NCBI GenBank assembly: GCA_003838145.1
Contig: QYZZ01000118.1
Span: forward strand, 1 to 64,000
Source: Tindallia sp. MSAO_Bac2
GTDB taxonomy: Bacteria; Bacillota; Clostridia; Peptostreptococcales; Tindalliaceae
Length of the DNA: 64,000 nt
Direction: 5' to 3'
The notes under the pieces are model-generated. The model saw only the letters and a list, made by a program, of their open reading frames with translations, was not told where the DNA came from and ran no database searches. A program made the position numbers and the translations under genes. Below, piece by piece: positions 1 through 64,000 of the stretch (the first letter of the stretch is position 1; the number at the start of each line of letters is the position of its first letter).

Positions 1-461
1 CGGAAGCTCCTGAGTTCTATCCTCTGGATAACGCATTCTAACCTTCCGATAGAGTTGAAACTCTACCAGAAGCTAAGAATCCTGTTAACGTGGAAGCCTA
101 TGACCGTGCTGACAGAAAACCCGGTGCATGGACGGCAGTTCACAGCGAGGCCCAGAAGAGGAGCTGAACCAGTGCTTTAGCAGACAATGGTTAAGCGATT
201 TCAATCAAAAGAGCGATCCGAGGGGAAGATCAGGAACCCCTGCTGTCTGAGCGATTCCCAGCGAGTTCAGGGGTTCCCTTCCACGAGGAGAGCTCGATTC
301 AATCTTTTAGCCGGGCTCAGCCCGGCGTTGCTTAACCGTCTGTCTAAGCATCTGGTCAGCCCTCGACCCATTCGGGCGGGTAGACGTAAACAACGGTCAG
401 GCACAGAGGTTTTCTCAGCTAAGGGAATGAGCTTCCGGATAGAACCAGGAGCAAAGAAGGC
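1..461 (+). ncRNA. Candidate structured RNA element, copy 1
   Basis: No protein is supported here. The stretch is homologous to 7433-7911 and partly to 55274-55502 (reversed). Helices that can be read directly: P1, 6-12 plus 14-22 with 437-452 (16 pairs, one bulged A); P2, CTG-AGAAAACC (109-121) with GGTTTTCTCAG (408-418); a long arm in which TGCTT, CAGAC and GGTTAAGC (173-196) pair with 330-350. Inside the arm are hairpins 224-242/268-282, 284-287/293-296 and 310-316/320-326. An extra segment of about 70 nt near 21-90, with its own hairpin TAGAGT..ACTCTA, is absent from copy 2. The 5' end is cut by the window edge. Structured RNA is inferred; a mobile element remnant is the main alternative. 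Confidence 0.6.
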
Positions 462-532
462 AGCAAAAGGATCTGGTCAGCCCTCGGCCGCTAATAAATT
501 CAGTTACTAACAAATAAAGGAGATGTTGTACA
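462..532 (+). other. Leader between RNA element and cbiX
   Basis: Short non-coding stretch. It carries a second copy of the phrase ATCTGGTCAGCCCTCG, also seen at 350-365, so a piece of the upstream element is duplicated directly. It ends in a good ribosome binding site (AAAGGAGATG) for cbiX. No cobalamin riboswitch is visible. Confidence 0.5.
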
Positions 533-904
533 ATGAAAAAAGCACTGTTAATTCTGGCTCACGGAAGCCGGGTACCAGAAACCTGCGATACCGTAAAAAA
601 TCTTTCTCAGGTTGTAAAAGAAAAAGCAGGGGAGGAGTTCCAGCTTTCCGGGTATGCTTTTTTGCAGTTTGCAAAACCAACCTTTGAAGAGGCGGCAGAA
701 AAGCTCATTGAAGAGGGAGCGGAAGAGGTGGTGGTGGCACCATTTTTCCTCTTTGAAGGTCATCATATGAAGCATGATCTGCCTGAAGCACTGGAAGAAC
801 TGAATACCAAGCATCCAAAAGTTACCTTTAAAACCGCTGGAGTAATAGGGGAAGACTCAAGAATGGCAGAGGTCCTGCTGGATCAGATTCGAAAAGTCAG
901 GTAG
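533..904 (+). CDS. cbiX: Sirohydrochlorin cobaltochelatase, short CbiX type
   Basis: This 123-residue protein should insert cobalt into sirohydrochlorin, the first committed step of the anaerobic B12 route. It matches the short CbiX form, which acts as a homodimer and is about half the length of the two-domain enzyme. The N-terminal HGSR motif (residues 10-13) and the GHHMKHDLP stretch (76-84) supply the histidines expected at the metal site. The start follows AAAGGAGATG at good spacing. It stands 11 nt before cbiA, whose ribosome binding site begins at its stop codon, so the two are co-transcribed. A SirB ferrochelatase role cannot be excluded from sequence, but the context makes cobalt far more likely. 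Confidence 0.9.
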   Translation: MKKALLILAHGSRVPETCDTVKNLSQVVKEKAGEEFQLSGYAFLQFAKPTFEEAAEKLIEEGAEEVVVAPFFLFEGHHMKHDLPEALEELNTKHPKVTFKTAGVIGEDSRMAEVLLDQIRKVR

Positions 905-915
905 GAGGAAATTCC

Positions 916-2376
916 ATGGCAAGAGGATTCGTGTTGGCCGCCACCCATAGCGGTGCAGGAAAAACAACCATAACAATGGCACTGCTGAAAGCATTGAAAG
1001 AACGGGGACTGGATGTGCAGGGCTGTAAAGTCGGACCGGACTTTATCGACCCTCAGTTTCATCAGGCGGTTACCGGAAACCCTTCCTACAATCTGGACAG
1101 CTGCCTGATGGGAGACGCCGGCGTAAAAGAACAGTTCCGACAGCTACTGGCGCAGAACAGGCATCAGGATTCCAATAGAAGGCCACTCTCTGAAAAAGTG
1201 ATGGTGGTGGAAGGGGTTATGGGGCTTTACGATGGACTGGGAAGCCGGAAAGAAAATGGCAGCACGGCATGGATTGCCAGACTGCTGAACCTGCCGGTAA
1301 TTCTTATTATCGACGGAGCCGGCATGTCCACCAGCGCTGCTGCCATGGTAAAGGGATATCGGGACTATGATCCACAGCTTACTATTGGCGGGGTCATCAT
1401 TAACCGAATTTCTGGCGAAAAACACTACGAACTGTTGCGCAGTGCCATAGAAAGAGATACTGGCCTCCCCTGCCTTGGATGGATGAAAAAAGACCAAGCC
1501 CTCCACCTTGGTAGCCGTCACTTGGGGCTTGTACCGGCGGCAGAAGTGGATGCCCTGATGCAAACCATTCAGCGATCCTCTGAAGCAGCGCAGAAAACCA
1601 TCAATATAGAGGCATTGCTGCAAGCAGCAGCGCCGCTGGACACCGATACTTCAGCCGGGAAACACTTTCGGCCGGAAGAACACCAACCGAATAAAACCAG
1701 AACCTTTACCCTGGGAATTGCCCGGGATCGGGCCTTTCATTTTTATTATCCGGCAAACCTGGACTGGCTTACAGAACAAGGTTTTAAGCTGGTGGAAGTC
1801 AGCCCTCTGAAAGATGCAGCATTGCCGGAAAATCTGGACGGCCTTTATATTGGCGGCGGGTTTCCGGAGATTTTTGGAGAGGAACTGGAAGCCAACAGCT
1901 CCTTTCGGGAAGACCTGCTGGAAAAAGCAAAAGGAGGCCTTCCCATATACGCGGAATGTGGAGGCTTTCAGTATCTTTGTGAAAATCTGACAGACTTTGA
2001 CGGCAACACCTGGGAAATGGCCTCGGTACTGCCGGGAAGAGCCCGAATGACAGACCGGCTTCAGCGCTTCGGGTATGGGATTATTGAAACCCTTCCGGCG
2101 AAAGGATTCTTTACGGAAAAACTGAGGATTTCAGGCCATGAATTTCACCGCGGCGTGGTGGACTCGGAAGAGGAAAACCTCATCAATGTTACCAAGATGC
2201 AGGATCCACAAGACATGTCAGAGGCGAGGAAGTGGAGCTGCGGGTTAGCTCGATACAATACTTTTGGAGCCTTCCCTCATGTGTTTTTTCAATCGAATCC
2301 ACGATACATCATGGAATGGCTGAAAAAAATACCGGAATGGCAGCCGAAGAAAATCCGGAAAGAAGGAAAAGAATGA
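916..2376 (+). CDS. cbiA: Cobyrinate a,c-diamide synthase
   Basis: CbiA amidates the a and c acetate side chains of cobyrinic acid, using glutamine and ATP. The 486-residue length is normal for the family. The N-terminal dethiobiotin-synthetase-like domain carries a P-loop (SGAGKTT, residues 12-18). The C-terminal class I glutamine amidotransferase domain carries the nucleophilic cysteine in AECGGF (Cys348) and a late histidine region around GHEFHRG. The start is set by GTAGGAGG just upstream. Its TGA overlaps the next ATG (ATGA), implying translational coupling. A C-terminal segment rich in Lys and Glu is unremarkable. Confidence 0.95.
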   Translation: MARGFVLAATHSGAGKTTITMALLKALKERGLDVQGCKVGPDFIDPQFHQAVTGNPSYNLDSCLMGDAGVKEQFRQLLAQNRHQDSNRRPLSEKVMVVEGVMGLYDGLGSRKENGSTAWIARLLNLPVILIIDGAGMSTSAAAMVKGYRDYDPQLTIGGVIINRISGEKHYELLRSAIERDTGLPCLGWMKKDQALHLGSRHLGLVPAAEVDALMQTIQRSSEAAQKTINIEALLQAAAPLDTDTSAGKHFRPEEHQPNKTRTFTLGIARDRAFHFYYPANLDWLTEQGFKLVEVSPLKDAALPENLDGLYIGGGFPEIFGEELEANSSFREDLLEKAKGGLPIYAECGGFQYLCENLTDFDGNTWEMASVLPGRARMTDRLQRFGYGIIETLPAKGFFTEKLRISGHEFHRGVVDSEEENLINVTKMQDPQDMSEARKWSCGLARYNTFGAFPHVFFQSNPRYIMEWLKKIPEWQPKKIRKEGKE

Positions 2377-3149
2377 ATACAACAATAACACCTCATAAAA
2401 ATGTTAATCGGGACGTGACGCTTTTGCCGGTATCAGCGGACCAGCACCTGGTCATCAGTTGTGACTCCTGCGGAGGCGTGGGAAACAAGGAAAAAGACCT
2501 GGTAAAAGTTCCTCCTGAAATAACCGGTTATTACACCTGCAGAGTGGCAACCATGGAAATTCTGGCTGTCGGAGCCAGGCCGGAAGTGGTTATCGATACA
2601 CTGGCGGTGGAATGGGATCCTACAGGAAAGCAGATATATCATGGCATACAGCGCTTTTTAGAAGAATCCGGTCTTAACATCTCCGCTATCAACGGAAGCA
2701 CCGAAGAAAATTTTCCTATGGTCCAGACAGCTATAGGTATTACCGTCATCGGCAGGGTTTTTAAGAAGGATCTTCGGCTGAATCGTTCCCGAGCCGGGGA
2801 TGAACTGTGGATGCTGGGACTGCCCAAGGTAGGTCATGAAATCCTGCATCCTTATGATCCGGAAGTGGCCTCCATCAGCTCCATACAGGCTCTGCTTCAG
2901 GATCCCGGGATAACCGGCATGATTCCCGTTGGTTCCAAAGGTGTGGGGTATGAAGCGTCTCTTTTGGCTGCAGAAAGCCAGTTAAAAATTGAATGGGTGC
3001 CGGATTTGCCGGTATCCATGGATAAGTCCGCCGGCCCGTCTACCTGTGTGGTGCTGTCTCTGGATTCAAAAATCCTTCCGGAATGGAGAGAAAAACTGGC
3101 TTCCGAAACTTTCCTGAAGCTGGGCACGCTGAAAGGAGTTTCTCCATGA
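2373..3149 (+). CDS. PurM/AIR synthase-like protein, probable alpha-ribazole kinase (CblS-like)
   Basis: The reading frame is open further upstream, but the ATG at 2373 overlaps the cbiA stop (ATGA) and gives a 258-residue protein, so that start is chosen. It resembles the AIR-synthase/ThiL/SelD ATP-binding fold: a glycine-rich SCDSCGGVGNKE segment near residues 28-40 and a GSKGVGYEA segment later. In Listeria and Geobacillus a protein of this fold, CblS, phosphorylates alpha-ribazole so that the lower ligand can be salvaged. Here it lies between cbiA and pduX in overlapping reading frames, which fits that role. The family assignment is sound; the exact substrate is inferred from context. Confidence 0.6.
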   Translation: MNTTITPHKNVNRDVTLLPVSADQHLVISCDSCGGVGNKEKDLVKVPPEITGYYTCRVATMEILAVGARPEVVIDTLAVEWDPTGKQIYHGIQRFLEESGLNISAINGSTEENFPMVQTAIGITVIGRVFKKDLRLNRSRAGDELWMLGLPKVGHEILHPYDPEVASISSIQALLQDPGITGMIPVGSKGVGYEASLLAAESQLKIEWVPDLPVSMDKSAGPSTCVVLSLDSKILPEWREKLASETFLKLGTLKGVSP

Positions 3150-4045
3150 AGCGAATGGTATCAGCCTGCCCCGGCTCCTGTGGCGAATGGCTTCAGGGAT
3201 GGATGCTGGAGGGTGAAAAACTAATATCTTATGCCATCGACAGCTTCAGCCGTGTAACTCTGGAAGAATCCACTCATCCGGCAGATGGCCACCAGTGGCT
3301 GAAACTCCACCGACCAAGGGCCTGGCAGATGATGGATCTGATCTTTAAGGAAGCCGGGGTGCCATCAAAGGAGCAGCAATCCTTTCAGCTAAAGCTGGAA
3401 TCTCCGCTGCCCCTGGCAAAAGGCATGGCCAGCTCAACGGCAGATCTGGCAGCTGTGGGAGATGCGGTGGCCAGATGGTTCGGACTGGAACTATCACCGC
3501 AGCAGCTGACTCAGCTTTGTGCACAGCTGGAACCTACAGACAGCATTATTTTTCCCCAGCTTTGCCTGATGGATCCACTGACAGGAAAAGTGAGCCTTTC
3601 CTTCCAAGCCGGAATACCTTCCCTGAACTTACTGGTTCTTGAAGGGAAAAAGGGAGTCCTGACAGAAGACTCCAGAAAAAAAGATCATTTCCTGAAGCGA
3701 AAAGCCTATGCAGGGGAAATGGAAAAAGCCCTTAATATCTTTCAACAGGGCCTGACAGAAAAACGTCCGCCGTTACTGGCTCAGGCAGCCTGGATCAGCG
3801 CTCTTGGAAATGAAGCCTTCTATCCCCAGGCGGGACTGCAGGAGATCCAGAAACTGGCGCAGCATTGCGGAGGGCTGGGAATTAATGTTTCTCACAGCGG
3901 AAGCACCATAGGTGTCCTCTATGAACCAGGCCAGCTGGACGAAGAAAAATTCCTGAAAGCCTGGGAGACCTTAAGTTGCCGACATCACTATAAGCCGCCT
4001 CAAAAGCATCGAATGATTTCCGGTGGGATCCGGAGGGAGGAATAG
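3146..4045 (+). CDS. pduX: GHMP-family L-threonine kinase PduX
   Basis: PduX phosphorylates L-threonine, which CobD then converts to the aminopropanol phosphate linker of the nucleotide loop. The 299-residue protein shows the N-terminal ACPGSCGEW motif and the GHMP ATP-binding loop PLAKGMASSTAD around residues 87-98. A C-terminal GINVSHSGSTIGVL stretch fits the third GHMP motif. The frame is open from 3083, but the ATG at 3146 follows GAAAGGAG and overlaps the preceding stop (ATGA). The position among B12 genes supports threonine over homoserine or other GHMP substrates. Confidence 0.85.
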   Translation: MKRMVSACPGSCGEWLQGWMLEGEKLISYAIDSFSRVTLEESTHPADGHQWLKLHRPRAWQMMDLIFKEAGVPSKEQQSFQLKLESPLPLAKGMASSTADLAAVGDAVARWFGLELSPQQLTQLCAQLEPTDSIIFPQLCLMDPLTGKVSLSFQAGIPSLNLLVLEGKKGVLTEDSRKKDHFLKRKAYAGEMEKALNIFQQGLTEKRPPLLAQAAWISALGNEAFYPQAGLQEIQKLAQHCGGLGINVSHSGSTIGVLYEPGQLDEEKFLKAWETLSCRHHYKPPQKHRMISGGIRREE

Positions 4046-4049
4046 AAGA

Positions 4050-4667
4050 ATGAAAATAGAATGGAATCCGGAAAAAATTGAAGAAAAAAGCTTTCAAATT
4101 ATACGATCCGAACTGGAAAAACCCCTTGTGAACCCGGAAATGGAAGATGTGGTTCTGAGAGTCATACACACCACTGCTGATTTTAGCTATGCGGATATTA
4201 TTCACTTTAATCTGCCGAAGGATATGCAGCCACAGGATGTGCTGAAGCCTGGGAAAAAAATATACACCGACACCCGCATGGCCCTTTCCGGCATCAACAA
4301 GCGCAAGCTAAAGGAACTGGAAATAGAAGCCTACTGCCTGGTGGACGATCCGGAAGTGGCCAGCCTGGCCAAAGCTCAGGGGCGGACCCGCTCAGCCCTG
4401 GCACTGGAAAAAGCCGCAGCAGATCCGGACACCTCGATTTTCGTCTTTGGAAACGCTCCAACAGCTCTATTTAGATTATGCCAGCTGATGGAAGAGGGAA
4501 AAGCCAATCCGGATCTGATTATAGGCGCACCTGTTGGTTTTGTAGGCGCTGCCGAATCCAAGGAAATGCTGCTGGAATACGACGTGCCCAGCATCTCTGT
4601 GCAAGGGAGAAAAGGCGGAAGCACCGTAGCGGCAGCTATTGTGAACGCACTACTGAAAAGAAAATGA
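4050..4667 (+). CDS. cbiC: Cobalt-precorrin-8 methylmutase
   Basis: CbiC moves the C11 methyl group to C12 and yields cobyrinic acid. The 205-residue length matches the family. The segment VIHTTADFSYA (about residues 39-49) contains the catalytic histidine expected of precorrin-8X methylmutases, and GAPVGFVGAAESKE lies near the C-terminus as usual. The start at 4050 is preferred because CGGAGGGAGG lies directly upstream; an earlier in-frame start at 4023 overlaps pduX and lacks such a site. It ends the first run of tightly packed genes and is followed by a repeat-filled spacer. Confidence 0.93.
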   Translation: MKIEWNPEKIEEKSFQIIRSELEKPLVNPEMEDVVLRVIHTTADFSYADIIHFNLPKDMQPQDVLKPGKKIYTDTRMALSGINKRKLKELEIEAYCLVDDPEVASLAKAQGRTRSALALEKAAADPDTSIFVFGNAPTALFRLCQLMEEGKANPDLIIGAPVGFVGAAESKEMLLEYDVPSISVQGRKGGSTVAAAIVNALLKRK

Positions 4668-4956
4668 TGAATTAAGGATTAAGAATGAAGAATTAAAGAT
4701 CAAAATAACAAAAAAATTTTAACCGCGAAGGACGCGAAGGGCACGAAGAAGAGATTAAGAGATTCTAAGTGTAACCTAATTTATTTGAATTATTTTTGTT
4801 ACCTATGTCCTAATCCGTTCAGCTCTTGTGTAACATGGTTACTTGACCTTAATTATCAATTGTCAATTATCCATTATCAATTGCTTTTATGTTTTTTAAT
4901 TCATAATTCATAATTCATAATTCATAATTCAAAACTTCCCCAAGGGTTGTGATCTA
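4668..4956. repeat. Repeat-mosaic spacer cbiC-cbiD (Rep1, Rep2, Rep3)
   Basis: A spacer of 289 bp with no gene. It holds one Rep1 unit (4721-4750), a run of Rep2 AT-rich units (about 4850-4884) and Rep3 direct repeats of AATTCATAATTC (about 4900-4932). The AT-rich part ends just before the weak AAGGG ribosome binding site of cbiD. Confidence 0.7.
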
Positions 4957-6051
4957 ATGGTATCTCAAAAACTGAAAAAAGGCTTTACCACCGGAGCCTG
5001 TGCTGCTGTGGCAGCAAAGGCGGCAGCTCAAATGCTGCTGCGGCAGGAAGCCGTAACCAGCATATCTCTGATTCTGCAGGGAGAGGAAAAACATTTTCGG
5101 ATTCTGGAGCCTGTTTTTACCGCAGAAAACGCCTCCTGCTATATTATCAAAGATGCCGGAGACGACCCGGATATAACCAATGGAGCTCATATCAGGGCTT
5201 CTGTTTCCTGGCGGGAGGACAACTCCGTCAGACTCCGTGCCGGGGAAGGCGTTGGAAGGGTAACCAAAAAAGGTCTGCCGGTGGCGGTGGGAGAACCTGC
5301 CATCAATCCGGTTCCCCGTCAAATGATTACCGAAGCTGTCCGGGAAGTCATTGGATACCAGCAGGGTCTCGACATCCTTCTTTCCATCCCCGGAGGAGAA
5401 AAACTGGCGAAAAAAACCTTCAATCCCCGCCTGGGCATCGAAGGCGGTCTTTCCATTATCGGAACTACCGGCATTGTAGAACCTATGTCTACCAGCGCCT
5501 GGATCAAAACCCTGGAAATGGAGTGCAGTGTCATGGCGGCTAATGGAAACCGTCACTGGATCGGCGTTCCCGGCAATCATGGTCGGGACTTTGCCGCCGG
5601 GAAGCTGCAGCTGCCGGTGGAAAAAATGCTGAAATTCGGTAATTTTCCGGATACACTGCTGGAGCAGGCAGAGGAGCATAAGGCGGAAGTCTTGCTGCTG
5701 GTGGGCCATATAGCGAAAATGGTAAAAATTGCCGGCGGTATTTTTCATTTGCACAGCAAGGTGGCCGATGGCAGACTGGAAATTCTGACGGCAGCCCTGG
5801 TAAAGTGCCAGGCACCCTACGACCTTCTGGAGAAGGTGGTTAATGCCAATACAGTGGAAGAGGCCGCCAGTATCATCTGTCAGCAGGGACCACCGGATTT
5901 CTTTGACCGTCTGAGTTATATGATTACGGAAAAGGCCGTCCGTCGGACCGGCGAAGCTGTGCAGGTGGGAACGGTGATCTTCTCCTACGAAGAAGGTATT
6001 TTAGGCAAGTGTCCTCAGGCAGCTCATATTCTTCAATCATCCTGGAGGTGA
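4957..6051 (+). CDS. cbiD: Cobalt-precorrin-5B C1-methyltransferase
   Basis: CbiD methylates C1 of the contracted corrin ring in the anaerobic pathway; it is unrelated to the other SAM-dependent methylases of the cluster. The 364-residue protein begins with the characteristic KKGFTTGACAAVAAKAAA motif (residues 6-23) and contains GTTGIVEPMST (about 169-179), both hallmarks of the family. Its presence shows that the oxygen-independent route operates. It opens a new packed set (cbiD, cbiE, cbiT) after the spacer. The ribosome binding site AAGGGTTGTG is only moderate. Confidence 0.95.
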   Translation: MVSQKLKKGFTTGACAAVAAKAAAQMLLRQEAVTSISLILQGEEKHFRILEPVFTAENASCYIIKDAGDDPDITNGAHIRASVSWREDNSVRLRAGEGVGRVTKKGLPVAVGEPAINPVPRQMITEAVREVIGYQQGLDILLSIPGGEKLAKKTFNPRLGIEGGLSIIGTTGIVEPMSTSAWIKTLEMECSVMAANGNRHWIGVPGNHGRDFAAGKLQLPVEKMLKFGNFPDTLLEQAEEHKAEVLLLVGHIAKMVKIAGGIFHLHSKVADGRLEILTAALVKCQAPYDLLEKVVNANTVEEAASIICQQGPPDFFDRLSYMITEKAVRRTGEAVQVGTVIFSYEEGILGKCPQAAHILQSSWR

Positions 6052-6058
6052 TGACACC

Positions 6059-6763
6059 ATGAAAAACATTTATGTAATCGGTATGGGACCGGGACATCCG
6101 GACTATCTTCTTCCGGCAGCGAAGCAGGCATTGAAGCAATGCGATTTACTGGCTGGCGGCTCCCGTCTCATTGAAACCGGTGAAAATTTTCTGACGGAAA
6201 ACGTAAAGAAGTTTCCACTAAAAGGCCAGCTTAAAGCGTGGTGCCATCAGCTTCAGGATAAAATACAGCAAGACCCTGAAATGCAAACAGGCATATTGCT
6301 CTCGGGAGACCCGGGATGTCACAGCCTGGTGCCGGTGCTGCACCGGTACTTTGATCCAAATGCCCTCATTCTGGTGCCTGGGATCAGCTCCATCCAGCTG
6401 TTTCTAAGCCATCTTCAGCTCCCCTGGACCAACGGCCCCGTCATTAGCTTGCATGGACGCCGCCACCAGTGGATGGATGTTCTACGGCACCATCTTTTTA
6501 TCAATCTCCTCACCGACTCAGGCAGCAGTCCGGATATGCTGGCACAGCAACTTCTGGACAATGGATACCCGGACGCTGTGATGGCCGTCGGCGAGAATCT
6601 TTCATACAACAACCAGCGCCTTCTGATTGGAACTCCGGAAGAAATCCTTCAGCAGGCACCTTATCAAATGAATGTGGTGGTGATCAGTCTTGACCCTGGA
6701 ATCCAACAACAACTGCAACATCGAAAAATGGCTCTCCATACCCTCGCCGGGCCTGCCGGATGA
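6059..6763 (+). CDS. cbiE: Cobalt-precorrin-7 C5-methyltransferase
   Basis: CbiE methylates C5 and works with CbiT, which methylates C15 and decarboxylates. The 234-residue protein opens with the SAM-binding signature YVIGMGPGHPDYLLPAA of the tetrapyrrole methylase family. It also has the family's second motif, SGDPGCHSL, near residue 82. It lies 7 nt after cbiD behind a strong site (GGAGGTGATG). Its 3' end overlaps the likely start of cbiT by about 70 bp, so the two proteins are encoded separately, not as the fused CobL enzyme of aerobes. Confidence 0.93.
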   Translation: MKNIYVIGMGPGHPDYLLPAAKQALKQCDLLAGGSRLIETGENFLTENVKKFPLKGQLKAWCHQLQDKIQQDPEMQTGILLSGDPGCHSLVPVLHRYFDPNALILVPGISSIQLFLSHLQLPWTNGPVISLHGRRHQWMDVLRHHLFINLLTDSGSSPDMLAQQLLDNGYPDAVMAVGENLSYNNQRLLIGTPEEILQQAPYQMNVVVISLDPGIQQQLQHRKMALHTLAGPAG

Positions 6764-7319
6764 AGCCTTCATCCGTGGAGAAGTCCCCATGACCAAACAG
6801 GAAATACGCTGGATAGCACTGGCTATGCTGCAAATTCAGCCGGGCATGACAGCTTTGGATCTGGGTTGCGGCAGCGGATCCCTGACGGTGGAAATGGCCA
6901 GAATGACATCACCGGAGAAAGTTTATGCCATGGAGCATAAAAAGGAAGCTCTGGAAGTAACCCGCAGGAATCTGGAGCGGTTCCGGCTCACCGGCGTTAA
7001 CCTGATGGAAGTCCGGGCGGAGGACCGGTTGCAACAGCTTCCGGCACTGGACCGGGTATTTATCGGCGGCTCCGGCGGTGCACTGGAAGACATCCTATGC
7101 CAACTGACTCCCAAACTGAAGCCGGACAGTCGTATCGTTATGACAGCTGTAACCCTGGAAACCATTGCTCAGGCCAAGGTCTTACTGCAGCAGGAGCCGT
7201 TCGCTAACCTGACCATTTTGCAAACCGGTATTACCAGGTATGTCCGCAGAGTCGGATACAACATGGCCCAGGCGGAGAATCCGGTGATGATTTTTGGAGC
7301 GGAAACTAACTTTCTTTAA
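6690..7319 (+). CDS. cbiT: Cobalt-precorrin-6B C15-methyltransferase (decarboxylating)
   Basis: CbiT is a class I Rossmann methyltransferase that methylates C15 and removes the C12 acetate carboxyl. The conserved N-terminal block PGLPDEAFIRGEVPMTKQEIR is followed by the SAM site LDLGCGSGSLT (about residues 55-65) and the acidic residue in AMEHKKEAL. The start is uncertain. The frame has no ATG before the conserved block, so TTG at 6690 inside cbiE is given. A start at the ATG of PMTK (6789) would remove the conserved part. The stop codon is part of a Rep1 repeat. Confidence 0.88.
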   Translation: MTLESNNNCNIEKWLSIPSPGLPDEAFIRGEVPMTKQEIRWIALAMLQIQPGMTALDLGCGSGSLTVEMARMTSPEKVYAMEHKKEALEVTRRNLERFRLTGVNLMEVRAEDRLQQLPALDRVFIGGSGGALEDILCQLTPKLKPDSRIVMTAVTLETIAQAKVLLQQEPFANLTILQTGITRYVRRVGYNMAQAENPVMIFGAETNFL

Positions 7320-7432
7320 CCGCGAAGGACGCAAAGGGGCGCGAAGAAAACATAAAAGCAGTTAATAGGTCATAAGTTATAAGTTATAAGTTATAAGTTG
7401 AAAGTTAAAGTTCAAAAGTTTATAGAAACCGT
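7320..7432. repeat. Rep1 and Rep7 repeats after cbiT
   Basis: A Rep1 unit begins in the cbiT stop codon (about 7316-7350). A tandem run of the heptamer TTATAAG (Rep7) fills about 7370-7400. No gene is visible. The next element is the second copy of the structured RNA. Confidence 0.65.
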
Positions 7433-7911
7433 TGTGCCGACTGAAGCTCCTGAGTTCTACAAGGAAGCCTATGACCGTGCTGTCAGAAAACCCGGTGCAT
7501 GGACGGCAGTTCACAGCGAGGGCCAGAAGAGGAGCTGAACCAGTGCTTTAGCAGACAATGGTTAAGCGATTTCAGTCAAAAGAGCGAGCCGAGGGGAAGA
7601 TCAGGAACCCCTGCTGTTTGAGCGGTTCCCAGCGAGTTCAGGGGTTCCCTTCCACGAGGAGAGCTCGATTCAATCTTTTAGCCGGGTTCAGCCCGGCGAT
7701 GCTTAACCGTCTGTCAAAGCATCTGGTCAGCCCTCGGCCACTCCGAATGTATGTTCTGAGAACTGAATTATAATTGTTTTTCAATTTTTTGAAGTTAATT
7801 CGTAATTCATAATTCTTAATTCTTAACTGCTTTTAAACAACGATCAGGCACGCTGGTTTTCTCAGCTAAGGGAAAGAGCTCCCGGATAGAACCAGGAGCA
7901 AAGAAGGCGCA
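7433..7911 (+). ncRNA. Candidate structured RNA element, copy 2
   Basis: Homologue of 1-461 with the complete 5' end. Helices: P0, TGTGCC (7433-7438) with GGCGCA (7906-7911, includes one U-G pair); P1, 7446-7452 plus 7454-7459 with 7887-7899; P2, AGAAAACC with GGTTTTCT; the long arm GGTTAAGC..GCTTAACC is conserved. The arm-tip hairpin has GCCGGGT..GCCCGGC where copy 1 has GCCGGGC, a change that keeps pairing as U-G on this strand only. A Rep3-like AT-rich block is inserted at about 7760-7840. It lies 40 nt before cbiL and could be part of its leader. Confidence 0.6.
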
Positions 7912-7950
7912 CCAAGCTGACCAACTGAATTATCGAAAGGAAGAAGCCGA

Positions 7951-8670
7951 ATGAAAGGAATCCTGACCGGCATCGGCGTCGGCCCCGGAGATCCGGAGTT
8001 GCTGACACTGAAAGCCGTTAATGCCATAAAGAAGGCCAAGGTGGTTTTTTATCCAACTACAAAACAGGGAGGGAAAAGTGCTGCGCTAAAAGCAGCTGAA
8101 AACTGGGTTTCACACGAAGCCCGACGCATTCCACTGCTTTCCCGTATGACTTCAGATCCGGAGGAGCGCAGGGCACAGCGGCAGCTGCAAAGCCGGCAGA
8201 TTGCCCAGGTGTTGGAGGAAGGAACGGATGCTGTGATGCTCACTCTGGGAGATGCGCTTTTATACAGTACATACAGCTACGTAATGAAAGACCTGAAAGC
8301 TAACGGATACACGGTTAAAACCATACCGGGTATTACAGCCGCCAGTGCTGCCGCCTCTCAGCTTAATACACCTCTTGCGGAAGAAGATGAAAAACTGATG
8401 ATCTGCCCCGGCTCCGATAAAAAAGAAGAGCTGATTCAGCAGCTGGATAATATGTCAGCCAACATGGCAATTCTAAAAGTGTCTGCCTGCCGGGAAACAT
8501 TGTACCAATGGCTGAAAAGCCGGGAAAAAACAGTGGAGTTTGCCCTGGCATCAAAACTGGGAAGCGAGGAGGAAGTGCTTCATCAGGATATCGAATGCCT
8601 TAAAAATCCGGATTTACCCTATATGTCTGTTGCAATATTGAAAACAAAAGAAAAATCCAAAAGAAAATAA
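7951..8670 (+). CDS. cbiL: Cobalt-factor II C20-methyltransferase
   Basis: CbiL adds the C20 methyl group that is later lost during ring contraction. The 239-residue protein carries the N-terminal GIGVGPGDPELLTLKA motif (residues 7-22) and LGDALLYSTYSY near residues 96-107, where CbiL/CobI enzymes typically read GDP(M/L)xYST. The start is supported by GAAAGGAAG. It is isolated from its neighbours by repeat-rich spacers on both sides, although all face the same way. CobI-type function with a metal-free substrate is unlikely given CbiX, CbiD and CbiG here. Confidence 0.93.
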   Translation: MKGILTGIGVGPGDPELLTLKAVNAIKKAKVVFYPTTKQGGKSAALKAAENWVSHEARRIPLLSRMTSDPEERRAQRQLQSRQIAQVLEEGTDAVMLTLGDALLYSTYSYVMKDLKANGYTVKTIPGITAASAAASQLNTPLAEEDEKLMICPGSDKKEELIQQLDNMSANMAILKVSACRETLYQWLKSREKTVEFALASKLGSEEEVLHQDIECLKNPDLPYMSVAILKTKEKSKRK

Positions 8671-8879
8671 AAAGTTAACCGCGAAGAACGCAAAGGGGCG
8701 CGAAGAAAACCTCTGAAATCCGGAATACTCTTGTGCCCTATGGGTACGGGTGCCCTATGGGTACGGGTGCCCTATGGGTACGGGTGCCCTATGGGTATTT
8801 GAACTTAATTCATAATCCATAATTCTTAATTCATAATTCTCAAGGCGCCCAGCGCGCCAAACCGAAAGGAGCAAGTAAA
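8671..8879. repeat. Repeat-mosaic spacer cbiL-cbiF with 17-bp tandem array
   Basis: Contains a Rep1 unit (8675-8709), then four tandem Rep4 copies of a 17-bp unit GTGCCCTATGGGTACGG starting at 8733, 8750, 8767 and 8784, then Rep3 units (about 8801-8840). Each Rep4 unit is a small imperfect palindrome. No gene is visible. Confidence 0.75.
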
Positions 8880-9641
8880 ATGAGTCAGGTTATATTTATC
8901 GGAGCCGGCCCGGGAGATCCGGAGCTGCTGACGGTAAAAGCATATGAAAAAATAAAAAATGCACAGGTTATTCTTTATGCCGGTTCTCTGGTGAACCCGG
9001 AAGTTTTTCGGCACTGCCCGGAATCTGCGGAAATCGAAAGCAGTGCTTCCATGGATCTGGAAGAAATGACAGATTACATGATTCAGCGTGTTAAGGAAGG
9101 TAAAGAAGTGCTTCGGCTGCATACAGGAGACCCTTCCCTTTATGGAGCCATAGCAGAACAGATCAGAAAACTGGAAGCCAGTGGAATTCCTTATGAAGTG
9201 ATTCCGGGTATCAGCTCTTTTTTAGCAGGAGCCGCTGCCATGAAAAAAGAGCTGACCTTACCGGGCAAAAGCCAGACGGTGATTATATCCCGCATGGCCG
9301 GTCGGACACCGGTTCCGGAGAAAGAAAACCTGAAGTCTCTGGCTGCGCATCAGGCCAGCCTGATTTTGTTTCTTTCTGCAGCCCAGGTACAACAGGTGCA
9401 GCAGGACTGTCTGACGGCTTATTCACCTGAAACTCCAGTAGCCATCGCTTACCGGGTGGGTTGGCCGGATCAGCGGATAATCCGGGGAAGGCTGCAGTCG
9501 CTTCCGGAACTCATGGAAAATGCAGGGATCAGGAAAACGGCGCTAATCTATATTGGCGATTTTTTAAAGGCTGAAGGAGACGATTCATTGCTGTATGACG
9601 CCGCCTTCACTCACGAATACCGGGAGGGCAAAAATTCATGA
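8880..9641 (+). CDS. cbiF: Cobalt-precorrin-4 C11-methyltransferase
   Basis: CbiF methylates C11 after ring contraction. The 253-residue protein starts with IFIGAGPGDPELLTVKA (residues 5-21) and contains RLHTGDPSLYGAIAEQ, the typical CbiF/CobM motif, plus the VIPGISSFLAGAAAM block. The start follows AAAGGAGC. Its TGA overlaps the ATG of the cbiGH fusion (ATGA), so translation is coupled. Length and motifs are normal. Confidence 0.95.
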   Translation: MSQVIFIGAGPGDPELLTVKAYEKIKNAQVILYAGSLVNPEVFRHCPESAEIESSASMDLEEMTDYMIQRVKEGKEVLRLHTGDPSLYGAIAEQIRKLEASGIPYEVIPGISSFLAGAAAMKKELTLPGKSQTVIISRMAGRTPVPEKENLKSLAAHQASLILFLSAAQVQQVQQDCLTAYSPETPVAIAYRVGWPDQRIIRGRLQSLPELMENAGIRKTALIYIGDFLKAEGDDSLLYDAAFTHEYREGKNS

Positions 9642-11437
9642 AACTGGCAGTCATAACCTTTACGGACCAGGGATTACACCTGGCAGAAACCATACATATA
9701 AGCAATGCGGAGACTCATATCTATCTCCCTGCTGCTCTGTTGGATAAACACAGGGAAAACCCGTACTTTCACGGATTTTCACCAAAGGAATCAGAAGATG
9801 GAAACAGCCTGAGTCGGCAGATGCCGGAAATTTTCGAGTCCTATTCGGCGGTTCTTTTTCTGTCTTCCGCCGGGCTGGCCCTTCGGATGATCAAAGACCA
9901 TATTCAACATAAAGGCAGCGATCCGGCTGTCATGGTGATGGACGGTCAGGGTCATCATATCATCAGCCTGCTTTCCGGTCATTTGGGGAACGCCAACGAA
10001 TGGACACTGGAAATAGCCGAATTAACCGGAGCGAAAGCCATCATTACCACGGCCACAGATGTCCGGGGAATGACGGCGGTGGATGAACTGGCGAAATCCC
10101 TGCAGGCTCGTATCAGCAACTGGCAGGCTGCCAAATACTGGACAGCTCAGTTGCTGAAAGGAGATGAAGTTCCGGTTTATCTGGAAGAACCCTTGCCTCT
10201 CCCTCTGCCATCCGGCTATATAAGGAAAGACAGTGAAGAATCCTTCCTGAAGGGAGCCGGAGGCATCTGGATTGGAGGCGGTGCGCCGGAGTTGAAGGAT
10301 GACGGAAAATGGATCCAACTGATTCCAAAACGCTGGTCTCTGGGAATTGGCTGCCGAAAAAACCAGACAGTGGATGAAGTGAAACGCATCATTCAGCATT
10401 TTTTGAAAGCACAGGGTATTTCTCCGGAATCTCTGAAAAATATCAACACCATCGAAGCTAAAGGAAATGAGCCGGCCATTCAAAGGCTGGCAGAAGAGTG
10501 GCAGTTGCCCCTCAATACATTTTCTGCGGAAGAAATCCAAAAAGTGCAGCATTTATTCCCGGCATCCGCCTGGGTGGAAGAAAACATGGGCGTTACCAGC
10601 GTCAGTGCTCCGGCGGCATACCTGGGTGCTGACGGAGGGCAGGTAATACCTGATCGTCGTTATGCAGAAAAGGGTGTCACCCTGAGCCTGGCACCCCAGG
10701 CAGGCATGATCACTGTTTCAGGCATTGGGCCCGGAAAAGGTGAGCACACCAGCCATGCAGTTCGAAAAGCCTTGTCGGAGGCTCACCGGGTGGTAGGATA
10801 CAAGCCATATGTTGAAAGACTAAGCCCCTGGCTGAAAGAAGGCCAGATTCAGGACCGCAGCTTTATGAGGAAAGAAAAGGACCGGTGTCGTCATGCTCTG
10901 GCCTGCGCTGCCAGAGGCGAAAAGGTAGTTCTGGTCAGCAGTGGTGACGCCGGCGTTTATGGAATGGCAGGGCTTATGCTGGAGCTTAGACAAACCGAGT
11001 TTCCCCGGATTCCCTTCCGGGTTCTTCCTGGGATTACTGCCGCCAATGCAGCTGCTTCCTGTCTGGGAGCACCGCTGATGCAGGATTATGCCACCATCAG
11101 CCTCAGCGATCACCTGATTCCCTGGGAGGTAATAGAGCATCGCATTCAAAAAGCCACAGAGGCGGACTTTGTGCTGGTGCTGTACAATCCGAAAAGCAAT
11201 GAACGAGTGAAACAATGGTATCGTGCCATAGAAGTAATTCGCCAGCTGCGTCCTTCGGACACGCCGGTGGGAATAGCCACCCGGGCTCTGAATGAAGGAG
11301 AGTCCGTCAGCATAACCACTTTGGAGCAGCTGGCAGATGCTGATGTGGGAATGAGCACAACTGTGGTTATCGGCAACTCTTTTACTCATATAACCGACGA
11401 AAACCTGATGATCACTTCCCGGGGGTACAGTCTATGA
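9638..11437 (+). CDS. cbiGH: CbiG-CbiH fusion: cobalt-precorrin-5A hydrolase and C17-methyltransferase
   Basis: One 599-residue reading frame joins two enzymes that act together on ring contraction. Residues 1 to about 345 are CbiG, which opens the delta-lactone and releases acetaldehyde; the segment LLSGHLGNANEWTLEIA and the C-terminal GIGCRKNQTVDEV part are family hallmarks. Residues from about 355 are CbiH, with the SAM motif VSGIGPGKGEHTSHAV, the SSGDAGVYGMAG motif and LYNPKSNER. CbiH methylates C17 and drives lactone formation, so fusion would pass the intermediate directly. No internal ribosome binding site or stop separates the halves. It overlaps both neighbours by 4 bp. Confidence 0.93.
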   Translation: MKLAVITFTDQGLHLAETIHISNAETHIYLPAALLDKHRENPYFHGFSPKESEDGNSLSRQMPEIFESYSAVLFLSSAGLALRMIKDHIQHKGSDPAVMVMDGQGHHIISLLSGHLGNANEWTLEIAELTGAKAIITTATDVRGMTAVDELAKSLQARISNWQAAKYWTAQLLKGDEVPVYLEEPLPLPLPSGYIRKDSEESFLKGAGGIWIGGGAPELKDDGKWIQLIPKRWSLGIGCRKNQTVDEVKRIIQHFLKAQGISPESLKNINTIEAKGNEPAIQRLAEEWQLPLNTFSAEEIQKVQHLFPASAWVEENMGVTSVSAPAAYLGADGGQVIPDRRYAEKGVTLSLAPQAGMITVSGIGPGKGEHTSHAVRKALSEAHRVVGYKPYVERLSPWLKEGQIQDRSFMRKEKDRCRHALACAARGEKVVLVSSGDAGVYGMAGLMLELRQTEFPRIPFRVLPGITAANAAASCLGAPLMQDYATISLSDHLIPWEVIEHRIQKATEADFVLVLYNPKSNERVKQWYRAIEVIRQLRPSDTPVGIATRALNEGESVSITTLEQLADADVGMSTTVVIGNSFTHITDENLMITSRGYSL

Positions 11438-12201
11438 TCTTAATTTTATCCGGCACCTCAGAGGGGAAAATGCTGGTTGCAGAGCTGAATCAGCGCAGAA
11501 TCCCCTGTATCGCCACAACGGTAACAACCTATGGCGGTCAACTGATATTAAAAGAAATAGAAGGCAGTAATAGCAGTCTGCAGGTGGGAGCTTTGGATAA
11601 ACCGGCTTTGGAAGAACTGATCCGGCAGAAAAAAATCCGGGCTATCGTGGATGCTACCCATCCCTATGCCAGCAATATAACCTGGATGGCCTATGAACAG
11701 GCGAAGGCCCTCAATCTGCCTTATCTCAGATGGCACCGGCCGGGACTGACAGAGAAGGAAAAAGAAAGCTGTATCCAGGTTCAAGACTACGAAGCCGCCG
11801 CCAAAGAACTGAAAAGTCAGTCCGGCAACTGGCTTTTAACTACCGGCAGCAATCATTTGGAGGTTTTCTGTCAGCATACGGACATAAAACGGTTAATGGT
11901 ACGGGTAATGCCATTTTCCAAAGTGCTGGAAAAGTGTGCAGATCTTGGCTTTTCTCCGGGCCAGATTATTGCCCAGCAGGGCCCCTTCAGCTACCAGATG
12001 AACTGCTTGCATTTGCAGGAATACAATCTGGCAGGCCTTGTTACCAAAGACAGTGGGGAAACAGGTGCTGTGGGAGAAAAACTCCTGGCAGCCCGGGATC
12101 TTAACCGAAAAGTCATTCTTATCCAACGACCACCGGAACCAGCGGCCCAAAAGGCGGAAAACATGGAACAGTTCCAGGACTTTCTCTTGCTCATCCGCTG
12201 A
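11434..12201 (+). CDS. cbiJ: Cobalt-precorrin-6A reductase
   Basis: CbiJ reduces a double bond of the macrocycle with a nicotinamide cofactor. The 255-residue protein begins with ILILSGTSEGKMLVAEL (residues 2-18), the typical N-terminus. It also has VDATHPYASNITWMA (about 72-86), LLTTGSNHLEVF and VTKDSGETGAVGEKL. It overlaps cbiGH by 4 bp and is the last recognisable B12 gene of the cluster. Genes for late steps (cobalamin adenosylation, CbiP, CbiB, CobU, CobS, CobC) are not in the window. Confidence 0.93.
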   Translation: MILILSGTSEGKMLVAELNQRRIPCIATTVTTYGGQLILKEIEGSNSSLQVGALDKPALEELIRQKKIRAIVDATHPYASNITWMAYEQAKALNLPYLRWHRPGLTEKEKESCIQVQDYEAAAKELKSQSGNWLLTTGSNHLEVFCQHTDIKRLMVRVMPFSKVLEKCADLGFSPGQIIAQQGPFSYQMNCLHLQEYNLAGLVTKDSGETGAVGEKLLAARDLNRKVILIQRPPEPAAQKAENMEQFQDFLLLIR

Positions 12202-12257
12202 TTATCCGGTAAAATAAAGAAAAACAGGCCTAAGATGGAGAAAAAGGGTGAGGCGCT

Positions 12258-12491
12258 TTGGAAAGAACAGTTAATATTGCGTTTATGGTTCTTTTGCTAA
12301 TTCCGGTAGTTGGATTTTTTGTGTTGCAAAACCGGCTTCTCTATCGTCAGCTAAAATCTAAAACCAGGCAAAAAACACCGGCTAAGAAATCATCAACGGC
12401 GCAGACCCCGTCGGAACCGCCAGCTCCGGTATCTCTGCGGGAGCGGCGTAAAAAACGCTACGAAGAAAGAAAGAAAGCCCTTTACCGCTAA
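12258..12491 (+). CDS. Small single-span membrane protein, unrecognised
   Basis: The 77-residue product starts with TTG behind GGGTGAGG. Residues about 5-25 form one hydrophobic helix (NIAFMVLLLIPVVGFFVL). The rest is strongly basic, with a Pro/Ala/Ser linker and an RERRKKRYEERKKALYR tail. It was not recognised. Its last codons form the left arm of a terminator-like hairpin, with the stop codon in the loop. It is separated by 56 nt from cbiJ and by 39 nt from the next membrane protein, so a shared transcript is possible. Confidence 0.55.
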   Translation: MERTVNIAFMVLLLIPVVGFFVLQNRLLYRQLKSKTRQKTPAKKSSTAQTPSEPPAPVSLRERRKKRYEERKKALYR

Positions 12492-12510
12492 TGTCGTAAG
12501 GGGCTTTTTC
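12474..12510 (+). terminator. Terminator-like hairpin embedded in a coding end
   Basis: A 12-bp stem (12474-12485 with 12496-12507, one G-T pair) encloses a 10-nt loop that contains the stop codon of the 77-residue gene, and is followed by a short T run. The structure fits an intrinsic terminator; the T tract is only five long, so read-through into the next gene is likely. Confidence 0.6.
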
Positions 12511-12530
12511 AAAGTACAGGAGGTTTTTTT

Positions 12531-13043
12531 ATGATCAGGCACACGGTATCCGAACCGAAAAAATCATTTATCCCCACAGTGCTCATTGTCATTGGTATTG
12601 TCCTTGCCATTAACTTTGCCGTGCATATCATTAACATGCTTCCCGGATCCTACGGAGGATTGGGTGGTTTTGTACTGATTCTGGCCCTGGCTGTCTACAC
12701 ATCGCGGCTGATGAATCGAAAACTGGCTACCTACACCTATGAATGGGACGGAAAAAAACTGACAGTCCAGAAAAAGATTGGCAGAAGAGACAAAACAATG
12801 CTGGAACTTCCGAGAGAAAATATCCAATGGATACGTCCTATGGAAGAAATCCGGCCTCAACTGCCCAACATGAAACGACCGCGAAAAACCCTGGCACTAT
12901 CCTGCAGGCTTCGGGGTGATGATGTGTATCTGCTGCAATACCTGGATGGAAAAAAAACCTACCGGATGATATTTGAACCGGGAGAAAAAATTCATAAAGA
13001 GCTGAGAAAAACCGCAAAGGAAAACTGCAAAGGGGAAGCCTGA
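12531..13043 (+). CDS. Hypothetical membrane protein with C-terminal PH-like domain
   Basis: The 170-residue protein has two hydrophobic segments (about residues 14-35 and 42-58), followed by a soluble part with alternating strands (ATYTYEWDGKKLTVQKKIG...). This layout is reminiscent of bacterial PH-like domain proteins, but no family was recognised. The start follows ACAGGAGG. Its stop overlaps the next ATG (TGATG), so it is coupled to the decarboxylase-like gene. No conserved catalytic residues are visible. Confidence 0.6.
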   Translation: MIRHTVSEPKKSFIPTVLIVIGIVLAINFAVHIINMLPGSYGGLGGFVLILALAVYTSRLMNRKLATYTYEWDGKKLTVQKKIGRRDKTMLELPRENIQWIRPMEEIRPQLPNMKRPRKTLALSCRLRGDDVYLLQYLDGKKTYRMIFEPGEKIHKELRKTAKENCKGEA

Positions 13044-14446
13044 TGAAGGGACCACTGTCAGAAGCGTTAATTAAGCTGCAACAGAAGAACACTGTATCCT
13101 TTCATACTCCGGGGCATAAGAACGGCCGGCTGTTTCACCTCCTGTCAGAACCCTGGCTGCCGGAATCTTTTCCGGACTGGGACACAACGGAAATTCCCGG
13201 AACGGATTATCTGCACGAACCGAAGGGAGTCATCTGGGAAAGCCAGGAAAAAGCTGCGGATTTTTTTGGTGCCGAAGAAAGTTTTTTCCTGGTTAACGGC
13301 AGTACCTGCGGCATTTACAGCATGATCATGGCTGTTGCTAAACCGGGAGACGAATTGATTGTACAGCGAAACAGCCATCAGTCCATATACAATGGGTGTT
13401 TTTTAGCTGATGTAACTCCCCGCTATATGATGCCTCAGGTGGATGAAAATACAGGTATGATACTGGGTGTAACGGAACAGGAAGTCCGAGAGGCCCTGGA
13501 GCGATGGCCGAAAGCACAGGCAGTGCTGCTGACATCACCAAACTATTATGGATTCACCGTCGATGTTACGGCTATTGCAGCAATGGTGCATCGCCAGGGG
13601 AAAAAACTGCTGGTGGATGAAGCTCACGGAAGCCATCTGGTTTTGGATCCCCGATTACCAACTTCGGCTCTAAAGGCAGGAGCAGACCTGGTGGTACAGA
13701 GCACCCACAAAACCCTCCCGGCACTGACGCAGGCCTCTATGCTCCACCTTCAGGGAAAAAGGATAGACAGGCCTCGCCTGAAGCAGATGCTGCGTATTCA
13801 CCAAAGCAGCAGCCCCAGCTATATTCTCATGGCATCTTTGGACGCAACGGTGGCACTGCTGGAAAAACACGGCAAAACCCTGATGGATCAGCTGCTGGAG
13901 AACCTGACATCCGTCAGAAGCAATCTGGAAAATATTTCATGCCTGGAAGTAGCAAAGCCCGATGACCCTACCCGTCTTTGGCTCAATATGCATGGAACCG
14001 GTCTCAGCGGGTATGAATGGAATAATCGACTGGCTGAAGAATATCAGATTATGATGGAAATGGCAGATCCTATGGGCATCCTGGCAGTAACCTCCATCGG
14101 CAACGAAAAAGAGGATTTTGACCGACTGGTCAGTTCAGTAATGGCAACTATTGAGAGACAATCGAAAAACAATGCAGACTATCCGGTCGAAAACTTGGGA
14201 AGCCAGGTGAAAACCAGCTATACTGAACCTGTTATACAGAGGCTTACACCCCGCCAGGCAATGCAGGCAGAAGTTGAAGAAATTCAACTGGAAAAAGCTG
14301 CAGGGCGGATCAGCGCAGAAATGCTGGCGCCCTATCCTCCTGGCATACCGGTTATAATGCCGGGAGAGGAAGTAACACAGCCCCTGCTGGACTGGCTGAA
14401 AACCCGGAAAGAATTTACAGGAAAGAGAATAAAGGTGATCAAATAG
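13043..14446 (+). CDS. Orn/Lys/Arg decarboxylase-like PLP enzyme (YaaO type)
   Basis: A fold type I PLP enzyme of the short prokaryotic Orn/Lys/Arg decarboxylase family, 467 residues. SFHTPGHKNGR lies at the N-terminus, LLVDEAHGSHL provides the PLP aspartate, and STHKTLPALTQ contains the Schiff-base lysine (Lys223). The C-terminal domain includes PYPPGIP and PGE, as in the family. The position directly before tmk and darA matches B. subtilis yaaO. The substrate (arginine, lysine or another amino acid) cannot be told from sequence. It overlaps the preceding gene by 1 bp. Confidence 0.85.
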   Translation: MKGPLSEALIKLQQKNTVSFHTPGHKNGRLFHLLSEPWLPESFPDWDTTEIPGTDYLHEPKGVIWESQEKAADFFGAEESFFLVNGSTCGIYSMIMAVAKPGDELIVQRNSHQSIYNGCFLADVTPRYMMPQVDENTGMILGVTEQEVREALERWPKAQAVLLTSPNYYGFTVDVTAIAAMVHRQGKKLLVDEAHGSHLVLDPRLPTSALKAGADLVVQSTHKTLPALTQASMLHLQGKRIDRPRLKQMLRIHQSSSPSYILMASLDATVALLEKHGKTLMDQLLENLTSVRSNLENISCLEVAKPDDPTRLWLNMHGTGLSGYEWNNRLAEEYQIMMEMADPMGILAVTSIGNEKEDFDRLVSSVMATIERQSKNNADYPVENLGSQVKTSYTEPVIQRLTPRQAMQAEVEEIQLEKAAGRISAEMLAPYPPGIPVIMPGEEVTQPLLDWLKTRKEFTGKRIKVIK

Positions 14447-14770
14447 GGAAAAAGTAAAAGCTTGTGCCCGGAACGGGTACTTGTGCCCGGAACGGGTGCT
14501 TGTGCCCGGAACGGGTACCTGTGCCCTGTAGGGTATGGAAAGTGGAAAGGAAAAACATAAAAGCGTTTAACCGCGAAGAACGCAAAGGGCGCGAAGGAAA
14601 AGCATCCTGGAGGCATGGTGACTCGTGCTTTTGCCTTAATGAACTGGACCTTAATTATCCATTATCAATTGTCAATTATCAATTGCCTTAACGCATTATC
14701 AATTGCCTTTACGCTTTTCAATTCATAATTCATAATCCATAATTCATAATTCTTTAAGGGAGGTGGCTGC
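14447..14770. repeat. Repeat-mosaic spacer upstream of tmk
   Basis: A 324-bp stretch without a gene. It holds four tandem Rep4 units with a 19-bp period (starting 14464, 14483, 14502, 14521), one Rep1 unit (14567-14601), Rep2 units (about 14651-14710) and Rep3 units (about 14720-14752), ending at the AGGGAGGTGG site of tmk. Confidence 0.75.
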
Positions 14771-15415
14771 GTGAAAAAAGGACTATTTATTACATTGGAA
14801 GGCATGGATGGCTCCGGAAAAACCACTCAAATGCAGCAATTAAAGCATTACCTGGAGCATCAGGGATATACTGTATGCCAAACCCGGGAGCCCGGAGGCA
14901 CCCCCATCTCCGAAAAAATCAGAAGCCTTATTTTGGACCCGGAACATCAGGAAATGCACCCGTGGACGGAAGCGCTGCTCTATGCAGCAGCCCGGGCACA
15001 GCACGTTGCGGAAGTTATACAGCCTGCCCTTCAGCGGGAAGAAGTGGTATTGTGCGACCGGTTTCTGGACTCCAGCCTGGCCTATCAGGGTGTTGGCAGA
15101 GACCTGGGCATGGAAGAAGTCTATAAAATTAACGAACCCGGACTAATGGACCGATTACCGGACATTACCTTCTGGTTCAACCTGACACCGGAAGAGAGCT
15201 TTCGGCGAAAAAGCGGCAGAGACCCAAAAGACCGGCTGGAGCAGCAGAATCGTCAATTTTATGAAAAAATATATCAAAGCTACCGTCAGCTGGCAGAGGA
15301 AAACCCACAAAGAATCATAACCATCGACGCAACCAAAAGCATCCCATGGATACAGAAGATGATGAGATGCACTGTAGATCACTATATAAAGGCAAGTTAT
15401 AAAGGCAGGTTATAA
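14771..15415 (+). CDS. tmk: Thymidylate kinase
   Basis: Tmk phosphorylates dTMP to dTDP. The 214-residue protein has the P-loop LEGMDGSGKTTQ (about residues 8-19), the DRFLDSSLAYQGVGR motif that binds the nucleotide, and REPGGTPISE. The GTG start is fixed by GGGAGGTGG eight bases upstream. It lies in the yaaO-tmk-darA-holB order of Firmicutes, but here it is isolated by repeat-filled spacers on both sides. Length and motifs are normal. Confidence 0.96.
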   Translation: MKKGLFITLEGMDGSGKTTQMQQLKHYLEHQGYTVCQTREPGGTPISEKIRSLILDPEHQEMHPWTEALLYAAARAQHVAEVIQPALQREEVVLCDRFLDSSLAYQGVGRDLGMEEVYKINEPGLMDRLPDITFWFNLTPEESFRRKSGRDPKDRLEQQNRQFYEKIYQSYRQLAEENPQRIITIDATKSIPWIQKMMRCTVDHYIKASYKGRL

Positions 15416-15716
15416 GTTAAAAGCCTGCACCCTATAGGGTGTTAAAAGTTAAAAGCTAAAAGCTAAAAGCATGTGCCCGGAACGGGTACCTGTGCCCGGA
15501 ACGGGTATTATCAGCCAGTCCCCTCTCCCCTGGCGGGAGAGGGTTAGGGTGAGGGGGAGAAGGAGATCCGTCCCCCATTGTGACTTTGAACTTAATTATC
15601 CATTATCAATTGTCAATTATCAATTGCCTTAACGCATTATCAATTGCTTTTATGTTTTTCAATTCATAATCCATAATTCATAATTCTTAATTACTAAAAG
15701 TGAGGAGGCTGAAGCC
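15416..15716. repeat. Repeat-mosaic spacer tmk-darA
   Basis: About 300 bp without a gene: a Rep4 variant CCTGCACCCTATAGGGTG (about 15424-15442), two 19-bp Rep4 units (about 15471-15508), a full Rep5 palindrome (15520-15558), a Rep6 remnant (about 15567-15586), Rep2 units (about 15594-15648) and Rep3 units (about 15659-15690). Confidence 0.75.
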
Positions 15717-16046
15717 ATGAAACTGGTTATTGCCATCGTGCATGATGAAGATGCCAAAAGACTTCTGGAAGAACTGACAGAAAATGAATTTCGTGTGACA
15801 AAGCTGGCCACCACCGGAGGATTTCTGAAAGCAGGAAATACTACTATGCTGGTAGGGGTTGAAGACGGGGAAGTGGAGAAAGTTAAAGAGATCATTAATG
15901 AAAACTGCAAATCCCGCAAAGAACTGCTGACAGCACCGGCGCCTGTTTCCGGAACCACTGGTGTATTCATTCCTCATCCTGTGGAAGTAACGGTGGGCGG
16001 TGCTACCATTTTTGTTATTGACGTGGAAGAATATCATAAATACTAA
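15717..16046 (+). CDS. darA: PII-like cyclic di-AMP receptor DarA (YaaQ)
   Basis: A 109-residue PII-like trimer-forming protein known in Firmicutes to bind c-di-AMP; the downstream target is not settled. The sequence KLATTGGFLKAGNTTMLVG (about residues 21-39) is the diagnostic nucleotide-binding segment, and PHPVEVTVGGATIFV lies at the C-terminus. It has a strong site (GTGAGGAGG) and lies just 12 nt before holB, as in B. subtilis, except that yaaR, which lies between them there, is missing. Confidence 0.93.
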   Translation: MKLVIAIVHDEDAKRLLEELTENEFRVTKLATTGGFLKAGNTTMLVGVEDGEVEKVKEIINENCKSRKELLTAPAPVSGTTGVFIPHPVEVTVGGATIFVIDVEEYHKY

Positions 16047-16058
16047 GAGGTGGAAAAG

Positions 16059-17102
16059 GTGAAAGTATCCTTTAAACGAATGATAGGGCAGGAACAGGTA
16101 AAAAAGTTGCTTTCCAGGGCTTTGGAAAACGGACAGCTCTCTCACGGATATCTTTTTGAGGGGCCTGAAGGACTTGGGAAACGAAAAATGGCCAAAGAAC
16201 TGGCGGCGGCGATATTCTGCAGCCAGGAAGATGCTCCCTGCGGAAGCTGCAACGCCTGCCGTCAGGTAGAAGCGGAAACCCATGCCGAGTTTCGCTGGAT
16301 CCGATCTTCCGAGGAAGGGAAGGAACCGACGGTTTCCGTGGATATGATCCGAAATCTGGTGAAAGATATCTATCTGAAACCCTATGAAACAGATTACAAG
16401 ATATATGTTATACCGGAAGCGGATACCATGACGCCTCAGGCACAGAACGCCCTTTTAAAAACACTGGAAGAGCCGCCGGATCACTCAGTTATCATACTGG
16501 TGACGCCAGAACCGGAGCGGCTGCTGCCAACCATTCTTTCCAGATGTCAGCGGCTGGTATTCCGTCCTGTAAAAAAAGAAGTGCTGGAAACCTATCTTCA
16601 GGAGGAGAAACAGATGACTCCGGATAAAGCAAAAACCCTGGCTGCTTTTGCCAACGGTATCCCGGAAAGAGCTGTTGAAATGTTGGAAAACGAAACCTAT
16701 CAGCAGGAATACAAAGACTTCCTGCAGTTAACAGACAGTATTATGGAGAAGAACTATGGCCTGGCCATTGAAAAAGGAGAATTCATGCAACAGAAAAAAA
16801 ACCAGGCTATGTGGGCACTGGCTTTTTGGCAGGAATGGCTTCGCGATCTTCATATAATTTTAATGGGCGGGTCGACAGACCTGCTGGTCCACCAAAATCA
16901 GGAGAGTCGTCTACGGAAACAAGCAGCTTTTTTTAACGAAAACACAATACAAACGGCTCAAAAATTGATGGAATCAGCTCGGGAAGATATTCGCACCCAC
17001 GGAAACCTTTCCTTTATTGTGGAAACCCTGCTTATTAACCTGGTGAAACTGGTAAAAGATCCATCACAAGCCGACCAGCTAGACGGGTTTTTGGACAGCT
17101 AG
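16059..17102 (+). CDS. holB: DNA polymerase III delta' subunit
   Basis: HolB is part of the clamp loader. The protein has the Walker A-like GPEGLGKRK (about residues 30-38), a zinc-binding cluster CGSCNAC (about 60-66) and LKTLEEPP, followed by the SRCQRL sensor segment. A GTG at 16050 is in frame, but the AGAGGTGG Shine-Dalgarno sequence covers it, so GTG at 16059 is preferred (347 residues). The 3' end overlaps the convergent TetR gene by 24 bp. The C-terminal domain is longer than the minimal fold but normal for Firmicutes. Confidence 0.92.
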   Translation: MKVSFKRMIGQEQVKKLLSRALENGQLSHGYLFEGPEGLGKRKMAKELAAAIFCSQEDAPCGSCNACRQVEAETHAEFRWIRSSEEGKEPTVSVDMIRNLVKDIYLKPYETDYKIYVIPEADTMTPQAQNALLKTLEEPPDHSVIILVTPEPERLLPTILSRCQRLVFRPVKKEVLETYLQEEKQMTPDKAKTLAAFANGIPERAVEMLENETYQQEYKDFLQLTDSIMEKNYGLAIEKGEFMQQKKNQAMWALAFWQEWLRDLHIILMGGSTDLLVHQNQESRLRKQAAFFNENTIQTAQKLMESAREDIRTHGNLSFIVETLLINLVKLVKDPSQADQLDGFLDS

Positions 17103-17738
17103 GCCGCGACGAAATAAATTCATAAAACGACGGGAACTATCGGCAATCCAGTCAGCCTTTTCAGAAGTCGAAGCCTCACTAAAGGCTTCTTTTTCCTGCT
17201 GTATCTGCTGGTTCACATAACGATGGAATTCCTCCAGCATCAGCTGGCAGCAAAATGTTACCAGTTTCGCATCTGCGTGGGTAACCACACTGCCCTTCAG
17301 CTGGCTCCTTACCAGCAGTTTATGCAGCAACTGCTGATGTTGCTGTGTCAGCTCATCGATCCGATCCTGACCAAAAGGGCTGAATCGTGGGTCTGTTGCA
17401 AAGCTGAGCAGCGAATGAAAAGAGGGATGCTGAAGGCGAAAACCGGTTTCCAGTCGAAGGAGAATTTCAAACACACGAAAAAAATCATCCGGGTGGGCAG
17501 GCATCCGGCTTTTCAGATAAAATTGTTTCATGGCAAATACATTTATGACCAGATAGTCATATAAATCCAGCTTATCAGAAAAATACTGGTAAAAGGTGCC
17601 TTTTGCCATCCCTGCTTTTTTCAGCAGCGCAGACAGGGAAGCTTGCTGATAAGGTTGATGGGCAAAGACCTCCAGAGCCATATCGAAGAACTCATCCTGC
17701 TTCTTTCCCGGTAGGTTTAAAAATGCTTTTTTTGGCAT
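17079..17738 (-). CDS. TetR-family transcriptional regulator
   Basis: A 219-residue regulator. The N-terminal helix-turn-helix includes ASLSALLKKAGMAKGTFYQYF (about residues 31-51), typical of TetR. The larger C-terminal part is the ligand and dimer domain and shows no recognisable ligand signature. The ATG at 17738 follows GGAGGTG, so the longer frame is not used. Its promoter overlaps a palindrome that fits a TetR operator, which implies autoregulation. It sits convergent to holB inside an otherwise conserved DNA-replication gene order, and no obvious target gene (transporter or enzyme) is adjacent. Confidence 0.88.
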   Translation of the reverse strand: MPKKAFLNLPGKKQDEFFDMALEVFAHQPYQQASLSALLKKAGMAKGTFYQYFSDKLDLYDYLVINVFAMKQFYLKSRMPAHPDDFFRVFEILLRLETGFRLQHPSFHSLLSFATDPRFSPFGQDRIDELTQQHQQLLHKLLVRSQLKGSVVTHADAKLVTFCCQLMLEEFHRYVNQQIQQEKEAFSEASTSEKADWIADSSRRFMNLFRRGLAVQKPV

Positions 17739-17751
17739 AGAAAACACCTCC

Positions 17752-17795
17752 ATGACTATACGGTCATCATATTTTATGGAGAGGACATTTGTCAA
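17752..17795 (-). promoter_or_regulatory. Promoter and palindromic operator of the TetR gene
   Basis: On the minus strand, TTGACA (17790-17795) and TATGAT (17766-17771) are separated by 18 bp. The palindrome ATGAC-TATACG-GTCAT (17752-17767) abuts and partly overlaps the -10 box. This is the classic arrangement for self-repression. Confidence 0.7.
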
Positions 17796-17898
17796 GAATA
17801 CAGATAAAAATGAGCCAATTAGCTTAAAAAAATGATTTCAGTGGAAAAATCTGATAGAATAGGGACGTACAAGTAGAAGGATCAGGGAGGAACGTTGT

Positions 17899-18798
17899 AT
17901 GAATGACAACAAATATCGAGTAGTAGGCGTCCGGTTTAAAAAAGCCGGTAAAATTTATTATTTTGATCCACAGGATTTTGAACTGGAAAAAGGATCTCAG
18001 GTAATTGTAGAGACAGCCCGTGGCATCGAATTTGGTGATGTGGTGGTTGGTATCAAAGAAGTAACGGATAAAGAGATTGTGGCTCCTTTAAAAAAAGTGG
18101 TACGGATGGTTACGGAAGAGGACATCCAGACTCACGAAGAAAACAAGCTTAAAGAGCAGGAAGCTTTTGAAGTGGCAACAGAGAAAATTGCAGGCCATAA
18201 CCTGGATATGAAACTGGTGGACGTGGAATTTACCTTCGACAAAAACAAAATTATATTTTATTTTACAGCAGACGGAAGAATTGACTTCCGGGAGCTGGTA
18301 AAGGACCTGGCATCCGTTTTTAAAACCCGTATTGAGCTGAGACAAATTGGTGTACGGGACGAAGCTAAAATGATCGGAGGCATAGGTCCCTGCGGCAAGT
18401 CATTGTGCTGTGCCACCTGGTTGGGAGACTTTGATCCGGTGACGATTAAAATGGCAAAAGAGCAAAATCTTTCACTGAATCCAACTAAAATATCCGGTAT
18501 CTGTGGCCGGCTTTTCTGTTGTCTCCGCTACGAGCATGAACACTATCATGAGGCTATTCGTCAAATGCCAGCCATTGGAAGCAAGGTAAAAACAGAGGAG
18601 GGCATCGGAGAAGTCGTAGAAACCGTAATTCTTGGAGGAAAAGTTAAAGTTAAACTGAAAAACCCTATGGATGATGTGGAAGAAATCAAAACCTTTTTCC
18701 TGGACGACATCACACCGGTTACAAAAAAGAAGCTGAAGCAACAGCTTAACGAAAAGAAAACAGATAAAGAAGTAAAAGATCTGGAGGATAAGAAATGA
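17899..18798 (+). CDS. ricT: RicT/YaaT, PSP1 domain protein
   Basis: RicT is part of the RicA-RicF-RicT complex that assists RNase Y maturation of mRNAs and influences sporulation and competence in B. subtilis. The 299-residue protein shows the PSP1 core, with cysteines in GPCGKSLCC and GICGRLFCCLRYEH (about residues 162-215) that can bind an iron-sulfur cluster. The start follows CAGGGAGG. The last bases overlap the next ATG (ATGA). The acidic and basic Lys-rich tail is common in this family. Confidence 0.92.
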   Translation: MNDNKYRVVGVRFKKAGKIYYFDPQDFELEKGSQVIVETARGIEFGDVVVGIKEVTDKEIVAPLKKVVRMVTEEDIQTHEENKLKEQEAFEVATEKIAGHNLDMKLVDVEFTFDKNKIIFYFTADGRIDFRELVKDLASVFKTRIELRQIGVRDEAKMIGGIGPCGKSLCCATWLGDFDPVTIKMAKEQNLSLNPTKISGICGRLFCCLRYEHEHYHEAIRQMPAIGSKVKTEEGIGEVVETVILGGKVKVKLKNPMDDVEEIKTFFLDDITPVTKKKLKQQLNEKKTDKEVKDLEDKK

Positions 18799-19532
18799 AA
18801 CAGTCATGGCTGAAACCGGGAGAAAGGATAGATGATCTCCAGTGCAAGGGTTTTCAGCTTATTCAGGATCCAAAATCTTTCTGTTTTGGAATGGATGCGG
18901 TCCTGATCAGCCATTTTGCAAAAATCCGAAGGAATGAAAAAGTAATGGATTTATGCACCGGAAATGGCGTCATCCCCATTTTACTGGCCGGCAAGAACCA
19001 GTCCGGGCAGTTTGCGGCAATGGAAATACAGCAGGATGCGTATGACCGGGCACTGCGAAGTGTCCGCATGAACAGACTGGAAGAGCGGATTGAAGTAATC
19101 AGAGAAGACGTCAGGAACAGCAGACAGGTTTTTGATGCCTCCAGTTTTGATGTGGTGGTAAGCAACCCACCCTACCTTCCGGCAGAAGGCCTTAAAAATC
19201 CAAGAATAGATAAGGCAATATCCCGACACGAAGTAATGCTGACCTTAGCAGATCTGATGGAACAAACAGCGTATCTTTTAAAGCCCGGCGGCCGGTTTTA
19301 CATGGTTCATCGGCCGGACCGGCTGGTGGATATTATGACCCTGTCCCGGCAAAACCGGCTGGAGGCTAAGTGGATGCAGATGGTACATCCGCGCAGTGAT
19401 AAAAAGCCAAATTTGGTTTTATTGCAGTTTGTAAAGAACGGCCGGCCGGAATTGAAACTAAAAGAACCCCTCTTTGTCTATGACGAAGAGGGGAACTATA
19501 CACCGGAACTACTGAAGTGTTACCAGTCCTGA
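18795..19532 (+). CDS. trmN6: tRNA1(Val) (adenine37-N6)-methyltransferase family protein (YabB)
   Basis: A 245-residue class I SAM methyltransferase. LCTGNGVIPILLA (about residues 55-67) is the SAM site and VVSNPPYLP (about 119-127) is the N6-adenine catalytic NPPY motif. In Firmicutes this gene (yabB) follows yaaT and precedes yabC/rsmI, as here. The tRNA substrate is inferred from E. coli TrmN6; other N6-adenine targets are possible. It is coupled to ricT by a 4-bp overlap and converges with rsmI, overlapping it by 13 bp. Confidence 0.85.
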   Translation: MKQSWLKPGERIDDLQCKGFQLIQDPKSFCFGMDAVLISHFAKIRRNEKVMDLCTGNGVIPILLAGKNQSGQFAAMEIQQDAYDRALRSVRMNRLEERIEVIREDVRNSRQVFDASSFDVVVSNPPYLPAEGLKNPRIDKAISRHEVMLTLADLMEQTAYLLKPGGRFYMVHRPDRLVDIMTLSRQNRLEAKWMQMVHPRSDKKPNLVLLQFVKNGRPELKLKEPLFVYDEEGNYTPELLKCYQS

Positions 19533-20407
19533 TGCACCGCCTGATACACTTCTCTTTTTGGTATGCCACGCAAAATCGCCACTTCTTTAATGGCGGTTTT
19601 TTTGTTGTTGCCTTCCTGAATCAAAAGATCCACATGTTCCTGCAGGCTCAAATGATCCCACTGAGATCTTGCATCCTCCTCCAGAGCAGACTCATCCGCA
19701 CCTTCCACCACAAGAACCATTTCTCCCTTCGGATCAGAGGGAAGATTCTCCAGATGCTCCAAAAGCTGTCCCAGAGGCATTCGCAGCCACTCTTCATGTT
19801 TTTTTGTCAGCTCCCGACCCAAAGAAGCATTCCGATTGCCCAGTGCTTCCAGCATTGCCTTAAGGGTTTGCTTAATGCGATGAGGGGCTTCATAAAAAAT
19901 AAGGGTTCGAGGATCCTGATATGCTTTTTCCAATTGCTGTTTCCGAAGTTTCTTATCCCGCTGAAGAAAACCTTCAAAGGCAAACCGGTCCGTTGGCAGA
20001 CCGGAAGCTACCAAAGCCGTCAGCATGGCAGAAGGACCCGGAAGCACTTCGAAAGGAATCTCCTCCCTCAAACAGGCCTGAACCATATCCGTTCCCGGAT
20101 CGGATACGCCCGGCATACCGGCGTCCGTTACCAGTGCCAGGACTTTGCCTTCCTTCAGCTGGCTGAGAATAACAGGCTCTTTTTCTTTTCGATTATGTTC
20201 ATGATAACTATACAGTGGCTTTTGTATCTCAAAATGCGTAAGCAGCTTCAGACTTCTTCTGGTATCCTCAGCATAAACAAGATCAGCCTGCTGCAAAACC
20301 TCCAGAGACCTAAGGGTCATGTCCCCCAGATTTCCCAGGGGCGTGGGGCAGAGGTAAAGCGTCCCGGGCTGCACCTGGAATCGGTATGTTTTTTCTTCCC
20401 TGTTCAT
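19520..20407 (-). CDS. rsmI: 16S rRNA C1402 2'-O-ribose methyltransferase
   Basis: RsmI methylates the ribose of C1402 in 16S rRNA. It is a 295-residue member of the tetrapyrrole-methylase fold: LYLCPTPLGNLGDMTLR near residues 17-33, then EDTRRSLKLL, VTDAGMPGVSDPG and VLPGPSAMLTALVASGLP in the expected order. The C-terminal helical domain (KKTAIKEVAILRGIPKREVYQ) is present. In B. subtilis this gene runs in the same direction as yabB; here it is inverted and faces it. Confidence 0.95.
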   Translation of the reverse strand: MNREEKTYRFQVQPGTLYLCPTPLGNLGDMTLRSLEVLQQADLVYAEDTRRSLKLLTHFEIQKPLYSYHEHNRKEKEPVILSQLKEGKVLALVTDAGMPGVSDPGTDMVQACLREEIPFEVLPGPSAMLTALVASGLPTDRFAFEGFLQRDKKLRKQQLEKAYQDPRTLIFYEAPHRIKQTLKAMLEALGNRNASLGRELTKKHEEWLRMPLGQLLEHLENLPSDPKGEMVLVVEGADESALEEDARSQWDHLSLQEHVDLLIQEGNNKKTAIKEVAILRGIPKREVYQAVHQDW

Positions 20408-20795
20408 TATAGAAATCCCCCTTGGGGTAAATAAAAATTTAGAATTATGGATTATGAATTATGAATTGAAAAGCGTAAAAGCAATTCGCGTCACAGTGGG
20501 GACGGAGCTCCTTTGCCCCGAAAGGCGTGGAGCAAATGACCTGCCGTCCCCACTGTGCCTCAACTGTGCCTAACTGGTCACAATGATGGGTTTTCCTTCG
20601 CGCCCCTTTGCGTTCTTCGTGGTTAAACACTTTTGTGTTTTCCCTAAAAGGCACAGGCACCCGTTCCGGGTACAGGTACCCGTTCCGGGCACAAGCAGTT
20701 GGTTTTTTAATGTTTCGAACTTGAACTTGACCTTTAACCTTTAACTTTTTCTTTTTCCCTATAACCTGCTTCACCTATCACCTATAACCTGAATT
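20408..20795. repeat. Repeat-mosaic spacer pncB-rsmI
   Basis: A 388-bp stretch without a gene. It contains Rep3 units next to rsmI (about 20440-20466), a full Rep6 palindrome (20492-20557, 14-bp perfect arms), a reversed Rep1 (20593-20626), reversed Rep4 units (about 20648-20697) and Rep7 units (about 20758-20793). Confidence 0.75.
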
Positions 20796-22226
20796 TTAGT
20801 TGTTCTTATACTGGTGCATCATGTCCTGTTTCAGCTTCCAAAGCTTTTCGGATAAATCCACTTTATAGATCTGAGGCAGCTGCAGGCGCTTATATTCCGG
20901 CCACAGACTGTCCAGCTCCAGCTGCGCATGATTTCGAACCTGCTGCACCGTTTGCTTTTCATATACAGATTTCCCTTTCCGGAAGAAAGGCACCATCAGT
21001 TCCTTGAGGGCATAGCGCCGGAAGGTTTTTGTTTTCCAGGTATAAACAGGATGAAAAATAGTCAGTGGCTGGCTTTCGTCAATCACCTCGTCATCCAGCA
21101 TAATCAGGTCGGCCAGAGAAAACAGACCGCTTTCATCATAAATTCGCGTTACTTTTTTAAAGCCGGGATTTGTAATTTTTTCCGGATTGTCAGAAATTTT
21201 TATTTTAGGTTCCAGCTCACCATTGTGCTCAGCTGCTGCCAATTTATACACACCACCCAAAGCCGGGCAGTTACTGGAAGTAATCAGATTAGTGCCGACA
21301 CCCCAGCTGTCTATGCGGGCTCCCTGCATTTTCAGGGAATGTATCTTATCTTCATCCAGGTCAGAAGAAGCTACAATGGTGGCGTTGGGGTAACCAGCAT
21401 CATCCAGCATCTTCCGGGCCATTTTAGTTAAGTAGGCAAGGTCACCGGAATCAATGCGAATTCCCTTTGGCTCATAACCTTTTGCCCGCAGCTCGTTAAA
21501 TACGGTTATGGCATTAGGTACTCCACTCTTTAATGTATTATATGTATCTACCAGCAACAGGCATTTATCCGGATAGGTTTTAGCATAGGCGCGGAAGGAT
21601 TCCAGCTCCGAATCGAATTTCTGAACCCAGCTGTGAGCATGAGTTCCTACAACAGGAATGTCGAATTTTCGTCCAGCCATAACATTAGAGGTGGCAACAC
21701 ATCCGCCGACATATGCGGCTCGGGATCCAAGCACAGCCGCATCCGGACCCTGTGCACGCCTGAGACCAAATTCAAAAACCGCATCTCCCTGTGCCGCCTC
21801 ACAAATACGGGCAGCCTTGGTGGCAATGAGGGACTGGTAATTAATTAAATTCAGGATGGAGGACTCGATGAGTTGAGCTTCAAAGCAATTAGCTTTAACC
21901 CGCATCACCGGTTCATGAGGAAACATAACGGTTCCCTCCGGAACGCCGTCTATATCCCCGGAAAAACGAAACTGCTTCAGTTTGTCCAGAAACTCCTTCC
22001 GGAACCCGACTTCCCGTAAATAGTGAAGATCCTCTTCTGAAAAATGAAGGTTTTCCAGATAATCGATAACGGAATCAACGCCGGCAATGATGGTAAAGCC
22101 GCTATTACATGGGTTTTTCCTGAAAAAAAGGTCAAAAACCACCTGGTCATCATTTAAGCCGCTGTCAAGATAGCCCTGCATCATACTTAACTGGTAAAAA
22201 TCTGTCATCATCGACAGGTTTCGCAT
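20796..22226 (-). CDS. pncB: Nicotinate phosphoribosyltransferase
   Basis: PncB salvages nicotinate into NAD synthesis. The 476-residue protein has the N-terminal LSMMTDFYQLSMMQGYL, the EFGLRRAQGPDAA segment with a phosphoribosyl-binding role, GTHAHSWVQ, and RIDSGDLAYL (about residues 249-258), all typical of the family. The start is preceded by AAGAGAGG. It is transcribed opposite to metG, with a repeat-containing divergent spacer. It is not part of the B. subtilis yaa-yab order, so this pncB/rsmI pair marks a local rearrangement. Confidence 0.94.
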   Translation of the reverse strand: MRNLSMMTDFYQLSMMQGYLDSGLNDDQVVFDLFFRKNPCNSGFTIIAGVDSVIDYLENLHFSEEDLHYLREVGFRKEFLDKLKQFRFSGDIDGVPEGTVMFPHEPVMRVKANCFEAQLIESSILNLINYQSLIATKAARICEAAQGDAVFEFGLRRAQGPDAAVLGSRAAYVGGCVATSNVMAGRKFDIPVVGTHAHSWVQKFDSELESFRAYAKTYPDKCLLLVDTYNTLKSGVPNAITVFNELRAKGYEPKGIRIDSGDLAYLTKMARKMLDDAGYPNATIVASSDLDEDKIHSLKMQGARIDSWGVGTNLITSSNCPALGGVYKLAAAEHNGELEPKIKISDNPEKITNPGFKKVTRIYDESGLFSLADLIMLDDEVIDESQPLTIFHPVYTWKTKTFRRYALKELMVPFFRKGKSVYEKQTVQQVRNHAQLELDSLWPEYKRLQLPQIYKVDLSEKLWKLKQDMMHQYKNN

Positions 22227-22434
22227 ATAAATCCTCTCTTTCCGCCAACTGGCAGGTTTTAATCTTTCCCCTTCGCATCCCTTCGCTTTCTTCGCGCCCC
22301 TTTTCGGCCCTCGTGGTTAATCGCTTTTGGTCTTTTGAACTATAATTATTAATTATCTATGATTCAAACCTAAAAGTCAATTGAACCGCATTATTGAAAA
22401 AGACGCTCTAAAACTTGGAAAGACTGCCACTGCC
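22227..22434. repeat. Divergent spacer pncB-metG with degenerate Rep1
   Basis: A reversed, degenerate and partly duplicated Rep1 lies at about 22266-22322, followed by AT-rich DNA. Nothing else was recognised up to the metG promoter. Confidence 0.55.
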
Positions 22435-22464
22435 TTGACAGGAGAAGCTTGTTTCCGTTATAGT
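22435..22464 (+). promoter_or_regulatory. Sigma-A type promoter of metG
   Basis: TTGACA (22435-22440) and TATAGT (22459-22464) are separated by 18 bp. The predicted leader is only about 35 nt, so no T-box or SAM riboswitch fits before metG. Confidence 0.7.
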
Positions 22465-22504
22465 AGAAGCATTAACCGTCTTTGACCGAAGAGGAGGAAT
22501 TAGA

Positions 22505-24526
22505 TTGTGTCAGGAAAAGCAAAAAACCAAAGGAAATAAAGGTACTTTTTATATCACTACTCCGATATACTACCCCAGTGGAAAGCTTCATATCGGCCAT
22601 ACTTACACCACGGTGGCTTCAGATGTGATGTCCCGCTTTAAAAGAGAAATGGGCTATGATGTTAAGTTCCTCACCGGAACCGACGAACATGGCGAAAAAA
22701 TCCAGACAACGGCAAAAGCATATGGAATGGAACCTAAAGCCTATGTGGATCAAATGGTGGCGGACATCAAAAAAATATGGGAAAGCATGGAAATCTCCTA
22801 TGACATTTTTATTCGAACCACAGACGAGATTCATAAAAAAGGCGTGCAGGCCATTTTCCAACAGCTGTATGACAAGGGTGACATCTATAAGGACGAGTAT
22901 GAAGGATGGTATTGTACCCCCTGCGAATCCTTCTGGACTGAAACCCAGCTGGAAGAAGGGCATAAATGCCCGGACTGTCATCGGGAAGCTCATTTGACCC
23001 GGGAAGAAGCATACTTTTTCAGACTCTCCAAATACCAGGATCCGTTGATTCAATACTATGAAGATCATCCGGAGATTTGCCTGCCGGAATCCCGGAAGCG
23101 GGAAATGCTAAACAACTTCCTGAAGCCGGGGCTGGAGGATCTCTGTGTATCCCGTACCAGTTTCGACTGGGGAATTCCAGTACCCTTTGATGAGAAACAC
23201 GTTATCTACGTATGGCTGGATGCCCTGTCCAACTATATCACCGCCCTGGGCTATGGCTCCCAGGAAAATCCGGAGCTGTATAACCAATACTGGCCGGCAG
23301 ACGTTCACCTGATGGCAAAGGAAATCGTTCGATTCCATACCATTATCTGGCCTGCTATGCTGATGGCGCTGGAACTGCCGTTGCCCAAAAAAGTATTCGG
23401 CCATGGATGGATTCTCTTTGGTGAAGACAAAATGTCTAAATCCAAAGGAAATATCGTCTATCCGGAGCCTTTTATCCAGCGATACGGTATAGACGCCCTG
23501 AAGTATTTTCTGCTGAGAGAATTCACCTTCGGTCAGGATGGGAACTTTACCAACACCCTCTTCCTGCAGCGGTACAACTCAGATCTGGCCAACGATCTGG
23601 GTAATCTGGTAAGCCGAACCGTTGCCATGATCGAACAGTACAATGAAGGAATCCTTCCAGCTGCTAAAGCCAAAGAACCTGTTGATGACGAGCTTAAGAA
23701 TCTGGCCATTTCAACAGCTGATCAGGTGGAAGCATTGATAGATGAACTTCAGTTCCATGAAGCACTGGAGCAGATCTGGAAAATAGTTCGCCGCTCCAAC
23801 AAATACATTGATGAAACCACCCCCTGGATTCTGTCCAAAGATGAAAGCCAAAAAGACAGACTGGACACGGTGCTGAATTATCTGGCGGAAAGCATTCGTA
23901 TTGTCAGTATTTTAATCAAATCTTTCATGGGGCATACTTCTGCCGAGATACAAAAACAGCTGGGCCTTCAGGATGCCAGCACCAGCTTAACCTGGGAAGA
24001 TGCGAAAACCTTCGATAAAATACCGGCAGACACAAAAGTAAAAAAAGGGGAAGCACTCTTTAAACGGCTGAAACTGGAGCAGGAAGCAAAAGAACTGGCA
24101 GCCGCCAACGAAGCCTACGCCAGGAAAATCCTTAAAGTTACGGACGCGAAAAAGGAAGACAAGAAAGAAGATAATAAAGAAACGGCAGCATCAGAGCCAA
24201 AAGAAGAAATCACCATTGATGACTTTGCGAAAATCGATCTGAAAGTAGCTGTGGTGAAAGAGGCGGAAAAACACCCCAAAGCAGATCGACTGCTGGTACT
24301 ACAGCTACAGGTTGGCGACGAGATCCGGCAGGTGGTTTCCGGCATAGCCCAGGACTACACACCGGAGGAACTGGTGGGGAAAACCGTTATTTATCTGCAA
24401 AACCTGAAGCCCATCAAGCTAAGAGGTGTTAAATCCCAAGGCATGATTATGGCCGCCGAAGGAGACGGAAAGCTGGGACTGCTGACAGTGGACAAAGATC
24501 TGCCGGATGGCAGCTCAGTAAGCTAG
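22505..24526 (+). CDS. metG: Methionyl-tRNA synthetase
   Basis: A 673-residue class I synthetase. HIGH is at residues 29-32 and KMSKS is near 309-313. A zinc-binding insertion carries the pairs CTPC and CPDC around 138-160. The C-terminal portion from about residue 567 (IDDFAKIDLKVAVV...) is the tRNA-binding Trbp111/Arc1p-type domain used for dimerisation. A Lys/Glu-rich linker precedes it. The TTG start follows GAGGAGGAAT. Its place before tatD and yabE matches B. subtilis metS. Confidence 0.97.
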   Translation: MCQEKQKTKGNKGTFYITTPIYYPSGKLHIGHTYTTVASDVMSRFKREMGYDVKFLTGTDEHGEKIQTTAKAYGMEPKAYVDQMVADIKKIWESMEISYDIFIRTTDEIHKKGVQAIFQQLYDKGDIYKDEYEGWYCTPCESFWTETQLEEGHKCPDCHREAHLTREEAYFFRLSKYQDPLIQYYEDHPEICLPESRKREMLNNFLKPGLEDLCVSRTSFDWGIPVPFDEKHVIYVWLDALSNYITALGYGSQENPELYNQYWPADVHLMAKEIVRFHTIIWPAMLMALELPLPKKVFGHGWILFGEDKMSKSKGNIVYPEPFIQRYGIDALKYFLLREFTFGQDGNFTNTLFLQRYNSDLANDLGNLVSRTVAMIEQYNEGILPAAKAKEPVDDELKNLAISTADQVEALIDELQFHEALEQIWKIVRRSNKYIDETTPWILSKDESQKDRLDTVLNYLAESIRIVSILIKSFMGHTSAEIQKQLGLQDASTSLTWEDAKTFDKIPADTKVKKGEALFKRLKLEQEAKELAAANEAYARKILKVTDAKKEDKKEDNKETAASEPKEEITIDDFAKIDLKVAVVKEAEKHPKADRLLVLQLQVGDEIRQVVSGIAQDYTPEELVGKTVIYLQNLKPIKLRGVKSQGMIMAAEGDGKLGLLTVDKDLPDGSSVS

Positions 24527-24846
24527 AAAAGCAGGGAAATCAGGTAATAGAGGAACAGGTTAAAAGTTAAAGGTTAAAAGCTTGTGCCCTTTAGGGTACC
24601 TGTGCCCGGAACGGTAACTGAACCCCCTCTCCCCCGGCGGGAGAGGGTTGGGGAGAGGGGGAAAGCAGCTCCGTCCCCATTGTGCATAACGAACTTGACC
24701 TTAATTATCAATTATCAATTGCCTTAACGCATTATCAATTGCCTTTATGCATTTGACCTTAATTATCAATTATCCATTGTCAATTATCAATTGCCTTAAC
24801 GCATTATCCATTGTCAATTATCAATTGCCTTTAAAAGGGGGTTCTT
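24527..24846. repeat. Repeat-mosaic spacer metG-tatD
   Basis: A 320-bp stretch without a gene: Rep7-like start, Rep4 units (about 24583-24615), a complete Rep5 (24623-24662), a Rep6 remnant (about 24668-24686), then several Rep2 units in tandem separated by CCTTAACGC or CCTTTATGC (about 24700-24832). Confidence 0.75.
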
Positions 24847-25617
24847 ATGTATTTTGACAGTCACGCCCATCTGGGTGATAAAAAGTTTGATTTAGACCGG
24901 GATAAAATGATTCAGCGAGCCCGGGAAAAACAGGTTTCTCTGATCCTCAATCCGGGAGCAGAAATGTCCAGCTCCCGAAATGCTGTTAGGCTGGCCGACA
25001 CCTATCCGGAGGTTTATGCGGCAGTGGGCATCCATCCTCATGACGCTAAAAATATGAAGGATGGGGACCTTAAGGAGCTGGAGGAACTGTCCCGGCACCC
25101 AAAAGTAAAGGCCATTGGCGAAATTGGCTTGGACTTTCACTACGATTTTTCACCAAGAGACATTCAGCGCAAGTGCTTTAAAGAGCAGCTGGAGCTGGCA
25201 AAAAAACTGGAGCTTCCGGTAATCATTCACGACCGGGAAGCCCATGGAGAAGTTTTCGAAATATTGGAGGAAGCCGACATTGCTGAAACCGGCTGTGTGA
25301 TGCACTGTTATTCCGGCAGTGCAGAGATGGCCATGGAATACGTAAAAAGAGGCATTTATATTTCCCTTGCCGGACCCATTACCTTTAAAAATGCGAGGAA
25401 AGCACGGGAAGTGGCACAGCAGGTACCACTGGAATGGCTGTTCATTGAAACCGACTGTCCTTACCTGGCACCGGTTCCACATCGTGGAAAGAGAAACGAG
25501 CCGGCACTGGTGCCCTTTGTGGCAGAAGCCATCGCCAAAGAAAAAGGCATCTCCGTCGAAGAAGTGGCACAGCAAACCATGGAAAATGCAAAAAACTTTT
25601 TCGGGATTCAGGAGTAA
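24847..25617 (+). CDS. tatD: TatD-family metal-dependent deoxyribonuclease
   Basis: A 256-residue TIM-barrel metallohydrolase. DSHAHLGD (residues 4-11) gives the HxH metal ligands, AIGEIGLDFHYDF the glutamate, IIHDREAH and HCYSGS later histidines, and FIETDCPYLAP the final aspartate. The TatD/YcfH family has 3'-5' nuclease activity in DNA repair and turnover. It follows metG as in many Firmicutes (B. subtilis yabD). The site AAGGGGG is adequate. A short terminator-like hairpin follows. Confidence 0.93.
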   Translation: MYFDSHAHLGDKKFDLDRDKMIQRAREKQVSLILNPGAEMSSSRNAVRLADTYPEVYAAVGIHPHDAKNMKDGDLKELEELSRHPKVKAIGEIGLDFHYDFSPRDIQRKCFKEQLELAKKLELPVIIHDREAHGEVFEILEEADIAETGCVMHCYSGSAEMAMEYVKRGIYISLAGPITFKNARKAREVAQQVPLEWLFIETDCPYLAPVPHRGKRNEPALVPFVAEAIAKEKGISVEEVAQQTMENAKNFFGIQE

Positions 25618-25652
25618 AGAATAAGGCTGAAAAAAAGATAAAAGGTGATCCT

Positions 25653-25682
25653 AAAAATTCTCCCTTGCAGGGGGAGTTTTTT
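25653..25682 (+). terminator. Intrinsic terminator after tatD
   Basis: CTCCC (25660-25664) pairs with GGGAG (25672-25676), preceded by an A run and followed by six T. The stem is short but the context is right for a terminator, possibly working in both directions. Confidence 0.6.
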
Positions 25683-25925
25683 CTGCTCGAAAAAGTTAGA
25701 AAATTTTGTTATTTTCTATGGACATTGTAAATATAGGTCGATATACTTAATAGAAACCATGCAATCTAAAAAGGTATCGATGGTTTTTCGAGGGATACAT
25801 TCGATGCAGAAAACCTGGATGATCAATAAGAAATCATCGATGGCTTCAGAAACCGGAAAAGGTAAAAGAATAGCCAATATAGAAATAAAGCAGCTGCAAG
25901 CTGCAAAAAGGAAGGTGATCAAAGC
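25683..25925 (+). other. Leader of the stalk-domain protein gene
   Basis: About 240 nt without a supported gene. AAACCAT (25754-25760) can pair with ATGGTTT (25780-25786), and the phrase ATCGATGG occurs twice (about 25777 and 25834). The motifs of known c-di-GMP or c-di-AMP riboswitches were looked for by eye and not found. It ends with the AAAGGAAGGTG ribosome binding site. Confidence 0.4.
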
Positions 25926-28655
25926 ATGCGAAAAACACCAGGAAGCAGATGGAAAAGAACCTGGCTGCTGATGATACTCATAACAGCATTAATACTGACG
26001 GCAATTCCCATAAGCGCATCAACCAACTTGCAAGTCCAGGTAAACGGCAGCATGGTAAGCTTTCCCGACGCCAGGCCTTACATTGATGCCAATAACCGGA
26101 CCTTGGTGCCTGTGCGTTTTATAGCAGAAGAATTGGGGGCCCAGGTGGAATGGGAGCCGGTGAATCAAATGGTAACGGTGATAACCCGGGAAAGTTACAT
26201 TGAGTTAACCATTGGCAGCTCACATGTCATCGTTAATGGAGAAGGATGGAATCTGGATACGGCTGCTGTTATAACTTCAGAAAGAACTTTTGTCCCGCTG
26301 CGTTTTGTCAGTGAAGCCCTGGGAGCTGACGTTCATTGGCAAGGCGACACACGAACTGTAGTGATTCAAACAGAGGGACAAACACTCTTTTCTGATCTGG
26401 GAGTATCCCTAACCTATCCAGATAAATGGCATTACGAATACCTGAATCCTGCCTCCGTCATTTTCAAAGACCCGGCAGCAACCGACGCCTACGATGTATC
26501 CGTCAATATTCAGAAACTGGATGGCAGTAATGCCGCCAGTGCCGAAGAAGTCAAGGAGGCTGTTTATAATGAATATTACAGCCAGCTGGAAGCTCTTAAG
26601 GGAGGCATCAGTCCTCTGGAAGATCTTGAAGATCCGCCTGAAAACTTAAAGAGGTACCCGGTAAAAATATTTTTGGCAGACTATGCTCTGGATGAAGTGG
26701 AATACAATGTGTTGACACTGCTTATTGACCGTGGAGATGGTTCCGTTAACCAGTTTTCCTTCACCGCACCCATAGACCGGTTTAACGATTATTCCCCCCT
26801 GGCAGACGTCATATACGACAGCCTGTCCATAGAAACCGGTGCCAAACCCGCCGGTCAACCACTGACGGATACCCTTCGCAAGACAACAAGTGGAGGGGAA
26901 ACGGTACTTGGGAATCTGGAATCTGATGGGATTCGTATCCGCATACCCGGTGACGCCTTCCGGCAGCCAACGGAACTGATACTTCAGGCTGCAGAGCCTC
27001 CGGCCGTAAGCCATAGCGATGGCCACACCCTGGTGGGTCCAAGCTATCAGTTTCAGATTAGCGGGCCTCAAAAGAGATCCGATGCTCCCATGGAGTTGAC
27101 GATGAAAGTAAATATGGACCAGGTGCAGCAGCCAGGAAGACTGAGAGTAGTCCATGATTTTGGAGAGCGCGGCATCAAATACCATCGCCCTGTTGCCCTT
27201 GATCAGTCAGCAGGCACCATTACAGTAGAGTTATACCATAACGGCTTTATCCACCCAAGAGAACTAACCCTGACACAGCTGGAAAAGGAATATGTTGACC
27301 GAAGAGCCAGACAAAGCTGGGCCATGGAAGAGGCAAAAAACCATATAAACATGCCGGTGGAACGCATGGTGGAAGAAATACTGATAGATGGATTCAATGC
27401 CAATAATCGCAGCATCATCAACAGCGTGCTTTACGAAGTAATGACAGACATCACCGACGATAAAATAAAACACTCGGATCTGGTAAGAACCCTTTACGAA
27501 GGAGATTATCGGGAGTTCAGCACAAAAATTGCCAAGCTGACCGGTAAGTCACTGGCAAAGAAAATTGATATGGAAGGCCTGAACATAGTCTTTAAATATG
27601 CAGACGATGCCGGAGAAGTGGCAGGCGTCTTTACCGAAGAAGGCGTTGATCGAGCAGCAGAAGTACTGGCGGATAAAATAATTGAAAATGTGCCGATGCT
27701 CAACAACCTGAGGCGTGGAACGCGAGTCATCAGAACAGAAATGAATAATTTCCAAAACAATGAAATAGAAGAAGCTTACCAGGTGTTTATACATGGTGGG
27801 CAGGATAATCGAAGATTTTTCGGTCTCATAGGCTACGATGGGATTCCTCCGGGCAATTTTGAGGAAATCTGGGATCGTATGGCTGGTGTTCAGCGGCGTG
27901 TTGTCATTGAGGCAGAAGAAGCCTATCGAAAAGAGCATAACCTGAGGCCTATGGACGATATACCTCGCCACATCAGAGAAGATATCAGAGAGCAGGCAAA
28001 AATTGATTTGAGATCACAATTCGAAAACCGAAGACAGCAGGAACAGGAAATAGAAGTTTTCCGTCAACAGCATCACTATATCATGCAGCAGTTCAGCTAC
28101 TACGATCTTCTCAGCGAATCCCTCATGCGCTATCATGACGTGAAGTCAGAGGAAGAGCTGCTGGACAGATACTATCTCTTCCTGGACGACATTCTGAGGG
28201 ATACCGGAAGAAAAGCTTTTGGATTTGACAGATGGATGATATCCTCAACCGAAGATATCCTGAAAATTGAAGATGCAGTATTCCTGTTGGCTGTCCGGAC
28301 CAGTAATACTTCCGATGCTTACGAAAGATACATGGAGCATATGAGGAGGAAAGGCTTACTTCCGGAAGAAGAAAAAGAACCGGAAACTGTCCAACCAGAA
28401 CCGACACAGCCAGAACCTGCACAGCCGGTACCAACACAACCGGAAAGCCAGCCTTCCACCACGGCAAGCCCCTGCCATGACCGCTACATGGAAGACGGCG
28501 ACAAACACGCCTTCCTGGAGTGCGTCTATGGCGGCATGAGCCAGAGTCAGATGCCGGACTGCGTGGCAGAATACTTCCGGAAGGGCAAAGATCTCAGTGT
28601 TTTTGAAGGCATCCAAAACCTGCGGTGCAAAGCAGAAGTTTTCCCCATTAGATAA
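25926..28655 (+). CDS. Secreted protein with copper amine oxidase N-terminal stalk domain
   Basis: A 909-residue exported protein of unknown function. Residues about 10-35 form a signal peptide (basic start, hydrophobic core, ending near SAS). Residues about 36-155 match the copper amine oxidase N-domain, a stalk-like repeat in Clostridia with the motifs RTLVPVRFIAEELGA and RTFVPLRFVSEALGA. The segment near 160-300 (GVSLTYPDKWHYE) resembles a PsbP-like module. A long helical middle follows. Residues about 817-845 are a proline/glutamine-rich linker of PEPTQ type, and the last 60 residues carry four cysteines. The start is supported by AAGGAAGGTG. It lies where B. subtilis has none, between tatD and yabE. 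Confidence 0.8.
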   Translation: MRKTPGSRWKRTWLLMILITALILTAIPISASTNLQVQVNGSMVSFPDARPYIDANNRTLVPVRFIAEELGAQVEWEPVNQMVTVITRESYIELTIGSSHVIVNGEGWNLDTAAVITSERTFVPLRFVSEALGADVHWQGDTRTVVIQTEGQTLFSDLGVSLTYPDKWHYEYLNPASVIFKDPAATDAYDVSVNIQKLDGSNAASAEEVKEAVYNEYYSQLEALKGGISPLEDLEDPPENLKRYPVKIFLADYALDEVEYNVLTLLIDRGDGSVNQFSFTAPIDRFNDYSPLADVIYDSLSIETGAKPAGQPLTDTLRKTTSGGETVLGNLESDGIRIRIPGDAFRQPTELILQAAEPPAVSHSDGHTLVGPSYQFQISGPQKRSDAPMELTMKVNMDQVQQPGRLRVVHDFGERGIKYHRPVALDQSAGTITVELYHNGFIHPRELTLTQLEKEYVDRRARQSWAMEEAKNHINMPVERMVEEILIDGFNANNRSIINSVLYEVMTDITDDKIKHSDLVRTLYEGDYREFSTKIAKLTGKSLAKKIDMEGLNIVFKYADDAGEVAGVFTEEGVDRAAEVLADKIIENVPMLNNLRRGTRVIRTEMNNFQNNEIEEAYQVFIHGGQDNRRFFGLIGYDGIPPGNFEEIWDRMAGVQRRVVIEAEEAYRKEHNLRPMDDIPRHIREDIREQAKIDLRSQFENRRQQEQEIEVFRQQHHYIMQQFSYYDLLSESLMRYHDVKSEEELLDRYYLFLDDILRDTGRKAFGFDRWMISSTEDILKIEDAVFLLAVRTSNTSDAYERYMEHMRRKGLLPEEEKEPETVQPEPTQPEPAQPVPTQPESQPSTTASPCHDRYMEDGDKHAFLECVYGGMSQSQMPDCVAEYFRKGKDLSVFEGIQNLRCKAEVFPIR

Positions 28656-28727
28656 CTTTTAGAGAGAAGACGAAATACCTTACGGTATTCATGTCAAAAT
28701 ATAGAGATTAATCATTCGGAATCCTGG

Positions 28728-28777
28728 GCGCTGAATTGATAGATATTGAAAGCCTCTATCAATTCAGCGCTCTTTTC
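28728..28777 (+). terminator. Terminator after the stalk-protein gene
   Basis: A perfect 15-bp stem (28728-28742 with 28756-28770) with a 13-nt loop, followed by TCTTTTC. Strong hairpin with a moderate T tract. Confidence 0.75.
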
Positions 28778-28860
28778 ATTGACCTGATTCTGGCAATCCT
28801 GTATCCTTTAGTCATAGAGTATCTAAAACTCTAATAATAAAAGGTTAGGAGAAATCGAAT

Positions 28861-29061
28861 ATGAAAAAGAGGAGAAGTCAACAGAACAAGCAGGAAGAAA
28901 ATCAGGACGACTTTGTAGATTCTGATGAACATTTTTACTACATTGCCGGATATACATCTGGAGGAGTGCCCTATGGAATCACATGGGAAGAGGCTATTAA
29001 AAACGGAATGACGCAAAAGGGTAAAATAAATGATGAATGCGACGATGACGAGGAAAATTAG
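28861..29061 (+). CDS. Small acidic protein, unrecognised
   Basis: A 66-residue protein with a basic start (MKKRRSQQNK), a central FYYIAGYTSGGVPYGITWEEA motif, and an acidic tail rich in Asp and Glu. The start follows GGTTAGGAG. The function is unknown. The following gene begins 59 nt downstream on the same strand, so the two probably form one unit. Both appear more AT-rich than the cobalamin genes by eye, which would suit acquired DNA. Confidence 0.6.
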   Translation: MKKRRSQQNKQEENQDDFVDSDEHFYYIAGYTSGGVPYGITWEEAIKNGMTQKGKINDECDDDEEN

Positions 29062-29119
29062 AAAACTCCAAAGAATATTGGCTGGCGGCAGGACTTTAAC
29101 GAAGAGGGGGTGTAATGCA

Positions 29120-30790
29120 ATGAATTATAATGAATTTATGAAGGCAGTAGATAAACAACTGTCTGCCATGTCTGAAACCGAAAAAACTGAATGGATACAT
29201 AATGTAGCGCGGACGACGGATATAAATCAGAGAGATGCATTTTTAGATTCCTTAACAAAAGAACAGGAATACCTTCCGGCTGTCTCTGTAAGTATTGAAA
29301 AAGAGGTAGAAGAACTGGAAGACTGGTTTAGAAAAGTAGAAGAGGCAGAAATCTATTTCGAGTGCAGTGGATATGAAGAATATGGAGAAGATTACTGGGA
29401 CAGAGAGTATACTTATGAGTATGCTGATATTTTTGAAATAGGAATGACGTTTGAAAGAGCATTTAGCATTGCAGAAATACTGTTGTTAAATAAAAAATAC
29501 CAACAAGCGGCAGTACTCTATGATTTGCTCTGCAGCGTTCATTTTCAGGCAATAGATAGTGATATAGGAGAATGCAGCGAGCTGGAGATGGAGGAACTGG
29601 TTGAAAAAGAACTGGTGACACTGGATTTGAAGAAAATTGCTCTCAACATGATGTATGCAAAATACCAGCAAACAGAAGGACAACAAAGAACGGAAGAATT
29701 ATTGAGACTTCTTTCGTGGCCCATGTGTAAAGGCGCTAAAATAGAAGAAGTGTTTACCGTAGGACCGGAAGAACTTGAAGGATTAGATGAATTTATGGAG
29801 GAATGGATTTCATTTTTGAAAAAGAGAGACGGGGATCTGGCTGGAAGGCTGCTGTCAGAGGCGTGTATATATCAGGGTGGAATCAGCCGTTTGTGTGAAG
29901 AAGCTAGGGAAGTATGGAAGAGGCATCCGGTTTTATACCATAATGCTTGTCAGCAACTAATAGATGAAAAAAATTACGATGAGTGTATTAAGGTGGGGAT
30001 GGAAGCCCTAAACATATTGCCGGATAAGTTAACCATCCGGGCAAGTATTGCAAATTTAACAGCAACAGCTGCGGGAGATGCTGATATCATGTATCGGTGC
30101 CATGAAGCCGCATTTTATTCTGAATCAACACTCTATCACTATTTACGTCTGTTTGAAATTCCGGATTATCGAAATAATATTGACAGAGCAGCTCAGTATG
30201 CTGGTACACTACCAGAAAAGCCTGTATGGGAAAATGATCTTGTAAACAAGCAAATGATGATAAATAGCATTTCAAAAGATCAGAAGATGATTCTGCGATT
30301 TTTTAGCGGAGATTTCGACTATATTTATGAAGAGTGCAAGAAAGATTCCAGGGTATTGGGCTGGAGCGTTAATACTAAAGGAATTTTCGTACCTCTTTTT
30401 ATTTTGCTGTTGGATAAAAACAGAAAGATAACAAAGGCTGGTCAACAACTGATAAATGGAATAAAATTCAGAACAGGATTTATGGGAGGCTGCCTTCAGT
30501 GCTTTGAGGATCAATTTTTAAGCTGGAAAGAAAAAATGAAATTATCGAATGAACAACATGAAGCATATATTGCGTGGCTAAAAGGAGAAACAGACAAAAG
30601 AGTTGAGGCTGTTGTGGGAGGAAAACACAGACAAAGCTATTATAAAGCAGCAGCACTTATAACAGCATTGGGTGAAGCGCTGGAATCAAATGGAATGTTA
30701 AACGGACGAAAGACATTGATAGAACACTACATAAAATTGCATTCCAGAAAAAGAGCCTTTAAAGCAGAATTTGGACAGTTTACTGAATAA
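29120..30790 (+). CDS. Large helical protein of unknown function
   Basis: The reading frame opens at 29030, but GAGGGGGTG lies just before the ATG at 29120, giving 556 residues. The sequence is rich in Glu, Lys and Leu, and appears mostly helical. Stretches such as KKYQQAAVLYDLLCSV and YDECIKVGMEALNILPDK look like tetratricopeptide-type helix pairs. There is no signal peptide or membrane segment. No family was recognised. It sits in the accessory block between conserved genes and shares its A-rich composition with the small gene before it. Confidence 0.65.
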   Translation: MNYNEFMKAVDKQLSAMSETEKTEWIHNVARTTDINQRDAFLDSLTKEQEYLPAVSVSIEKEVEELEDWFRKVEEAEIYFECSGYEEYGEDYWDREYTYEYADIFEIGMTFERAFSIAEILLLNKKYQQAAVLYDLLCSVHFQAIDSDIGECSELEMEELVEKELVTLDLKKIALNMMYAKYQQTEGQQRTEELLRLLSWPMCKGAKIEEVFTVGPEELEGLDEFMEEWISFLKKRDGDLAGRLLSEACIYQGGISRLCEEAREVWKRHPVLYHNACQQLIDEKNYDECIKVGMEALNILPDKLTIRASIANLTATAAGDADIMYRCHEAAFYSESTLYHYLRLFEIPDYRNNIDRAAQYAGTLPEKPVWENDLVNKQMMINSISKDQKMILRFFSGDFDYIYEECKKDSRVLGWSVNTKGIFVPLFILLLDKNRKITKAGQQLINGIKFRTGFMGGCLQCFEDQFLSWKEKMKLSNEQHEAYIAWLKGETDKRVEAVVGGKHRQSYYKAAALITALGEALESNGMLNGRKTLIEHYIKLHSRKRAFKAEFGQFTE

Positions 30791-30829
30791 GCCAATAAAG
30801 TTCTATACCATGGGAGGGAGATCTCTGAA

Positions 30830-31093
30830 ATGAAAAAAACCAACCCGGATTAAGCGATAAAAGAACTGACAATGATGCTTATGTACCTGACAAAATTTAA
30901 TGACGCAAACCGATTTGGTTCGAACCATGATATGGCCTGGAAGGGATATGATTTTGATGTCATTAATGAGCTGGACAGTGAAGAATTTATCCGGCAGGGC
31001 AGCCGTAGATCCAAGTCTGTTGCAATCACTGAAGAGGGAAAGAAGCTTGCAAAGGAACTGTTGGATAAGTACAACGTATTAGACTGGAAATAG
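30830..31093 (+). pseudogene. DUF6429-like gene with an early in-frame stop
   Basis: Good initiation signals (GGGAGGGAG before ATG at 30830) lead into MKKTNPD, then a TAA at 30851-30853, after which the same frame continues AIKELTMMLMYLTKFNDANRF to 31093. Without the stop it would be an 87-residue protein. It resembles DUF6429-like small proteins in the shape of its ELT..LMYLT and GRRSKS..T-E-G parts. Restart at the ATG of 30872 would give 73 residues, but no ribosome binding site precedes it. A single nonsense change is the simplest reading. Confidence 0.6.
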
Positions 31094-31122
31094 AATAAAG
31101 CACTTTCCTTCTTTCTTACAGC

Positions 31123-31156
31123 AAGCTTCTCCTCGTCCATGAGGGGGAGCTTTTTC
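31123..31156 (+). terminator. Terminator at the end of the accessory block
   Basis: AAGCTTCTCCTC (31123-31134) pairs with GAGGGGGAGCTT (31141-31152) with two G-T pairs, followed by TTT. A compact hairpin with a six-base loop. Confidence 0.7.
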
Positions 31157-31286
31157 TTGACCGGCTTCCGGCAATCGTGTATCGTTTAATGCAGGTGTGC
31201 GAAAAACTGAGCAAGCAGATCTGCCGCCTCTGTCAGCAGATTATGCAATAGCAGTCACCGGAGAACAGTACCGGAAGGATGATTCC

Positions 31287-32678
31287 ATGAACCAACAAAG
31301 AATTCTGAGAAGGCTTCGGAACAGAATATTTGCCCTTATAATGGGAATACTGATCCTGCCCGTAATGATCATTATCCTTCTGATTTACCAAAACATTAAT
31401 TATAATTCCATGCTGAAAGACAGCCTGGGAAATGATGCGGGAGAAGCTGCCCAAAGAATAGCCTCCAATCTGGTGCATGACTATCAGCAGGGACTGCATG
31501 AAATGAAAAAGTCGGATTACGGCTATTTTGAACAAATGATAGGACGACACTACAGAGAAAACATCTACATAATGGATACAGAAGGAAAGGTCCTTTACAG
31601 TAATGAAGCGTATGATTCGCCCCTTACTGATACTGAAGGGACAGAGCATCAGAGGATGGTGAAAATGCTGGAAGAAATAGATATGACTGGGTCCGGCTAT
31701 GAAGAATACGATTCCTACGGCCAATACGGCCGGCAGCTTATGATGGGATATGCCCCCATTAATAAGGAATCCGGCACTGATAAAATGGGGATGGTCCTGG
31801 TTTTGTCCCAGACTTCCCGGCTTCTGCCGGATGAAAGCGTTTACCGCATCATGTTTTTCGTAACCATTTTCATCGGTGGAGGTATTGTAATCAAGCTTTT
31901 ACTGAAGTTCTCGGAAATCATTCTTCAGCAGTTTATTCAGGTAAATCAGGAGCTTCAGTCCGCCTCAGATGAAGCAGATCATATCCGGAAGAAACTGCTG
32001 ATTTCAGAAAAACTGGCAGCTATGGGAAGGGTTACTTCCGGCATAGCTCACGAAATAGGCAATCCCCTGGCATCCATTTCCAGTATGTGCCAGGTTTTGG
32101 AAAGGCCCAACCTGCCGGAGGAAAAAAGGCAGGAATACGTAGGTAAAATAAAAAAGGACACGGACCGGATTGATGGGATCATAAAGGAATTTCTGTATTT
32201 TTCCGGAAATAAACCCCTTCAGAACCAACGGCTGAATGTGAATGAAGTGGTGAAAAAATCAATACAGACAATACCGGAAAACAGAAAAAATGCCAATGTA
32301 ACGATCTATGAAGATTATGCCGGCAATCTGCCCATGGTATCCGGTGATGCAGCAAAACTGGAGATGGTATTTGCCAATATTTTTCTCAATGCCTTTCAGG
32401 TCATGGAAGAAGAAGGCAGTATTTTTGTTCGGACCATGAAAAAACAAAGCACCGTCCAGATTGGCATCAAAGATACCGGAAAAGGAATTGACGATAAAGA
32501 CATTGATCGGATATTTGACCCTTTTTACACCACCAAGCCCATAGGGAAAGGATCCGGTCTGGGGCTATACATCTGTCAGCAAATTATCGAGGCTCACCAG
32601 GGCAGCATCAAGGTAAAAACAGATAATCAGTCCGGCACGGAATTTATTATTCGTCTTCCCATCCGGCAATCCGAATAA
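31287..32678 (+). CDS. Sensor histidine kinase of the sigma-54 module (NtrB/DctB-like)
   Basis: The 463-residue kinase starts at the ATG behind GGAAGGA; an earlier GTG at 31197 has no ribosome binding site. Residues about 13-37 form a first membrane span. An extracytoplasmic sensor domain follows (about 38-185), then a second span near 190-210 (MFFVTIFIGGGIVIKLLL). The HisKA box GIAHEIGNPLAS has the phosphoacceptor His255. The ATPase domain shows an N box (NIFLNAF), DTGKGI and GSGLGLYI. Adjacent to an NtrC-type regulator and to symporter genes, it probably senses the transported solute or its product. The sensor domain itself was not assigned to a family. Confidence 0.92.
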   Translation: MNQQRILRRLRNRIFALIMGILILPVMIIILLIYQNINYNSMLKDSLGNDAGEAAQRIASNLVHDYQQGLHEMKKSDYGYFEQMIGRHYRENIYIMDTEGKVLYSNEAYDSPLTDTEGTEHQRMVKMLEEIDMTGSGYEEYDSYGQYGRQLMMGYAPINKESGTDKMGMVLVLSQTSRLLPDESVYRIMFFVTIFIGGGIVIKLLLKFSEIILQQFIQVNQELQSASDEADHIRKKLLISEKLAAMGRVTSGIAHEIGNPLASISSMCQVLERPNLPEEKRQEYVGKIKKDTDRIDGIIKEFLYFSGNKPLQNQRLNVNEVVKKSIQTIPENRKNANVTIYEDYAGNLPMVSGDAAKLEMVFANIFLNAFQVMEEEGSIFVRTMKKQSTVQIGIKDTGKGIDDKDIDRIFDPFYTTKPIGKGSGLGLYICQQIIEAHQGSIKVKTDNQSGTEFIIRLPIRQSE

Positions 32679-32715
32679 TGGTAATGCATCTGGCAATGGT
32701 CAAGGAGGAAAATAA

Positions 32716-34086
32716 ATGCGGCGACTATTAATCATTGAAGATGAAGAAAACCTTAGAGAAGTACTGACCTTCCTGCTGGAAGAAGAAGGCTATCGTGTTG
32801 ATACAGCGGATGATGGCATCGAAGGAGAGCGTAAAATTCTCTCAGCGTCTTACGATCTGATTATCACAGATATAAAACTGCCGGGAAAAGACGGATTATC
32901 CCTGTTGCAGCTGAAAGAAAAACATCAGCTGGACACTGCCTTTATCCTTATCACCTCCTATGGAAGTGTTGAATCAGCCGTTGAAGCTATTAAAATGGGG
33001 GCAGAGGAATATATCACCAAACCCTTCAGAAACGATGACTTTATCCGGACAGTGACACGAATCATGAAATACCGTGAAATGGAAAGGGAGAATAAGATTT
33101 ACCGGCAGGAACTGAAGGAAAAATACCGGTTTTCTGAAAGTGTGATTGGGAAGAGCAAGGTGATGCGGGAAGTCTTTGATATTATTGAAAAAGTAGCATC
33201 CTACGATGCATCTGTTTTGATAAGCGGTGAGAGCGGCACAGGAAAGGAGATGATTGCCAAAGCCCTTCACTTCAACAGTCCGCGCCACAAAAATCACTTT
33301 GTACCGGTAAACTGTGGAGCTATTCCGGAAAATCTGCTGGAATCGGAGTTTTTCGGATATGTAAAAGGTGCTTTTACCGGTGCGGTGGCAGATAAGACCG
33401 GCCTGTTTCAGCAGGCTGAAGGCGGCACTATTCTCCTGGACGAAATAAGCGAAATGAGTCATAATTTGCAGGTGAAATTATTAAGAGTGTTGCAGGATAA
33501 AGAAATCAGAAAAGTAGGTGCCGTCGAATCCTCAACCATCGATGTTCGGATACTGGCGGCCACCAATAAGGACCTGAAGGAAGAAGTGGAAAAAGGAAAC
33601 TTTCGTGAAGACCTTTATTATCGCCTGAATGTGGTCAACATCCAGCTGCCGTCTCTGCAGCAGCGAAAAGAAGATATTCCACTGCTGGTAGACCATTTTA
33701 TCGATAAATTCAACAGCCGATATGGAAGGCATGTAAAAGGCGTCAGCCGGGATGTGGTAACAGCTTTGCTGCATTATTCCTGGCCGGGAAATGTCCGTGA
33801 ACTGGAGCATGTGATGGAAAGTGCCCTCACCCTGTGCGAGGGTGAATGGATTGAAATACGTCATATACAGGATAAAATTCAGCTCAGGATGGATGAGATG
33901 GATATCATCATTCCCAGAGAAGAGCTGAATCTGAAAAAGACACTGGAAAAAGCAAAAGAGAAAATTGAGCGGGAAATGATCCGGCGTGCACTGGAAGAGG
34001 CAGAGCAAAACCGCACGGAGGCAGCCCGCTTACTTGGGATCAGCCACCGGTCCCTGATGTACAAAATCAGCGACTATGAAATCTGA
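32716..34086 (+). CDS. NtrC-family sigma-54-dependent response regulator
   Basis: A 456-residue activator. The receiver domain (1-120) has the phosphorylation site Asp52 in ITDIKLPGKDG. The AAA+ domain shows GESGTGKE (about 171-178), the sigma-54 contact loop GAFTGA (218-223), and a Walker B region GGTILLDEIS. A Fis-type helix-turn-helix ends the protein (NRTEAARLLGISHRSLMYKI). The start follows AAGGAGG, 37 nt after the kinase gene. It should activate the -24/-12 promoter found 217 bp downstream of its stop. Confidence 0.95.
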   Translation: MRRLLIIEDEENLREVLTFLLEEEGYRVDTADDGIEGERKILSASYDLIITDIKLPGKDGLSLLQLKEKHQLDTAFILITSYGSVESAVEAIKMGAEEYITKPFRNDDFIRTVTRIMKYREMERENKIYRQELKEKYRFSESVIGKSKVMREVFDIIEKVASYDASVLISGESGTGKEMIAKALHFNSPRHKNHFVPVNCGAIPENLLESEFFGYVKGAFTGAVADKTGLFQQAEGGTILLDEISEMSHNLQVKLLRVLQDKEIRKVGAVESSTIDVRILAATNKDLKEEVEKGNFREDLYYRLNVVNIQLPSLQQRKEDIPLLVDHFIDKFNSRYGRHVKGVSRDVVTALLHYSWPGNVRELEHVMESALTLCEGEWIEIRHIQDKIQLRMDEMDIIIPREELNLKKTLEKAKEKIEREMIRRALEEAEQNRTEAARLLGISHRSLMYKISDYEI

Positions 34087-34087
34087 T

Positions 34088-34121
34088 GCAATGGCTATGA
34101 ATATAATTTCATAGCCATTGC
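34088..34121. promoter_or_regulatory. Inverted repeat downstream of the activator gene
   Basis: GCAATGGCTATGAA (34088-34101) and its perfect complement (34108-34121) are separated by 6 bp. No T tract follows, so an intrinsic terminator is doubtful. It lies about 180 bp upstream of the sigma-54 promoter and could be an activator-binding site. Confidence 0.45.
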
Positions 34122-34160
34122 TATTGACGGGATAATATCTTTGATCAAAAGGATGCTGTC

Positions 34161-34252
34161 GCATTAAAGCACTAAACCTCTTATAAGGATATTGACATGA
34201 CCTTCGGAAATTATCTGGATACTATGAAAAGCTTTGCATTAAAACACAAATC
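34161..34252. promoter_or_regulatory. Candidate upstream activating direct repeats
   Basis: GCATTAAAGCACTAAAC (34161-34177) recurs as GCATTAAAACACAAATC (34236-34252), 14 of 17 identical, exactly 75 bp apart, close to seven helical turns. Both lie upstream of the -24 element, where an NtrC-type activator is expected. Confidence 0.4.
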
Positions 34253-34302
34253 ACATAAAGCCTGAATAGCTGAAAAGTCTGAAAAACCAGTCATAATCAT
34301 TC

Positions 34303-34318
34303 TGGCACGTTCCTTGCT
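34303..34318 (+). promoter_or_regulatory. Sigma-54 (-24/-12) promoter
   Basis: TGGCACGTTCCTTGCT matches the consensus TGGCACG-N4-TTGCT exactly, with the invariant GG and GC separated by 10 bp. It lies 26 bp before the first symporter ATG and right behind an NtrC-type activator gene. Confidence 0.93.
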
Positions 34319-34344
34319 TAATATTAATGACAGGAGGAGAGAAA

Positions 34345-35862
34345 ATGGATTTTAATTATATGGTTACCGGATTCCTCTTTGTTTATTTTATTTCATTGCT
34401 TATTACCGGCATTTTTGCCTATCGAAATATGACCAACCTGGAAGAATTTGTGCTGGCCGGAAGACGGCTGAAGTCACTGCCCCTGGCACTGACTTTCAGT
34501 TCCACCGGTATGAGCGGCTGGCTGGCCCTGGGTTTTGCCGGCTATACATACGAAACCGGGTTTCAAAGTCTTTGGATACTCGTACCCAGCGCCACCATCG
34601 GGATATTAATCTGCTTTGCGCTGATCGCGAAAAAAGTTCGGCGCTACTCCGAACGAATCGGAGCATTAACGGCAACAGAGCTCCTGCGAAAACGTTTTTA
34701 TGATACTGGAAACACCTTGAATCTGGCCGTCTCTCTCACAATCTGTGTTGCATCCATTGCCTATATCAGCGGCCAGCTGCTGGCAACGGGAAAAATTTTA
34801 AACCTGGTGTTTGGCTGGGACTTTCAGCTTTCTATTGTAGCCGCTGCAGTGATTATGATCACCTACTCAGTCATGGGTGGCTTTTATGCTGTATGCTGGA
34901 CAGATTTTATCCAGGGAATTCTGATGCTTTTTGGCAGCCTGATCACCGGTGGGCTGGTTATTGTCTATGCCGGCGGATTGGGGCAGTTGTCGGAAAAAGC
35001 GGCGGCCGTCAGCCACAGTTACCCGGATTTTATTATTACACCTTTTGCCAGCATGTCCGTTATCATTATGGGCGCCAGCATGTTTATAGGAGACGGGATT
35101 TTCAACTGGATGGGGCAGCCCACACTGATGAGCCGGTATATGGCAGCGCAGAACACCAGAATTTTTGGAAAAGCAGCTATATTGACCATTACGATTCAGT
35201 TGATTTTGTTTACCGGTGTTTTTCTGGCAGCTGTGTACATGCGTACTCAATTTCCGGACCCGGCACTCCTTCCTTACAGTGGAGACACGGAAACGGTGTT
35301 GATCCAGTTCTTTTTCACCACATCCCACCCGGTGTTTGTCGGCATTTTTATTGGCGCCATTATGGCATCTATCATGTCCACTGCCGATTCGCTGCTGATC
35401 ATGGCCACCTCTGTGCTGGTGAACGATGTGTATAGTTATTACCGTCCAAGAGCCACGCAAAAGCACCTGGTGCTGGTAAGCCGGATTCTGATTCTGGTGC
35501 TGGGGCTGATGGCTATCGCAATATCACTGAACAGAGGATCAGTTCTCTGGAGCTCCTGGTTTGGATGGACCGCCCTTGGCATTGTGGGTATGCCGCTGAT
35601 CATCGGACTTTACTGGGACAAAGCAACAAAGGAGGGCGCTATAGCCGGTATTACCAGCGGTTTTTTCATTCTGGTCATCTGGAACCTCTGGAATCTGACG
35701 GAAAAATTCAATGTTTTCCAGGCACTGCCGGCCTGTGGTATGGCACTCCTGGCAACCTGGCTGGTAAGTTTATTCACTTCCAATCCTCCGCCGCATGTGA
35801 TGAAAGATGTGCAGGAATTAAAGGAGCATAAAAAGTTCAGCAAAGAGGTGGAGGTTCATTAA
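34345..35862 (+). CDS. Sodium:solute symporter 1 (SSS/PutP family)
   Basis: A 505-residue membrane protein of the sodium:solute symporter family, expected to have 13 membrane spans. The N-terminal EEFVLAGRRLKSLPLALTFSSTGMSGWLALG (about 31-61) is typical of the PutP/PanF branch, and ASIMSTADSLLIMATSVLVNDVY (about 337-359) is the conserved sodium-site segment of helix 8. The start is set by AGGAGGAG; an ATG 18 nt earlier is rejected. It is the first gene behind the sigma-54 promoter. The substrate is not evident; proline, pantothenate and similar organic acids or amino acids are options. Confidence 0.9.
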   Translation: MDFNYMVTGFLFVYFISLLITGIFAYRNMTNLEEFVLAGRRLKSLPLALTFSSTGMSGWLALGFAGYTYETGFQSLWILVPSATIGILICFALIAKKVRRYSERIGALTATELLRKRFYDTGNTLNLAVSLTICVASIAYISGQLLATGKILNLVFGWDFQLSIVAAAVIMITYSVMGGFYAVCWTDFIQGILMLFGSLITGGLVIVYAGGLGQLSEKAAAVSHSYPDFIITPFASMSVIIMGASMFIGDGIFNWMGQPTLMSRYMAAQNTRIFGKAAILTITIQLILFTGVFLAAVYMRTQFPDPALLPYSGDTETVLIQFFFTTSHPVFVGIFIGAIMASIMSTADSLLIMATSVLVNDVYSYYRPRATQKHLVLVSRILILVLGLMAIAISLNRGSVLWSSWFGWTALGIVGMPLIIGLYWDKATKEGAIAGITSGFFILVIWNLWNLTEKFNVFQALPACGMALLATWLVSLFTSNPPPHVMKDVQELKEHKKFSKEVEVH

Positions 35863-35894
35863 TAAGGGAAATATGAAGGAAAGGAGGCGCCAAT

Positions 35895-35999
35895 ATGGAT
35901 AAAGTCCCAATGAGTACATGGCTGTTTATACTTATACCGGCCATTGGCACCTACATTGCATCCATTATCTATTACAGGAATCAACAGGGAAAGGACTAA
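35895..35999 (+). CDS. 34-residue membrane peptide between two symporter genes
   Basis: A short reading frame with an excellent ribosome binding site (AAAGGAGGCG) encodes MDKVPMSTWLFILIPAIG followed by TYIASIIYYRNQQGKD. It has a single predicted transmembrane helix (residues about 8-27) and a polar basic C-terminus. It lies 32 nt after symporter 1 and 28 nt before symporter 2, in the same orientation. Small accessory peptides of this kind are known next to other sodium:solute symporters, so a role in assembly or stability of one or both carriers is likely. It has not been tested. Confidence 0.75.
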   Translation: MDKVPMSTWLFILIPAIGTYIASIIYYRNQQGKD

Positions 36000-36027
36000 A
36001 TTCTGAATAATTAAGGAGGGAACGTGA

Positions 36028-37533
36028 ATGGAACAAGCACTACCGATGATTCAATTTTTTCTTGTACTTTATCTATTAATGTTAGTTGGAATTGGATATG
36101 TTGCATCCAAAAGAATGAAAGGACTGGAAGATTACGTATTGGCAGGAAGAGGAATTGGTTCCTACGTTATGGCCTTCACCTTTAGTGCCACTGGAATGAG
36201 TGGATGGCTGGGACTGGGTCTTGCAGGATATGTCTACCGATCCGGGTTTGAAGGTGTCTGGACCATGGTGCCCAGCGCCACCGTCGGAATTTTCCTCAGC
36301 TTTGCTCTGGTAAGTAAAATGGTCCGCCGTTACTCAGAGAACGTGGGTGCCATTACCATTCCGGATGTCCTGGAAGCACGTTACTACGATAAATCCCATA
36401 TTTTACGGATTATCTCTGCGTTGATTATTCTGGCGGCAGCCATAGCCTATGTAAATGGTCAGCTGGTGGCCTTTGGCGTTACTTTTGAAGCAGTACTTGG
36501 ATGGAACTATTCCACTACTATAGTCCTGGCAGCTGTAATGTTTGTAGCCTGGACCATGCTGGGAGGACTGCTGGCCATCTGCTGGACAGATTTTATCCAG
36601 GGAATTTTAATGGTGTTAGGGACTGCACTGGCAGGAGCCTTTGCCATCGCGCTATCTGGGGGGATAGGGGAATTATCGATGGGTGCGGCTGATATCGCCA
36701 GAACAGACCCTGATTTCATTATATCACCTTTTGCAACCATGCCGGCCATTATTTATGGTATTTCATTATTCCTGGGAGATGGAATTTTCAGCTGGATCGG
36801 ACAGCCGACACTAATGGTGCGTTATATGGCAGCCAAAGACGCCAAAACCCTGAATCTTTCCGGACTGATGGCGGTATTCATTCAGTCAATTCTTTTCGGT
36901 GGAACCTTCCTGGCAGCGCTCTACATGAGAACTCAGTTTCCGGATGCTTCCGGACTTCCTATGGCAGGAAACACTGAAACAGTCTTGATTCAGTTCTTTA
37001 CAACCATGACGCATCCAATCTTCGCCGGAATCTTCATCGGAAGTATTTTAGCAGCGATTATGTCAACGGCGGACTCCATGCTGATCATGGGAAGCTCCAC
37101 CTTGGTGAACGACTTTTACATTAAAATTTTCAACCCGGACTGTGACAAGCGAAAAGCCCTTTATTATGGAAGAATAGCTACTCTGGTACTTGGAGTACTG
37201 GGCGTTCTCTTAAGTCTTCGCGGTGGTTCTGTACTGATTATTTCCTGGTTTGGCTGGAATACCCTTGGGCTGTTTGGTGGTCCGGTACTGCTTGGTCTCT
37301 ATTGGCCGAGAGCCACCAGAGAAGGAGCCATTGCTGGTCTCTCAACCGGATTTATTCTGTTGGTGTTATGGTCCTTTATGGGACTGGAAGACACCACTAA
37401 CCTGTTCCAGGCCTTCCCGGCTGCCCTGGCTACCTATGTGGTCACCTATGTGGTGAGCCTGATGACTCCGGCACCACCGGAAGAAATACAGGAAGGTGTG
37501 CGGGCGCTGAGAAGAAAAAACACTTCAACGTAA
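36028..37533 (+). CDS. Sodium:solute symporter 2 (SSS/PutP family)
   Basis: A 501-residue paralogue of the symporter before it: EDYVLAGRGIGSYVMAFTFSATGMSGWLGLG and AAIMSTADSMLIMGSSTLVNDFY occupy the same places, and the two proteins align along their whole length by eye. It begins behind TAAGGAGGG. Tandem duplication with divergence is the simplest origin. Two carriers under one sigma-54 promoter may differ in affinity or substrate, or form a heteromer with the small peptide. Confidence 0.9.
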   Translation: MEQALPMIQFFLVLYLLMLVGIGYVASKRMKGLEDYVLAGRGIGSYVMAFTFSATGMSGWLGLGLAGYVYRSGFEGVWTMVPSATVGIFLSFALVSKMVRRYSENVGAITIPDVLEARYYDKSHILRIISALIILAAAIAYVNGQLVAFGVTFEAVLGWNYSTTIVLAAVMFVAWTMLGGLLAICWTDFIQGILMVLGTALAGAFAIALSGGIGELSMGAADIARTDPDFIISPFATMPAIIYGISLFLGDGIFSWIGQPTLMVRYMAAKDAKTLNLSGLMAVFIQSILFGGTFLAALYMRTQFPDASGLPMAGNTETVLIQFFTTMTHPIFAGIFIGSILAAIMSTADSMLIMGSSTLVNDFYIKIFNPDCDKRKALYYGRIATLVLGVLGVLLSLRGGSVLIISWFGWNTLGLFGGPVLLGLYWPRATREGAIAGLSTGFILLVLWSFMGLEDTTNLFQAFPAALATYVVTYVVSLMTPAPPEEIQEGVRALRRKNTST

Positions 37534-37553
37534 AACTAAACACTTGAATTTAA

Positions 37554-37596
37554 TAAGTTCGGGAGGCCCGTGGACAGCGGGTCTCTTCCGAACTTA
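37554..37596 (+). promoter_or_regulatory. Long intercistronic stem-loop
   Basis: TAAGTTCGG (37554-37562) pairs with CCGAACTTA (37588-37596), and inside it GAGGCCCG (37563-37570) with CGGGTCTC (37578-37585), with a two-base bulge. There is no T run, so it is more likely a processing or stability element than a terminator. Confidence 0.6.
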
Positions 37597-37617
37597 ATCG
37601 AAGGGAGGAACTGAGAA

Positions 37618-38424
37618 TTGAAACGACAATATAAGGTGGCAGCCATTCAGATGAAATCCGTTATGAAGGATACAAAGCACAATTTGAATAAAGCCATTGA
37701 TCTGACTGAAAAAGCAGCCAAAGAAGGTGCGGAGCTGATCTGTCTGCCAGAACTGTTTTATCAGGGATACCATCTCAGCCAGCAGGAATTTTTTCAGGCG
37801 GCAGAACGGCCTGATGGAGTCATGTACCAGGAACTGGCAAAGGTAGCAAAAGAAAAACAGCTTCACATTGTAGCTCCTTATGCAGAAAAAACCGATATGC
37901 CTGGCGTCATTTATAACTCTGCTATCCTTATTAACGATAAGGGACAGCTGCAGGGAAATATGAGAAAAGTATACCTGTGGGGGGAAGAGTCCACGAAATT
38001 CAGAGCTGGTGACAAGTACCCTGTATATGAAACAGCACTGGGGAATATCGGCATCATGATCTGTTATGACATTGAATTTCCGGAGCCACCAAGAATCCAG
38101 GCATTAAAGGGAGCAGAGCTGATTCTGGCTCCTTCCGTATGGAGCCTTACCGGCGAACCCAGATGGGACATCGACTTACCTGCGGCGGCTCTTTACAACG
38201 GACTCTTTACCGTGGGAGTCAACACCATCGATAATGGAGCCTGCGGAAAAAGTAAAATAGTGGGGCCTAAAGGCATTGTCATAGACGAAGCACCAAAGGA
38301 TAAAGAGATGACCCTCATTACCGAAATCAACCTGGATGACATCTATCAGGCAAGGAAAGACATCCCCTATCTGAAGGATTTTCGGGAAGATACTTTCAGC
38401 ATGGAAGCCATTCACCGATATTAG
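37618..38424 (+). CDS. Carbon-nitrogen hydrolase (nitrilase superfamily)
   Basis: A 268-residue amidohydrolase with the nitrilase triad: Glu45 in ICLPELFYQG, a lysine near 117 in NMRKVYLWGEE, and Cys149 in MICYDIEFPE. The sequence resembles the N-carbamoylputrescine amidase or omega-amidase branch more than true nitrilases. The TTG start follows GAAGGGAGG. Placed at the end of the symporter set, it may cleave an amide taken up by the carriers and release ammonia, which would suit sigma-54 control. The substrate is inferred, not known. Confidence 0.85.
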   Translation: MKRQYKVAAIQMKSVMKDTKHNLNKAIDLTEKAAKEGAELICLPELFYQGYHLSQQEFFQAAERPDGVMYQELAKVAKEKQLHIVAPYAEKTDMPGVIYNSAILINDKGQLQGNMRKVYLWGEESTKFRAGDKYPVYETALGNIGIMICYDIEFPEPPRIQALKGAELILAPSVWSLTGEPRWDIDLPAAALYNGLFTVGVNTIDNGACGKSKIVGPKGIVIDEAPKDKEMTLITEINLDDIYQARKDIPYLKDFREDTFSMEAIHRY

Positions 38425-38441
38425 AAGGAGCGTTGGGAGCC

Positions 38442-38975
38442 ATGGAAAGAATAAAAACAATTATAGATCAGGAAGAAGCCATCGAAGTTGTAAAACAATA
38501 CAGCATAAAAAAGAAAAAAGGTGACTTTGAAATAAAAAGGGTGGAAGAGGTCAACATCCCTTACTATATTCTTCATGTGGAAATGAGCATCAAGAGAGCC
38601 TTTGGCCTGAAACCAAAAGTAATCGAGCATGTCTACTGGGTTAATGCCATTGATGGAGAAATGATCCGTACTAAAGAGGAGCCGGAATACGAATCCATAA
38701 ACAGTGGCAGACTTATGAAACAGCAGCTAAACAAAAAACAATGCGCTAAGATAGCTGAAGAACAGGCTTTCAAGCATGTAACCCGTTTTTACAAAAGCTT
38801 CTGGACACCGGAAATATCCGTAGAAGAAAAAGAACACATCTGTATTGGTTACTGGATGTTTGTACTCAAGTTTGAAAATAAAGAAGAAGAGAAGATCCTT
38901 CTGGTCAACACTTTCAGTGGAGATGTAACAGGTCATCTGCAACAGGAGCAGGAAGTATATAAAAAAGTAATATAA
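38442..38975 (+). CDS. Hypothetical PepSY-like protein
   Basis: A 177-residue soluble protein. A TTG nine bases upstream is also in frame, but the ATG at 38442 is better spaced from AAGGAG. Two similar halves can be seen: YYILHVEMS..YWVNAIDGEMIR, and YWMFVLKFE..LLVNTFSGDVTGH. This recalls the strand pattern of PepSY repeats, although there is no signal peptide. It lies 17 nt after the hydrolase, probably as the last gene of the sigma-54 transcript. No function is known. Confidence 0.6.
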   Translation: MERIKTIIDQEEAIEVVKQYSIKKKKGDFEIKRVEEVNIPYYILHVEMSIKRAFGLKPKVIEHVYWVNAIDGEMIRTKEEPEYESINSGRLMKQQLNKKQCAKIAEEQAFKHVTRFYKSFWTPEISVEEKEHICIGYWMFVLKFENKEEEKILLVNTFSGDVTGHLQQEQEVYKKVI

Positions 38976-39052
38976 AAAGGCTTTGCTAGTCCTAATTACT
39001 TATATTGCCGGAATCCTATCAAGAATACCTGCCATATGTTCGAATAATAAAG

Positions 39053-39058
39053 TATAAT
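39053..39058 (+). promoter_or_regulatory. Candidate -10 box before the HD-GYP gene
   Basis: A perfect TATAAT lies 33 nt before the start codon. The -35 region (CTGCCA, 39029-39034) is poor, so this promoter may need an activator. Confidence 0.4.
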
Positions 39059-39090
39059 ATAAATAACAACTCTAAGGCAGGTGGTTCGGC

Positions 39091-40263
39091 ATGACCAACC
39101 CCATAAAAGAACCCGCGGAAAGTTATCGCACCCTTCAAAGTCTGGATGAACTTAAACCCGGAATGGTTATTGCGGAAGATGTTCTCAATAAAAATGGGCA
39201 TGTATTAATTGCTGCAGGCTTTGTAGTGGATAATGCAGCGAAGCTGAAGCAATTTTTGACGTTGCATAAAGTGGATCGCGTCAGAATTACAGTGCGAAAA
39301 AAGCAGTACCCTGTCCAAACGAAAAAGCCTACGCCCATAACCCATCAAACACCGGATTATACAGCCAGGGAAGAGGCACGGCTGCAGAAAAAAAGACAGA
39401 TCGAAACCAAAGAATTTCAGGAACGGTATCAGCAGCACCGGGAAGCCATTAAAACGGACTTTCAGCGGATGGTTAAAGGTGAGGATGTCACCCGGGAAAG
39501 TCTGGAAAAACAGGTTATCGAAATACTCAAAAGCTATGACGGCATTGTGAATGTTTTTCAGCTCATCGAAACCATCAAAAAAGATCATCGGGATCTTTAT
39601 GCCCACTATTATCAAGTAACCATCATCAGTCATTCCATCGGAACCTGGCTGGAGCTGAATGCACAGCAGATGAAAGACCTGACTTTGAGTGCTCTGCTGC
39701 ATGATCTGGGCAAAGAGCAGCTTTCGCCGGAGCTTATTCTGAAGCAGACAGAGCTGACAAATGATGAAGAACTGGAATATCAAAAGCATGTGGTAATCGG
39801 ATATGACCTGGCAAAAAAATATGACTTTATTAATCACAGCATGCTGCAGGCCATACTTCTCCATCATGAAAGAATGGATGGCAGCGGATATCCTCTTGGA
39901 ATAAAACAGGAAAAAATACCTTTGTTGGCCAGGATTATAGCCATTGCTGATGTTTACAACATCTTGACTTCGCCGGATAAAAACGGGAATCGAAAAACAC
40001 CCTTTGAAGCAGTAAAAGTTCTGGAAAGCGAATACATGAACCAGCTGGACACCCGAATTCTGTACATTTTCCTGAACCGTATCGGGAACTGCTTTATCGG
40101 TCAGCGGATAAAACTTAATGACGGCCGGTTGGGAGAGGTTATCTTTATTCCAAGGATTCACATTTACCGACCCATTATCAAGCTGAAACCCACTAATCAG
40201 CTGCTGGATTTAAGTCATCCGGATAACCGGAATCTTTCCATACAATCCTTTGCAGACGCATAA
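39091..40263 (+). CDS. HD-GYP domain protein, probable c-di-GMP phosphodiesterase
   Basis: A 390-residue cytoplasmic protein. Residues about 10-70 form an N-terminal DUF3391-like strand region (LKPGMVIAEDVLNKNGHVLIAAG). The catalytic HD-GYP domain spans about 155-330: LLHDLGKE contains His204-Asp205, ILLHHERMDGSGYPLG holds the GYP motif near 265, and AIADVYNILTS follows. The motifs are intact, so hydrolysis of c-di-GMP is expected. A C-terminal strand domain (GQRIKLNDGRLGEVIFI) ends the protein. It stands alone with its own promoter signal. Confidence 0.9.
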   Translation: MTNPIKEPAESYRTLQSLDELKPGMVIAEDVLNKNGHVLIAAGFVVDNAAKLKQFLTLHKVDRVRITVRKKQYPVQTKKPTPITHQTPDYTAREEARLQKKRQIETKEFQERYQQHREAIKTDFQRMVKGEDVTRESLEKQVIEILKSYDGIVNVFQLIETIKKDHRDLYAHYYQVTIISHSIGTWLELNAQQMKDLTLSALLHDLGKEQLSPELILKQTELTNDEELEYQKHVVIGYDLAKKYDFINHSMLQAILLHHERMDGSGYPLGIKQEKIPLLARIIAIADVYNILTSPDKNGNRKTPFEAVKVLESEYMNQLDTRILYIFLNRIGNCFIGQRIKLNDGRLGEVIFIPRIHIYRPIIKLKPTNQLLDLSHPDNRNLSIQSFADA

Positions 40264-40359
40264 TGTAAAATGACTTTGAAACACAATTGTCATATAAGGG
40301 GAAATTACTGAAAATACTTGCTTTGAAGGCCCGGAATTTTGCTTCCGGCCCGGATTTGC

Positions 40360-40388
40360 TTGACATAATCTGAGAGCTATACTAGAAT
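40360..40388 (+). promoter_or_regulatory. Promoter of the yabE-like gene
   Basis: TTGACA (40360-40365) and TAGAAT (40383-40388) are separated by 17 bp. Transcription should start near 40395, inside the hairpin described next. Confidence 0.65.
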
Positions 40389-40392
40389 GAAG

Positions 40393-40420
40393 GACGCTTT
40401 AACAAGGCGTCTTTTTTTTT
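40393..40420 (+). terminator. Terminator-like hairpin at the yabE transcript start
   Basis: GACGC (40393-40397) pairs with GCGTC (40407-40411) and is followed by nine T. It has the form of an intrinsic terminator. It coincides with the predicted start of the yabE transcript, so it either ends the HD-GYP transcript or folds at the 5' end of the yabE mRNA. Confidence 0.6.
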
Positions 40421-40482
40421 ACGTTTTATAAACAGAGAAAGACTGAGATTCGAGCAATCTCAAAGAGAAAGAGGAGGAAATC

Positions 40483-41490
40483 ATGAAAGGACTAAAATGG
40501 ATGCTGGTGCCACTTTTCATCGGAATGATGGTTACCACGGCTTTTATGCATCCGGATATTAATGAAATTACCATTGAGGCGGGAGACAGTAACATCATGG
40601 TTGAAACCCGTCACCACACGGTAGAGGAAGTACTGAAGGAAGCCAATATTCAGCTCAGTGATCAGATTCAGGTAACGCCAGGCCCCGAAGAACAAGTTGA
40701 AAACGGAATGACCATCAAAGTGGAAGATGTTATTCCGGTGTCCCTGGAAGTTGACGGAGAAGTTCACCGGCTCTTTACTGCCAAGCCACACGTAAAGGCA
40801 GTATTGGACTATATGGAAGTGGAAATAAACGAACATGACCTGGTACACCCGGCACCGATGAATATCCTGAAGCCGGATATGGAAATCCGCGTTGTCCGGG
40901 TGGGAAAAGAACCAGACAACAGCGTGGAAGAAATCCCGTACCAGACGATTACAAAGTACAGCGTTGATCTGGAGCCGGGAGAAACGAAGCTGGTCCAGGA
41001 AGGATCACCCGGACGGCAGATCCTTCAAAAAAAGCTAATCTACCATGATGGCAGGCTGACTACCGAGCAGGTGGAAAGCCGCCACGTTTTGCAGGATCCG
41101 GTGGATGAAATCATTGAACAAGGTAAAGAGAACATTCTCGTAACAGAATCCGGCGAGCTGATCCATTACAAAAAAGTGATAAAAATGGAAGCTACTGCCT
41201 ATGATGCCGGCTATCAAAGCACAGGCAAGCACCCGGGACATCCCCAGTACGGCATTACCAGAAGCGGTACCAGGGTCAGACCAGGAGTAGTAGCCGTAGA
41301 CCCTAACGTCATTCCTCTGGGAACCGAGTTGTACGTCGAGTCTGTCAACGGAGGCAGCAATTATGGCCTTTCCTCTGCAGAAGATACCGGCGGAGCCATC
41401 AAAGGAAACCGGATCGACCTCTATTACGAAAGCCGATCGGAAGCCCTGCGCTTTGGCCGACAGCCAGTGAAAGTGTATGTACTGGAGTAA
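40483..41490 (+). CDS. yabE: YabE-like cell-wall protein (DUF348, G5 and 3D domains)
   Basis: A 335-residue exported protein related to B. subtilis YabE and to resuscitation-promoting factors. Residues about 5-22 form a membrane anchor or signal. Two DUF348 modules follow (about 30-75 and 80-130), then a G5 domain (YQTITKYSVDLEPGETKLVQEG, about 153-225). The C-terminal 3D domain (from about 240: MEATAYDAG..GVVAVDPNVIPLGTELYVE..AEDTGGAIKGNRIDLY) carries the three aspartates of lytic transglycosylase-like folds. It should act on peptidoglycan during growth or germination. It precedes rsmA as in B. subtilis, but rnmV is missing between them. Confidence 0.93.
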   Translation: MKGLKWMLVPLFIGMMVTTAFMHPDINEITIEAGDSNIMVETRHHTVEEVLKEANIQLSDQIQVTPGPEEQVENGMTIKVEDVIPVSLEVDGEVHRLFTAKPHVKAVLDYMEVEINEHDLVHPAPMNILKPDMEIRVVRVGKEPDNSVEEIPYQTITKYSVDLEPGETKLVQEGSPGRQILQKKLIYHDGRLTTEQVESRHVLQDPVDEIIEQGKENILVTESGELIHYKKVIKMEATAYDAGYQSTGKHPGHPQYGITRSGTRVRPGVVAVDPNVIPLGTELYVESVNGGSNYGLSSAEDTGGAIKGNRIDLYYESRSEALRFGRQPVKVYVLE

Positions 41491-41593
41491 GACAGGGTAG
41501 AAGTGCAGGTTATAGGTTATAAGTCCCCTCTCCCCTGGCGGGAGAGGGTTAGGGTGAGGGGGAAAAAAGACAACAAAGAAAGCAGGAAGCGAC
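41491..41593. repeat. Spacer yabE-rsmA with Rep7 and Rep5
   Basis: Contains a Rep7 unit (about 41503-41523) directly followed by a complete Rep5 palindrome (41524-41563). No gene is visible. Confidence 0.7.
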
Positions 41594-42481
41594 ATGACAC
41601 CAATGGAAAAAATTCGAAAACTTAGGGAAAGCGGAAGCTTTCATTTTACCAAAAGCCTGGGCCAGAATTTCCTGACGGATGACAACATCCTGGAAAAGCT
41701 GGTCCGGGCTGCTGGCATTTCCAGGGAAGATGCCGTCATCGAAATAGGACCCGGCGCCGGCATTGTAACCGAAAAACTGCTTCAGGGTGCTGGTCCGGTG
41801 CTGGCGGTGGAAATCGACAAAGCCCTCATTCCTTTTTTGGAAGAAACCCTGGCAGAATACCCTAACTTTACCCTCTGGCATGAAGATGTACTGAAAGCAC
41901 CGCTGGATAAGTGGATTAAAGAACACTCTCCGGAGAAGCCGATAAAGGTAGTGGGAAATCTGCCCTACTATGTGACAACGCCCATCATTATGAAACTCCT
42001 GGAAGACGGTTTTCCTATCGATACCATGGTTTTTATGGTTCAAAAAGAAGTAGCCCTCCGCATGGCGGCAAAACCGGGCACTAAAGACTACAGTGCGCTG
42101 TCTGTTGCGGTCCAGGTATACTGCCAGGTGGAAAAAGCCTTTGACGTTTCATCCCATGTATTTATCCCCAAGCCTAAAGTAGATTCAGCCGTAGTCCGGC
42201 TTCGAAGGCATGCAGAGCCACCAGCGCAAATAGATGATCCAAAGCTTTTCTTCACTTTAGTGAAAGCAGCCTTTGGCCAGCGGCGGAAAACACTATCCAA
42301 TGCACTTTCCCACCTGAGACCCAAAGAAGAAAAAAGCCGGATTATCGACGTATTACAGGCTGCGGGCATCGATCCAGTCCGTCGTGGAGAGACTCTGAAT
42401 ATTCAGGAATTTGCCAATCTTTCCCTTTTGTGGCGGAAAACGTTTTTTCATGATACAATGGACGCGGACAAAAATAGTTAG
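41594..42481 (+). CDS. rsmA: 16S rRNA dimethyladenosine transferase
   Basis: RsmA (KsgA) dimethylates A1518 and A1519 of 16S rRNA. The 295-residue protein has KSLGQNFLTDDNIL near the N-terminus, the SAM site EIGPGAGIVTEKLL (about residues 49-62), and the catalytic NLPYYVTTPII (about 122-132). The C-terminal helical domain is present. The start lies behind AGGAAGCGA and a repeat-filled spacer. Position after yabE agrees with the B. subtilis order. Confidence 0.96.
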   Translation: MTPMEKIRKLRESGSFHFTKSLGQNFLTDDNILEKLVRAAGISREDAVIEIGPGAGIVTEKLLQGAGPVLAVEIDKALIPFLEETLAEYPNFTLWHEDVLKAPLDKWIKEHSPEKPIKVVGNLPYYVTTPIIMKLLEDGFPIDTMVFMVQKEVALRMAAKPGTKDYSALSVAVQVYCQVEKAFDVSSHVFIPKPKVDSAVVRLRRHAEPPAQIDDPKLFFTLVKAAFGQRRKTLSNALSHLRPKEEKSRIIDVLQAAGIDPVRRGETLNIQEFANLSLLWRKTFFHDTMDADKNS

Positions 42482-42512
42482 GTTTGTATTATGGTGGAAA
42501 GGGTGAAAACAC

Positions 42513-43625
42513 ATGATTAATCAGGAGCGACTGACAAATCTGTTAAAAGAATTGGTAGAAATTGACAGCCCGTCTCAACGGGAAGGTGCTGTTGCGAAAG
42601 TCATTCGGGAAAAGCTGGAAAAGCTGGGCTTTGAAGTTAAAGAAGATGACGCAGGCAAAAAACTGGATGGAGAAGTAGGCAATCTGGTGGCTACTCTGAA
42701 AGGAACCACTGAAGGAACCCCCATCGGTTTCAGTGCCCACATGGATACAGTACAGCCAGGCGAAGGCATTAAAGCCATTGTAGAAGACGGCATCATGAAA
42801 AGTGCCGGAGAAACAATACTGGGCAGCGATGACAAAGCCGGTATAGCCGCATTTCTGGAAGCAGCTCAGGCAATCAAAGAAAACAATATACCCCATGGAG
42901 AAATCCAGGCAATCTTTACCATCTGGGAAGAAGGTGGCCTGAACGGTTCTCGCAACCTTGACTACAGCCTGGTAACGGCAGAAAAAGTTTTCGTAATGGA
43001 CAGCGGCGGCCCCATTGGCAGCATCATCAATCAGGGACCGGCCCAGGATAGAATTTCCGCAACCTTTAAAGGAAAAGCATCTCACGCAGGAGCAGAACCG
43101 GAGGCGGGAATCAGCGCCATTCAAATTGCGGCCAGAGCCATTGACAACATGAAACTGCTCCGGGTTGACGAAGAAACCACAGCCAACATTGGAAACATTC
43201 AGGGCGGCGGCGCTACCAACATTGTACCGGATAAAGTAACCATTAACGGCGAAGCCCGAAGCCTGAAAGACGATAAACTGGAAACACAGACAAAAAGCAT
43301 GGTGGAAGCCATGGAAAAGGCAGCTAAAGATTTTGATGGCGAAGTAGAGCTGGATATCCAGCGGCTGTACACAGCCTTTAAACTGGAAGAAACAGATCCC
43401 ATGATCACCACCCTGAAAGAAGTTTTCACTGACATGGGACTTGAGCCGGTTATCATGCCCTCCGGCGGCGGAAGCGATACCAACCACTTCAATGCCAACG
43501 GCCTGAAAGCCGTTAACCTGAGTGTCGGAATGAACAAAGTTCATACCGTTGACGAATTCATCAAGATCGAAGATTTGGCCAACGGCGCCAGAATGGTGAT
43601 GGAAATCATTAAGAAATACGCGTAA
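42513..43625 (+). CDS. M20-family peptidase, PepT-like
   Basis: A 370-residue metallopeptidase of the M20 clan, close to the PepT-like group. FSAHMDTVQPG (about residues 73-83) supplies the first metal histidine and catalytic aspartate, LGSDDKAGIAA the bridging aspartate, TIWEEGG the glutamates, and MDSGG a further ligand. The dimerisation domain includes KGKASHAGAEPE. Tripeptidase activity is likely but the substrate is inferred. It begins 31 nt after rsmA, behind GGAAAGGGTG, so it may be co-transcribed. Confidence 0.88.
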   Translation: MINQERLTNLLKELVEIDSPSQREGAVAKVIREKLEKLGFEVKEDDAGKKLDGEVGNLVATLKGTTEGTPIGFSAHMDTVQPGEGIKAIVEDGIMKSAGETILGSDDKAGIAAFLEAAQAIKENNIPHGEIQAIFTIWEEGGLNGSRNLDYSLVTAEKVFVMDSGGPIGSIINQGPAQDRISATFKGKASHAGAEPEAGISAIQIAARAIDNMKLLRVDEETTANIGNIQGGGATNIVPDKVTINGEARSLKDDKLETQTKSMVEAMEKAAKDFDGEVELDIQRLYTAFKLEETDPMITTLKEVFTDMGLEPVIMPSGGGSDTNHFNANGLKAVNLSVGMNKVHTVDEFIKIEDLANGARMVMEIIKKYA

Positions 43626-43853
43626 GAACAAGTTAAAAGCCTGCACCCTGTAGGGTGTTATGAGCCTGCACCCTATAGGGTGTTATGAGCCTGCACCCTA
43701 TAGGGTGTTAACGGGTTATAGGTTCTTAGTTCCCTCTCCCTCGACGGGAGAGGGTCAGGGTGAGGGTGAATAAAGGCACAGTAGGGACGGCAGGTCATTT
43801 ACTCCACGGTTCACGGGGAAAATGAGCTCCGTCCCTACTGTGCCTTTGCTTGC
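43626..43853. repeat. Convergent spacer with Rep4 array, Rep5 and a perfect Rep6 palindrome
   Basis: Three tandem Rep4 units of 25 bp (about 43637-43711), a Rep5 palindrome (43731-43767) and a 76-bp Rep6 element with perfect 19-bp inverted ends (43772-43790 and 43829-43847). It lies between the convergent peptidase and ABC ATPase genes and could form long hairpins that end transcription from either side. Confidence 0.8.
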
Positions 43854-44627
43854 TTACAACAATTGATTATTTACTTCATCCGAATCTTTATAACAGTGCC
43901 GGCAGTATTTTGGAGCCACATCTTGCCACACGTCATCCTTGCTTCTTTCGCCAGTCAGATAATCCTTTAAAATCATACCATCTTTCATCTCCACAATACG
44001 ATCCGATTTGGCCGCAATATGGTCGTTATGCGTAACCACAATAAAAGCCGTGTTAAGACGGGCGTTAATCTCCCGCATCAGCTCGTAAACCTGTTCCGTA
44101 GTCTCGCTGTCAAGATTTCCCGTAGGTTCATCCGCCAAAATAATAGCCGGTTCATTAATTAAGGAACGGGCAATGGCAACCCTCTGCTGCTGGCCGCCGG
44201 AAAGATCCGTTGCCTTGTTATTAATTCGTTCCTTTAAGCCAACCAGTTCCAGCAGCTCTCTGGCCCGCTCTTCCTTTTGACGGGTGCTGCTGTGAGTTTT
44301 TATCCAGGTGGGAATCAGCACATTCTCCAAAGCTGTAAACTCCGGCAGTAAATGATGAAACTGAAAAATAAAGCCAATATTCCGGTTGCGGAATTCCGCC
44401 AGTTCCCGGTCATTCATAGCCGTTACTTCTACGTTGTTAAACCAGACAGAACCATCCGTAGGCCGGTCCAAAGCCCCCAATATATTTAAAAGCGTTGTCT
44501 TTCCGGATCCGGAATAACCAATAATCGACGCAAATTCTCCCGGGTCAAAATTCAGATCAATTCCTCCCAGAGCCGTTGTTTTAAAAACAGTTCCGTAAAC
44601 TTTTGTAATACCTCTTGTTTCCAGCAA
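43854..44627 (-). CDS. ABC transporter ATP-binding protein (MacB/LolD type)
   Basis: The ATPase of an export system. Walker [10 protein letters not shown] lies near residue 38, the signature [15 protein letters not shown] near 141, Walker [13 protein letters not shown] near 160, and the H loop in VVTHN. The TTG at 44627 is preferred because AAGGAGAG precedes it well; a longer frame to 44657 has no such site. A C-terminal tail of about 30 residues with CRHC is unusual for this family and may bind metal. It is third in the unit after the fusion protein and the permease. Confidence 0.9.
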
Positions 44628-44765
44628 AACAATCTCTCCTTCCCCTAACCGAAGCATTTCTTCGCGCCCCTTTGCGTTCTTCGCGGTTAAAATCTTTTGA
44701 TTTAAGATCTTTACCGGCTGTTTTAACGTATTACCTATAACCTGAACTCCTATAACCTGACTTTC
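44628..44765. repeat. Rep1 and Rep7 between permease and ATPase genes
   Basis: A reversed Rep1 unit (44659-44690) and two Rep7 units CCTATAACCTGA (about 44731-44761) separate genes that would normally be adjacent in such an operon. Confidence 0.7.
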
Positions 44766-45983
44766 CTATCCTCGAATAACATCAATCGGATTCAGCTTCG
44801 CCGATTTTCTGGCCGGAATCAAAGCCGATACAACACTGGCAGTGGTAGCAATAGCAACAATAACGGCAGATGATACCGGGTCGAACTCCAGGGGAAATAA
44901 TGCCCGTCCCGTTGCCTGAGCCGTACCCCACAGAAAAAACTGGGTCAGCATGAAGCCAAAGAGAACCCCCAGCAGAGACCCCAAGAGTCCTAGCAGTCCG
45001 CCCTGGATAAGGAAAATCCGGCTGGCACTGCTGCTGGAAGTACCCATCGCCTTTAAAATTCCAATCTGCTTGGATTTCTGAACCACGGAAACCGCCAGCA
45101 CACTGGCAATACCCAAGGTAATGGCCAAGAGTACAAACACCTGAATGGTAATGGAAGAACCGCTCTGGCTCTGAAGAGCCGATAATAAATCAGCATTCTG
45201 AACCTTCCAGTTATCAATGCTAACCCCCTGAAACTGCTTTTCCAGCTCTTCTGACAGTACATCAGCAGCAAAAACATCCCGGATCTGCGTTTCAAGACGG
45301 TTAATGTCATCTCCAAGTCCAAGCAGCCGCTGAGCCCGGCTCAGATCCAAAAGAATCCAACTCTCGTTGATGGACTGACTTCCCAGATCAAAAATACCGG
45401 CTATGGTAAAAACCTGCCGGCTTTCACCGGGCAACTGAAAGGTAACATTATCTCCCAGACGAAGCTGGTATTCCTCTGCCAGATCCGTTCCCAGCATAAT
45501 CTGATTCCCTTCCAGACCAAGATTTCCCTCCAGCAAACCTTCCTCCAGCTGATAAAGTTCATTGGCCCTATCCGGCATAATACCCCTGAAAACCACAGGT
45601 GCAGAAATGCCGCTTCGAAGCAAAAACCCATTTCCCTGGACCAGAGGCGATACAGCCGTCATTTCAGGCTGATTATCCAGGGCATCCATCAAAGGCCGCC
45701 AGTCCTTCAGTGTATCGTCAGTCTGGCGAAAATTACCTTCAACAGCAAACGTGTAATCAGCAGACGCCTGACGACTTTCAGCGGAAAATCCGTTATCACC
45801 GCTGAAGATAATATGGGCACTTGTACCTACTGTATTATTAATTAAATCCGCCTGAAGACCGCTGATCAGCGTTCCTAGAAAAACCTGTACAGCAACACCC
45901 ACAGCAATGCCCAAAAGAATAAAGGCAGTCTGGCCGCGGCCGTCCTTCAGGAAGCGGAATGCAACTTTCCACTCAAATCCCAT
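44766..45983 (-). CDS. MacB-like ABC transporter permease
   Basis: A 405-residue membrane protein of the FtsX/MacB permease family: one N-terminal span (about residues 16-38), a large extracytoplasmic MacB-PCD-type domain (about 40-265), then three spans at the C-terminus separated by short loops, ending in the ARKSAKLNPIDVIRG motif. The start follows AAGGAGG. It should pair with the ATPase downstream and the fusion protein upstream to export a lipid-linked, peptide or antibiotic substrate. The substrate is unknown. Confidence 0.9.
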   Translation of the reverse strand: MGFEWKVAFRFLKDGRGQTAFILLGIAVGVAVQVFLGTLISGLQADLINNTVGTSAHIIFSGDNGFSAESRQASADYTFAVEGNFRQTDDTLKDWRPLMDALDNQPEMTAVSPLVQGNGFLLRSGISAPVVFRGIMPDRANELYQLEEGLLEGNLGLEGNQIMLGTDLAEEYQLRLGDNVTFQLPGESRQVFTIAGIFDLGSQSINESWILLDLSRAQRLLGLGDDINRLETQIRDVFAADVLSEELEKQFQGVSIDNWKVQNADLLSALQSQSGSSITIQVFVLLAITLGIASVLAVSVVQKSKQIGILKAMGTSSSSASRIFLIQGGLLGLLGSLLGVLFGFMLTQFFLWGTAQATGRALFPLEFDPVSSAVIVAIATTASVVSALIPARKSAKLNPIDVIRG

Positions 45984-46009
45984 TGATAAACCTCCTTATC
46001 CCCGAAAGA

Positions 46010-47230
46010 CTAGGGCTGTACGATAACATCACCAGCTTCAAGGCCTTCCAGCACCAAAATCTTTTCCAGACCGACACTCTCAGTACGGGGCAATGTTTTT
46101 TCTTCCACCGACCCGTTAACTTGGAGTAAAACCCGGGAAGGTTCCCGGCCGGACAAATAAGAAACCGGCACCAGCAAGGCATTTTCCAGCTCTCTTACTT
46201 CAATTTCAGCCTGAATCGTCAGGTCTTCAATGAGGAAATCCTGCGCTTCTTCCAGTTTAAGCTGAACAAGAACCGTTCCCGTGTCTGCATTAACACGGGG
46301 GGCGATCCGGCTGACGCTGGCCGCCACTTCCTGAGAAGGGAAGGCTTCCGGCCATACCTTTGCCGGCTGGCCGACTTCCAGCAGTCCAATGTTTCTTTCA
46401 TCTATCTCCACCTCAGCCACTAAAGAGGCTTCCCGGGAAATCGTCAGAAGCCCGCTGCCGCTTTGAGCCAGCTCACCCACTTCAACCTGTCTTTCCAGTA
46501 TCTTACCGGAAACCGGAGAAATTAACTGATAGCGATCAAGTTCTTCCTGTAACGTCTCTACCTGAACCCGAGCCTGGGCCAATAAAGCAGCGGATTCAGC
46601 GGCTTCACTGCCTCCCGGCGAATTAAGGCCAACCGCCCTCTCGGCAGACGCAATACGAAGATCCATTAATTCCAGCTCCGACATGGACTCTTCCAGCAGT
46701 TCCATTTCTTTTTCCGTTTCTTCCAGGGTTTCCAGCGGCAGAGCGCCCTGCTCGTATAAAGCCTGCTGGCGATTAAGCCGGCGTTCCAAAGATTCTTTCT
46801 CCAGCAGCAGTTCCCGCTCCAGACGTTCCTTTTCCAGCTGCAAAGAAGCCAGCTCATCCTGAGCCTCCGGCAAGCGGCTTTCGCTGATCCTTCGATGCTG
46901 GGCCTGTGCCACGGCCAGTTCTGCTTCCCGCTGACGCAGTTGCAACCTTAAATCTTCATCGTCCATCCGAACCAGCACCTGACCGGCTTCTACAAAGTCG
47001 CCTTCATCCACCGCTATTTCCAGTACCCGGCCGCTCACCTGAGACTGCAGCTGAAAACTGGAACCGGAAATCTGCCCTGTCGCCGTAATAACCTGCCGAA
47101 AAGCTTCCGGTTGAATCTCTAGTTTTTCAGCAGCTTCCGGCTCCCGATTCATTATGAAAAAACCGGCTACACCTGCCAGGATAACTAATGCAGTAATGAT
47201 ACCAATATTCTTCTTTTTCAAATTTCCCAC
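46010..47230 (-). CDS. Membrane fusion protein (MacA/HlyD type)
   Basis: A 406-residue periplasmic-adaptor-like protein that in Gram-positive bacteria sits on the outer face of the membrane. There is one N-terminal span (about residues 8-27), a biotinyl-lipoyl-like region (GRVLEIAVDEGDFVEAGQVLVRMDD), then a long Glu/Leu-rich coiled coil (about 80-210), the second lipoyl half (LISPVSGKILERQVEVGE), and beta-barrel strands. GTG at 47230 gives the longest form; a TTG three codons later is better spaced from AGGGGTGGG. It is first in the exporter unit. Confidence 0.88.
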   Translation of the reverse strand: MGNLKKKNIGIITALVILAGVAGFFIMNREPEAAEKLEIQPEAFRQVITATGQISGSSFQLQSQVSGRVLEIAVDEGDFVEAGQVLVRMDDEDLRLQLRQREAELAVAQAQHRRISESRLPEAQDELASLQLEKERLERELLLEKESLERRLNRQQALYEQGALPLETLEETEKEMELLEESMSELELMDLRIASAERAVGLNSPGGSEAAESAALLAQARVQVETLQEELDRYQLISPVSGKILERQVEVGELAQSGSGLLTISREASLVAEVEIDERNIGLLEVGQPAKVWPEAFPSQEVAASVSRIAPRVNADTGTVLVQLKLEEAQDFLIEDLTIQAEIEVRELENALLVPVSYLSGREPSRVLLQVNGSVEEKTLPRTESVGLEKILVLEGLEAGDVIVQP

Positions 47231-47373
47231 CCCTATTCGTTAAAAATCACTAATGGGAAAATACCCTTTTCGGGCTGCATCAAACCTATGTTAAAAAAAT
47301 GGCTTTATTTTTTTCTGAAAGCCATGAATAACAGCTAATCTCAACTGTTTTTGTGGATTTTTTCACCAGTTTC

Positions 47374-47382
47374 TGATATAAT
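47374..47382 (+). promoter_or_regulatory. Extended -10 promoter of the LCP gene
   Basis: TGATATAAT (47374-47382) matches the extended -10 consensus TGnTATAAT. No good -35 box is seen at 17 bp, as is common with extended -10 promoters. Confidence 0.55.
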
Positions 47383-47458
47383 CAGCACGAATAAAGTAAG
47401 ATACGAAAGAAACCTTTTGGCGAAAGAAACCGTCATTGAAAATAAAGATAGGACGTGA

Positions 47459-48517
47459 ATGGGTTTGAAAAAATTATTTATTCGGGTTTTTCTGGTGGCA
47501 TTCCTATGCTTCACCGTTCTGTTCAGCGGTGTGTTTGCAGCCTTTAACACCTTTATGCAGGACTCCCATCCTAATGCAGAAGTGCCGGTGGTTCGGGATA
47601 TGGAAGACGAAGAATTTGACGAAAAGGACCCGGAGCCCGTTGAAAGAGACCAGCTCCGCCGGCTGGTTAATGAAAGCAACCGGGTTAACGCAGTATTGCT
47701 GGGTATGGACGGCGGGCGAAGTGACACCATGATGTTTGTCTCCTTCGACCCAGACGAAAAACAGATGGACATTATTTCCATTCCCCGGGATACCTATTAT
47801 CCACGTGAAGGATATGATCGACTTGGACAGAAAAAAATAAATGCCGCATACAGTGCCCATGGTGCAGAGGGCGTAAAAAGCATTGTCAGCGACCTGCTTT
47901 ATGATGTTCCGGTACATTACTATGTTACACTGACCTATCAGGGAGCGGCTTCTGTTGTCGATGCCATTGGAGGCGTTCCGGTACACATTTCTCAGCGGAT
48001 GTACTATAAAGATCCTACCGACAATCCACCGCTGGTAATCGACTTTGCTCCTGGAAATCATGTTTTAAAAGGACAGGATGCCGTTAAATTTTTACGGTAC
48101 CGCCAGGCAACCCCCGGATCCGGAGCCATGGAACGAAATGGTGATCTTGGCCGGGTAGAGGCTCAGCAACAATTCATGAAAAATGCCATGAAGCAGGCCA
48201 TGAGCATAGGAAACCTGCCCACGCTGGCCAGCTCAGCCTTCCGGTTTGTCCGAACCGACATAGAGCTTCAGGATCTGGTGCGTTACGCCAACCAGGCACG
48301 GAATATGAATCCGGACACCATGACCACCTTTACCTTGCCCGGAGACGCCCGCATGCAGGGAGGACTTTCCTACTTCTTCCATAGCGCGCTGGACACCCGC
48401 CAGCTGCTCATCCATATTTACTCCAACGGAGAAATTCCTGCAGACCCGGAAGAAGCCAGAAGACTGGAAAACGGAGCCGATGGGACAGAGGATGAAGAAA
48501 ACGGAGAAAGCAGTTAA
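47459..48517 (+). CDS. LytR-CpsA-Psr (LCP) family protein
   Basis: A 352-residue membrane-anchored enzyme that in Gram-positive bacteria transfers undecaprenyl-linked polymers to peptidoglycan. Residues about 5-28 form the membrane span. The LCP domain runs from about 75 to 290 and shows GMDGGRSDTMMFVSFD, ISIPRDTYY, INAAYSAHGAEG and KFLRYR, with the arginines and aspartates that bind the lipid pyrophosphate. The acidic C-terminal tail is unstructured. It is transcribed away from the exporter genes and ends in a good terminator. Confidence 0.92.
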   Translation: MGLKKLFIRVFLVAFLCFTVLFSGVFAAFNTFMQDSHPNAEVPVVRDMEDEEFDEKDPEPVERDQLRRLVNESNRVNAVLLGMDGGRSDTMMFVSFDPDEKQMDIISIPRDTYYPREGYDRLGQKKINAAYSAHGAEGVKSIVSDLLYDVPVHYYVTLTYQGAASVVDAIGGVPVHISQRMYYKDPTDNPPLVIDFAPGNHVLKGQDAVKFLRYRQATPGSGAMERNGDLGRVEAQQQFMKNAMKQAMSIGNLPTLASSAFRFVRTDIELQDLVRYANQARNMNPDTMTTFTLPGDARMQGGLSYFFHSALDTRQLLIHIYSNGEIPADPEEARRLENGADGTEDEENGESS

Positions 48518-48723
48518 GAGTTAAAAGTTAAGAGTTAAAAGCCTGTGCCCGGTACGGGTATTGAAAGCCTGTGCCCTATAGGGTATTATGAGTTAAAAGA
48601 TAAACCGCTAAAGCGAGAACCTTATGGGTCAACGCCTTAGCGGTTTTTTAATGTTTCCTTCGTGTCCCTTCGTGCCCTTCGTGGTTAAGCATCTTTTGCA
48701 TTTCTCTTTTGAACTTTAATTCA
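48518..48723. repeat. Convergent spacer LCP-murC with Rep4, terminator, Rep1 and Rep3
   Basis: Two Rep4 units (about 48539-48589), a terminator (48602-48649), a reversed Rep1 (48655-48688) and Rep3-like units near the murC stop. No gene is visible. Confidence 0.7.
48602..48649 (+). terminator. Terminator after the LCP gene
   Basis: AAACCGCTAAAGCG (48602-48615) pairs with CGCCTTAGCGGTTT (48633-48646) with a mismatch near the loop, and the T run continues to 48649. This is a strong intrinsic terminator. Confidence 0.8.
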
Positions 48724-50139
48724 TCATTCATCATTCTTAATTCCCAATTGATTTTCCAGCATTGGCGCCAGCTCATTCACCGGTCCGGCTCCCATGGTTA
48801 AAATCATATCACCTGCAGCTGCCAGCGATGCAGCTTCACCCGCAGCCTCATCCGGCGTTGCTGCGTAGATGGCTTTTCCTCCGCGGGTCAGTATTTCCTT
48901 TACCAGATCCCTGCTGTGCACCAGGCCCCGGTCCGGCTCCCGGGCAGCAAAAATATCCGTTACCACAACACCGTCCGCCAAAGCCAGCGCATCGGCAAAT
49001 TCATTTAAAAGAGCCAGCGTACGGGTATAGGTATGGGGCTGAAATATGCAGTATACTTTTCCCCGGGGAGAAACGGCGCTGCGGGCAGTTTGCAGCGTTG
49101 CCAGTATTTCTGCCGGGTGGTGAGCATAATCATCAACCACCGTAACATCGTGCCAGTTTCCAAGGGATTCAAAGCGGCGGTGGAGACCATGGAAATCCGA
49201 AAGAATTTCCTTTAGTTTCTCGCCGGAAACTCCCAACTCCAATGCCACAGCCAGAGAAGCCAGGGCATTATGCACATGGTGTTTACCGGGGATGCCCAGG
49301 GTAAAGCGGCCCAGATTACGTTCCTGAAAGCGGACAGTAAAAGAATAACGGCCGGAGTCATCCACCTCTAGGTTAGAGGCCTTCAGGTCGCAGTCTTGGC
49401 ATAGTCCAAAACGAATCACCGGACAGTCCGCCACCCTTGCTAAATGAGCACTGTTGGCATCGTCACCGTTCATCACCAAAAGGCCTTCCGGTGGAAGCTG
49501 TTCGACAAAATCCCCAAATACAGCCTGAATAGCCGCCAGGTTCTCAAAATAATCCAGATGATCCAAATCAATATTCAGGACAATGCCGATACGGGGCGGA
49601 AACCGAAGAAAACTACCGTGATACTCACAGGCTTCCGTTACCAGATGCGGCCCTTTTCCCACTTTGACATTGCCGCCAATTTCATTGAGATAACCACCCA
49701 CCAGTACCGTCGGATCCAGACCGGCCCACTCCAGCAGGCAGGAAAGCATAGCCGTGGTGGTGGTTTTGCCATGGCTGCCGGCAACCGCTACAGACTGAGG
49801 ATATAGCTTCATGATTTTTCCCAGCAATTCTGCCCGGTCCATTTCAGGAATTTTTTTCAGCAGCGCCTCCTGACGTTCCGGGTTGTCTTTTGGAATAGCA
49901 GCAGAATACACCAGCCAGTCCACTTCTTTTACATGGGAAGCCTCATGACCGGTATAGATAATGGCGCCTCGATCTTTAAGCCGACGGGTCGTATCGCTTT
50001 CCTCCCGGTCAGATCCGGAAATCCGAATTCCCTGATCCAGCAGTATATGTGCCAGCGCGCTCATGCCAATGCCACCGATGCCTATCATATGTACAGACTG
50101 AATGTTTTTCAGATCCAGCCGCTGATTTTCATCTTTCAT
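48724..50139 (-). CDS. murC: UDP-N-acetylmuramate--L-alanine ligase
   Basis: MurC adds the first L-alanine to UDP-MurNAc. The protein has the N-terminal nucleotide-binding GIGGIGMSALAHILLD (about residues 21-36), the ATP loop AGSHGKTTTTAML (about 117-129), and DDYAHHPAEI, the Mur ligase histidine motif. The frame extends to 50175, but GGAGGGAGC lies just before the ATG at 50139, which gives a normal 471-residue length. It is divergent from purR. Confidence 0.96.
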   Translation of the reverse strand: MKDENQRLDLKNIQSVHMIGIGGIGMSALAHILLDQGIRISGSDREESDTTRRLKDRGAIIYTGHEASHVKEVDWLVYSAAIPKDNPERQEALLKKIPEMDRAELLGKIMKLYPQSVAVAGSHGKTTTTAMLSCLLEWAGLDPTVLVGGYLNEIGGNVKVGKGPHLVTEACEYHGSFLRFPPRIGIVLNIDLDHLDYFENLAAIQAVFGDFVEQLPPEGLLVMNGDDANSAHLARVADCPVIRFGLCQDCDLKASNLEVDDSGRYSFTVRFQERNLGRFTLGIPGKHHVHNALASLAVALELGVSGEKLKEILSDFHGLHRRFESLGNWHDVTVVDDYAHHPAEILATLQTARSAVSPRGKVYCIFQPHTYTRTLALLNEFADALALADGVVVTDIFAAREPDRGLVHSRDLVKEILTRGGKAIYAATPDEAAGEAASLAAAGDMILTMGAGPVNELAPMLENQLGIKNDE

Positions 50140-50444
50140 AGTGCAGCTCCCTCCATTTTTTGATTGAAAAAACATATGCTGGGTATAAAGAAATGTAACC
50201 CGGAAACAGAGTATTTAGAATTGGTTAACGGGTGGACCCTGGTCTGGGAGAAGGATTTTAATCCCTATTCCTAAGTCCTGGCCCCTAACTAATTATACAC
50301 CAGTAGCCCGGTCTATGAAAGGAATTGATTCAAAAGCAAAAGCTGGAACATTAAAATGAAAATTACTCTTGAATCATCTTCTGGAAACGAATAAAATAGT
50401 GGAAAACACGATGAATATTCGGATTTAGAAAGGACAGGAGATGA
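50140..50444. promoter_or_regulatory. Divergent murC-purR regulatory spacer
   Basis: A 305-bp spacer without a gene. On the minus strand TATAAT (50292-50297) lies 17 bp from TTTCAT, a possible murC promoter with a long leader. Near purR there are PurBox-like sites (next entry). No dispersed repeats of the common families were recognised here. Confidence 0.45.
50383..50426. promoter_or_regulatory. PurBox-like pair upstream of purR
   Basis: On the minus strand, AAATCCGAATATT (50414-50426) matches the PurBox AWWWCCGAACWWT with one mismatch. A weaker opposite copy around CGAA at 50388-50391 gives a spacing of about 18 bp, close to that of B. subtilis PurR operators. This would make purR self-regulated. 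Confidence 0.45.
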
Positions 50445-51272
50445 ATGGATACCCCAAAATTCAGGCGAAGCCAAAGAATTGCTGCCATGACCAGTCTGCT
50501 GAGCAATTACCCAGGGAGGCTTTTTAGCCTGACGGCTTTCAGTCAGCAGCTGGATACGCCAAAATCTGTGCTTAGTGAAGACCTGGCCATTGTAAAAGAA
50601 ACGGTAGAAACCCTCCAAACCGGTGAACTGCAGTCTGTTGCCGGAGCTAAAGGCGGGATTCGCTTTATTCCCAAAATTACCCATAAGAGGCAAAAAGAAT
50701 TCCTGGAAGAAGTTGCCCGGGAACTCAGTCAGGAACATCGTATTCTGCCGGGAAATTACCTGTATTACTCGGATTTGATCAGTTCGCCGGCATATGTTCA
50801 GCCAATGGCGGAAATCCTTGCAGAAACCATGAACCTCAAAGATCATCAGTACGTGGTGACGGTGGAAACAAAAGGAATCCCTCTGGCCTATGCAGTTGCC
50901 AGACTATTGGATAAACCACTGGTGGTGGTAAGAAGAGAAAGCCTGATGACAGAAGGATCCACCGTCAGCGTTAACTATGTTTCCGGAAGTGGCGGGGGGA
51001 TGCAGCGCATGGTACTGCCCCGGCGTGCCATGAAAACCGGATCAGGGGTAGTAATGGTGGACGACTTCATGAGAGGCGGCGGGACCGCCCGTGGGATGAA
51101 AAACCTGATGAAGGAGTTTGATGCAGAAGTAACAGATATCGGAGTTATAATGGCGTCAAAGTCACCGGCTGACAAAAAAGGCGGTAGCTACACTTCATTA
51201 TTGATATTGGAAAAAGTAGATGAAGAAACCGGAAAAGTGGATTTATATCCAAATCCGGAACTGTTCCAGTGA
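50445..51272 (+). CDS. purR: Purine operon repressor PurR (Bacillus type)
   Basis: PurR is a PRPP-responsive repressor unrelated to E. coli PurR. The 275-residue protein has an N-terminal winged helix (about residues 1-75) and a phosphoribosyltransferase-like domain with the PRPP loop VMVDDFMRGGGTARGM (about 203-218). YYSDLISSPAYV marks the start of the effector domain. The ATG follows GACAGGAG. Its place before spoVG and glmU is the standard Firmicute order, although yabJ (RidA) is absent between purR and spoVG. Confidence 0.95.
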   Translation: MDTPKFRRSQRIAAMTSLLSNYPGRLFSLTAFSQQLDTPKSVLSEDLAIVKETVETLQTGELQSVAGAKGGIRFIPKITHKRQKEFLEEVARELSQEHRILPGNYLYYSDLISSPAYVQPMAEILAETMNLKDHQYVVTVETKGIPLAYAVARLLDKPLVVVRRESLMTEGSTVSVNYVSGSGGGMQRMVLPRRAMKTGSGVVMVDDFMRGGGTARGMKNLMKEFDAEVTDIGVIMASKSPADKKGGSYTSLLILEKVDEETGKVDLYPNPELFQ

Positions 51273-51430
51273 CCCAGGCCCTTACACCTATATTTTAGGA
51301 GAAAGCTGCCTGAAAAGACAGCAAACTCTTAAGATAGCCGTTCCCTGAAAGAGGTGCAACAATCCTTCCAGAAGGAGCATCGGCAAACTTGTCAACAGTA
51401 GAAAGACATCGGGAAGGTGGTGAAGGACAG

Positions 51431-51760
51431 ATGCAAGTAACGGATGTAAGAATTCGCAAAGTGGCTGCGGAAGGTAAAATGAAAGCCATCGTTTCTGTAA
51501 CCTTCGACGACGAATTTGTGGTGCACGATATCAAAATCATCGAAGGACAGAACGGACTTTTCATTGCTATGCCCAGCCGGAAGATGGGAGAAGGTGACTT
51601 TAGAGATATTGCGCACCCCATCAACTCAGAAACCAGAAACAAAATTCAGGATGCCATTTTTGTGCGGTACGAGCAGATGAATGAAGAGGAAGAAGCCGAA
51701 AGAGTGTCTGAAGAGACGGCATCCGGCGATGCGCCTGAAGTTTCGGAAGAAGAGCTTTAG
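51431..51760 (+). CDS. spoVG: SpoVG, RNA/DNA-binding regulator
   Basis: SpoVG affects septation and gene expression and binds nucleic acid. The 109-residue protein starts [11 protein letters not shown], and contains [23 protein letters not shown], the conserved core (about residues 29-52), and the [13 protein letters not shown] motif. The acidic tail is variable in the family. The longer frame from 51389 has no fitting ribosome binding site, while GAAGGA precedes the ATG at 51431. The gene suggests, but does not prove, that the organism sporulates. Confidence 0.96.
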
Positions 51761-51801
51761 AGGGCGTCAGTAAAAGAAGTTCAAGATTCGGAAGGGAATT
51801 G

Positions 51802-51845
51802 CCCGTCAATGGCAGTAACGCTGCTCTTTGACGGGTCTTTTTTTG
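51802..51845 (+). terminator. Terminator after spoVG
   Basis: CCCGTCAA (51802-51809) pairs with TTGACGGG (51828-51835), with a smaller inner stem, followed by TCTTTTTTT. A textbook intrinsic terminator. Confidence 0.85.
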
Positions 51846-51869
51846 CTGTTCATTTTGTCTGTTCTTTCT

Positions 51870-51898
51870 TTGACAAAAGCGCTGCTGCCCATTATAAT
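51870..51898 (+). promoter_or_regulatory. Consensus sigma-A promoter of glmU
   Basis: TTGACA (51870-51875) and TATAAT (51893-51898) are both perfect and spaced by 17 bp. It lies directly behind the spoVG terminator, so glmU starts its own transcript. Confidence 0.88.
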
Positions 51899-51973
51899 GG
51901 GGATGAAGCCGAGGGTGTACCCCTCGGCAAAAAGTGTTTAAGGTCCACCAAAACCCAAAAGAGGTGAAGCAAT

Positions 51974-53353
51974 ATGAAACGACAAGCTGTTATTCTGGCT
52001 GCTGGAGAAGGAACCCGAATGAAGTCGGATCTTCCCAAGGTGCTGCATCGTGCTGCCGGCATTCCAATGCTCAACCATGTCACCAATCACGCCACCCAGA
52101 TAGGCGTGGAAGACCTGTTTGTCATTGTAGGACATGGTGCTGAGGCTGTGTCCCGATCCCTGCCGGATAATGCCAAAACCGTTCTGCAGGCAGAGCAGAA
52201 AGGAACCGGCCATGCAGTAATGTGTGCCATGGATCAACTGGATCCGGAAGCATTAATCCTGGTGCTTAGCGGAGACGCACCATTAATTAGCGCTCAAACC
52301 CTGGAACAGCTTATCCAAACCCACGAACAGGGAAATTATTCAGCCACTGTTCTTTCCGCCAACCTGGAGGACCCCACCGGCTATGGACGGGTCCTGCGAA
52401 ACGAGTCCACCTGCGATTTGATGGGAATCATCGAAGAAAAAGATGCAACTCCCTGGCAAAAAAGCATTAAGGAAATCAATTCCGGAACCTACTGTTTCAA
52501 GGGAAGCGCATTACTGGACATACTTCCCAAACTAAGTCAGGATAACGCCCAGCAGGAATACTACCTGACGGACACTCTGGCATTGCTGAAAAAAGAAGAC
52601 AAGACCGTTGGTGTCTGCTGTATTGATAATTCAGATGAAATAATGGCCGTCAACACCAGGGTTCAGTTGGCCCAGGTAGAAGCCATTTTCCGAAAACGGA
52701 TTAATCACCGTCATATGATGAACGGCGTTACCATGATTCATCCGGAAAACACCTACATAGACCATAACGTGGTTATCGGAAAGGATACAGTTATTGAAGC
52801 CGGCGCCATCATTGAATGCGGTACCATTATAGGAGAAAACTGCCACATCGGACACAACACCCGCATCAGTGACAGCTTTATCGAATCCGGCGTCACCATT
52901 ACCAGCTCAACGGTTATCAGCAGCCGCGTGGGCGAAAGAACCACCGTCGGTCCCTATGCCTATCTGCGGCCCGGTTCCTGCATCGGAAAACGGGTGCGCA
53001 TCGGTGACTTTGTGGAAGTAAAAAACTCCACCATAGGTGACGATTCAACATCAGCCCACCTGGCATACATTGGTGATGCGAAAATCGGTAAAAACGTAAA
53101 TGTGGGATGCGGTGTGGTATTTGTTAATTACGATGGTAAGAAAAAACATCAGACCATAGTAAAGGACAACGTCTTTGTCGGCAGCAATTCCAATCTGGTA
53201 GCCCCGGTAACCGTTGGAGAGAATGCCTTTGTGGCAGCAGGGTCCACCATTACCGAAGATGTCCCGGCAGAAGCCCTGGCCATCGCCCGAAGCCGACAGA
53301 CTAACAAAGAAGAATGGACTGGAAAAGCAGATGATAAAGCAGTTAAAAGTTGA
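51974..53353 (+). CDS. glmU: Bifunctional GlmU (uridyltransferase and acetyltransferase)
   Basis: GlmU makes UDP-GlcNAc for the cell wall. The 459-residue protein has the N-terminal pyrophosphorylase motif LAAGEGTRMKSDLPKVLH (residues 7-24) and, from about residue 250, the left-handed beta-helix with hexapeptide repeats (VVIGKDTVIEAGAIIE...). The acetyltransferase histidine and lysine region (RPGSCIGKRVRIGDFVEVKN) is intact. Start after AGAGGTG. The gene lies between spoVG and prs, as in B. subtilis. Confidence 0.97.
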   Translation: MKRQAVILAAGEGTRMKSDLPKVLHRAAGIPMLNHVTNHATQIGVEDLFVIVGHGAEAVSRSLPDNAKTVLQAEQKGTGHAVMCAMDQLDPEALILVLSGDAPLISAQTLEQLIQTHEQGNYSATVLSANLEDPTGYGRVLRNESTCDLMGIIEEKDATPWQKSIKEINSGTYCFKGSALLDILPKLSQDNAQQEYYLTDTLALLKKEDKTVGVCCIDNSDEIMAVNTRVQLAQVEAIFRKRINHRHMMNGVTMIHPENTYIDHNVVIGKDTVIEAGAIIECGTIIGENCHIGHNTRISDSFIESGVTITSSTVISSRVGERTTVGPYAYLRPGSCIGKRVRIGDFVEVKNSTIGDDSTSAHLAYIGDAKIGKNVNVGCGVVFVNYDGKKKHQTIVKDNVFVGSNSNLVAPVTVGENAFVAAGSTITEDVPAEALAIARSRQTNKEEWTGKADDKAVKS

Positions 53354-53667
53354 TAAAGCAGTTAAATCCCTCTCCCCCGGAGGGTGAGGGGGGAAGAACC
53401 CATTTAACCACGAAGGACACAAAGGGGCACGAAGGAAAGATTAAAACCTTTTAAGCAAGTCACCACTCGCTGGTGATCTGGTAGCAAGCTGTTAGTCCTC
53501 TCTCCCCTGGTGGTAAGACAGTTAATCAGTTAAATCCCTTCATGGCCTGGTGGTAAGACAGTTAATTAGTTAAGTCCCCTCTCCCCTGGCGGGAGAGGGT
53601 TAGGGTGAGGGGGAAAAGAATTTCCCTAATCCTTAACCCCTACAATATAAGGAGGAGCAAATTAAAA
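53354..53667. repeat. Repeat-mosaic spacer glmU-prs
   Basis: A 314-bp stretch without a gene: a shortened Rep5 (53367-53394), a Rep1 unit (53403-53438), then a stretch in which CCTGGTGGTAAGACAGTTAAT occurs twice (about 53507-53575), each piece resembling half of Rep5, and a full Rep5 (53577-53613). The prs ribosome binding site AAGGAGGAGC follows. Confidence 0.7.
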
Positions 53668-54615
53668 ATGAATATGAGTGGTAACGAAATCAAAATTTTT
53701 ACCGGAAATTCCAATCCATCCCTGGCGGCGGAAATCGCCAGAGAACTGGAAGTCCCCCTGGGGCGTGCACTGGTGAGCACCTTCAGCGATGGTGAAATAG
53801 CCGTAAATATTAACGAAACCGTTCGGGGAGCCGATGTATTTGTGGTTCAGCCCACCTGTCCCCCGGTGAACGATGCCATTATGGAACTGTTAATTATGAT
53901 CGATGCCATGAAAAGAGCTTCCGCTGGGCGGATCACCGCCGTGCTTCCATATTATGGATATGCGCGCCAGGATCGGAAGGCAAAAGCCAGAGATCCCATC
54001 ACTGCCAAGCTGGTGGCAGATCTGCTGACCACCGCCGGCGCTGACCGCCTCCTCAGCATGGACTTGCACGCTCCTCAGATCCAGGGATACTTCAACATTC
54101 CGGTGGATCATCTGTTGGGGGTTCCGATTCTGGTGGAATATTTCAAGGCCAAAGAAATTGACAACCCGGTAATTGTTTCCCCGGACATGGGAAGCGTTAC
54201 CCGGGCCAGAAACTTTGCACATTATCTGGAAGCTCCCATTGCCATTATTGACAAACGACGACCGAAGGACAACGTAGCAGAAGTAATGAACATCATCGGA
54301 GACATTCACGGGAAAACAGCCATTCTGGTAGACGATATGATCGACACCGCCGGCACCATCACCAAAGCAGCTGATGCGCTGATGAACTTTGGTGCTACTG
54401 ATGTATATGCATGCTGTACCCATCCGATTTTTTCCGGCTCCGCCATCGAACGGATTAAAAACTCGAAAATCAGAGAACTGGTAGCCTGCAACACAATACC
54501 ACTGCCGGAAAACAAACGTATCGATAAAATATCCACGGTTTCTGTGGCGCCGGTATTTGCGGAAGCAATCAGCCGTATTTACAGCAACAAATCCGTCAGC
54601 ACCCTTTTTGACTAA
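53668..54615 (+). CDS. prs: Ribose-phosphate pyrophosphokinase
   Basis: Prs makes PRPP for nucleotide, histidine and NAD synthesis. The 315-residue protein has [31 protein letters not shown] (about residues 41-57), [12 protein letters not shown] (about 128-139) and the PRPP loop [11 protein letters not shown] (about 220-230). ATG at 53668 follows AAGGAGGAGC, so the longer frame from 53605, which reads through a Rep5 repeat, is not used. It is followed 24 nt later by pth. Confidence 0.97.
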
Positions 54616-54639
54616 AAGAAAGGAAGGAACAGCCAACTC

Positions 54640-55233
54640 ATGATTATACTGGTCGGCCTGGGCAATCCCGGCGGAAAATACGATGCCACCCGGCACAATA
54701 TCGGATTTCATGTTATCGATGCCCTGGCCAGGAACCATCATACAGAAGTCAAAGGGAAGAAATTCAATTCCCTTTACGGAGAAATTCGTATCGGAACAGA
54801 AAAAGTCATACTCGTAAAACCTCAAACATATATGAACCGCAGCGGGGACAGCGTTGGCGCCTGGATGCGGTATTTTGACCTGCCGGAAGAAAACCTTCTG
54901 GTTATTTATGATGACATGGACTTCGCTCCCGGCGAAATAAAACTCCGGGCAAAAGGCAGCGGCGGGACCCACAACGGCATGAAGTCTATTATTCAGCATC
55001 TGGGAAACAGCAATTTTCCGCGGCTTCGCATGGGCATCGGAAAACCCCTGTGGCAAAGCGCTGCCCAGTATGTTTTAAGCCGCTTCACGCCGGAAGAAAT
55101 ACCCATCATGCAGGAGTCCATCAAAGAAGCTGCAGAAGCCGTCGAAACCTTTGTCCGGGATGGCATTCAAATCGCCATGAACCGCTACAACACTAAAAAA
55201 GAGCCTAAACAGCCAAAGGAACCACAGGAGTAA
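54640..55233 (+). CDS. pth: Peptidyl-tRNA hydrolase
   Basis: Pth (SpoVC) recycles peptidyl-tRNA. The 197-residue enzyme has GLGNPGGKYDATRHNIGF (about residues 6-23) with the catalytic histidine, KPQTYMNRSG (about 66-75), and DDMDFAPGEIKLR followed by GGTHNGMKS. All are intact. The start follows AAAGGAAGG, and the gene lies close behind prs. After the stop begins a 631-bp repeat region before mfd. Confidence 0.96.
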   Translation: MIILVGLGNPGGKYDATRHNIGFHVIDALARNHHTEVKGKKFNSLYGEIRIGTEKVILVKPQTYMNRSGDSVGAWMRYFDLPEENLLVIYDDMDFAPGEIKLRAKGSGGTHNGMKSIIQHLGNSNFPRLRMGIGKPLWQSAAQYVLSRFTPEEIPIMQESIKEAAEAVETFVRDGIQIAMNRYNTKKEPKQPKEPQE

Positions 55234-55273
55234 CACACAGGGTAACACAGGGGGACGGTTCTTTTGTGTTTTG
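55234..55273. repeat. Short repeat phrase after pth
   Basis: CACAGGGTAACACAGGGGGA followed by CGGTTCTTTTGTG resembles a degenerate Rep6 end. Nothing else is seen. Confidence 0.4.
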
Positions 55274-55502
55274 CATGCCTTCCTTGCTCCTGGTTCTAAC
55301 CGGAAGCTCATTCCCTTAGCTGAGAAAACCTCTGTGCCTTGCCGTTGTTTCCGTCTACCCGCCCGAATCGCCCTCCTGGCTTAGCGGGCGGCAGTGCGAC
55401 GTCCTGTCGCACTGTACGACGCAAACTGCCGTCCATGCACCGGGTTTTCTTGCAGCACAGTCATATGCTTCCTTGAAGAACTCAGGAGCTTCAGTCGGCA
55501 TA
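55274..55502 (-). ncRNA. Candidate structured RNA element, copy 3 (compact)
   Basis: A reversed, shorter homologue of the elements at 1-461 and 7433-7911. P0: TATGCC (complement of 55497-55502) with GGCATG (complement of 55274-55279), where copy 2 has TGTGCC/GGCGCA; the three differences all preserve pairing. P1 (GCTCCTG..CAGGAGC, 55286-55292 and 55483-55489) and P2 (AGAAAACC..GGTTTTCT) are kept. The long GGTTAAGC arm is missing and is replaced by a different hairpin, CAGTGCGAC..GTCGCACTG. The core phrase AAACCCGGTGCATGGACGG is unchanged. Confidence 0.6.
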
Positions 55503-55864
55503 ATTGTTTCTACAAGCCTTTGAATTTAATTATCCATTATCAATTGTCAACTATCAATTTGCTTTTGCCCATTGTCTGCTAAAGCACTGGTTCAGCTCCT
55601 CGATCTATATGTTTTCTTCGCGCCCTTTGAGCCCTTCGTGGTTAAATGTTTTATATCTTTTAATCTTATGACTTCAATCTTTTGAACTTTCACTTATAAC
55701 TTATAACTTATTAACCTATTAACTGCTTTTTATGTTTTCTTCGCGCCCCTTTGCGTTCTTCGCGGTTAAAAGCTTTGATCTTTTAATCTTTTGACTTTAA
55801 TCACTTGAACTTTTAACTTTCAACTTTTAACTTAAACTATTAACTGCCTTTAAAGGAGTATCCC
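55503..55864. repeat. Repeat-mosaic spacer upstream of mfd with an RNA-element fragment
   Basis: Contains Rep2 units (about 55527-55562), a reversed fragment of the structured element (55568-55602, the segment GCTGAACCAGTGCTTTAGCA), two reversed Rep1 units (55615-55646 and 55736-55769), and Rep7-like TATAAC runs (about 55685-55715 and 55810-55850). No gene is visible. Confidence 0.7.
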
Positions 55865-58800
55865 ATGAACGGTAAAAGCACCTTGCTTCCATTGAAAGAA
55901 TCCATAGAGTTTCAACAACTTATGGAAGCCCTTAATCGAAAAGAACAAACCATTGGCCTTTATGGCCTGCTGGACGGACAGAAAGCCCACCTGACGGCGG
56001 GCGTTTTTGCTGAGCATCAGAATCAGATACTTATGATCACAGAAACAGAAACCCAGGCCAGAGAACTGATGGAAGACCTGCGCTTTTTCTCTCCGGTGGA
56101 GCCGATGCTGTTTTCCGGCAGAGAATGGGCACTGCACGAATCAGCCACCATCGGCGGCTTTCAGGCAGAAGATCGGCTAAAAGCCCTGGCGACCCTATGC
56201 CGCCAGAGCCCTTCTATTGTTACAGCTTCCATGGAAGCCCTGCTGATTAAACTGCCCCCGCCGGAACTGTTTCAAAAACTTCAGCTGCATCTGTCCGTCG
56301 GCCAGGAAACAGATCTGAAAGAACTGCTGGAAACCCTCTATTATCAGGGATACCAGCGAAAGGACCAGGTGGAGGAAAAAGGAGATTTCAGCCTTCGGGG
56401 AGACATTATCGATATCTTCCCACCCATGGAAGAAAAACCCCTGCGTATCGAACTCTTTGATGAAGAAGTCGACTCCCTGCGCCGCTTCGACCCAGCCACG
56501 CAGCAGTCCGTGGAAAAAATCCAAAGCGTTAACCTTCATCCTGCCACAGAATGGATTGCCTTGCCAAAACATCAGCAGCGGCTGAAAGAATACCTGCAGG
56601 AAGAATACAAGGCTTTATCCCAAAAGAAATCAGCCCCTCCCCGGACAAAGCAAATCCTTGCACAGACTCTGGAAAAAATGGAACATAACTGGTCCGGAAA
56701 AGAAATTGAAGGATTCCAGTCCACGGTTTACGGCCATGGCTATTCCTTGCTGGATTATCTGCAGCCGGGAGCCACGGTTATCCTGGACGAACCCCTCCGA
56801 CTGAAAACCGCAGCGGAAAACACCATGGATCAGTGGAAAGATCGTATCGCTGCACTTCTGGAAGAAGGTGAGATTCTTCCGCAGCGCAGTCAGTGCCTGT
56901 TGGAAGCCAGTGATCTTCAAAAAGCCATAAAAAAACACACCGTTCTGACCATGGATTTATTGCCGCGAAGCCAGGCAGACTATCCGCCGGAGAGTGTTGT
57001 TAACTTTACCACCCGGGGGATCCCCTCTTTTCAGGGAAAAATCAGCTATTTGCTGGAGGAACTGCAAAATCTCCTGAAAAAAAACAACCGGATTATTTTG
57101 CTGACACCGGGAAAGGAAAAAGCCCTTAAACTGCTGGAAACCATCCGGGAAGCTTCATTACCGGTGCAATACCTGGTAAAGGATCCTCAAAGCGAGGATG
57201 AAATGCCCCGGGGCATGATCTATATTATCCGGGGAAGCATTCATAAAGGTTTTGAGTACGTTAATGCCGGACTCCACATCATGTCGGATCTGGAAATTTT
57301 CGGTGCCCATAAAAAGAAAAAACCCCGTCGTACCAGGCAGGAAGGCAGACCACTGCAATCCTTTGTGGAGCTGAAACCTGGAAGCTATGTGGTTCATGAA
57401 AATCATGGAATTGGTCAGTACCTTGGCATTGAAAGCCTTACCGTAGACGGCATTACCAAAGACTACCTGAAGATAGGATATGCCGGAGCCGACCACCTCT
57501 ATGTCCCCACGGATCAGATGGATCTGATCCAGAAATACATCGGCAGCGAAGACCGGGCACCTAAAATGAACCGGATGGGCGGCGCGGAATGGACCCGTAC
57601 CAAAACCAAAGTTCAGAAAGCCATTGAAGATATGGCAGATGAATTGCTGGAGCTGTATGCCAAAAGAAAAAGGCAGAAAGGCTATGCTTTTGGTAAAGAT
57701 ACTGAAATGCAGGAACAGTTTGAATACCTGTTTCCTTATGAAGAAACCCCGGACCAGCTGAAAGCCATCAAAGAAGTCAAATCCGACATGGAAAGAGAAC
57801 GACCCATGGACCGCCTTCTCTGCGGCGATGTGGGCTACGGAAAAACCGAAGTGGCTCTCAGAGCCGTTTTCAAAGCCGTTGCCGACAGCAAACAGGCGGC
57901 CGTACTGGTTCCCACCACTATTCTGGCCCAGCAGCATTTCAACACCTTTCGGGAACGCTTCGGCCCCTTCCCCATCAAGGTGGAAATGCTCAGCCGTTTT
58001 CGCACCGCCGCCCAACAGCGAAAACTGCTGAAAGATCTGAAAAACGGCATCGTGGACGTGGTAATAGGAACCCACCGCCTGCTTTCTCAGGATGTGATCT
58101 TTAAAGACCTGGGGCTGTTGGTAGTGGATGAAGAACAGCGTTTTGGCGTAAAACACAAAGAACGGCTTAAACGGTTAAAGGCCAATGTGGACGTACTGAC
58201 CCTGTCGGCAACCCCTATTCCCCGAACCCTGCATATGGCCATGGTGGGAATCCGGGACATGAGCGTTATCGAAGATCCGCCGGAAGAACGCTTTCCGGTA
58301 CAAACCTATGTGGTGCCCTACAATCCGTCTTTGGTGGCAGATGCCATCGAACGGGAAGTCAGCCGCAGCGGCCAGGTCTATTACGTTTATAACCGGGTGG
58401 AAGGCATTTATTCCGTTGCCAACGGTCTGGCAAGACGTTTTCCGCATCTCCGCATTGGTGTCGGGCATGGCCAGATGAACGAAAACGAACTGGAAAAACT
58501 GATGCTGGACTACTACGAAGGAGCTTATGACGTACTGGTATGCACCACCATCATCGAAAACGGCCTGGACATCCCCAATGTCAACACCATCATGATCCAG
58601 AATGCAGACCAGCTGGGGCTGTCACAGCTTTACCAGCTCCGTGGCCGGGTAGGGCGCTCCAATCGTCAGGGATACGCCTACCTGATGGTGGAAAAAGGAA
58701 AAATGCTGACAGAAATAGCCGAAAAGCGGCTAAAAGCCATCAAAGAATTCACTGAATTTGGCGCCGGTTTTAAAATCGCCATGCGGGACCTGGAAATCCG

Positions 58801-59401
58801 TGGCGCCGGCAACCTCCTGGGGGGAGAGCAACATGGCCATATGGCCGCCATCGGTTACGACCTCTATGTCAAGCTGCTGGAAGAAACCATCCAGAAAACC
58901 CGGGGAGAGGCAGTGGAAAAAGAGCCGGAAGTATCCATCGAACTGAACGTGGATGCCTATCTGCCGGAAACCTATATCCGAAATCCGGGCCATAAGGTGG
59001 AAATATACAAAAAAATTGCGGCCATCCGAAGCCGGGAAGACTGGATGGAAGTGGAGACAGAAGTTGAAGACCGCTTTGGAGACCTTCCCGCCATCGTCCG
59101 GAACCTTCTGCTGATATCCTATATCAAAGCCCTGGCAATGAAAGGCGGAATGGAAAACATCATCCAGCGGGAGAGCCGGGTTCGAATGCAGTTGGCCACT
59201 GGAAAACCCATTCAGCCGGAAAGCGTGGCAAGGGTTATGCACGAATACGGAAATCGCATCGACTTCAATGCCGGCACTCAGCCTCATTTTCTTTACAAGC
59301 CGAAAAAACTGGAACAAAGTGCATTGCTGCAGGAGATAAAAGAATTGATGGAAACCTATGCGGAATCAAGTGAGAATGATGAATTGAGAGCGATGAATTA
59401 G
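55865..59401 (+). CDS. mfd: Transcription-repair coupling factor
   Basis: Mfd removes stalled RNA polymerase and recruits UvrA. The 1178-residue protein has the usual layout: an N-terminal UvrB-like region, the RNA polymerase interaction domain around ELKPGSYVVHENHGIGQYLG (about 495-515), the RecG-like translocase with Walker A GDVGYGKTEVALRA (about 656-669), DEEQRFGVKH (about 757-766), SATPIPRTLH, and the C-terminal D7 TRCF domain (from about 1010). All motifs are intact. The start follows AAAGGAG. It lies after pth as in B. subtilis. Confidence 0.97.
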   Translation: MNGKSTLLPLKESIEFQQLMEALNRKEQTIGLYGLLDGQKAHLTAGVFAEHQNQILMITETETQARELMEDLRFFSPVEPMLFSGREWALHESATIGGFQAEDRLKALATLCRQSPSIVTASMEALLIKLPPPELFQKLQLHLSVGQETDLKELLETLYYQGYQRKDQVEEKGDFSLRGDIIDIFPPMEEKPLRIELFDEEVDSLRRFDPATQQSVEKIQSVNLHPATEWIALPKHQQRLKEYLQEEYKALSQKKSAPPRTKQILAQTLEKMEHNWSGKEIEGFQSTVYGHGYSLLDYLQPGATVILDEPLRLKTAAENTMDQWKDRIAALLEEGEILPQRSQCLLEASDLQKAIKKHTVLTMDLLPRSQADYPPESVVNFTTRGIPSFQGKISYLLEELQNLLKKNNRIILLTPGKEKALKLLETIREASLPVQYLVKDPQSEDEMPRGMIYIIRGSIHKGFEYVNAGLHIMSDLEIFGAHKKKKPRRTRQEGRPLQSFVELKPGSYVVHENHGIGQYLGIESLTVDGITKDYLKIGYAGADHLYVPTDQMDLIQKYIGSEDRAPKMNRMGGAEWTRTKTKVQKAIEDMADELLELYAKRKRQKGYAFGKDTEMQEQFEYLFPYEETPDQLKAIKEVKSDMERERPMDRLLCGDVGYGKTEVALRAVFKAVADSKQAAVLVPTTILAQQHFNTFRERFGPFPIKVEMLSRFRTAAQQRKLLKDLKNGIVDVVIGTHRLLSQDVIFKDLGLLVVDEEQRFGVKHKERLKRLKANVDVLTLSATPIPRTLHMAMVGIRDMSVIEDPPEERFPVQTYVVPYNPSLVADAIEREVSRSGQVYYVYNRVEGIYSVANGLARRFPHLRIGVGHGQMNENELEKLMLDYYEGAYDVLVCTTIIENGLDIPNVNTIMIQNADQLGLSQLYQLRGRVGRSNRQGYAYLMVEKGKMLTEIAEKRLKAIKEFTEFGAGFKIAMRDLEIRGAGNLLGGEQHGHMAAIGYDLYVKLLEETIQKTRGEAVEKEPEVSIELNVDAYLPETYIRNPGHKVEIYKKIAAIRSREDWMEVETEVEDRFGDLPAIVRNLLLISYIKALAMKGGMENIIQRESRVRMQLATGKPIQPESVARVMHEYGNRIDFNAGTQPHFLYKPKKLEQSALLQEIKELMETYAESSENDELRAMN

Positions 59402-59677
59402 AAACAAGGTCAAAAGATTAAAACAAAGCGATTAACCGCAAAGGACGCAAAGGGGCGCGAAGGAAAAGATTAAGTTCAAGGTCAAAAGAAGTAGCAAGTA
59501 ACCACGAAGGACACGAAGGGGCGCGAAGGAAAAGATTAAGGGAGGCACAGCCATTGTGCCTCTTGAAAAAATTACAAACTCCTATATAATGAAAAAGGAA
59601 GCACCGGGGACATGAGGCAATGGACTCTGTCCCTACTGTGTTTTAAACCACTTTGCAAATTGAAAGGAAGATTTCAG
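59402..59677. repeat. Spacer mfd-foldase with two Rep1 units and a degenerate Rep6
   Basis: Two Rep1 units in the same orientation (59431-59467 and 59498-59534) and a Rep6-like phrase ending TCCCTACTGTG (about 59599-59641). The frame of the next gene is open through this part but has no coding character. Confidence 0.65.
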
Positions 59678-60625
59678 ATGAATAAACGAACTATTGCAGC
59701 GATTCTCGTGACATTGCTGCTGTTAACAACACTTTTAGCAGGCTGCGGTAATGGCAACGGCATTCCCGATGACGCCATTGCAACCGTAAATGGTGAACCT
59801 ATTGCCATGCAGGACTACGAAAGCACACTGGCACTGATGAAAATGAATTATGAAACAGAGCTGGGTGCCGATCTTTTTGAAGACGAAGACAGCGAAGAAG
59901 GCATGACCTTGCTGGACACCATTAAAGAACAGGTGCTGGAGCGAATGATCTTTACGGAAATCATTCTGCAGGAAGCGCAGTCCAAAGACCTGGCCATCGA
60001 TGATGATGAACTGGATGAAACCATGGAAATGTTCTGGGACTTCATGGGAGAAGATGCCGAAATGATGACATTTCTTGAAGAAAACAACATCGACGAGGAC
60101 TTTTTCCGCCAGGAAATGTCCCGGGAGCTGCTGATGATCGAGTATCAGCAGCACTATCTGGAAACCATGGAAGTAAGCGACGAAGATGCACGTGAATTCT
60201 ATGAAAACAATCAGGACATGTTCACCAGCGACCAGGTTCAGGCCAGTCATATTTTGGTGGAAACTGAAGAAGAAGCCATTGAAATCAAAGAGCAGCTGGA
60301 CGAAGGAGCAGACTTTGCCCAATTGGCACAGACTTTTTCTATGTGCCCCTCCTCCGCTGAAGGCGGAGACCTGGGAATGTTCCCAAGAGGAAGCATGGTG
60401 CCCCCCTTTGAAGAAGCAGCTTTTAGCATGGAGCCGGGAGAAATAAGCGATCCGGTTCAGACAGATTTTGGATACCACATTATCATGGTAACAGAGCGCA
60501 TCCGCGAAGAACAGGGTTTTGAAGAAATGCAGGAACAAATTAAGCAGCAGATCCGGCAGGAATCCCTTCAAAACCATATTGAACAACTGAGAGAAGCAGC
60601 AGAAATTAATAAAAGAGAACTGTAA
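59678..60625 (+). CDS. PrsA/SurA-like peptidyl-prolyl isomerase lipoprotein
   Basis: A 315-residue exported foldase. Residues 1-23 form a lipoprotein signal with the lipobox LLAGC (Cys23). A SurA N-like helical domain follows (about 35-175), then a parvulin domain beginning [12 protein letters not shown] (about 190-285) with the usual [17 protein letters not shown] segment. The sequence is very acidic. It helps exported proteins fold outside the membrane. The ATG at 59678 is chosen for its GAAAGGAAG site and signal peptide. In B. subtilis this position holds spoVT. Confidence 0.92.
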
Positions 60626-60914
60626 AAGCAGGTTACAGGTAAAGAGGTTATAGGTAAAATTCCTTTTTTGTTGGTATGTTAGCAGTGTAATCCCCTCTCC
60701 CTTGACGGGAGAGGGTTAGGGAGAGGGTGAATCCTCCTCCAATGCTTGCCCTATTACCTATAACCTGCTCCCTTTTAACCTGCATCTAAAGGCACTGTGG
60801 GGACGTGAGGTCATTTGCTCCATGGTTTTCGGGGCAAAGGAGCTCCGTCCCCACTGTGACTTTAATAACTGCTTTTAACAACTGCTTTTAACTGATTTAC
60901 TCGTGGAGGTAACT
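60626..60914. repeat. Repeat-mosaic spacer foldase-flippase
   Basis: Rep7 units (about 60630-60660), a full Rep5 (60691-60730), further Rep7 (about 60752-60776), a Rep6 palindrome (about 60788-60863), and two short repeats AACTGCTTTTAAC before the ribosome binding site. Confidence 0.75.
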
Positions 60915-62522
60915 ATGACAGAAGAAAAAAAAGATACATACCTGAAGGGCGCCATGTTCCTGGGAGCAGCCGGTATTTTAGTAAAAATAATGGGTGCTCT
61001 TTTTCGCATTCCATTAGGCCGTGCCATCGGATCCGAGGGAATGGGCTATTATCAGGTAGGATATACCGTATATAACTTCATGTTGGCTTTCACCTACGCC
61101 GGATTTCCAACCGCTATCTCCAAGCTGGTTTCGGCTAAAAAGGCACGGGGAGAACATGCAGCCGCCCACGACATCTTTCTCACAGCACTTAAAATGCTGG
61201 CTGTTCTCGGACTGGCAGGCTCCCTGTTTTTAGGCTTTGGTGCCGGATACCTGGTAAACAATGTTTTTGAAAGTCCGTTGGCTTATCACTCTGTGCTGGC
61301 TCTGGCTCCCACAGTTCTTTTCATTTCTATCCTGGCCGCTTTCCGGGGATATTTTCAGGGAATGAAGGACATGAAACCAACAGCCCTCTCCCAGGTGGTG
61401 GAACAATTTGGCCGGGTTATTATCGGGCTGAGTCTGGCTTTTATTCTGCTAAGCATCTACGGAGAACCTCTGGCCGCCGCTGGCGGCGTATTTGGCGCCG
61501 GCGCCGGTGGCCTTGCTGCTATGACCATGATGATCTTTTTATACAAAAAACGAAAGGCTGAAGGCCGTATAGAATTAACCGACAGTCTTGGAATTCCTCC
61601 GGAACCCACCGGCGTTGTCGTTAAAAACATTGTCAGCATCGCTTTTCCCATTGCCATCGGAGCCGCTGTAATGCCCCTCATAAACATGCTGGACACCCTG
61701 GTGGTCTTAAGACGGCTTCAGGAAAGCGGATTTACCTATGCAGAGGCCAACAGCCTCTATGGCCAGCTGCAGGGAATGGCGGCAACCCTGGTAAACCTGC
61801 CGCAGGTTCTCACCATTGCCCTGGCCATGAGCATCGTTCCGGCAGTTTCCGACGCCGCCGCCCGAAAAGACTGGGATTCCGTCCAAGCAGACAGCGCATC
61901 GGTTTTTCGTGTTTCCCTCATGATGGGCCTTCCCGCCGCCACCGGCCTGGTGGTATTGGCACACCCCATTATGCAGTTTATTTATCCGGGAGAACCGGCT
62001 TCTCTGGGAGAAATCATGTTTATCATGGGGTTTGCCGTATTTTTTCTCACACAGCTGCAAACCCTTACCGGAATCCTGCATGGATTAGGAAAACCTCACA
62101 TTCCTGTGCGGAATCTGATGATTGGTGCCGGGTTCAAGCTGGTCCTAACCTACACCCTGACGGCTACCTTTCTGCACGTCCGCGGAGCTGCTATCGGAAC
62201 CATAACAGCCTACATTATAGCCTTTAGTCTTAATCTTTTGGCTGTAAAAAAACTGACGGGTGTCACCTTCGACAAACGCCGGGTTTTCTTTAAACCTTTA
62301 TTGTCTGTAGCCGTAATGGCCGTCTTTGCCTGGGGAAGCCATCGGATTTTACTGCCGTTGCTGGGCAACAGTCTGGCAGTGGTCATCGCCATATCCATCG
62401 GAGCTGCCGTATACGGGCTGATGCTCCTGAAAACCGACACCCTGGAAATGCGGGACTTTGATCTGCTGCCTAAAGGAGATAAAATCGCTGAGGTACTGAA
62501 AAAACTTAAACTGCTTAAATAG
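60915..62522 (+). CDS. SpoVB/YabM-like polysaccharide flippase (MOP superfamily)
   Basis: A 535-residue membrane protein with about 14 hydrophobic helices. The N-terminal KGAMFLGAAGILVKIMGALFRIPL and the following GSEGMGYYQVGY motif are typical of the SpoVB/YtgP branch of MOP exporters, which flip lipid-linked cell-wall precursors. Three nearby Firmicute proteins fit (SpoVB, YabM, YtgP); the location before yabN points to YabM. The start at 60915 follows TGGAGGT. The substrate is inferred from family. Confidence 0.9.
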   Translation: MTEEKKDTYLKGAMFLGAAGILVKIMGALFRIPLGRAIGSEGMGYYQVGYTVYNFMLAFTYAGFPTAISKLVSAKKARGEHAAAHDIFLTALKMLAVLGLAGSLFLGFGAGYLVNNVFESPLAYHSVLALAPTVLFISILAAFRGYFQGMKDMKPTALSQVVEQFGRVIIGLSLAFILLSIYGEPLAAAGGVFGAGAGGLAAMTMMIFLYKKRKAEGRIELTDSLGIPPEPTGVVVKNIVSIAFPIAIGAAVMPLINMLDTLVVLRRLQESGFTYAEANSLYGQLQGMAATLVNLPQVLTIALAMSIVPAVSDAAARKDWDSVQADSASVFRVSLMMGLPAATGLVVLAHPIMQFIYPGEPASLGEIMFIMGFAVFFLTQLQTLTGILHGLGKPHIPVRNLMIGAGFKLVLTYTLTATFLHVRGAAIGTITAYIIAFSLNLLAVKKLTGVTFDKRRVFFKPLLSVAVMAVFAWGSHRILLPLLGNSLAVVIAISIGAAVYGLMLLKTDTLEMRDFDLLPKGDKIAEVLKKLKLLK

Positions 62523-62817
62523 TGGAAAGGAAAGACACAAAAGCGATTAACCGCGAAGGCCGCAAAGGGCACGAAGGAAAACCGCTATAACCCGGGAATA
62601 CTTTTGGGCGCAATGGGGACGTGGCGCAATGGGGACGTGGCGCAATGGGGACGGCAGGTCATTTACTCCATGCATTTCGGGGAAAATGAGCTCCGTCCCC
62701 ATTGTTCCACCTAAACATTATCCATTATCAATCGTCAATTATCAATTGGTCTTCTTATGCCTTTCAATTCATAATCCATAATTCTTAATTCATAATTCAC
62801 AAAAAGAGGTGTTTCTC
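62523..62817. repeat. Repeat-mosaic spacer flippase-yabN
   Basis: A Rep1 unit (62546-62581), a Rep6 element whose left end GCGCAATGGGGACGTG is repeated in tandem three times (about 62609-62711), Rep2 (about 62717-62747) and Rep3 units (about 62763-62798). Confidence 0.75.
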
Positions 62818-63903
62818 ATGCCAACCTTAACCATCGCTGGTCTTGGCCCCGGTCATATCAATCAATTACCCCTGGGAACCTTCCGGCTGATGAAGGATCA
62901 TCCCTGTATCTACCTGCGGACCCGCCAGCATCCCATGGTGAAGGATCTGGAAGCAGAAGGCATTTCCTTTCAGAGCTTCGACAACCTGTATGACAGCCTG
63001 GACAGCTTTGAAGCCGTTTATGCTGAAATATCGGATCAGGTAGTTAAAAAGGCCAGGAATGCAGATCTGCTCTATGCGGTCCCCGGCCATCCCAACGTGG
63101 CGGAAGAAACCGTACGACTCCTTCGGGAAAAAGTGAAGAAGGAGCCGTCCTTAGACCTTCAGATCCTTCCAGCCATGAGCTTTTTAGACGCCATGTTTCC
63201 GCTGCTGCCCCATGACCCGGTCCGGGGATTTCAGCTGCTGGATGGACTTCGGCTGGAAGAGACTCCCCCGGACACCAATATGGATGTTATTATTACCCAG
63301 GTATACGATACCATGGTTGCTTCACAGGTGAAATTAAGCCTTATGAACCATTATCATGATGAACAGTCGATAATTGTCATACAAAGGGCAGGAATATTGG
63401 AAAATCAACAAGTACATCACATTCCACTATACCAGCTGGACCACCTGAAAGACCTCGATGAACTCACAAGTATTTATATTGCAAGGGTTGACAGGTTTTC
63501 AAAAATACATTATAATATGAACCATCTGCTGGACATATTGGAAAAACTGCGTGGAAGCGAAGGATGCCCCTGGGACAGGGAACAAACCCACGAAAGTTTA
63601 AAACCATATCTGGTAGAAGAAAGCCAGGAAGTTCTGGAAGCCATCGATGGCGGCGATGATGAGGAAATTTGTGAAGAGCTGGGTGACCTGTTGTTGCAGG
63701 TGGTTTTTCACAGTCAGATAGCCAAAGAACGAAGCGCCTTCACCATGAGCGATGTAGTGAATGGCATTGCGCAGAAGATCGTTTACCGTCACCCCCATGT
63801 TTTTGGATCCGAAAAAGCCGGAAGCATTCAGGATGTCAAGGAAATATGGGAAACGCAAAAATCCAGGGAGAAAAACCACCGAACCTCTGAGCAAAGCGAA
63901 TAA
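62818..63903 (+). CDS. yabN: YabN: tetrapyrrole methylase-like and MazG fusion
   Basis: A 361-residue two-domain protein. Residues 1 to about 225 form a SAM-dependent tetrapyrrole-methylase-like domain (TIAGLGPGHINQLP, YAVPGHPNVAEETV). The MazG nucleotide pyrophosphohydrolase domain follows (LRGSEGCPWDREQTHESLKPYLVEE near 242-266, with the EExxE-type metal helix and EELGDLLLQVVFHSQ). It probably removes aberrant nucleoside triphosphates; the role of the first domain is unknown. ATG at 62818 follows AGAGGTG. The gene is syntenic with B. subtilis yabN. Confidence 0.94.
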   Translation: MPTLTIAGLGPGHINQLPLGTFRLMKDHPCIYLRTRQHPMVKDLEAEGISFQSFDNLYDSLDSFEAVYAEISDQVVKKARNADLLYAVPGHPNVAEETVRLLREKVKKEPSLDLQILPAMSFLDAMFPLLPHDPVRGFQLLDGLRLEETPPDTNMDVIITQVYDTMVASQVKLSLMNHYHDEQSIIVIQRAGILENQQVHHIPLYQLDHLKDLDELTSIYIARVDRFSKIHYNMNHLLDILEKLRGSEGCPWDREQTHESLKPYLVEESQEVLEAIDGGDDEEICEELGDLLLQVVFHSQIAKERSAFTMSDVVNGIAQKIVYRHPHVFGSEKAGSIQDVKEIWETQKSREKNHRTSEQSE

Positions 63904-63979
63904 GGTTTTGTTCTGAAATATAGAGGATATTATTTATTATTTGAATCTCGAACCACATACTTTTTAAGGAGGGGATTTT

Positions 63980-64000
63980 GTGAACAAAGCGGAATTAGTG
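63980..64000 (+). CDS. hup: HU-family DNA-binding protein, first codons
   Basis: GTG behind AAGGAGGGG begins (M)NKAELV, which is the usual N-terminus of Firmicute HU proteins. Only seven codons fall in the window. Neighbourhood (after yabN) supports the call. Confidence 0.7.

Follow-up and report, generated by a model that had tools for sequence, protein, structure and literature searches.

Probable MITE-like hairpin repeats nested in the intergenic DNA of Tindallia, with an apical hairpin recurring in at least two phyla

Tindallia is a genus of haloalkaliphilic Clostridia. The stretch of DNA analysed here (the window; 64,000 nucleotides of Tindallia sp. MSAO_Bac2) begins at base 1 of contig C116 of a genome of 2.5 Mb in 129 contigs, and two distinct hairpin repeats, type I of 224 nt and type II of 208 nt, were identified in it. 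Their neighbouring genes are cobalamin genes (cbiX, cbiA, cbiC and tetrapyrrole methylases) and pth/mfd. The features are listed below; R2 denotes a covariance model built from a 25-sequence alignment that includes no Tindallia sequence.

1..461, + strand: type I repeat, 5' end lost at the contig start; type II and a further arm (about 18-92) interrupt it
158..365, + strand: type II repeat nested in type I
233..277, + strand: conserved apical hairpin of type II (model R2: 42.3 bits, E 2e-10)
471..486, + strand: right-end remnant of type II, ATCTGGTCAGCCCTCG, after the type I repeat (466-492 matched)
7435..7908, + strand: type I repeat spanning 474 nt with its interruptions, type II and an AT-rich repeat; its ends, TGCCGACTGAAGC...CAGGAGCAAAGAAGGC, both match those of whole type I copies
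7529..7736, + strand: type II repeat (208 nt) nested in type I; 96% identity to 92-368; found alone in sister species; fold z -7.1
7604..7648, + strand: conserved apical hairpin of type II (model R2: 49.9 bits, E 7.6e-13)
55277..55500, - strand: type I repeat, whole and uninterrupted, 224 nt; of equal length in contig C59 and species G002; fold z -8.9
55569..55601, - strand: left-end remnant of type II, upstream of type I in the orientation of type I (100% over 33 nt)

A direct check confirmed the three elements reported in the first-pass annotation, together with their shared core and nested helices. Whole copies of type I, with the termini TGCCGACTGAAGC...CAGGAGCAAAGAAGGC, occur at 55277-55500(-), in contig C59 of the same genome and in species G002. 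Type II has the termini GAGGAGCTGAACC...CAGCCCTCG and occurs apart from type I in the sister species G003 and G001 (loci L034 and L031, respectively); a related type III is present in contig C18 and in G001. The first copy lacks its 5' end because the window begins at base 1 of the contig, and the copy at 55 kb is purely type I, a type II end of 33 nt lying beside it. In the first two copies of the window it is type II that sits within type I, and the opposite order, type I between type II ends, is found in contig C59. The first two copies are therefore composites of two repeats, and the arms which had been regarded as swapped between copies of a single modular RNA are nested insertions of separate repeats, at sites that are empty in sister species.

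Comparison of the orthologous sites points to mobility. The cbiT-cbiL gap measures about 630 bp here vs about 50 bp in G001 and about 30 bp in G003, and the pth-mfd gap carries type I and a type II end here, type II in G001 and no element in G003 and G004. Type I and type II are separate units, found alone and nested and absent from orthologous sites of sister species; since such sites are empty, the repeats are mobile rather than fixed regulatory RNAs, and we propose no connection with cobalamin control. Both are short, without coding capacity and dispersed in several copies per genome, their imperfect terminal repeats pair within the folds, and their insertions are polymorphic at both gaps, as expected of MITEs. 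Two further copies are situated at the ends of contigs, as expected of assembly-breaking repeats. The Tindallia copies showed no clean target duplication, and a transposase bearing the ends of either repeat was not found in this genus; its IS1182-type loci were rejected as the mobiliser, their ends being different from those of the two repeats. Type I was not detected beyond the genus, either in 297 genomes of the order or by a pattern search of GTDB genomes and viral contigs, and searches of plasmid and phage DNA gave no useful matches. In G003, the type II ends at L034 and L037 (contig C2, about 275.9-277.8 kb) are directly repeated, and each follows TTTCTATGAAAT or a closely similar sequence. 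Between them lies about 1.6 kb in a cassette-like arrangement, the genes of which appear by eye to be a nucleotidyltransferase/HEPN pair.

The predicted folds are very stable and well outside what chance would give, with -113.9 kcal/mol for 55274-55502(-) against -73.4 +/- 4.5 for shuffled sequences (z -8.9) and -98.8 kcal/mol for the insert at 7528-7735 (z -7.1). When the whole copies of type I, of which there are three, are compared, 97% of the cells are paired, and four pairs are changed on both sides vs 1.7 expected, a number reached in 26 of 500 shuffles. Type I by itself is thus weak evidence, suggestive only, for a compensated fold within the genus. Helix P0 had been read as TGTGCC/GGCGCA in the second copy and TATGCC/GGCATG in the third, with three changed pairs that all stay paired. 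The reading is correct, but only the G-C to A-U change is a both-sided one, each of the remaining two being a wobble change on one side, and in a third species (G002) the outer pairs are broken.

The evidence from the tip of type II is of a different order. The tip reads CTGTTTGAGCG-n-GCGAGTT, enclosed by a helix of any sequence, and cognate hairpins following this pattern were found in metagenome-assembled genomes of the Thermodesulfobacteriota. The motif is present in 18 of 398 Bacillota genomes (one single match for the reversed-pattern control) and in 15 of 198 genomes of the Thermodesulfobacteriota sample (three single matches for the control), with up to 43 copies per genome; a few single matches are due to chance and fall in coding sequence. 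One such chance match is that of L061 in the Diapherotrites, which reads as coding sequence and was rejected. With the spacer left free, there are 19 occurrences of the motif in G004, 12 in G297 and 11 in G299, the reversed pattern giving 0. In the viral contigs an identical 2-nt spacer is observed in 12 of 25 matches, and these are flanked by inverted arms. Seventeen positions of the apical motif are common across phyla; the search pattern itself selected for this, but its recurrence is far above that of the reversed-pattern control. The next internal loop contains GCGAA in 11 of 33 lineages, against at most 9 in shuffles. The outer arms differ completely between lineages. No recurrent neighbour, such as a nuclease gene, was noticed beside the motif in the ORF listing. 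A second hairpin, GGTTCTTTTCTTTGGGC-n-CAAAGAAAAGAAC, lies 3' of many family members in several lineages (L161, L168, L170, L143, L091 and L073).

The helix enclosing the motif is maintained by compensatory change. In an alignment of 25 sequences outside Tindallia, found by the loop motif and not by the helices, with representatives hand-picked after viewing and evident coding matches excluded, covariation is 0.807 vs 0.205 +/- 0.028 when shuffled and at most 0.335 when slid, and all ten helix pairs change on both sides across the 25 lineages. A partner swap test on 30 non-redundant flank pairs, chance matches included, is cleaner, since nothing was excluded by hand: flanks match their own partners at 6.8 of 8 positions vs 4.76 +/- 0.19 with partners swapped, the swapped value never exceeding 5.3 in 1000 trials. 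Model R2 matches the window at 7604-7648 and 233-277 with the E-values listed above, the next match having E 0.55; it also matches the type II and type III copies of Tindallia that were tested, and does not match the type I copy at 55 kb. The evidence that the fold of the type II tip is kept by compensatory changes across lineages is overwhelming, and the type II apical hairpin belongs to a strongly covarying family present in at least two phyla.

Relatives in the neighbouring genus (G004) provide a link to a known transposon family. In this genome, two IS1182-type transposase fragments end in CAGACTGCAGACAAAA and CAGACCGAAGACAAAA with a hairpin adjoining, and their best NCBIfam match is IS1182, below the full-length cut-off because the fragments are partial. 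The G004 repeats, 206-207 nt when full-length, begin with CAGACTGTAGACAAAA and have termini like the ends of these relics. The same terminator-hairpin word (at least 8 nt) lies on both sides of 16 of 18 copies vs 9 of 345 mismatched pairs, and internally deleted copies retain the duplication. In this neighbouring genus only, then, the relatives share terminal sequence with IS1182 relics and lie between two terminator copies, and their identification as IS1182-type MITEs is well supported. A strong match to a known transposon end, named in the first-pass annotation as grounds against a functional RNA, is thus provided by the sister-genus relatives but not by the Tindallia copies, for which an IS1182-type mechanism may be supposed by analogy. 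IS1272, a member of the IS1182 family, is known to enter hairpins and terminators, and reportedly deletes part of the hairpin without target duplication (PMC4923244); the duplication in G004 is therefore not the behaviour of IS1272. At L180-L208 and L122-L133 of G004 the repeats were seen to have entered intrinsic terminators, a complete terminator hairpin flanking them on each side in 16 of 18 cases, and in several copies the stems of the flanking hairpins agree and their loops differ.

Among the relatives in the Thermodesulfobacteriota, four loci of G299 (L099, L110, L116 and L119) have the ends GTAACTATTCAG...CTGAATAGTTAC with apparent direct repeats of about 8-9 nt by eye, and these resemble IS66-type ends. 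IS66 was rejected as the mobiliser of the Thermodesulfobacteriota copies, no transposase of PF03050 being found in G297-G299.

Taken together, the best explanation of the elements, with a probability of roughly 0.78, is that they form two families of MITE-like mobile hairpin repeats, small and non-autonomous, which have inserted into one another between genes. As with other MITEs, their movement would depend on a DDE transposase that acts on their ends in trans. Hairpins would serve as the insertion targets, each hairpin repeat offering a target for the next, which would explain the nesting. The apical fold could, more speculatively, be retained through recognition or processing of the folded strand, either as single-stranded DNA during replication or as a read-through transcript, because the loops would otherwise be lost. 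As the outer arms share nothing between lineages, one transposase cannot serve all of them. We tentatively suggest, with less than even confidence, that the apical hairpin marks a mobile element family, as yet uncatalogued, in at least two phyla and in phage/prophage contigs, and that a shared factor, of the host or of the element, recognises the folded strand (RNA or single-stranded DNA) whichever transposase supplies the ends.

The principal alternative is a functional structured non-coding RNA, transcribed alone or with its neighbours, in which the fold is selected and mobility is secondary. The very stable folds (z -8.9 and -7.1), the strong covariation with invariant loops, the better folding of the motif strand than of its complement in 22 of 23 lineages and a slight excess of G-U pairs over A-C mismatches in the arms (154 vs 114) are all in keeping with it. 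However, folding energies favour G-U by construction, and a strand-symmetric test is weak (p 0.017, 21 to 10, the lineages not being independent), so that neither comparison decides between RNA and DNA; presence at the sites is polymorphic. Such an RNA thus appears unlikely, and of the selection on RNA folding proposed in the first-pass annotation the compensated fold survives, weakly for type I and overwhelmingly for the type II tip, and its action as RNA is no more than putative, the strand asymmetry being weak. The complementarity could also be a by-product of palindrome correction by template switching, without selection on the fold. Long inverted repeats do undergo such correction, and in the three whole type I copies the compensated pairs (4) are not more numerous than the pairs with a broken cell; it would, however, erase unpaired loops too, yet the 17 apical positions are common across phyla and GCGAA recurs in the next internal loop, which renders this explanation quite unlikely.

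We regard as very unlikely that the repeats are targets or products of a process on single-stranded DNA, such as integron-like or HUH recombination at hairpins, rather than of a DDE transposase. Sequence-free stems with a conserved apical motif do recall sites that are read in folded form, and the tip contains GCGNAGC, which is known as a very stable DNA mini-hairpin, but the G004 repeats share the ends of DDE transposase relics and duplicate their target, and neither a recombinase nor a HUH gene is tied to the repeats. The HEARO/omega RNA and group II intron remnant suggested earlier from the general shape can practically be dismissed, as Rfam includes models of both and neither matches at the gathering threshold or at E up to 10 in a permissive scan of 7350-7960. 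At the Rfam 15 gathering threshold no family matches the window or the viral-contig relatives of the element, and nothing was found for the element at E up to 1 in one Thermodesulfobacteriota copy; a match to sRNA-Xcc1 in one phage contig is a feature separate from the hairpin family.

Among known systems, the IS1182-family MITEs (IS1272/TnSha1, PMC4923244) resemble the sister-genus relatives, which share IS1182-type relic ends and sit at terminator hairpins, but differ in that IS1272 deletes part of the hairpin without target duplication, whereas the G004 terminator is duplicated, and in that the Tindallia copies showed no connection with IS1182. REP/BIME elements are likewise intergenic hairpins and targets of insertion sequences, but type I and type II are several times longer and carry a different motif. 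The attC sites of integrons also combine free-sequence stems with conserved unpaired features, but neither an attC consensus nor an integrase is tied to the repeats. For BOX and RUP elements we know of no cross-phylum fold. BOX and RUP of Streptococcus pneumoniae (PMC3049150) are, like type I and type II, small, intergenic, multicopy, hairpin-forming, modular and gene-free, but they differ in sequence and host range.

Hairpin repeats are usually taken to be lineage-specific, whereas here one fold recurs across phyla in many copies. It combines an invariant apical motif with freely varying stems, is covered by no Rfam family, and no description of the apical-hairpin family was found in the open-access literature searched by sequence and concept. 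Should RNA or single-stranded DNA be the form in which the fold is read, it would constitute a mechanism common to many unexplained intergenic repeats, and the terminator-duplicating insertion of the sister genus provides a concrete system for hairpin-targeted transposition.

Other repeats also populate the intergenic regions of the window. AT-rich repeats (e.g. TTATCCATTATCAATTGTCAATTATCAATTG) crowd them at 4841-4887, 14643-14689, 15584-15630, 24693-24831, 55518-55564, 62706-62752 and elsewhere, and within the AT-rich portion of the element at 7.4 kb, 34 nt match a plasmid of Chroococcidiopsis. The repeat AACCGCGAAGGACGCAAAGGGGCGCGAAG occurs in many intergenic regions on both strands (7311-7358, 8670-8717, 14562-14609, 59427-59540 and 62542-62589), and a hairpin repeat, CCCTCTCCCCTGGCGGGAGAGGGTTAGGGTGAGGG, lies at 15517-15569, 24621-24673, 41522-41574 and 53573-53625. 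A 77-nt repeat with inverted ends (GGCACAGTAGGGACGGCAGGTCATTTACTCC...), present at 43771-43847, 60787-60863 and 62635-62711, is a further MITE-like candidate.
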